This document shows, in pieces, positions 1 to 23,418 of a stretch of DNA of 23,418 nucleotides. Origin of the DNA: a virus. Both the position numbers and the translations under genes were made by a program. The notes beneath the pieces were generated by a model. It had not been told where the DNA came from and did no database searches. It saw only the letters and a list, made by a program, of their open reading frames with translations. The stretch spans positions 1-23,418 of the IMG/VR virus record IMGVR_UViG_3300010370_000255; one strand, 5' to 3'. Each line of letters begins with the position of its first letter. Within the stretch, counting starts at the first letter, position 1.

Positions 1-203
1 AAAAACACAATGTTGATCCGAATATGATTGTGAACCCGAACCGCAAAAAGGCGATGGTCGTGATTCGACGCGAATTGGTTTATCGCGCTGTTTACGAAGC
101 CGGATACAGCCGTGCGCGTGTAGGGCGTATGCTTCGGCGCGATCACACCACAATTTTGCACGATCTCTATTGTTGGGAGCGCGATCATGGCGCTCGGGCA
201 TAA
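1..203 (+). CDS. DnaA domain IV-like DNA-binding protein (C-terminal part, 5' truncated)
   Basis: An open frame enters from the left edge (first full codon at base 3) and stops at 201-203, giving 66 residues. It includes RKKAMVVIRRELVYRAVYEA, then GYSRARVGRMLRRDHTTILH. The RDHTT(I/V)xH signature, preceded by a helix-turn-helix with an arginine, matches DnaA domain IV, the part that reads DnaA boxes. The N-terminal part lies outside the window, so an AAA+ ATPase domain can be neither shown nor excluded; many phages carry short proteins with only this domain. The next gene starts inside it (17-base overlap), which suggests coupled translation with the helicase. Perfect TTATCCACA boxes about 3-4 kb downstream are candidate targets. 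The domain call is fairly sure; the role as an initiator or repressor is inferred. Confidence 0.72.
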   Translation, partial: KHNVDPNMIVNPNRKKAMVVIRRELVYRAVYEAGYSRARVGRMLRRDHTTILHDLYCWERDHGARA

Positions 204-1698
204 GCTACGCGATTATCAAGAAGACGCGATCCGTAATCTTCGGGCCAGTCTTCGTTCTGGCAAGCGTCGGCCTGTATTACAGATGCCGACAGGAGCCGGA
301 AAGACCGCAACTGCGGGTGCAATTATCAACATGGCGCGTGAAAAGGGACACGGAGTAATTTTCTGTGTCCCCGCAATTTCACTCGTCAATCAGACGGTCG
401 AATCATTTGAGAACGATGGCATCTTTGAAATTGGTGTAATGCAAGCCTATCACGAGCGCACAGATCACACGGCTCCCGTGCAAGTGGCGAGTATTCAAAC
501 ACTGATGCGCCGCGATGTGCCAGATGTGGGATTGGTGATCGTCGATGAGGCGCATGTTCTCTTCAAATTCTATGGCAAGTGGTTTGTTGAGTTGGCCGAA
601 AAAGGTGTTCCCGTTATCGGTTTGACAGCCACGCCGTGGTCAAGGGGTATGGGTAAACTATACGACGACCTTGTGATCGGTACGACGACACAAGAGTTGA
701 TTGATCGGGGCTATTTGTCGAAGTTTAAAGTCTACGCTCCGGCCCATCCCGATTTGACAGGCATCAAGATCGTCAAGGGTGATTATGAAACCAAAGGCCT
801 ATCGCGCGTCATGCAAGAAGGCACATTGGTTGCTGACATCGTGTCAACATGGCTAGAGAAGGGCGAGAACAGGCCGACTCTTTGCTTTGGTGTTGACCGA
901 GCGCATGCCAAGAAGTTGCAACAGCAATTTCTTGAAGCGGGTGTGCCGACCGAATACATGGATGCGTTTACTGAAGTTGAGGAGCGTGAAGAAATTGCCG
1001 CCAAGTTTGCGTCAGGTGAAATTAAGGTCGTCTGCAATGTTGGCGTCCTTACCACCGGAATTGATTGGGATGTCCGTTGCATTATTCTGGCGCGTCCGAC
1101 GCGGTCGGAAATCCTCTATACGCAAATCATTGGACGAGGGTTGCGGACGGCAGAAGGCAAGGATCATTGTCTGATTCTTGATCATTCCGACACGACGCTT
1201 CGGCTTGGGTTTGTGAGCGATATTCATCACGAAAAATTGGATGACGGTGAGAAAACACGAGGCGTCGTAGAGCGAAAAATAAAGTTGCCGAAGGCTTGCC
1301 AGAAGTGCGCGTTCATCAAGCCTGTAGGATCGCGTGAATGTCCGGCTTGCGGATTTGCGGCGCAACCTGTTTCAAAAGTTGAAACACAAAATGGTGAGTT
1401 GTACGAGTTATCACCAGATGGCCGCGCAAAAGCAAAAAACTGGACGCGAGAACAAAAGCGCGTTTTTTATTGTGAGTTGCTTGGTCACGCTCGCCTGAAA
1501 GGCTACAAAGATGGTTGGGCATATCATGCATACAAGCAGAGAATAGGCGTCGGTCCGGCAGAGAAAGGATTTCCATTACAGCCGACAGCGGCAACATTAT
1601 CTTGGATTAGACACTTAAACATTGCACGAGCAAAACAACGGGAGAAACAAAATGGACTTCGCAACGGCTCAAACAGCGGCGCAAGGCAAGTGGCATGA
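187..1698 (+). CDS. Superfamily 2 DEAH-box DNA helicase with C-terminal zinc ribbon
   Basis: 503 residues. All core SF2 motifs are present: LRDYQ (Q-like, residues 7-11), Walker A PTGAGKT (34-40), DEAH (120-123), LTATP (146-150) and motif VI QIIGRGLR (313-320). A four-cysteine zinc ribbon follows (C371, C374, C385, C388) and then a basic tail. This is the SSL2/Res-like ATP-dependent helicase group that many phages use for replication or repair, unwinding duplex DNA with ATP. The ATG at 187 overlaps the end of the DnaA-like gene. The primase start lies inside the 3' end of this gene, so the three form one replication operon. The family call is firm; whether it is the replicative helicase is inferred from context and from the lack of a helicase domain in the primase. 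Confidence 0.93.
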   Translation: MALGHKLRDYQEDAIRNLRASLRSGKRRPVLQMPTGAGKTATAGAIINMAREKGHGVIFCVPAISLVNQTVESFENDGIFEIGVMQAYHERTDHTAPVQVASIQTLMRRDVPDVGLVIVDEAHVLFKFYGKWFVELAEKGVPVIGLTATPWSRGMGKLYDDLVIGTTTQELIDRGYLSKFKVYAPAHPDLTGIKIVKGDYETKGLSRVMQEGTLVADIVSTWLEKGENRPTLCFGVDRAHAKKLQQQFLEAGVPTEYMDAFTEVEEREEIAAKFASGEIKVVCNVGVLTTGIDWDVRCIILARPTRSEILYTQIIGRGLRTAEGKDHCLILDHSDTTLRLGFVSDIHHEKLDDGEKTRGVVERKIKLPKACQKCAFIKPVGSRECPACGFAAQPVSKVETQNGELYELSPDGRAKAKNWTREQKRVFYCELLGHARLKGYKDGWAYHAYKQRIGVGPAEKGFPLQPTAATLSWIRHLNIARAKQREKQNGLRNGSNSGARQVA

Positions 1699-2587
1699 TA
1701 TTTTGCGCGGCCTTGGCGTTGACAGTAAATACCTATCTGGCAAGCATGGCCCCTGTCCGGTCTGCGGCGGTAAAGACCGCTTCCGCTTTGATGATAAGCA
1801 CGGAAAAGGCGGTTGGATTTGCTCGGCGTGTGGCGCGGGAGACGGCTTCTCGCTCGTTAGCAAAATAAAGAATATTTCTCTTGTCGAGGCCAAAGGGGTA
1901 GTCGAACCTTTGATACCGAAGGCAACGACAAAACGAATTATCCACGGCGGTGATGAGAAAAAGTGCCGCGAGAGGGCGGAAGAGTTTTGGAGCAATACGG
2001 CGCCGTTGACCGATGACGACCCTGTCAAACGGTATTTGACGCAGAGGCTTGGTCAGCCTTTTGATTCATTGTCTATCCGGTCAATTGTAACAAGGCATCC
2101 GGCAATCAAGGCTCAAGATTTTTGGGTAATGGCGGCTCTTGTGTCTGATCCAAGCGGCAATCTTGTTTCTGTGCATCGTACTTTTTTAAAAGAAGATGGC
2201 AGTAAGGCGGATGAATTAACTCCGTCAAAGATGCTCATGCAAGGCACGATACCTCATGGCTCGGCAATCAGACTTATGAAAGCCGCTAGCCACATGGGCA
2301 TTGCGGAAGGCATTGAGACCGCTCTGGCGGCAAGCCTGATGACGGGCATTCCGACATGGTCAGTGATCAGTGCGCCGTTTATGAAATCTTGGGAACCGCC
2401 AAAAGGCGTAAAAAAATTAACGATTTTTTCAGACAATGATGCCAATTTCACTGGACAGTCGGCGGCCTACGATTTGGCTCGAAGACTTGTGATGAAGGGC
2501 GGCATCAAGGTTGATGTCCGCGTTCCGGCAACAGTGGGAGAGGATTGGGCAGATGTCTGGGAAAGAAAGCGGAGTGAGGGAATTTAA
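1652..2587 (+). CDS. DNA primase with zinc ribbon and Toprim domain
   Basis: 311 residues. An upstream in-frame ATG at 1622 exists, but 1652 has the Shine-Dalgarno site GGAG at 1641 and begins just before the zinc domain, so it is preferred. Residues 35-60 hold CPVC...CSAC, the zinc ribbon that recognises primase start sites. Toprim motifs follow: the acidic IAEGIETALAA (E219) and SDNDANFTGQ (D261, D263), which coordinate metal for primer synthesis. The order zinc ribbon, linker, Toprim is that of phage and plasmid primases. There is no C-terminal helicase domain, unlike T7 gp4, so priming and unwinding are split between this gene and its neighbour. It would make RNA primers at the phage fork. 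The gene overlaps the helicase by 47 bases. Confidence 0.92.
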   Translation: MDFATAQTAAQGKWHDILRGLGVDSKYLSGKHGPCPVCGGKDRFRFDDKHGKGGWICSACGAGDGFSLVSKIKNISLVEAKGVVEPLIPKATTKRIIHGGDEKKCRERAEEFWSNTAPLTDDDPVKRYLTQRLGQPFDSLSIRSIVTRHPAIKAQDFWVMAALVSDPSGNLVSVHRTFLKEDGSKADELTPSKMLMQGTIPHGSAIRLMKAASHMGIAEGIETALAASLMTGIPTWSVISAPFMKSWEPPKGVKKLTIFSDNDANFTGQSAAYDLARRLVMKGGIKVDVRVPATVGEDWADVWERKRSEGI

Positions 2588-2798
2588 GGCGGTCTATGAG
2601 GACGAGCATTTGTTTACCGTGTTCTGGTGCGGAAAACAGGTTGCATGGTCGCAGTGGTCGCCTTTGTACAGTCTGTGGCGGGTTCTGATCTGCGAGACAG
2701 GCCAGTTGCATCATGTTCAGGAACAGAAAGAAGTTTTTGATATTTGTGCCGCATGGATTGGATTTGATACAGTTGACAAGGTTGAAATAGAGGCGTAA
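2553..2798 (+). CDS. Hypothetical protein, 81 aa
   Basis: Family not recognised. The preferred ATG at 2553 lies inside the primase end and is preceded by GGGAGAGG at good spacing; a longer frame from 2511 has no comparable site. The product (MSGKESGVREFKAVYEDEHL at its start) is rich in aromatic residues, with several tryptophans in the middle, a KQVAWSQWSPLY segment and an acidic end. No signal peptide or membrane helix is visible. It is probably cotranscribed with the primase. Its end overlaps the promoter-like element at 2773. Confidence 0.6.
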   Translation: MSGKESGVREFKAVYEDEHLFTVFWCGKQVAWSQWSPLYSLWRVLICETGQLHHVQEQKEVFDICAAWIGFDTVDKVEIEA

Positions 2799-2825
2799 GA
2801 AAGACACATCAACGGGGCGATGCCC
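2773..2825 (+). promoter_or_regulatory. Promoter-like leader element, copy A
   Basis: TTGACA (2773-2778) followed by AGGTTGAAA, a 17-base gap and a weak -10 (TAAGAA). Then comes CATCAACGGGG and a GGGC-GAT-GCCC hairpin (2815-2825) just ahead of the ribosome site of the gene at 2844. The GTTGACA(A/G)GGTTGAAA and CATCAAC blocks recur in copies B and C. Unlike those, no DnaA box lies upstream. Confidence 0.5.
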
Positions 2826-2843
2826 GAATCAATGGAGGTCAAA

Positions 2844-3164
2844 ATGCTTTCAGTTTACGCTCAAATCGGTCAAGTTTCCCACCAAATTGATCAATTGGAA
2901 GTTCAATTCCAAGGCCAATCCGTTTTCGTTAACGGCATCTCGACCGCCGTTTATGGCTTCGACAATGGCGAGTTGGTTTGGGACTTCGACGACATTGGCA
3001 TCGTGTACGTCACTGACGAAGACGGCAACGATGTAAAATTAACAGCGCAAGAGGAGGCAGAAATTGCCAACATCATCCGTAAAGACCACGCCAAGAACGA
3101 CCATGTCGATGCCCTCGTGTGGGAAGCCTACGACGAATATTCTTACTGGAACCGTCGCCGCTGA
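2844..3164 (+). CDS. Hypothetical acidic protein, 106 aa
   Basis: Family not recognised. An ATG at 2820 is in frame, but 2844 has GGAGG at 2834-2838 and is preferred. The product starts MLSVYAQIGQVSHQIDQLEV. It is strongly acidic in the middle (VWDFDDIGIVYVTDEDGNDV) and ends with a tyrosine-rich segment and two arginines. The pattern of short beta-like segments suggests a small soluble domain; no membrane helix is seen. It is the first gene behind promoter-like element A, so it is probably made early and at a high level. Confidence 0.65.
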   Translation: MLSVYAQIGQVSHQIDQLEVQFQGQSVFVNGISTAVYGFDNGELVWDFDDIGIVYVTDEDGNDVKLTAQEEAEIANIIRKDHAKNDHVDALVWEAYDEYSYWNRRR

Positions 3165-3174
3165 TTATGGCGCG

Positions 3175-3282
3175 GTGATCCGATATGAAACGTGGGGCGA
3201 TGAATTGGTCGCCCTACGCGAGAGGGCAGACGGTGAGCGGTTTTACCAACTTATCCACAAAAACGGAAATTTTGCATTTTAA
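3175..3282 (+). CDS. Possible small protein with GTG start, 35 aa
   Basis: A frame starting at GTG 3175 encodes VIRYETWGDELVALRERADG and ends KNGNFAF. The frame stays open upstream to a TTG at 3064, inside the preceding gene. No clear Shine-Dalgarno site precedes the GTG. The composition looks protein-like, and the stop abuts the ribosome site of the next gene, so it is either a real micro-gene or the remnant of one. A perfect DnaA box (3251-3259) lies inside it. Confidence 0.28.
   Translation: MIRYETWGDELVALRERADGERFYQLIHKNGNFAF
3251..3259 (+). promoter_or_regulatory. DnaA box TTATCCACA
   Basis: A perfect match to the strong E. coli-type DnaA box, on the + strand and inside a doubtful small frame. 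Two more perfect copies in the same direction lie at 3485-3493 and 4407-4415. This copy is not followed by a TTGACA element. Confidence 0.5.
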
Positions 3283-3292
3283 GGAGGAAAGT

Positions 3293-3502
3293 ATGGAAAC
3301 TTTTACAATTCGTATCATTGATCAAAATGGCGCGGTATCTCTTACAGACCGCTCTTTCTCTCAAGTGGTAGCAATGTTGGATGGAGTGAGCAAAGAAAAT
3401 AGAAACAAATTTTGGGATGGCAAAGAAAGCATAAATGCCAAAGTTGGGAATTTAAAACTTGTTGATATGGAAAAATTAAAAAAGTTATCCACAAGGCGTT
3501 GA
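3293..3502 (+). CDS. Hypothetical protein, 69 aa
   Basis: Family not recognised. The frame is open from 3185, but the ATG at 3293 sits directly behind a strong AAGGAGG (3281-3287) and is chosen. The product begins METFTIRIIDQNGAVSLTDR and continues with a helix-like, lysine-rich half ending KKLSTRR. It has no membrane segment. Its last codons contain the DnaA box and the start of promoter-like copy B, so the coding end and a regulatory site overlap. Confidence 0.6.
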   Translation: METFTIRIIDQNGAVSLTDRSFSQVVAMLDGVSKENRNKFWDGKESINAKVGNLKLVDMEKLKKLSTRR

Positions 3503-3564
3503 ATGAGTTGACAGGGTTGAAAATAACCTTTAAAGATAAATCATCAACAACGGCGCTACGGCGC
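3485..3564 (+). promoter_or_regulatory. DnaA box, promoter and hairpin leader, copy B
   Basis: DnaA box TTATCCACA (3485-3493), 14 bases, then TTGACAGGGTTGAAA (TTGACA at 3508-3513), a 17-base spacer and a weak -10 (TAAAGA). The leader has TCATCAACAACGG and a GCGC-TACG-GCGC hairpin (3553-3564), a C(UACG)G tetraloop in RNA. It ends at the ribosome site of the gene at 3583. Copy C has the same parts in the same order. Confidence 0.6.
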
Positions 3565-3582
3565 AACCAAACGGAGGCCATC

Positions 3583-3903
3583 ATGGCAAAGTCAACAAAG
3601 ATCAATCATTGGGACGGCTACTCGGTTCAGGAAATCATCGACACTGCCGCCAAGTTGGCCGCAGAAGCGGCTCTCATTGCTGAGAAGTTGGACCAAGCGA
3701 AAGACCTCATCCGCGACCTTGGCAAAGACCAAGCGCATATGGGCAATCTTTTTGTTGCGGTTGTCGGCAAGGATAGCATAGGCTTCCGCATCGACCGCAA
3801 GCGGATTGAGTCGGAAATGGGCAAGGACTGGGTTGAGGATCACATGGAAGGCTACACGAGCGCCGCTCGCGTGACTTTTGCTCCGGCGCCATCGGTCCAA
3901 TGA
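3583..3903 (+). CDS. Hypothetical helical protein, 106 aa
   Basis: Family not recognised. The ATG at 3583 follows ACGGAGG, and the frame upstream of it is regulatory leader. The product starts MAKSTKINHWDGYSVQEIID and carries a long alanine-rich amphipathic helix (AAKLAAEAALIAEKLDQAKD), which may form a coiled coil. It ends in a GKDWVEDHMEGYTSAARVTF segment. It is probably soluble and may oligomerise. It is the first gene after regulatory copy B. A possible small frame begins at its stop codon. Confidence 0.66.
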   Translation: MAKSTKINHWDGYSVQEIIDTAAKLAAEAALIAEKLDQAKDLIRDLGKDQAHMGNLFVAVVGKDSIGFRIDRKRIESEMGKDWVEDHMEGYTSAARVTFAPAPSVQ

Positions 3904-4085
3904 TCTTCTGGCTAGCCACATTAAGAAAGAAAGCGGGGGTCAAGCGTCCCCGCGTTAAAACCACCATCATCAGCATCCGACAAATTTTGTCACTGAACCC
4001 TGAAATACTGAACGCAATACAAATTGAACGCGGCGCAATGGCCGTGTGGATCAACGAAAGGGATAAAGATCATGCAACAGTATGA
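3900..4085 (+). CDS. Doubtful ORF, 61 aa
   Basis: An ATG at 3900 overlaps the preceding stop (ATGA), and the frame encodes a basic peptide beginning MIFWLATLRKKAGVKRPRVK. There is no Shine-Dalgarno site. A strong GC hairpin (3933-3953) lies inside it, and its end runs into the start of the next gene. It is more likely an intergenic leader than a gene; translational coupling is the only argument in its favour. Confidence 0.22.
   Translation: MIFWLATLRKKAGVKRPRVKTTIISIRQILSLNPEILNAIQIERGAMAVWINERDKDHATV
3933..3953 (+). terminator. GC-rich hairpin, possible terminator or leader structure
   Basis: GCGGGG (3933-3938) pairs with CCCCGC (3948-3953) around a 9-base loop, preceded by an A-rich stretch. 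The T run expected of an intrinsic terminator is absent (GTTAAAACC follows). It may therefore be a weak terminator, a pause site or an mRNA end-protecting hairpin. Confidence 0.35.
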
Positions 4086-4401
4086 CATTAACGATTTCGC
4101 CTACGCTCGTGAAAGCCGCCTCGGTGAAGGCAGTATCGAGATCGGTATCTATATCGACGAGATTTTGGAGCGTGCGGGTCGTATCCTGATTGGCGTCATT
4201 ACCCGTCCATCAGGTGGCACAAAGTGGTTCTGGCATGGCGCCAATACGCCTAAGAAGACCTTCAAGACCAAACGAGCGGCATTGGAAGAGGCGGATCGCG
4301 TGAGCCGTGAGACTGATGCCTATAAATACTTTGAAAGGCAGATTGACTACCTAGAAACCAAGGACGATTGGAAGTGGGAAAATATTGCCGACAACCATTA
4401 A
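4072..4401 (+). CDS. Hypothetical protein, 109 aa
   Basis: Family not recognised. The frame is open from 4024, but the ATG at 4072, preceded by AAAGGGA, fits best. The product begins MQQYDINDFAYARESRLGEG. It has a beta-rich first half (IEIGIYIDEILERAGRILIG), a tryptophan patch (TKWFWHGAN) and a helical acidic second half ending WENIADNH. No membrane helix or known motif is seen. Regulatory copy C starts directly after its stop, so this gene closes one transcription unit. Confidence 0.65.
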   Translation: MQQYDINDFAYARESRLGEGSIEIGIYIDEILERAGRILIGVITRPSGGTKWFWHGANTPKKTFKTKRAALEEADRVSRETDAYKYFERQIDYLETKDDWKWENIADNH

Positions 4402-4406
4402 AAAAG

Positions 4407-4485
4407 TTATCCACAGGGTGGTTGAGGCAGTTGACAGGGTTGAAAGTATGTGAGATAAAGAGGTCATCAACAACGGGCTACGGCC
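4407..4485 (+). promoter_or_regulatory. DnaA box, promoter and hairpin leader, copy C
   Basis: DnaA box TTATCCACA (4407-4415), 15 bases, then TTGACAGGGTTGAAA (TTGACA at 4431-4436), a 17-base spacer and GATAAA as -10 (4 of 6). The leader has TCATCAACAACGG, then GGC-TACG-GCC (4476-4485), again a C(UACG)G tetraloop. It leads into the gene at 4505. Over about 75 bases it is plainly a copy of B, while the flanking genes are unrelated. Confidence 0.62.
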
Positions 4486-4504
4486 AAACCAACGGAGCAA
4501 AACG

Positions 4505-4729
4505 ATGAAGACCTTTGAAATCGGCAAAACCTATTATACCCGCTCGATCTGCGATTATGATTGCATCATCAAGGTGACGGTCGCGTCTCGCACCGCGAAG
4601 ACCGTCAAAACAACTGACGGCAAATCGTTCCGCATCGCTGTGTGGAGCGACATTGAGCATATCAAGCCTTGGGGTCGTGGCTCAATGATGCCGATTATCG
4701 ATGCAACCAAGACAATGATCGCGGCTTGA
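4505..4729 (+). CDS. Conserved phage hypothetical protein, 74 aa
   Basis: The ATG at 4505 follows CGGAGC at normal spacing. The product begins MKTFEIGKTYYTRSICDYDC and ends with GRGSMMPIIDA. This resembles a small protein family I recall from many phages and bacteria (EIGKxYxTRSICDxxC..., then a PxGRxSM end), whose function is unknown to me. The paired cysteines and beta-rich pattern suggest a compact, perhaps metal-binding, fold. It is the first gene behind regulatory copy C, so it is probably well expressed early in infection. Confidence 0.7.
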   Translation: MKTFEIGKTYYTRSICDYDCIIKVTVASRTAKTVKTTDGKSFRIAVWSDIEHIKPWGRGSMMPIIDATKTMIAA

Positions 4730-4740
4730 GGGAGGGAATC

Positions 4741-4902
4741 ATGAAAAAATTGATTGAAGCATTTAAAAAAGAGCCGACTTACGAAAACGCTCGCAAAGTC
4801 TGGCAATATGACAAGAGTCATCCAATGGCCGCTTGCTTGTTGAGCGATCAGGACATTTCCGTCCTTGATGCCGCTATTCGTATCGCAATCCATGCGCGGT
4901 GA
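4741..4902 (+). CDS. Hypothetical protein, 53 aa
   Basis: The ATG at 4741 follows GAGGGAGGG, a strong ribosome site, 11 bases after the previous stop; a longer frame from 4669 lies inside the upstream gene and is rejected. The product MKKLIEAFKKEPTYENARKV continues with HPMAACLLSDQDISVLDAAI and looks wholly alpha-helical. Family not recognised; probably a small soluble helical-bundle protein in the same operon as its neighbours. Confidence 0.6.
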   Translation: MKKLIEAFKKEPTYENARKVWQYDKSHPMAACLLSDQDISVLDAAIRIAIHAR

Positions 4903-4917
4903 GGAGAGGAGAAGGTC

Positions 4918-5082
4918 ATGTTCCGTGTTTTTTCACAAAGGCTTGGACAGGGATTTCTTTATGGTAAAATTTTCCTGATTGGAGAGTTTCACACCGAAAC
5001 CGAGGCTCGCCTTGCCGCCGTTCGGGGAAATTCAAAAGCATTTACGCCTTTTTATTATTGGGTTGAAAAAAAGGGAGGTTGA
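4918..5082 (+). CDS. Hypothetical small protein, 54 aa
   Basis: The ATG at 4918 follows GAGGAGAGGAGAAGG, a very purine-rich ribosome site, 15 bases after the previous stop. The product is MFRVFSQRLGQGFLYGKIFL, then IGEFHTETEARLAAVRGNSK and AFTPFYYWVEKKGG. The first part has beta-strand character, followed by a helix (TEARLAAV). Such short proteins are typical of phage early regions; no function is recognised. The stop is immediately before the start of the gene at 5084. Confidence 0.58.
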   Translation: MFRVFSQRLGQGFLYGKIFLIGEFHTETEARLAAVRGNSKAFTPFYYWVEKKGG

Positions 5083-5083
5083 A

Positions 5084-5386
5084 ATGTATGGAATCGAAGA
5101 AGATCACGCGGATTTTCTTATGAAGGTCCGCACTGCGATTGAAAGCGGTAAAACGCCAGAGGGTGTTGCCAAGGCTGTTCACCGAGTATGCTGCGAGGCA
5201 TGTAAGCAGTGGGGCATGAACCCGAAGATTGAAACCTTTTGCCGTCAAGAGCGTTTGGGCGTGTGGAAGGTATCGTGGGAATCGGGACCGTATCAGTGGG
5301 CAATCGCAGCGAGCCTGTCGCACGATAATCGCGCGGTGTTATGCGAGCCGTATTGGTCGTTTGATCTGGAATGCTCGGTGCCGTGA
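5084..5386 (+). CDS. Hypothetical protein, 100 aa
   Basis: The ATG at 5084 follows AAGGGAGG in the end of the previous gene; the longer frame from 4979 would overlap that gene by over 100 bases, so 5084 is chosen. The product begins MYGIEEDHADFLMKVRTAIE. A helical half contains a cysteine pair (HRVCCEACKQWGMNPK), followed by a tryptophan-rich half (GVWKVSWESGPYQWAIAASL). The cysteines could bind a metal but do not form a complete known motif. Family not recognised. Confidence 0.66.
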   Translation: MYGIEEDHADFLMKVRTAIESGKTPEGVAKAVHRVCCEACKQWGMNPKIETFCRQERLGVWKVSWESGPYQWAIAASLSHDNRAVLCEPYWSFDLECSVP

Positions 5387-5445
5387 CTTGCGGATCGGTT
5401 TGATGAAGCGCACACTCTCTTGGTCGTCCGAATCAGGGGAGTGTG

Positions 5446-5670
5446 ATGGCGAAGGTTAAAAGCAAAGTGAACATTGCGGGTCAGGTCGTGTGGGACGAGA
5501 AGGGCGTTTATTTCATGGCCACCAAAGAATTTGGCAAGCGCCCTCTTGGAGAGCAGTGGAACGTCATGAGGGCTACAGAACGGGTCGTGGGGCGCATCGT
5601 AATGCGCTTGACTGATGATCTATCGGATTACAACCGGAGCCTCCGTTTTGACCCGTCAGAAGATCAATAA
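5446..5670 (+). CDS. Hypothetical protein, 74 aa
   Basis: Two starts are possible, GTG at 5443 and ATG at 5446, both behind AGGGGAG (5435-5441); ATG is preferred. The product begins MAKVKSKVNIAGQVVWDEKG and continues with a basic helical stretch (RATERVVGRIVMRLTDDLSD). It may bind nucleic acid, judged only by its basic N-terminus. Family not recognised. Its end overlaps the next gene by 23 bases. Confidence 0.58.
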   Translation: MAKVKSKVNIAGQVVWDEKGVYFMATKEFGKRPLGEQWNVMRATERVVGRIVMRLTDDLSDYNRSLRFDPSEDQ

Positions 5671-5812
5671 AACGCAGAAGCGCATCGACCGGATTGAAAC
5701 ATTGTTGCGTGAGGCAAAAAGCCTTGTTGAAATGGTGAAACTGGACCTCGCCGATTTAAGGCGCTTGGTCGAAACAACGGAGAAGGAAATGAAAAATGGA
5801 TGGCTCGTGTGA
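5648..5812 (+). CDS. Small coiled-coil protein with TTG start, 54 aa
   Basis: The first ATG in the frame (5615) has no ribosome site, whereas TTG at 5648 is preceded by CGGAG at 7-base spacing, so a TTG start is proposed. From there the product is LTRQKINKTQKRIDRIETLL, then REAKSLVEMVKLDLADLRRL, almost entirely charged heptad-like helix. This predicts a short coiled coil, perhaps a dimer. It overlaps the genes on both sides. Function unknown. Confidence 0.5.
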   Translation: MTRQKINKTQKRIDRIETLLREAKSLVEMVKLDLADLRRLVETTEKEMKNGWLV

Positions 5813-5948
5813 CCCAGAACATGAGTGGGCTTTTTGGCTATTGATGGCACCAGTGCTCGTGATGGCGTGGTTGATGGCAACGGGATTGGCAATGGTGTGG
5901 TGGCGTGTGGTTGTTTATCCGAGGATCACAGATGGCAAAATCCGGTAG
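5796..5948 (+). CDS. Small inner-membrane protein, 50 aa
   Basis: The ATG at 5796 is behind AAGGAAATG, within the end of the previous gene. The sequence opens MDGSCDPEHE and is followed by one long hydrophobic helix from about W11 to V40 (WAFWLLMAPVLVMAWLMATG continuing LAMVWWRVVV), then a short basic tail. One membrane helix with an acidic front and basic rear suggests N-terminus outside, C-terminus in the cytoplasm. A holin, spanin-like or superinfection-exclusion role is possible, but nothing in the sequence decides it; its early position argues against a classical holin. The stop overlaps the next gene. Confidence 0.55.
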   Translation: MDGSCDPEHEWAFWLLMAPVLVMAWLMATGLAMVWWRVVVYPRITDGKIR

Positions 5949-6219
5949 AAAGTCATTAATTGACCGCGAAATGCAGTATGCGGGTCCGTTTGGAACGGTC
6001 ATCAGCACCGAAGTTAATCGCGTATTGAGTGAGGCGCCGAAGAAAGACCGCGATATAGCTTTCGTCGCTATGATGCGCGTGATGATGCACATATGGGTCA
6101 ATATGATGAGGCAATCGGGCCATGATCGCGTGGTTGCTGTCCTCACACTTTTGGAGTCGTGGGGCCACATCGTCGAGATGGACGAAGAAGAGAAACAAGC
6201 TATGGGAGGCTTACATTGA
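5932..6219 (+). CDS. Hypothetical helical protein, 95 aa
   Basis: The ATG at 5932 follows GAGG at 5921-5924; a GTG at 5905 is in frame but lies within the membrane-protein gene. The product begins MAKSGRKSLIDREMQYAGPF and is largely helical, with an unusually methionine-rich core (FVAMMRVMMHIWVNMMRQSG). It ends with an acidic helix, MDEEEKQAMGGLH. Family not recognised. The stop codon is part of the next gene's TTG start, so the two are probably translated together. Confidence 0.6.
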   Translation: MAKSGRKSLIDREMQYAGPFGTVISTEVNRVLSEAPKKDRDIAFVAMMRVMMHIWVNMMRQSGHDRVVAVLTLLESWGHIVEMDEEEKQAMGGLH

Positions 6220-6494
6220 CTAACGAAGAAGAAATTCAACTTTTCAACCAAGTTGGCGCCGATCTGCACGGCGTGATTTTCAAGAATGCCTACGATGGTG
6301 AGGCATTGGATGAGGAAAAGTTTGAGATCACACTGAAATCATTGATGTTTTTTACAATCAAGATGGTGTATGATCAGCAGATACCGTCAGCGACCATGAT
6401 CGCGTATGTGCGCGGTGTGTATGAGGATTTGAACCGGATCGCCGAGGGGAGGGATGAACGTGCCGAGACCATCGCCACTCTCACCGAACAGTGA
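6216..6494 (+). CDS. Hypothetical acidic protein with TTG start, 92 aa
   Basis: No ATG is well placed, but TTG 6216-6218 overlaps the previous stop (TTGA) and is preceded by GGGAGG at 6-base spacing, an almost ideal site. The product LTNEEEIQLFNQVGADLHGV continues with an acidic helical segment and ends DERAETIATLTEQ. It has the look of a small soluble helical protein, similar in length and style to its upstream neighbour. Function unknown. Confidence 0.6.
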   Translation: MTNEEEIQLFNQVGADLHGVIFKNAYDGEALDEEKFEITLKSLMFFTIKMVYDQQIPSATMIAYVRGVYEDLNRIAEGRDERAETIATLTEQ

Positions 6495-7038
6495 CAAGGT
6501 CGTGATGGCCAGCACATGGGCCAGACGCGAATGGGATCACTACGAAACTGAGGAATGGGTGACGGAGGTGCTATTAAGGCATGAATCCTTCACCAAGGTA
6601 TGGGAACCCGCAGTAGGCAAGGGTCGCATGGCGAAGGTGTTTAAAAAGCACGGCGTTGATGTGTATGGATCAGACATACTGGATTACGGCTTTGGGTATG
6701 AAATTGGCGATTTTCTGCTGATGTGGGGAAACCCTGAGCAGCGGGATATTGTTACAAATCCACCCTTCGCCGAGGACATGGCGGATCAGTTTATTGAGCA
6801 TGCGCTGATGCTGACGCGCCCTTTTGGCGGCAGGGTGGCAATGCTCCTGAGGCATGAGTTTGACTGTGCAAGTAGCCGCAAGAACATATTCGGCAAGCCG
6901 CCATTTGCCTGTAAGATTGTCCTATTACGCAGACCAAGGTGGATAGACGACAGCACCGGATCGCCTCGCCACAATTATGCGTGGTACATATGGGATTGGT
7001 CATGGGGCAAAGAGCCGACGATCATCTATGACAAGTGA
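6454..7038 (+). CDS. SAM-dependent DNA methyltransferase (NPPF type)
   Basis: 194 residues from ATG 6454; GTG 6460 (six bases after GGGAGG) and ATG 6505 (after AAGG) are alternative starts, and none affects the catalytic core. Motif I is WEPAVGKGRM (50-59), the SAM-binding loop; GSD (72-74) marks the acidic end of strand 2; and TNPPF (101-105) is the motif IV signature of amino-methyltransferases that act on adenine N6 or cytosine N4. No target-recognition domain or restriction partner is visible, so it looks like an orphan phage methyltransferase that protects DNA or acts in modification. It is not of the cytosine-C5 type. A conserved-looking tail (PRHNYAWYIWDW) follows. It overlaps genes on both sides. 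Confidence 0.85.
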   Translation: MNVPRPSPLSPNSDKVVMASTWARREWDHYETEEWVTEVLLRHESFTKVWEPAVGKGRMAKVFKKHGVDVYGSDILDYGFGYEIGDFLLMWGNPEQRDIVTNPPFAEDMADQFIEHALMLTRPFGGRVAMLLRHEFDCASSRKNIFGKPPFACKIVLLRRPRWIDDSTGSPRHNYAWYIWDWSWGKEPTIIYDK

Positions 7039-7255
7039 ATGGACAGAAGAGCAAGAAAGTGAATGGATGGAAATCTGGTTGTCAGACATCCGGCAGTTTT
7101 TATTGTCTGACGAAGATTGCATGGATAAGTGGATTGCATTCCGGCAAAATCAAAAGAAACTGCGAGCGGAAGGCATCGACACGACCAAACCGCGCCATAT
7201 GATTAAAATATCGGATTACGTCCTATATTGCTCACCACTTGATCAAGACAAATAA
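7028..7255 (+). CDS. Hypothetical acidic protein, 75 aa
   Basis: The ATG at 7028 overlaps the methyltransferase stop by 11 bases; no strong ribosome site is visible, so coupling is likely. The product begins MTSEWTEEQESEWMEIWLSD, very rich in tryptophan and glutamate, and ends KISDYVLYCSPLDQDK. Such acidic, tryptophan-rich phage proteins are sometimes inhibitors or DNA mimics, but there is no direct evidence here. Family not recognised. Confidence 0.58.
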   Translation: MTSEWTEEQESEWMEIWLSDIRQFLLSDEDCMDKWIAFRQNQKKLRAEGIDTTKPRHMIKISDYVLYCSPLDQDK

Positions 7256-7277
7256 GCCAAAACTGAGGGAGACAGAC

Positions 7278-7568
7278 ATGGCTAAACGAGGAAGACCACC
7301 AAAAATTGACGGATGGCGTTATACTGACGCTGACGCAGTAAAGACGATTAAGGCATTACAGGCCAAGGTTGCCAAACTGACTGAAGAGCGTGATGAATAC
7401 CGCCAAATGTGGGAAGGCAAGCTATTGACCAATCAGGAACTGGCTTTAGAGATCATAGAAGCAGAAGACAGGATCAAGGAACTATTGGCTGAAATACGCA
7501 TGTATGAGCATGAGACATCAACATTACGGCATATCATCATAGATGCGCTGAGAGGGTATGACAGATGA
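7278..7568 (+). CDS. AT-hook plus coiled-coil protein, 96 aa
   Basis: The ATG at 7278 follows GAGGGAG; the in-frame ATG at 7239 lies inside the previous gene. The N-terminus MAKRGRPPKIDGWRYTDADA contains KRGRPPK, the classical AT-hook core GRP flanked by basic residues, which binds the minor groove of AT-rich DNA. The rest is a long charged helix (KALQAKVAKLTEERDEYRQM, then EIIEAEDRIKELLAEIRMYE) that should form a coiled coil. It is thus likely a dimeric DNA-binding protein. An AT-rich stretch lies directly downstream (7600-7690) and is a possible target, which is inference. Confidence 0.65.
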   Translation: MAKRGRPPKIDGWRYTDADAVKTIKALQAKVAKLTEERDEYRQMWEGKLLTNQELALEIIEAEDRIKELLAEIRMYEHETSTLRHIIIDALRGYDR

Positions 7569-7684
7569 CAAATGGACTTATGCTCAAAATGTCAAAAACT
7601 AATATAACAATTTTAAATGGAACTGGTAAATCCATAATGGATGACAATATGTTATGTTATAACATTACATTGGCAAGTTTTTGA
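7565..7684 (+). CDS. Possible small ORF, 39 aa
   Basis: An ATG at 7565 overlaps the previous stop (ATGA), and the frame runs to TGA 7682-7684, just ahead of the terminase start. The product MTNGLMLKMSKTNITILNGT has no recognisable feature, and the DNA is much more AT-rich than nearby genes. It may simply be an open frame through a regulatory region that also holds a 12-base palindrome. Confidence 0.22.
   Translation: MTNGLMLKMSKTNITILNGTGKSIMDDNMLCYNITLASF
7654..7665. promoter_or_regulatory. 12-base perfect palindrome, possible operator
   Basis: ATGTTATAACAT is a perfect inverted repeat lying 25 bases before the small terminase ATG, inside the most AT-rich stretch of this part. It includes TATAAC, a possible -10, but no good -35 is at the right spacing. 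An operator for a dimeric repressor, or a site for the AT-hook protein encoded just upstream, is plausible. Confidence 0.35.
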
Positions 7685-7689
7685 TAAAA

Positions 7690-8154
7690 ATGGGCAAGAA
7701 AGCAAAATTACCGGAAGGCAGACCTCCACATGTTCCGACAAAGGATTTGCGGACGATTGTGGAACTATTGGTCGCTTCTGGCGTTTCTAACGCAAATATT
7801 GCTCAAAAACTGAAGATTTCGGTCAATACTCTGAAAAAGCATTACGCCGAAGAACTTGAAAACGGTTGGACAAATGGCATTCTCGATGCGTCTCAAGCTA
7901 TTTTTGACGAGATACGAAGCAAGGACAGCGACAAGCGCCTTGATGCCGCGAAGTTCTTTTTGACGCGCCGTAGCCGTGGATTGTGGTCTGAGGTCAAGCA
8001 ACATGAGATCAGCGGACCGAATGGATCGGCCATACCGATGTCGGTCGATCTCGACGCGCTTGGCTATGACGAGTTGGAGACATTGGACCAGTTGCTTGCG
8101 CCAGCCATAATTGAGGGCGAGATCGTAGATGCAGACGCAGACGCGGAAGATTGA
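7690..8154 (+). CDS. terS: Terminase small subunit (putative)
   Basis: 154 residues from ATG 7690; a TTG at 7681 would add three residues. There is no clear ribosome site. Residues 12-56 hold a helix-turn-helix (VSNANIAQKLKISVNTLKKH) preceded by RPPHVPTKDL, then a helical region (DASQAIFDEIRSKDSDKRLD) and a very acidic tail ending DADADAED. Small terminases bind the packaging site through such a helix-turn-helix, form rings and hand DNA to the large subunit. The call rests on this domain plus its position directly upstream of, and overlapping, the large terminase by 26 bases. A general DNA-binding regulator is the alternative. Confidence 0.72.
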   Translation: MGKKAKLPEGRPPHVPTKDLRTIVELLVASGVSNANIAQKLKISVNTLKKHYAEELENGWTNGILDASQAIFDEIRSKDSDKRLDAAKFFLTRRSRGLWSEVKQHEISGPNGSAIPMSVDLDALGYDELETLDQLLAPAIIEGEIVDADADAED

Positions 8155-9868
8155 TCCTGTCCGCGCCGCTCGCGCCGAGGCGATCAAGCTAAAGTACACG
8201 CCTGAGCAACTAATCTACATCAAGCAGAATGCGCCGCGCGTTCTGGCCGAGCGGAGCCTGTACAAGTTTGCCGAACAGGCTTGGCATGTGATTGATCCGG
8301 CTCCTTTCGTCGGCGGTGGCTTCGCCATGCAAGCGGTCTGCGACCATCTGGAGGCTTGCGCTGACGGCCACATCAGAAACCTCATTATCAACATTCCGCC
8401 GCGATTCTCGAAGTCCACGCTGTGCGGTGTGTTGTTTCCGGCATGGGTGTGGGCGCAGACCGAGAACACGCCGACCAAGGGCAACGGTGTGCAATTGTTG
8501 CATGCCTCGTACAGCCAGAACCTAGCCTTACAAGACAGCTTGAAGTGCAGACGGCTCGTTGAATCAGAGTGGTACACCAATCGGTGGGGATCGCGTGTGC
8601 AGATCACGAGCGACCAAAACACGAAGAGCCAGTTTGATCTGTCTTCTGGCGGCAGGCGAAACACCGTCTCGGTCGGCGGCTCGACAACGGGTATGGGCGG
8701 TAATTACCTGATTGCTGACGATCCGAACAATGCGCGTGAAGCCAACTCAGAAGCGGTTCTGATGTCTACGCTCGAATGGTGGGACATGGCGTGGTCCACC
8801 CGTCTCAACGATCCGAAGACAGGCGTGAAGATCGTCATCCAACAGCGCCTGAACGAGCGCGATGTCACTGGCCACATCTTGTCAAAGGACGTCGGCAACT
8901 GGACGCATTTGATGTTACCGATGCGCTTTGAACCCGAGCGTCGGATATACACATGCCTCATGCCGCCAGAGAAGACCGAGGATGGCGAAGGCATTTACTG
9001 GACCGATCCGCGTCAAGAGGAAGGTCAGTTGCTTTGGCCTGAACGCTTCGGCGAAGCCGAGGTCGATGAGTCGGAGCGGACGCTTGGACCGTATGGAGCC
9101 GCAGGCCAACTGCAACAAAGGCCTCAACCCGCTGGCGGCGGTATCATCAAGCGCCTGTGGTGGATGCCGTGGCAGAGAGAAAACTTCCCGACCATGTCTT
9201 ACAATGTCGGATCGGTCGATCTGGCATACACGGCCAAGAAGGAGAATGACTTCTCGGCCATGACATGTTGGGGCGTATGGCGAGACGATGGAGATGTTAC
9301 GGGTTATGTATCGCGTGACATTGCTGGCCGGATCATCCGCGAGGTGAAGGCTGAGAAGGACGCCGATGTGCCAAAGATCATGCTGACCAATGCATGGAAG
9401 GATCGGCTTGAGTTCCACGATCTGGTCGAGAAGATCATTGCGACGGCGCGTGAGAGCAAACTTGATGCGTTGCTGATTGAGGCTAAGGGACCGGGCATAT
9501 CAGTGGCGCAAGAGATCAGGCGCATCTGCGGCATGGAAGAGTTTGCCGTCTACGAGGTCAACCCCAAAGACTTGGACAAGGTCGCTCGCATGCATGCGGT
9601 CGTGCATCTGTTCGCCGAAGGATTGATCTACGCGCCGACGAAGGTGGACGATCCTGACCTGTTCAGATCATGGGCCGAAATGGTGGTGGCAGAGGTCGAG
9701 GCCTTCCCGAAGGGTGTGCATGATGATTTATGTGACACCGTTAGTCAGGCCATCACATGGATGCGTAAACGTGGATTGATTGAACGCGGCGTCGAGCGTT
9801 CATTTGAATTGGCAGAGAGCCAACGCTTCACTGGCAATAACCAGTGGACACCGCTATATCCCGCTTGA
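8129..9868 (+). CDS. terL: Terminase large subunit (packaging ATPase/nuclease)
   Basis: 579 residues, normal length for the family. The ATPase half shows PPRFSKST (90-97) as Walker A, with the arginine-before-lysine form common in terminases, and YLIADD (193-198) as Walker B. The RNase H-like nuclease half shows GSVDLAYTAKKENDFSA (D364), DALLIEAKG (E451) and HDDLCDTVSQA (D532, D533, D536), the acidic residues that hold two metals. The enzyme cuts concatemeric phage DNA and pumps it through the portal. The ATG at 8129 lies inside the small-subunit gene, so translation is coupled. The portal gene is unusually far away, almost 4.7 kb downstream. Confidence 0.95.
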   Translation: MQTQTRKIDPVRAARAEAIKLKYTPEQLIYIKQNAPRVLAERSLYKFAEQAWHVIDPAPFVGGGFAMQAVCDHLEACADGHIRNLIINIPPRFSKSTLCGVLFPAWVWAQTENTPTKGNGVQLLHASYSQNLALQDSLKCRRLVESEWYTNRWGSRVQITSDQNTKSQFDLSSGGRRNTVSVGGSTTGMGGNYLIADDPNNAREANSEAVLMSTLEWWDMAWSTRLNDPKTGVKIVIQQRLNERDVTGHILSKDVGNWTHLMLPMRFEPERRIYTCLMPPEKTEDGEGIYWTDPRQEEGQLLWPERFGEAEVDESERTLGPYGAAGQLQQRPQPAGGGIIKRLWWMPWQRENFPTMSYNVGSVDLAYTAKKENDFSAMTCWGVWRDDGDVTGYVSRDIAGRIIREVKAEKDADVPKIMLTNAWKDRLEFHDLVEKIIATARESKLDALLIEAKGPGISVAQEIRRICGMEEFAVYEVNPKDLDKVARMHAVVHLFAEGLIYAPTKVDDPDLFRSWAEMVVAEVEAFPKGVHDDLCDTVSQAITWMRKRGLIERGVERSFELAESQRFTGNNQWTPLYPA

Positions 9869-9873
9869 ATTGG

Positions 9874-9905
9874 TTGACATGATTTGCGATGTTGATTCGG
9901 TCAAC
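9874..9905 (+). promoter_or_regulatory. Degenerate promoter-like leader element, copy D
   Basis: TTGACA (9874-9879) lies just after the terminase stop, followed by a hairpin GTTGA-TTCGG-TCAAC (9891-9905) and TCAACAACGAAGGAGG ahead of the gene at 9919. The order TTGACA, hairpin, CAACAACG, ribosome site resembles copies A-C. There is no GGGTTGAAA block, no good -10 and no DnaA box, so this may be a decayed copy or coincidence. Confidence 0.35.
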
Positions 9906-9918
9906 AACGAAGGAGGTC

Positions 9919-10173
9919 ATGTTGACTTACAAGATAACAAACGAAGTTCCACCGCCAAAGAGCCGGATCAGGACACCGAATTATCCATTTGCTGAAATGG
10001 AGATCGGTGACAGTTTTCTTGTTCCGCGCGACCATGTGAAAAGCAAACTGCAACTCAAGCAGTCTTGTTATTACTTCAGTCGCAACTCGGTCGAGCGGAT
10101 GGGCAAGTTGTTCAAGTTCAGAATAACAGACGAAAAGGGTGGATACCGAGTGTTTCGTGTCCGACCGCGATAA
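9919..10173 (+). CDS. Conserved phage hypothetical protein, 84 aa
   Basis: ATG 9919 follows AGGAGG at short spacing; TTG 9922 is an alternative start. The product has NYPFAEMEIGDSFLVPRDHV near residues 24-43, a YPFxEMxxGDSFxVP pattern that I recall from small proteins in many phages, then a serine/arginine-rich middle and a basic end (GGYRVFRVRPR). The pattern suggests a small beta-rich domain that may bind nucleic acid, since the second half is strongly basic. Function unknown. It is the first gene after the terminase and behind promoter-like copy D. Confidence 0.7.
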   Translation: MLTYKITNEVPPPKSRIRTPNYPFAEMEIGDSFLVPRDHVKSKLQLKQSCYYFSRNSVERMGKLFKFRITDEKGGYRVFRVRPR

Positions 10174-10206
10174 CGCATCAACGCATCATGCTGAAAGGGA
10201 AGAAGC

Positions 10207-10842
10207 ATGCTAGATAAAACAAAATCAGAAATTGTAACCATCTCCGCACCAAAGATCATGACGGCGGAATTTAAACTAATTGGCACGGCGCCATTTGTTC
10301 AGGCTCGCTTTTCGGAGAAAGCCAAGAACCAGATGATGGCAAAGATGGCCGCAGGTAGCACCGCCAAGGGCAAGAAGATCAGAGACGCAAGAGACTTTGA
10401 TCAAGACTGCCAGAACGCATTGCATATCGGCGTTGACGGCAAGAATGGCGTACCCGCCGGATCATTTCGTAATGCCATGATCTCGGCGTGTCGTTTGGTC
10501 GGATACAAGATGACCATTGCCAAGCTGTCGATCTTCGTCGAGGCGGACACGTTTGACCGCGTTGACGGTGTTCCGCTTGTGCATCTCAATGGCACATGGG
10601 AACGCATGGACATGCACACACGCAACGCAACTGGCGTTGTGGATATACGCATCCGTCCGATGTGGCGAGAGTGGAATATCAATCTGCGAGTCAAGTATGA
10701 TGCTGATCAATTCACGTTGTCCGATGTCACCAACTTGCTGATGCGAGCGGGTATGCAAGTCGGCATTGGTGAAGGTCGGCCTGATTCTAAATCATCAAAC
10801 GGCCTTGGCTTTGGCACGTTCAAGATTGAGGAAGCACGATGA
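10207..10842 (+). CDS. Conserved phage protein with RAMP/Cas7-like glycine-rich end, 211 aa
   Basis: The ATG at 10207 follows AAAGGGAAG. The N-terminus has a strand then FKLIGTAPFVQARFSEKAKN (22-41); a middle part has GVPAGSFRNAMISACRLVGY (81-100); and the C-terminus has AGMQVGIGEGRPDSKSSNGL (181-200), then GFGTFKI. A G-x-G...G-x-G-x-G loop between a helix and a final strand, with an opening (T/P)LxxxRFS-like strand, is typical of RAMP ferredoxin-like folds such as Cas7. Closely similar proteins occur, as I recall, in many phages as conserved hypotheticals. The catalytic or RNA-binding role of RAMP proteins is not shown here. The next gene overlaps by 4 bases, indicating a functional pair. 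Confidence 0.7.
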   Translation: MLDKTKSEIVTISAPKIMTAEFKLIGTAPFVQARFSEKAKNQMMAKMAAGSTAKGKKIRDARDFDQDCQNALHIGVDGKNGVPAGSFRNAMISACRLVGYKMTIAKLSIFVEADTFDRVDGVPLVHLNGTWERMDMHTRNATGVVDIRIRPMWREWNINLRVKYDADQFTLSDVTNLLMRAGMQVGIGEGRPDSKSSNGLGFGTFKIEEAR

Positions 10843-11279
10843 TCATTGAAGCCATCAAGGAAGAACTTGAGGCTCTCGTAGTAGACGGCGCACTTGATCC
10901 TGAGCGCGTCGTCGAGGCGGCGAGAAATCCCAATTCAAGCATGCATGGTCAGTTTGATTGGGATGATAGTACGGCGGCACACGAGCATCGCCTGTCACAG
11001 GCTCGTGCGCTGATCAAGCGGGTGAAGGTCAATGTGATACGCACTGACAACGAGATCGTCAGGGTGTCATCATATATTCGCTCGCCATCAGGGTCGGGGT
11101 ATGAATCGACGCAAAAAGTCATGGTCAATCAAGCGGATCGGATCACCGTGATGCTGATTACATTGGCAAGTTGCGCGACCATGCTCCGCAATCTGGCGGC
11201 GCCTGAAGTTGATGGCATCGTCATTGAGATTGAAAACCTGAAAGCGCAACTTCTCTCGGATAGAGAAGCGGCGGCGTAG
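10839..11279 (+). CDS. Conserved phage protein with WDD motif, 146 aa
   Basis: The start overlaps the preceding stop (ATGA), and the gene ends where the G-rich repeat array begins. Residues 19-60 read LDPERVVEAARNPNSSMHGQ, then FDWDDSTAAHEHRLSQARAL. This (L)xPxxVVxAARxPxSxxHxxFxWDDxxAAxxxRLxQAR pattern is, as I recall, a common conserved phage protein of unknown function. The second half is helical (AAPEVDGIVIEIENLKAQLL). The paired acidic residues and histidines could bind metal, but no enzyme class is recognised. It is likely expressed and perhaps complexed with the RAMP-like protein. Confidence 0.72.
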   Translation: MIIEAIKEELEALVVDGALDPERVVEAARNPNSSMHGQFDWDDSTAAHEHRLSQARALIKRVKVNVIRTDNEIVRVSSYIRSPSGSGYESTQKVMVNQADRITVMLITLASCATMLRNLAAPEVDGIVIEIENLKAQLLSDREAAA

Positions 11280-11280
11280 C

Positions 11281-12140
11281 AGGCAAGACAGCGAGTGGCA
11301 CGGCTCCGATTGGTCGGGAACGGCGTGTCGGGGCGATGCAAGGCAGGCCGCGCAAGGTCTGGCACGGCAACGCACGGTTGGGCAAGGTAAGCATGGCAGG
11401 CTTGGAAGAGCATGGTGCGGCGAGTTGTGGTTTGGCACGGTTGAGCAAGGCAGGCAAGACATGGCGAGGTGTTACAAGGCTCGTCGCTGCGTGGTCGGGT
11501 TCGGCTCGGCAAGGCAGGCGAGACAGTGTCAGGTAAGGTAAGACGCGGTGAGGCATGGCAGGCACGGCACGACAGCGTCGGGCGGTTCTCGGTCAGGCAA
11601 GATTGGCAAGGCAGGCAAGGCGCGTCAGTGTCCGGTTCGGAGCCGTACGGCAGGGATTGGCATGGTGCGGTACAGCAAGGCAGGCAAGGACAGGTGTTGT
11701 GTGGCAGGGCGAGGAACAGCGCGACAAGGAGCGGCTGGGCAAGGCGTAGCAATGCAGGCAAGGCGAGGCGCGTACTGGTCTGACGAGTCGCGGCGAGTCG
11801 TGGCAAGGCAGGCAAGGCACGACAGCACGAGGCTAGTTTGGGCGAGGTCCGGTAAGGCAGGCTAGGTGAGGAACCGTATGGTTTGGCGTGGCGAGGTTCC
11901 GAATGGCAAAGCAGGCATGGCTCGGTGACGCAAGGATTTGCGAGGCCGGGTGGGGCGATGCAGGCAAGGACAGGCATAGCGTGGCAGGGCGAGGAGCGGC
12001 TTGGTAAGGCAGGTCTCGCAAGGCGCGTTATGGCGGGGTCTGGCGTGGACGGGTCCGGCGTGGCATGGCAGGCACGGAAGCGCGGGGTCGGGCTGTGCAA
12101 GGCAAGGCATGACAAGGCAGAGCAGGCAGACAAAGGTGAA
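11281..12140. repeat. Degenerate G-rich pentanucleotide repeat array (about 860 bases)
   Basis: This stretch contains no credible gene. The + strand is built of GG-anchored five-base units such as GGCAA, GGCAG, GGCAC, GGCAT and GGCGA, with slips in phase. AAGGCAGGC occurs exactly seven times (from 11340, 11447, 11511, 11608, 11677, 11805 and 11854) at uneven spacing. A 41-base block at 11680-11720 recurs with a few changes at 11960-12000, and GGCATGGCAGGCACGG occurs at 11552 and 12062. Open frames on both strands show the same five-residue rhythm, as expected from a pentamer, and are artefacts. Function is unknown: a packaging, recombination or replication site, or an RNA element, are all possible. 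Confidence 0.85.
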
Positions 12141-12161
12141 GGGGATTGATATGGTTAACGC

Positions 12162-12386
12162 ATGTCAGGATTCGCGAGCAAACGTATCATGAGCCTTCAC
12201 CGACACTGCGATCCAGTGACGATGGATCACATCATAGAATTGCGTAAACAGTTGAGGGAAACTGAGCGCCAACGCGACAACGCCGTTGATCGGTGTGTGG
12301 CACTTGATAAGTTGGTGTGGGACTTGCGAGACAAATTGTTACAACGCCCTAATGGGGAAACCAATGACGAAGAGCGGAACTGCTAA
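12162..12386 (+). CDS. Hypothetical coiled-coil protein, 74 aa
   Basis: The first gene after the repeat array. ATG 12162 and ATG 12189 are both possible starts, and neither has a convincing ribosome site; GAAGGGG lies somewhat far upstream. The product includes MDHIIELRKQLRETERQRDN and VALDKLVWDLRDKLLQRPNG, a charged helix likely to form a coiled coil, and an acidic end. Family not recognised. It overlaps the next gene by 23 bases, linking it to the glycosyltransferase operon. Confidence 0.5.
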   Translation: MSGFASKRIMSLHRHCDPVTMDHIIELRKQLRETERQRDNAVDRCVALDKLVWDLRDKLLQRPNGETNDEERNC

Positions 12387-12627
12387 CAAACTATTTGAAG
12401 AACTTGAACAAGCCGATGTCTTTGAAGAATGGAAAGACATGCCGGAGTTTGTACAAGAAAAACAAGAACCTTATCAGCAAATCATCGTGCGTTTCCGATG
12501 CAAGGAAGACGTAGAAGAATTTGCTCAACTTATTGGTCAACAAATAACACCTAAGACCAAAAGCATATGGCATCCGCGTCTTGCGCGTGGCGTCAATGCA
12601 AATAAGGTGTGGGTCGATGAACCCTGA
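12364..12627 (+). CDS. Small companion protein of phage DNA-modification loci, 87 aa
   Basis: ATG 12364 is behind GGGGAAACC. The product has a helical N-terminus, then EEWKDMPEFVQEKQEPYQQI (21-40), IIVRFRCKEDVEEFAQLIGQ and TPKTKSIWHP (62-71). This MPEFxQE...(V/I)xFxxxEDVxxFAxLIxQ...TKSIWxP pattern is one I associate with small phage genes found beside base-modification genes, with some likeness to a ParB/Srx-type fold. Its biochemical role is unknown to me. The next gene, a glycosyltransferase, starts inside it (11-base overlap), which supports a joint role. The pattern is seen; the role is inferred from that recalled association. Confidence 0.68.
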   Translation: MTKSGTANKLFEELEQADVFEEWKDMPEFVQEKQEPYQQIIVRFRCKEDVEEFAQLIGQQITPKTKSIWHPRLARGVNANKVWVDEP

Positions 12628-13486
12628 TCATCCCGTCTACATTGTGTCCAAAGGACGGTGGCACACACGGCTGACGGCAAAGGCGCTAGCCAAGATGGGT
12701 GTTGACTTCAGGATCATCGTTGAAGGCCATGAATACGAGCAATATGCAAGCGTTATAGATGCGCGGCAAATATTGGTTTTGCCTGAAGAGTATCTCAATG
12801 CTTATGACACTTGCGATGACTTAGGCCGGACTAAAAGCGTTGGACCGGGTGCGGCTCGCAATTATGCATGGGATCACGCTATATCTATTGGCGCGAAGAG
12901 CCATTGGGTTATGGACGATAACCTTGACGCCTTTCACCGCATGAACCGCAACATCAAGGCTGAGTGCGAGACAGGAACTATCTTTTGGATAGCGGAACAG
13001 TTTGTTGACCGATACGAGAACGTCGCAATCTCCGGCTTCAATTATTACTCTTTTTGCAAAGCCACCGATCCTGTTCCTCCTTTTAGCCTGAATACACGCA
13101 TTTATTCATGTCTTTTGATTAGGAACGATATTCCATACAGGTGGCGAGCCAGATACAATGAGGACACTGATTTGTGCTTAAGGGTTCTCAAGGACGGATA
13201 CTGCACAATCCAGTTCAATGCTTTCCTTCAGGGGAAAGTCACAACACAAAGAATGACAGGCGGCAATACCAAGGAATTTTACAAAGAAGAGGGAACCAAG
13301 GCTAAGTCTGAAATGTTAGCCAATCTCCATCCTGATGTTGCTGAAGTAGTATGGAAGTTCAACCGTTGGCATCACCACGTTGATTATCGGCGGTTTAAAA
13401 TAAACAAACTGATTAGGAAACAAGGTCTTGTCATTCCTGATCGCATCAACGAATACGGCATGAAACTGATAGAGAAAACCCAATGA
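12617..13486 (+). CDS. TET-associated-type glycosyltransferase (DNA hypermodification)
   Basis: 289 residues from ATG 12617, preceded by AAGGTGTGGG; an earlier ATG (12581) is less likely. The N-terminus VYIVSKGRWHTRLTAKALAK with FRIIVEGHEY is typical of the TAGT family. SHWVMDDNLDAF (95-106) carries the DxD-like metal and sugar-nucleotide site of GT-A enzymes; NEDTDLCLRVL (181-191) supplies further acidic residues; and RMTGGNT (212-218) is a late family motif. These enzymes are predicted, and some reported, to add sugars to hydroxymethylated pyrimidines in phage DNA. No TET/JBP oxygenase, C5-methyltransferase or hydroxymethylase is in this window, so the base-activating step must lie elsewhere or differ. 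Confidence 0.82.
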   Translation: MNPDHPVYIVSKGRWHTRLTAKALAKMGVDFRIIVEGHEYEQYASVIDARQILVLPEEYLNAYDTCDDLGRTKSVGPGAARNYAWDHAISIGAKSHWVMDDNLDAFHRMNRNIKAECETGTIFWIAEQFVDRYENVAISGFNYYSFCKATDPVPPFSLNTRIYSCLLIRNDIPYRWRARYNEDTDLCLRVLKDGYCTIQFNAFLQGKVTTQRMTGGNTKEFYKEEGTKAKSEMLANLHPDVAEVVWKFNRWHHHVDYRRFKINKLIRKQGLVIPDRINEYGMKLIEKTQ

Positions 13487-13767
13487 CACAGACGACGAAA
13501 GAAATTGCTAACCAAGACATCGTTGAACGACTGCGTAACGACGACGTTGTATGGGGCGTTCGTCCTAGCCTTGCATTTGAAGCCGCCGACGAGATTGAGC
13601 GGTTGCGTGGCGCATTAAGAACAATCAATAGCTTTCTTCCAAAGACAAAAGAAATCACTGCCTTCCCGCATTGGGTAGCAATAGCCGGAGATATTGCGGA
13701 AGGCGCATTGAATGGAACGTGGCCTGCATATGGTGTGATGCCTGCGCCAGCCAAGGAGAAAGAGTGA
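13483..13767 (+). CDS. Hypothetical phage protein, 94 aa
   Basis: The ATG overlaps the glycosyltransferase stop (ATGA). The segment QDIVERLRNDDVVWGVRPSL, then FEAADEIERLRGALRTINSF, resembles a common small phage protein type (IVERLR...EAADEIERLR) of unknown function. A helix-rich acidic front is followed by a part with proline and tryptophan (EGALNGTWPAYGVMPAPAKE). No membrane segment is seen. It is cotranscribed with its neighbours, and its stop overlaps the start of the secreted protein gene (TGATG). Confidence 0.68.
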   Translation: MTQTTKEIANQDIVERLRNDDVVWGVRPSLAFEAADEIERLRGALRTINSFLPKTKEITAFPHWVAIAGDIAEGALNGTWPAYGVMPAPAKEKE

Positions 13768-14090
13768 TGAAACGCCTCGTCATCGCCGCTATGTTGATGG
13801 CTACCCCAGCCGCCGCCAAAGACGCGGTTCTATCTTGTTTTTCAACCGACAGCAATGACCATGTTGTCATCGTAGGAAGCAAAGGCGATGTGCGCCTCCA
13901 ATGGAACGGCGGCAAGTTTGAATATGGCACCGCCGAGATTCTGGATGAGCATTACCTTCTGGTTCAGCAATTTAGTGCTGGGGGAACATTCCGATTGGTG
14001 TATGATGTAAACAGCGGCGCGGCTTATGGCGGCACTGTCTTTTACAGCGGCAAGGAAAACAAATCGCCGTTTAGATGTAGGTGGCAATGA
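13767..14090 (+). CDS. Secreted/periplasmic protein with Sec signal peptide, 107 aa
   Basis: The ATG at 13767, overlapping the previous stop and behind AAGGAGAAAG, gives a clean signal peptide: MKRLVIAAMLMATPAAAKDA, with basic n-region, hydrophobic core and AAA before the likely cleavage (after residue 17). The mature part of about 90 residues is beta-rich (DHVVIVGSKGDVRLQWNGGK) and has two cysteines (VLSCFST and PFRCRWQ) that could form a disulfide in the periplasm. A phage-encoded periplasmic protein might alter the envelope or block superinfection; this is inference. The next gene, a membrane protein, overlaps its stop. Confidence 0.66.
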   Translation: MKRLVIAAMLMATPAAAKDAVLSCFSTDSNDHVVIVGSKGDVRLQWNGGKFEYGTAEILDEHYLLVQQFSAGGTFRLVYDVNSGAAYGGTVFYSGKENKSPFRCRWQ

Positions 14091-14254
14091 TGCGTGATGT
14101 ATGGTTTGTTGGGACGTTCCTAGCCTTTTGGGCTGTCGTAATTCTTGGGTCCATGTATCTCACTGGTACATGGTATCCGTTGTTGATGGCAGTCCCGTTT
14201 TGGTTTTTTACCGTTGAGGGAGACAATAAGCCACCCCCGTCTGACGGACAATAA
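14087..14254 (+). CDS. Two-helix inner-membrane protein, 55 aa
   Basis: ATG 14087 (or the adjacent ATG 14090) overlaps the previous stop. Two hydrophobic segments are clear: VWFVGTFLAFWAVVILGSMY (5-24) and WYPLLMAVPFWFFTV (29-43), joined by a tight turn, with a short hydrophilic C-terminus (EGDNKPPPSDGQ). Both ends should lie on the same side. It follows the signal-peptide gene in the same operon, so the two may act together at the envelope, in holin-, spanin- or exclusion-like roles. No family is recognised. Confidence 0.6.
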   Translation: MMRDVWFVGTFLAFWAVVILGSMYLTGTWYPLLMAVPFWFFTVEGDNKPPPSDGQ

Positions 14255-14321
14255 GGTATCATCATACCACATTGCGTTGCAAAACGGCCCCGCCCTATGA
14301 ATCCGCGCGGTATCATCGCGG
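14255..14321 (+). terminator. Two hairpins after the operon end, possible terminators
   Basis: GGTAT-CATC-ATACC (14255-14268) begins directly after the stop codon, and CCGCG-(9)-CGCGG (14303-14321) follows, ending in GGTTTAC. GGTATCATC occurs in both. Neither has a proper T run, so they may be weak terminators or operator-like structures. They start the 290-base gap before the portal. Confidence 0.35.
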
Positions 14322-14449
14322 TTTACATGAATCAGTATGATTAAGTTCAGATGATCCTCATGGCTAGCGCCTGAGGGGGGATAGTAAGGGGGGAGATTTG
14401 GCTTGGCGCAAATAGGCCAGATAACAGAAAAATATTGGTTCAGATTGGA

Positions 14450-14487
14450 AATGGTACCAGATTGGGTGTACTAATGGTGCCAGATTG
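14450..14487 (+). repeat. Direct repeats AATGGT(A/G)CCAGATTG upstream of the portal
   Basis: Two 15-base copies start at 14450 and 14473 (23 bases apart) and differ at one base. A further CAGATTG lies at 14441. They end just six bases before the -35 of a good promoter, a position typical of activator or repressor sites. No cognate regulator is identified. Confidence 0.5.
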
Positions 14488-14492
14488 TTGGT

Positions 14493-14521
14493 TTGATCCA
14501 AAGGGCCGCTTGTCGTATAGT
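14493..14521 (+). promoter_or_regulatory. Sigma70-like promoter for the portal and virion genes
   Basis: TTGATC (14493-14498, 4 of 6 to TTGACA), a 17-base spacer, and TATAGT (14516-14521, 5 of 6 to TATAAT). It sits 26 bases before the portal ATG at the end of the only gap of nearly 300 bases outside the repeat array. It is the best conventional promoter match I found. Confidence 0.55.
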
Positions 14522-14547
14522 GCCAGAATTATGAAGAGGGCGACCAC

Positions 14548-16842
14548 ATGCCACTAACACCAGGATTAACTCCATCAGTGCGTCTTGAGGACGAACAAAC
14601 TGCCGCCCCGATTGAGGGGATGGATATACAAGTTGAAATGGTGGAAGACGGCGCCGACCGACCTGACGTTGACATAGACGGTAATATTCTCCGCATTGAG
14701 CATCCTGATGGCACAATCAGCGTGTCACTAGACGGCAGACCGATTGAGGAAAATGGACGCAAGAAACAAGAAGGTTGGTTTGCCAATCTGGCTGAAGAAA
14801 TTGACGAACACGAACGTAGCCGGATTGCTGACGACTTGCTTCGTGGCATCCAGAATGACCTGACAAGCCGCGAAGAATGGATACAGGAACGCGCTCAGGG
14901 TCTTAAACTCCTCGGTCTTAAGGTCGAATTGCCCGGCCTTCAGGGTACGCCTGACGGTGCGCCCGTCGAAGGCATGAGCAAAGTTCGTCATCCGCTTCTG
15001 TTGGAGGCTGTGCTTCGGTTTCAGGCCAATGCTCGGTCTGAATTGCTACCGACAGACGGCCCCGTAAAGGTTCGTGATGACGCGACAGAAGGCTCGCCTG
15101 ACCGTGATCAGTTGGCCGACGCTCTTGAAACAGACATGAATTACTATCTGACCGTGACGGATAAGGCTTACTATCCTGATACGGACAAAATGCTGTTCAT
15201 GCTCGGCTTTGGCGGCACAGCATTCAAGAAAATCTATTTTTGCCCTCTTCGTGGCCGTCCTGTATCCGAGTCAATTGACGCTGACGACCTGATTGTAAAC
15301 AATTCAGCCACAAGCCTCACGACAGCCCGTCGCGTAACACACCGCATTTACATGCGCCCATCTGTTGTAAAGCGCATGCAGATCATTGGCGCGTATCGTG
15401 ATGTGATGCTATCGACCGCCAAGGCGCCTGACCTTGATGCCGTGCAAGAAGAAAAGAAGTCACAACAAGGCGTTCAGATGCAGAATGCCAATCCCGAGGA
15501 TAATGATCGGGAAATTTACGAATGCTACTGCGAATTGGACATCAAAGGCTACGAACACGAGTTAAATGGCGAAAAAACTGGCCTTGAAGTGCCGTATCGC
15601 GTCACAATTGACGTATCTAGCCGCCAAATTTTGTCGATTGTCCGCAATTACGACGAAAATTCTGCCGATTTGCCGGAAGCAAAGGTTAATTTTGTCAAAT
15701 ATACCTTCGTACCCGGCCTTGGTTTCTACGATATTGGCCTCCTGAACATCCTTGGTAACACCACAAACGCGGTAACAGCGGCTTGGCGCGAACTTCTTGA
15801 CGCGGGTATGTACGCCAACTTCCCCGGCTTCCTGTATTCCAAGCAGTCTGGCCGTCAGAACAGCAACATCTTCCGTGTTCCGCCGGGTGGTGGGGCGCAG
15901 ATCGACACGGGTGGTGGCCCAATTCAGCAAGCCGTCATGCCGTTGCCGTATAAAGAGCCGTCACAAGCCCTCAATGTGCTGACGCAACAGATTGCCGAGT
16001 ATGGCCAACGCCTTGGCGGCACATCAGAAGTGGCCGTTGGCGAAGGCCGTCAGGATGCTCCGGTCGGCACAACGATGGCTTTGATTGAAAATGCTATCAA
16101 AGTACTCAATTCGGTCCACAAACGCCTTCATGCGGCTCAGGCAGAAGAGTTCCAGTTGCTCGCGCAATGTTTCCGCGACAACCCCAATTCATTCTGGGAC
16201 CACAACAAGAAGCCTTCGACGCCTTGGAACGAGCAAAAGTTTACAGCGGCATTGGAAGACTTCCTTTTGATCCCGCAAGCCGATCCAAATACGTCATCCA
16301 ACACTCAGCGCATCATGAAAGTGGCCGCTTTGATCCAAATGGCATCCACCGATCCGGCTGGCTTTAACCTTCCTGAAGTGCGTAAAGAGGCTTTGACAGC
16401 CATTGGATGGAACAATGCCGAGCGTTTCTTGGCGCCAGCCATGCCGCCTATGCCTAATCCCGTGAATGAGGCGAAAACCTTGGATAGCCAAGCCAAAATG
16501 ATGGTGGCGCAAGCCAAGATGGCCGAGGTTCAGCATAAGATTCAGGGTGGAGAAGGTCCACAAGGGCCAAATCCGATGGAAATGCAACTTGAGGCCGTAA
16601 AAGAACAAAACCGCGCCGCCGAGATTGAGCAAAAGGCGGCTGACGCTGAAATGGATAATTTAAACCGTCAAAGAGATAGGGAGAGCCGCGAACGTCTGGC
16701 GGCAGTCAAGCTGGCAGAGCAAGTCATGAAAGACCCCATGCAAGGTATGGCGGTCGTGCGTGACCTCATCTCGCCAAGTATGCTCCAGCGGTTGGAAGCC
16801 AACGAGGCACCTGCCGCGCAACCCCAAAGGCTGAATGGCTGA
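14548..16842 (+). CDS. Portal protein (P22-like, head-tail connector)
   Basis: 764 residues, in the usual 650-800 range of podovirus portals. It forms the dodecameric ring through which DNA is packed and ejected. A disordered acidic start (1-80) is followed by the core: VRHPLLLEAVLRFQANARSE, GFGGTAFKKIYFCPLRGRPV, RRVTHRIYMRPSVVKRM, then YTFVPGLGFYDIGLLNILGN and TSEVAVGEGRQDAPVGTTMA. These match the P22-like portal pattern, including the tunnel region with its GxGQDxxVGTT-like loop. The C-terminal 120 residues are a glutamine/alanine-rich helix (DSQAKMMVAQAKMAEVQHKI), the barrel-like extension. The start follows GAGGGCG. The next gene overlaps the stop by 8 bases. Confidence 0.93.
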   Translation: MPLTPGLTPSVRLEDEQTAAPIEGMDIQVEMVEDGADRPDVDIDGNILRIEHPDGTISVSLDGRPIEENGRKKQEGWFANLAEEIDEHERSRIADDLLRGIQNDLTSREEWIQERAQGLKLLGLKVELPGLQGTPDGAPVEGMSKVRHPLLLEAVLRFQANARSELLPTDGPVKVRDDATEGSPDRDQLADALETDMNYYLTVTDKAYYPDTDKMLFMLGFGGTAFKKIYFCPLRGRPVSESIDADDLIVNNSATSLTTARRVTHRIYMRPSVVKRMQIIGAYRDVMLSTAKAPDLDAVQEEKKSQQGVQMQNANPEDNDREIYECYCELDIKGYEHELNGEKTGLEVPYRVTIDVSSRQILSIVRNYDENSADLPEAKVNFVKYTFVPGLGFYDIGLLNILGNTTNAVTAAWRELLDAGMYANFPGFLYSKQSGRQNSNIFRVPPGGGAQIDTGGGPIQQAVMPLPYKEPSQALNVLTQQIAEYGQRLGGTSEVAVGEGRQDAPVGTTMALIENAIKVLNSVHKRLHAAQAEEFQLLAQCFRDNPNSFWDHNKKPSTPWNEQKFTAALEDFLLIPQADPNTSSNTQRIMKVAALIQMASTDPAGFNLPEVRKEALTAIGWNNAERFLAPAMPPMPNPVNEAKTLDSQAKMMVAQAKMAEVQHKIQGGEGPQGPNPMEMQLEAVKEQNRAAEIEQKAADAEMDNLNRQRDRESRERLAAVKLAEQVMKDPMQGMAVVRDLISPSMLQRLEANEAPAAQPQRLNG

Positions 16843-16966
16843 TTTCTTACGGGACTACAGCGCCATTGCAACTGCGTTATGCGTCGCTTTGATGCTTCTC
16901 ACGTTTGCCTACTCAATCTACTGGCTGACTCTGCTATTCCTTGGCAAACTGCACGTTGTGGGGTAA
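16835..16966 (+). CDS. Small one-helix membrane protein, 43 aa
   Basis: The ATG at 16835 overlaps the portal end and follows AAAGG. MADFLRDYSA is followed by one hydrophobic segment from about I11 to G37 (IATALCVALMLLTFAYSIYW, then LTLLFLG), and then a short tail KLHVVG. It is clearly a membrane micro-protein. Its place between the portal and the giant virion protein is unusual for a holin, but lysis genes do occur among late genes; a pinholin-like or virion role is possible. No family is recognised. Confidence 0.55.
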   Translation: MADFLRDYSAIATALCVALMLLTFAYSIYWLTLLFLGKLHVVG

Positions 16967-16995
16967 ATTGAAGGCCTCGCGTGGGGATTTTTGCG

Positions 16996-19900
16996 ATGGC
17001 CGACAATTTGTCTGATGACGCAATCAAACGGGCTGTGCTTGCGGCCCGTAAACCGTCTAATCTTGTTACTGAAGCAGACATAGAACAGCCATCAATAGCA
17101 GAGACACTGTATGACATTGGTGCGGCTATTCCTAGCGCAGTGTCTCGGTATGTTTCATCTGTGCCTGAGCGGTTTTCTGCCGCTACAGAGCGCGTCAAGC
17201 AAATGTCGCCGTCAGAAATAGCAAGCACAATTGGTTCAACGGCTAAAAGCATGATTGTTGATCCGGCAGTGCAAGCGTTTACTGCGCCCGGTCGTGCTTA
17301 TCGTGGCGAAATTTCACAAGAGCAAATGCTTCCAGAAGCATTGAATTTTACGGGAATGACCACGCTCGGCGGCATCCCCGCATCTGCCCTTGAACGCTCT
17401 GGCGGCATGATGCTTGGCACATCCGGTACACGCATGTTGCCTGAAGCGGCGGCTGTTGAATTGGCAAAGCGCCAACTGTCACCTGTCGGTCTTTATAGCC
17501 ACGGTGCTGAAGCCGCTATGGCATTGCCACAGTCCACCGGATCAGTTGATCAGATGATTGCCATGCTCCGAAAACAATCGGGTGTGACAGAAGCAGAATT
17601 AAAAAATGCAGGACTTCTTACTGAAGAAGGTCGCGTTAATCCCGATTGGTTAGCCAAAGGCAAAATTGGCCGTGAAGACATTGCTTCTCATTTGCAATCG
17701 CGTATGCCGCAAGTTGAAGAGACTGTGTTAAAAAACAAATATGATTATCCTTATACGACAGATGATGAATGGAATTCTGCAATTCAAGCCGCAACGGATT
17801 CTGGCAATTATAGTGAAGCAATGAGACTTCGCCGTGCTTGGAATGAATCTGAAGGTCTTGGTAAAAAAGGATCACCAAAATATGCTTCATACACTTTACC
17901 TGATGGTAAAAACTATCGGGAAGTATTATTGCGTGTGCCAGATAAAACAACAACACATTATCTTGCTCAAAACAAATATGGCGCATCCGGTGGTCCATTC
18001 AATACGCAAGAAGAAGCGTTATCCTTTGCTGGAGAGGGTGGTCAAGTTTTGCCTCAAATAAAAAATGAAGGATATAATAAAAAATTATTCAAATCTTCTC
18101 ATTGGGACGAACCAAACATTCTTGCTCACATCCGCATGGCTGACCGCACCGGACCAAACGGTGAAAAAATATTGCACATAGAAGAAGTGCAATCTGATTG
18201 GGGCCAGAAAGGTAAAAAAGAAGGGTTTGCAAACGCAAATGATGAAAAAGAATATTATAACTTTATCAATGATATGCGTGAAAGAGTTAGAAACCAATCT
18301 TTTACTGAAACAGTAAATGCTGGTTTAGACCCTGAAAGAGCAAAAAATTTAATTGATAAAATAATGTCAACAATGAAACCGCATGAATTAGCAACATATC
18401 TTGGCGAAAACGAAAAATTGCATGATATGTTTGCAAAATATACAAAATCAATAAAAGGTTTGCCATCTGCTCCTTATGTCACATCAACATCTGGATGGAC
18501 TGACCTTGCTTTGAAGCGCGTTCTTAAAGAAGCGGCAGAAGGTGGCTATGACAAAGTTGTATGGACGCCAGGCGCAGAGCAAGTCAAGCGGTATGATTTA
18601 AGTAAATCTTTATCTAAAATTGCATACAATCCAGATACTGGATATTTCCAAGCACTTGATTTGAACGGTAACCCAGCAATTAATCAAAAAATTGAAACTT
18701 CAAAACTTCCTGATTTGGTTGGCAAAGAAACTGCTGAGAAACTTTTATCACAGAAACCAAACAATCTTGGGGTTCATCAATTAGAAACATCCGATTTAAC
18801 AATTGGTGGCGAAGGCATGAAGGAATACTATGACAAAATCCTTCCAAAGCGCCTTCAAGAAATAGTAAAACGGCACGATAAAAATGCTAAAATAGGATCT
18901 CATAACGTATGGGATAAGTATGATGTTGTTGATGCAGAGGGTAAGATAATATTTACACATACAAATCCTGAATATGCACAAAATGATGCACATTTTTTGG
19001 GTATCGTTAATGATGTATCTGTAAAAAAATCACCAATGGAAATGTTGGGAATTGATATTACTCCTCAAATGCGTGAAAGCATATTGAAGGGGCAAGGCGC
19101 TTTTATGAAAGGCGGTCGTGTAGGTTTTGCTGAGGGCGGCGATAGTCTTGTTGATCGCAGTAAATTGCCAGGCGCTACAATAAAGCCCTATGAACCCACA
19201 TGGAAAGATCGCATTGCCAATTTACTCCTTGGCGGCGAAATGCCATCTGCTGAACGTGAGCGATTTGTTGAAGGGCTTGTTGGTTCCCGTGGTATGGGTT
19301 CAACAGGCGTAAGCGTTTCAGATTTTGTTCCTTTGGTTGGTCAAGTTTTACCAACGCAAGAAGCCTTAAAACAAGGTGATTACAAAACAGCGGCCATGAC
19401 TTCGTTGCCTATGGGAGGCGCTTTAGGCTCGACAATAAAGAACGCAGAAAACGCAGCGATAAGGAAATTATTATATGAAACAGCACAACACGGACCATTC
19501 TTCAGGGTCACGCCAACAAAAATTCAAGAAGGTGAACGACTTGCTGGAGAGGCTGGACAAGCAATATGGCCCGACACCCCAGCCGACGTACGAAGAATTG
19601 CAGAGTCTAGAGGACACCCTGCATATGGAACTACGAAATATGAATCGGCGACAGGAAAAGAAACGCTCATAATGCCGCCTGAAGAGGAGAACATTCCTCT
19701 TCAAGTTGCCAATCAATACGTTGCAAGTTTAGGCCTTTCTCCCGTTAAACAGACTGAAATGCCAAGGTCGTCTTTGGCAAAACAAGGCGCAATTGGTCGC
19801 GTTTACACAACGGCTGTTGAAGGATCGCCAGAATATAAAACTGCGGTTTTTGACGCTTATAGCCGCATGATGCCTGAAGTAATTGAGCAATCAGGCGCAA

Positions 19901-22900
19901 AAAATTACGACGAACTTCTGGCGGCAGCGTATCGCCAAATGGCCAAAGAAACATCAGATCAATTTGACGCCTTACCTCTTAATTATTCTTTTCACAGGGC
20001 CGGAGAAGGTGACTACGCAAATAGCGGTCAAATGGTCGCCGACGTTCACGGTAATAAACATCTGTTTGTCTATCAAGGTGGAGACAAGCATGATTTCTTG
20101 CACAATGTAGACCCTCAAACAGGTCTCAACGAAAATGAAAAGTTTCGCGCTGTTCACGACGCATTTGGTCATGCTTTATTGGGCAATACATTTGGTCCTC
20201 AAGGGGAAGAACGCGCTTGGGGCGTACACTCGCAAATGTATAGCCCTCTTGCTCGTCTTGCGATGACATCTGAAACGCGCGGACAAAATAGTTGGGTTAA
20301 TTACACGCCTGCAAATGTGGAAGTTTGGGAAAAATTACATCAAATTGATAGCCGTATGGCTGATTTGAGAAGACGCGGTGACCACGCGGCTATGGATGAA
20401 TTAAAGCAAGCAAGAAAAGATATTATGTCTGAGTGGACATATGCTCCAAATAAAGCTGTTCTTATGCCGCCAGAGTTTCTTAGTACCGAATACACTGGTG
20501 AAATGCCAAATTATATTCAATCTTTAATGCGTCCTGATCCGTCAACGACGTTTGCTTCTCCGGCTACGCATTATAGTTTTGACCCAAGTCTTCAGATTAC
20601 TGACCCTGCGCGTTATGGAACAAACAAAAAAGTACTTGGTCAAGAGCGCGGAAGATTAGAAAGCGACATAAAGCCAAGAACATATTTTTATCTTGGTGAA
20701 CCGGGAGCAGTTACACCCGAGCCAAATGTTGGAACGTCTCGCTATCGCGCAGAAATAGGCAATCTGTACAATCAAGCAGAAGACCCTATTAAACTTGCTC
20801 GCATGACAAGAATATTAAACACAAATTCTCCTCTTGGAACATTTAACCCCGGCGTTACTGAAACAGCAACAGCCGCAAATGATTTGGACAGGTTGTTGAA
20901 AATGTATGGCTATTCAGGTCTCGCAGATACATCATCAGGATACCCAACTGCTTATGTATTTAATCCTGTTCCTGTTCAGAGATACGCAGACGGCGGACGC
21001 GCTGAATATGCGTCGAAGGGCGCAGTTAAAGAAGACGATGAAATTAGATCAGCATTAGACATTGCTCGTCAAATAGAAGACCCCGCCAATCGTATTGAAG
21101 CGGACATTCGTGCGTTAACTCAAAACCTTTCAGGATTAGACATAGCATCCGCGTTCCCAGCATTTAGCACGGGTTTGCCACAACGACCTCAAGTTGGCGG
21201 CGCGGGGCTTATTCCATCGCGGCCAGCAAACATTCCAGAACAAATTACTGTTTTGCGTCCGACTGTCGATAATCCGCAGCGCATGGCGTATCCTTTAATT
21301 TATGAAAATCCAAAAACAATTGCTGCAAAGGCAGCCGCAAATGTCGCTCCAGAAGACGAGGCGTTGAAGCGTTTATTTGGAGTTACTCGTGATGATCTTT
21401 ACCAAATGAGCAAAGGTCGCATGGGGACTGCGGTTCCAGATATTAATCTTGGCAAAGGTAAAACACCTGAGCCTGTTGAATCAATTATGAACCAGCGCAA
21501 TGCTCAACGTCTAATTGATACACTAGCAGAAGCCGAAAAGTATCCTCATCTCACAAGAGGTATGGATGCTTGGTATACTTCTGATCCAATGTATCAACGG
21601 CTTGTTCAATTAGTTGGAAAAGAAGCAGCAGATAGAAGATTTTCGCAAATCAACACAAGAACAGGAATGATGTCGCCGGGTTCAGACGTTGATACTGAAA
21701 TTAATCGCGGTTTTGCTGCGGATTATATGATTTCACAGGGACGTTTTCCTGAATTTCAAAAATTTGGCGGCATGAGTTTAGAAGGCAGACCAAAAGACTT
21801 TCCAAAAGAAATTGAAAGGGTTTTAGGTCACCCATATCATTCAACATCTCATGTGGGTCCGCTTTCAAAATACATTCAATCCGGTGAAGTAGATATGACT
21901 TCGCCAAAAGTTCCCTTGTATATACAATCATCAAATGTTCCTGAACTTGGCCAGCAAACACGTTGGCCTGTTCCCGATGCTCATTTCACACGAGCGAGTG
22001 CATTGGCAGACACAAGGACAGCATCTGATTTCAAACCGTCAATGAAAATGTCCGAGTATCGTCCATTTGGTGAGTGGTATTATCAAAATGTTGCCCAGCC
22101 CCTTGGGTTAGAAGGCGTTCCCGCGCAGGGTCGTCAGTGGGGAACATTTGCACATGCAACGGGTGTAAAAACACCAATTGGTGCGCCAAAATTAGAACTT
22201 ATTGCAAAACATATGATGGATGCGGCGCGGTATCACGATATAGAGCCTGAAGTGATGCGTGATCTAATTTTAATGGGCGAAAAATACGAAAGAGGGGGCC
22301 GCACTATGGGCAACAATGCAATAGACAACGCAATCCGTGTTGCTCGGTTATCCGATGACAAGATTGATATGCCGAAATCTTTAAAAGAACTTCAAAATTG
22401 GAAAAAAACGCATCCGTCAAAAGGATCAATGGATAAAGCATTTTCTGCCCGTGCTTTTGGTTTTGAAGGAGCGCCTTCGGTAGCAATGCCTGCTAACATT
22501 GATGAACTATTAGCCTATCTTCGCGGTCAACGCGCTTCTGGCGGCAGAGCGGCGTTTGGATTTGGTGGCGACTCCGATGCCGCTGAAGGTTCATCATATA
22601 CTGAAAACATCAGAAATGATTATACGCCTAGTTTCCGTGAAGCAGAAACACAGTCCATGAACGATTTGGAAAGGGCATATAACACAGGCGAAATATCACG
22701 ACCGACTGAGCGTGATTCAACATATATTGGACAAACCAATCGTGGCTTGCCAGAGGATTACACGCCAGCAGTAGACGTTGGACCGTATAGTTTTGGCAAT
22801 ACTGGTGTTACTTACGATGCCGGAACATCTAATCCTCCGACAAACATCCGTGAATATACGCGCCAACGTCTAGAAACAACGCCTGATGATCTTTATCAGG

Positions 22901-23418
22901 CGGCGTCAAATCCAAGTTTGTATTACGGCATGGGCTATCCTAGCACGGTAGGAATACAACCTACACGAGCGGGTGCCGCTGGATTGCTTGGTACATTATA
23001 TGGCGAAAGCGAGTATGATCCGACCGCAATTAATTCTGAATCTGGCGCCGTTGGTATGGCTCAATATCTTGGTTCAAGAAAAGAAGATTTCTTGAGAGCA
23101 ATGGGTATTGATACTCGGCGTCCTACAGATGCAGAATTGAAAGACAAATTGGCCGACACACAAACCCGTCAGATGGGCTATATCATCAATGAAATGTTGA
23201 AAGAGCCATCGTATGAATTGTCAGAAAAACAATATCTTACGGGAACAAATCCTGAAAAAGTTGCAGGTGTAATAACCAAAAACTTTGAAAGACCTTCAGA
23301 GCAAGAAATTATTGATTCTGCCGCCCGTCGAGCCGCCGAAGCCTTGTCAATTTATTCAGGCGAGCCGCCGACATTGTCTGATACATTCACAGGATCACCT
23401 GCCGCAAATGCAACAGGG
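16996..23418 (+). CDS. Giant multidomain virion/ejected protein with tail-lysozyme domain (3' truncated)
   Basis: Open from ATG 16996 (after GTGGGGA) to the window edge without a stop: at least 2,141 residues. Regions in order: (1) about 156-690, with GLYSHGAEAAMALPQ (165), EEVQSDWGQ (396-404), GWTDLALKRVL (from about 500), WTPGAEQVKRYDL (523-535) and EYYDKILP (610-617). (2) About 730-1170, with FRAVHDAFGH (1050-1059), GEERAWGVH and ETRGQNSW (1093-1100). (3) About 1190-1330, with THYSF (1191) and RTYFYLGE (1228). (4) About 1430-1760, with SPGSDVDTE (1560-1568), DAHFTR (1661) and PIGAPKLE (1727-1734). (5) A phage tail-lysozyme-like domain, GLLGTLYGESEYDP (1996, Glu2004) and SGAVGMAQYLGSRK. These blocks recur in giant polyvalent phage proteins, thought to be ejected into the cell. 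Each block's enzymatic activity, except peptidoglycan cleavage by (5), is unknown. Confidence 0.88.
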   Translation, partial: MADNLSDDAIKRAVLAARKPSNLVTEADIEQPSIAETLYDIGAAIPSAVSRYVSSVPERFSAATERVKQMSPSEIASTIGSTAKSMIVDPAVQAFTAPGRAYRGEISQEQMLPEALNFTGMTTLGGIPASALERSGGMMLGTSGTRMLPEAAAVELAKRQLSPVGLYSHGAEAAMALPQSTGSVDQMIAMLRKQSGVTEAELKNAGLLTEEGRVNPDWLAKGKIGREDIASHLQSRMPQVEETVLKNKYDYPYTTDDEWNSAIQAATDSGNYSEAMRLRRAWNESEGLGKKGSPKYASYTLPDGKNYREVLLRVPDKTTTHYLAQNKYGASGGPFNTQEEALSFAGEGGQVLPQIKNEGYNKKLFKSSHWDEPNILAHIRMADRTGPNGEKILHIEEVQSDWGQKGKKEGFANANDEKEYYNFINDMRERVRNQSFTETVNAGLDPERAKNLIDKIMSTMKPHELATYLGENEKLHDMFAKYTKSIKGLPSAPYVTSTSGWTDLALKRVLKEAAEGGYDKVVWTPGAEQVKRYDLSKSLSKIAYNPDTGYFQALDLNGNPAINQKIETSKLPDLVGKETAEKLLSQKPNNLGVHQLETSDLTIGGEGMKEYYDKILPKRLQEIVKRHDKNAKIGSHNVWDKYDVVDAEGKIIFTHTNPEYAQNDAHFLGIVNDVSVKKSPMEMLGIDITPQMRESILKGQGAFMKGGRVGFAEGGDSLVDRSKLPGATIKPYEPTWKDRIANLLLGGEMPSAERERFVEGLVGSRGMGSTGVSVSDFVPLVGQVLPTQEALKQGDYKTAAMTSLPMGGALGSTIKNAENAAIRKLLYETAQHGPFFRVTPTKIQEGERLAGEAGQAIWPDTPADVRRIAESRGHPAYGTTKYESATGKETLIMPPEEENIPLQVANQYVASLGLSPVKQTEMPRSSLAKQGAIGRVYTTAVEGSPEYKTAVFDAYSRMMPEVIEQSGAKNYDELLAAAYRQMAKETSDQFDALPLNYSFHRAGEGDYANSGQMVADVHGNKHLFVYQGGDKHDFLHNVDPQTGLNENEKFRAVHDAFGHALLGNTFGPQGEERAWGVHSQMYSPLARLAMTSETRGQNSWVNYTPANVEVWEKLHQIDSRMADLRRRGDHAAMDELKQARKDIMSEWTYAPNKAVLMPPEFLSTEYTGEMPNYIQSLMRPDPSTTFASPATHYSFDPSLQITDPARYGTNKKVLGQERGRLESDIKPRTYFYLGEPGAVTPEPNVGTSRYRAEIGNLYNQAEDPIKLARMTRILNTNSPLGTFNPGVTETATAANDLDRLLKMYGYSGLADTSSGYPTAYVFNPVPVQRYADGGRAEYASKGAVKEDDEIRSALDIARQIEDPANRIEADIRALTQNLSGLDIASAFPAFSTGLPQRPQVGGAGLIPSRPANIPEQITVLRPTVDNPQRMAYPLIYENPKTIAAKAAANVAPEDEALKRLFGVTRDDLYQMSKGRMGTAVPDINLGKGKTPEPVESIMNQRNAQRLIDTLAEAEKYPHLTRGMDAWYTSDPMYQRLVQLVGKEAADRRFSQINTRTGMMSPGSDVDTEINRGFAADYMISQGRFPEFQKFGGMSLEGRPKDFPKEIERVLGHPYHSTSHVGPLSKYIQSGEVDMTSPKVPLYIQSSNVPELGQQTRWPVPDAHFTRASALADTRTASDFKPSMKMSEYRPFGEWYYQNVAQPLGLEGVPAQGRQWGTFAHATGVKTPIGAPKLELIAKHMMDAARYHDIEPEVMRDLILMGEKYERGGRTMGNNAIDNAIRVARLSDDKIDMPKSLKELQNWKKTHPSKGSMDKAFSARAFGFEGAPSVAMPANIDELLAYLRGQRASGGRAAFGFGGDSDAAEGSSYTENIRNDYTPSFREAETQSMNDLERAYNTGEISRPTERDSTYIGQTNRGLPEDYTPAVDVGPYSFGNTGVTYDAGTSNPPTNIREYTRQRLETTPDDLYQAASNPSLYYGMGYPSTVGIQPTRAGAAGLLGTLYGESEYDPTAINSESGAVGMAQYLGSRKEDFLRAMGIDTRRPTDAELKDKLADTQTRQMGYIINEMLKEPSYELSEKQYLTGTNPEKVAGVITKNFERPSEQEIIDSAARRAAEALSIYSGEPPTLSDTFTGSPAANATG

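Follow-up and report, generated by a model that had tools for sequence, protein, structure and literature searches.

The giant reading frame and its surroundings

The window analysed here is the complete stretch of 23,418 nucleotides of the IMG/VR virus record IMGVR_UViG_3300010370_000255. Behind the portal gene, one open frame runs from a GTG at 16981 or an ATG at 16996 to position 23418 without a stop. The ATG is the likelier start, since the relatives L003 and L005 share the N-terminal MADNLSDD. Counted from this ATG, the frame has 2141 codons. A first-pass annotation had described a single frame of more than 2,100 codons that is unfinished at the window edge, and both statements were confirmed, the relatives L002 and L004 being longer. 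The features of the region are as follows:

14548..16842, + strand: portal protein (SU10_portal / phrog_1216), immediately 5' of the giant frame
16996..23418, + strand: giant frame, probably encoding a mosaic polyvalent protein; 3' end beyond the window
17014..17049, + strand: N-terminal leader helix tag DDAIKRAVLAAR (residues 7-18), recognised by pattern recurrence
17548..19110, + strand: module B (residues 185-705), GNAT-like in fold comparison and bearing a long insertion
19111..19143, + strand: joint 1, KGGRVGFAEGGDS (GGR at residue 706); in relative L090, B continues from this point straight into joint 3
19273..20535, + strand: module C1 (residues 760-1180), helical core, phrog_3170; HDxxGH, GEE and ETRGQNS conserved
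20536..20991, + strand: module C2 (residues 1181-1332), ADP-ribosyltransferase-like by fold and profile similarity
20992..21069, + strand: joint 2, DGGRAEYASKGAVKEDDEIRSALDIAR (GGR at residue 1333); in relative L013, C continues from this point straight into joint 3
21223..22293, + strand: module E (residues 1410-1766), 8-oxoguanine DNA glycosylase-like fold in the predicted structure
22294..22347, + strand: joint 3, RGGRTMGNNAIDNAIRVAR (GGR at residue 1767)
22540..22569, + strand: joint 4, ASGGRAAFGFGGD (GGR at residue 1849)
22963..23355, + strand: Phage_lysozyme2 domain (PF18013; residues 1990-2120), putative catalytic Glu2004

Four conserved but uncharacterised modules had been counted previously. 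Their conservation holds, and the count is reduced to three large modules (B, C and E), of which C splits into two sub-domains; an N-terminal region and a linker region complete the layout. Viral relatives were found far beyond chance for each module (104 confirmed loci for C, 133 for E and at least 575 for B), and relatives have the modules as stand-alone genes or combined differently. The giant protein itself measures 1455 to 2141+ amino acids among the relatives, in which capsid genes lie near the giant gene and the MCP and GroES-like genes are located 3' of the cargo gene.

The lysozyme-like domain proposed earlier is borne out by a match to PF18013 (E 5e-14, 53.1 bits against a gathering cut-off of 28.2). 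Because the motif LYGES begins at residue 2001, the putative catalytic glutamate is indeed residue 2004, and it is kept in L002 and L004. A wall-cutting domain is present in all relatives of the lineage of the window that have a visible C-terminal end. Moreover, a constant C-terminal tail is found in L002, L003, L004, L013 and L090, behind two lysozyme types; it is absent from the window protein as seen, the gene being open at the window edge. L002 and L004 carry about 245 more residues at the C-terminus and end in this conserved tail. We predict that the window gene continues for about 250 residues and ends in a tail like LPTVDGxTAEQWA...GDMSKVHGRIKYVNGAPRLEYY, and that it is followed by a GG[RK]-rich gene and then a GroES-like gene. 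No tandem repeats were scored at window positions 10800-12400, and a search for Tet_JBP beside the glycosyltransferase gave no match, though the control search was equally silent.

Predicted folds of the modules

Structure prediction, which had been suggested as a check in the first-pass annotation, and profile searches tentatively point to known enzyme folds in B, C2 and E. For module B, GNATs make up most of the top 50 rows of the fold comparison, with Z scores of 6.0-8.0 over about 90-120 amino acids, and B may tentatively be called GNAT-like on the basis of its fold. An hhalign comparison of B with the single GNAT sequence found in the loci was negative. The alignment of the B and C fragments was made with bridging sequences.

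The helical core of C1 can tentatively be described as metal-site-like. The HDxxGH motif, together with a tryptophan hydroxylase that Foldseek listed as a weak match, had prompted us to consider an aromatic-amino-acid hydroxylase. This reading was dropped: no hydroxylase came up when PDB sequences were searched by profile, the comparison with human phenylalanine hydroxylase by hhalign gave 0.8% (the query matched PDB entries over its full length), and there was no Pfam match either. C2 remotely resembles the anti-CRISPR ADP-ribosyltransferase AcrIF11 in fold (6kyf, probability 0.98) and the ART-PolyVal set in profile (hhalign 97%, E 8e-11), and it shares with them the H-x-S and tyrosine positions; H1192 and Y1232 are invariant. 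It differs from them by an identity of about 9%, by its embedding in a giant chain and by the third, acidic position of the H-Y-[DE] active site, which is Ser1307 in the window protein; a GYEG form occurs among its relatives. We tentatively regard C2 as a remote ART-PolyVal/AcrIF11-like domain that, with the acidic residue absent from its expected place, may be weak or inactive in the window protein.

Module E was predicted with a pLDDT above 90 in most blocks, and the fold comparison assigns it to the HhH-GPD fold: The best match is 3knt (Z 11.8, rmsd 3.1, 181 amino acids), followed by 3n0u (Z 11.6), 3fhg (Z 11.1) and entries for OGG1 and AGOG, all well clear of the unrelated rows, with all Z scores of this helical fold lying under the caution level of Z 13 of the comparison tool. 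By plain Foldseek, PUGT is the sole glycosylase among the top 50, at E 5.5. K1638 and D1661, which are 23 residues apart, are invariant in 37 E sequences; H1663 is an invariant residue as well. E resembles Ogg2/AGOG of the HhH-GPD superfamily and the phage protein PUGT (8z2n) in its predicted fold, with the spaced lysine and aspartate as a candidate catalytic pair, and it differs from them in lacking a sequence match and in being fused into a phage cargo protein. At the level of sequence, no match to a known glycosylase family was found (Ogg-HhH is absent from the window, and there is no Pfam match), no relatives of E were confirmed in cellular genomes, and a search of cultured phages with one E-containing relative gave no match. 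The term 8-oxoguanine-DNA-glycosylase-like is a tentative one that refers to the predicted fold.

GGR joints, terminal tags and a partner gene

The modules are connected by joints in which GGR frequently precedes a helix, for example DDxIxxALxxAR. The same motif forms the N- and C-terminal ends of single-module cargo proteins. The leader-helix pattern occurs three times in the window protein as compared to a mean of 0.004 in shuffled sequences, the pattern having been chosen post hoc. The relatives show how the joints are used: in L013 C is fused to X without E, in L090 B is fused to X, and L003 and L004 have a common 223-amino acid module between GGRs. Most of the mapped exchange points are at GGR joints, and the breakpoints mapped in the window protein are 2-25 amino acids away from a GGR versus a mean of 205 amino acids for random positions; two exchange points in relatives, L003 843 and L004 460, are far from a GGR.

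Tags at module ends were observed more often than expected for B (17 versus 4.2), C (12 versus 1.5) and E (17 versus 2.6), and none of 2000 simulations gave values as high; the counted sequences are related and some motifs were picked after the data had been viewed. Out of sample, a C-terminal +GG tag was present in 56 of 131 cargo proteins as compared to 84 of 561 others, and a C-terminal GG plus helix in 7 of 131 versus 0 of 561, and the helix tag directly after module ends was not enriched. Outside the lineage of the window, the helix tag is found only at the C-terminus of proteins, and only some of the cargo families have the tag. In roseophage CRP-207, an isolate in which this slot is present, the gene behind the portal bears a comparable GG...K tag.

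A GG[RK]-rich gene lies directly 3' of 24 of 127 cargo genes versus 4 of 577 elsewhere (p 2e-15, such p values overstating independence because the counted sequences are kin). Furthermore, the helix tag is carried by 14 of 27 cargo proteins with this partner versus 4 of 135 without it. It is tempting to speculate, although we consider this a possibility with less than even chances, that GGR plus an amphipathic helix might be a general cargo tag, a brief terminal signal of virion-delivered proteins to which the GG[RK]-rich protein from the next gene downstream would respond, and that fusion and homologous exchange at the tag might build and reshuffle giant ejected polyproteins with new effectors, including a DNA-glycosylase-like enzyme. 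The first-pass annotation had not included the exchange of modules at GGR joints, the tags at protein ends, the partner gene rich in GG[RK], the invariable tail or the folds of the modules.

A probable polyvalent protein and its alternatives

The gene product is probably a virion-loaded mosaic polyvalent protein. Like the polyvalent proteins (Iyer et al. 2017, PMC5512222), it is very large and multidomain, and it combines enzyme-like domains with a lysozyme domain: the chain joins disparate domains, of which the lysozyme is assigned by Pfam and the glycosylase-, ART- and GNAT-like ones by fold or profile. Its gene lies among virion genes, with the portal directly upstream and the MCP downstream in relatives. 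In MW202675, which has the gene order portal-cargo-GG protein-GroES, the corresponding slot holds three ORFs (GNAT + M15 + ART-PolyVal; B + C1; InPase), and the ART-PolyVal, InPase, GNAT and M15 domains are those of polyvalent proteins. Features that come on top are the GG tags at the joints, the tail that stays constant and the partner gene rich in GG[RK]; no Pfam polyvalent domain scored above cut-off in the window protein, and a DNA-glycosylase-like module has 0 occurrences in the text of PMC5512222. The earlier idea of a giant polyvalent and probably ejected protein fits the portal neighbour, the nearby capsid genes of relatives, the domains of MW202675 and the wall-cutting domain. For the window protein, we infer presence in the virion, ejection, enzymatic activity and the function of the tags; a search for virion proteomics of this phage group found no papers.

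We suggest that the protein would be packaged into the virion, possibly by docking of the tail and/or the GG tags on the partner or the portal. At infection, the lysozyme would open the peptidoglycan locally, and the acetyltransferase-like, ADP-ribosyltransferase-like and DNA-glycosylase-like modules would enter with the DNA and might modify host or defence targets. The repeated tag, as a site of fusion and exchange, could allow the phage to vary the effectors that it injects. Knowledge of how phages other than T4 select the proteins that they load into the head and inject is sparse; if our interpretation is true, the tag and the partner gene would provide a sequence handle for recognising such effectors among thousands of uncultured viruses, as well as a test of the loading mechanism. 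The modules point to virion-delivered DNA-glycosylase-, ART- and GNAT-like enzymes as plausible anti-defence tools that would act before phage gene expression.

The GGR joints might instead be cleavage sites of a polyprotein, from which a phage or host protease would free single effectors at head maturation or after entry. Joints that match the termini of single-module proteins and the existence of the modules as separate genes are in agreement with this idea, as is the processing by built-in metallopeptidases that has been proposed for polyvalent proteins (PMC5512222). We consider it unlikely, however: The window protein has no Pfam peptidase domain, the M15 domain of L006 sits in a separate ORF, no protease has been linked to the GGR motif, and single-module proteins retain the C-terminal tag even though cleavage would be needless there.

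Even less probable is a protein of the T7 gp16 type, that is, a mainly structural ejectosome component that forms a channel and pierces the wall, with the other modules being structural as well. The large size, the lysozyme domain and the late-gene neighbourhood speak for it, since T7 gp16 (internal virion protein D) is likewise a late protein of great size that includes a peptidoglycan hydrolase. The analogy, which the first-pass annotation had drawn, is weak: T7 gp16 has an N-terminal lytic transglycosylase domain, whereas the Phage_lysozyme2 domain is C-terminal and of another family, and gp16 belongs to a gp14-gp15-gp16 neighbourhood whereas the window gene follows the portal. In MW202675, the relative with the matching gene order, another gene at a different place is annotated as internal virion protein D, from which we conclude that the window protein is not a homologue of T7 gp16. 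In addition, its modules are optional between relatives and include enzyme-like folds.

A tail-tip or tape-measure-like structural protein, never injected, with a lysozyme acting from outside and modules serving as scaffolding, is suggested by the best PHROG match over the lysozyme, phrog_9570, which is annotated as tape measure protein. This match is limited to the lysozyme domain, however, the variable length of relatives with exchangeable modules is unlike a ruler protein, and the gene neighbours the portal, making this possibility slighter still. Finally, a chimeric contig joining unrelated genes, as might be suspected from the GC content of 0.41-0.45 in the region of the frame versus about 0.5 upstream, is highly improbable and largely refuted by the independent contigs L002, L003, L004 and L013, which have identical joints in the same order at 50-60% identity, and by L004, in which a single contig bears both the portal and the giant gene.

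Extent and constant end of the giant protein

The first-pass annotation had proposed a single giant frame with a lysozyme-like domain, and our analysis bears out both parts of this proposal. A frame of 2141 codons with zero stops extends from ATG 16996 to the final base of this viral fragment of 23,418 bases, immediately preceded by an SU10-type portal gene; this ATG is a likelier start than the upstream GTG because relatives open with the identical MADNLSDD. Phage_lysozyme2, the sole Pfam domain detected in the protein, covers residues 1990-2120 (E 5e-14), and Glu2004 lies within a LYGES motif. Close relatives of the giant protein are found on four contigs. The proteins of L003 (1582 aa) and L004 (1455 aa) are present at full length, as is the C-terminal end of L002, and the L002 and L004 proteins run about 245 residues beyond the point at which the window protein is cut off. 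The same 48-residue tail closes the proteins of L002, L003, L004, L013 and L090, despite a different, SLT-like wall-cutting domain ahead of it in L003 and L090. Therefore, the tail is the constant part, and the window ends before it.

The GC content is 0.41-0.45 across 16996-23418, whereas further upstream it is about 0.50; this difference is consistent with recent or mosaic acquisition. Elsewhere in the window, an ORF of 334 aa (11129-12133, minus strand) with a repetitive Pro/Cys/Ala-rich, SCLALP-like translation overlies a G-rich region that holds a clear gene on neither strand and in which Tandem Repeats Finder scored nothing.

Modules exchanged mostly at GGR joints

In the window protein, GGR separates the modules at residues 706, 1333, 1767 and 1849; this number is mildly unusual (0.9 expected; as many in 36 of 3000 shuffles). 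The relatives differ at these sites: in L013, the joint behind module C passes straight into joint 3, and module E is missing, in L090 the joint behind module B does so and both C and E are missing, and L003 and L004 share a 223-residue module bounded by GGR. The mapped breakpoints in the window protein lie 2-25 residues from a GGR, where random positions average 205; the exceptions are breakpoints of two relatives (L003 843 and L004 460). In L002, codons 575-650 and 828-903 encode a duplicated 75-residue linker (204/225 bases identical), a duplication within the gene that is recent and lies at a GGR joint.

Joint-like signals also end single-module relatives, e. g. PTPVQPFKQGGLAAIKRSR and RTEKKKGGAVKKSALDSVKRGYKHA. 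The signal +GG was seen near the ends of modules B, C and E 17, 12 and 17 times, with 4.2, 1.5 and 2.6 expected, a level reached in 0/2000 simulations. Moreover, the window protein carries a helix, [DN][DN]..I..A[LIV]..A[RK], N-terminally and again behind joints 2 and 3 (three copies versus 0.004 in shuffles, for a pattern picked post hoc). Among loci outside the pattern choice, GG plus helix occurred within the final 60 residues of 7/131 cargo proteins but 0/561 others, and +GG in 56/131 and 84/561, respectively; immediately behind module ends, these loci showed no enrichment of the helix.

The three large modules recur widely in viral contigs, with 104 confirmed cases of C, 133 of E and at least 575 of B, as standalone genes or differently combined: L093 has a separate ORF for each of C, E and B, L029 has two ORFs, for C and E, and L071 carries C and B. 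In 187 Mycobacterium phage records, the core of module C (phrog_3170) has a gene to itself. One of these genes, Mycobacterium phage Alice gp99 (L010 4758-6074), lies near head fibre and head decoration genes and offers a cultured system in which this domain could be tested.

Predicted activities of the modules

Module E has a high-confidence predicted fold (residues ~1414-1766). Upon structure realignment, its best solved-structure matches were 8-oxoguanine DNA glycosylases (3knt, Z 11.8, rmsd 3.1 over 181 residues; 3n0u, Z 11.6; 3fhg, Z 11.1), followed by queuine salvage enzymes (DUF2419) and OGG1/AGOG rows; PUGT, a phage enzyme that modifies DNA, reached Z 5.0. Plain Foldseek with the whole 805-residue model listed PUGT as the only one of these matches within the best 50 rows (E 5.5), and the glycosylase assignment thus depends on realignment. 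Lys1638, Asp1661 and His1663 are unchanged across 37 module E sequences, and BFVD contains the same fold in uncharacterised viral proteins.

The window also encodes a TET-associated glycosyltransferase (12581-13486, plus strand; PF20691, E 4.5e-46), not found in 15 other records searched. This gene suggests that the phage has glycosylated hypermodified DNA, and it may be relevant to module E. The translation of 6454-7038 (plus strand), which had no match in NCBIfam or Pfam, resembles by eye a small DNA methyltransferase with a TNPPF motif.

The structure matches of module B are mostly GNAT rows (Z 6.0-8.0); profile comparison with one GNAT sequence was negative. The C-terminal part of module C resembles 6KYF, i. 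e. AcrIF11 (PMC13131331), with a Foldseek probability of 0.98, yet E 0.08, and hhalign aligned it to an ART-PolyVal-like sequence set (97%, E 8e-11, 74 columns). His1192 and Tyr1232 are invariant in this part; the residue between the glycines of the GYxG motif is serine rather than the acid of the ART-PolyVal relatives, and ART activity of the window protein is therefore doubtful. In the module C core, invariant His/Asp/Glu residues suggest a candidate metal site.

A linked partner gene and proposed delivery with the virion

In L002, L003, L004 and L013 the cargo gene is followed by a gene for a GG[RK]-rich protein, and such a protein occupies the same slot in the related record MW202675. These proteins are frequently proline-rich and have a common ending such as GxGRLEKIxxYG. 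Mapped genes are:

L003 4865-6511, GG[RK]-rich protein gene
L004 6364-7803, GG[RK]-rich protein gene
L013 3571-6111, GG[RK]-rich protein gene
L006 11927-13075, GG[RK]-rich protein gene

Across all loci, such a gene lies directly downstream of 24/127 cargo genes versus 4/577 elsewhere, and the helix tag is found on 14/27 cargo proteins with and 4/135 without this partner, counts that are inflated by shared ancestry and are evidence for linkage rather than mechanism. The GG[RK]-rich gene is a conserved partner of cargo genes.

The genes run from portal through cargo, GG[RK] protein and GroES-like protein to major head protein, and polyvalent domains occupy the cargo slot of MW202675 (ART-PolyVal, 1e-17; InPase, 2e-47; GNAT; M15). 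Both observations support the reading of the window protein as a virion-delivered polyvalent protein (PMC5512222). The tail or the tags would load it into the virion; it would open the peptidoglycan wall and be delivered into the host, and its modules would act on host targets. The likeness to T7 gp16 drawn initially is weakened: MW202675 annotates internal virion protein D separately, elsewhere, and this speaks against a gp16 role. Anti-CRISPR enzymes with ART and acetyltransferase activity are already known (PMC13131331), and the predicted effector types are thus plausible, with hypothetical targets. The protein is a novel version of the already known polyvalent kind; within what the tools and openly available papers reveal, three things are new: its DNA-glycosylase-like module, the tag at joints and termini, and the GG[RK]-rich partner linked to the cargo gene. 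An experimental route is provided by the cultured roseophage CRP-207, whose long gene, one small ORF past the portal gene, contains AEGG repeats and ends in GGLASKKKRKKKK.
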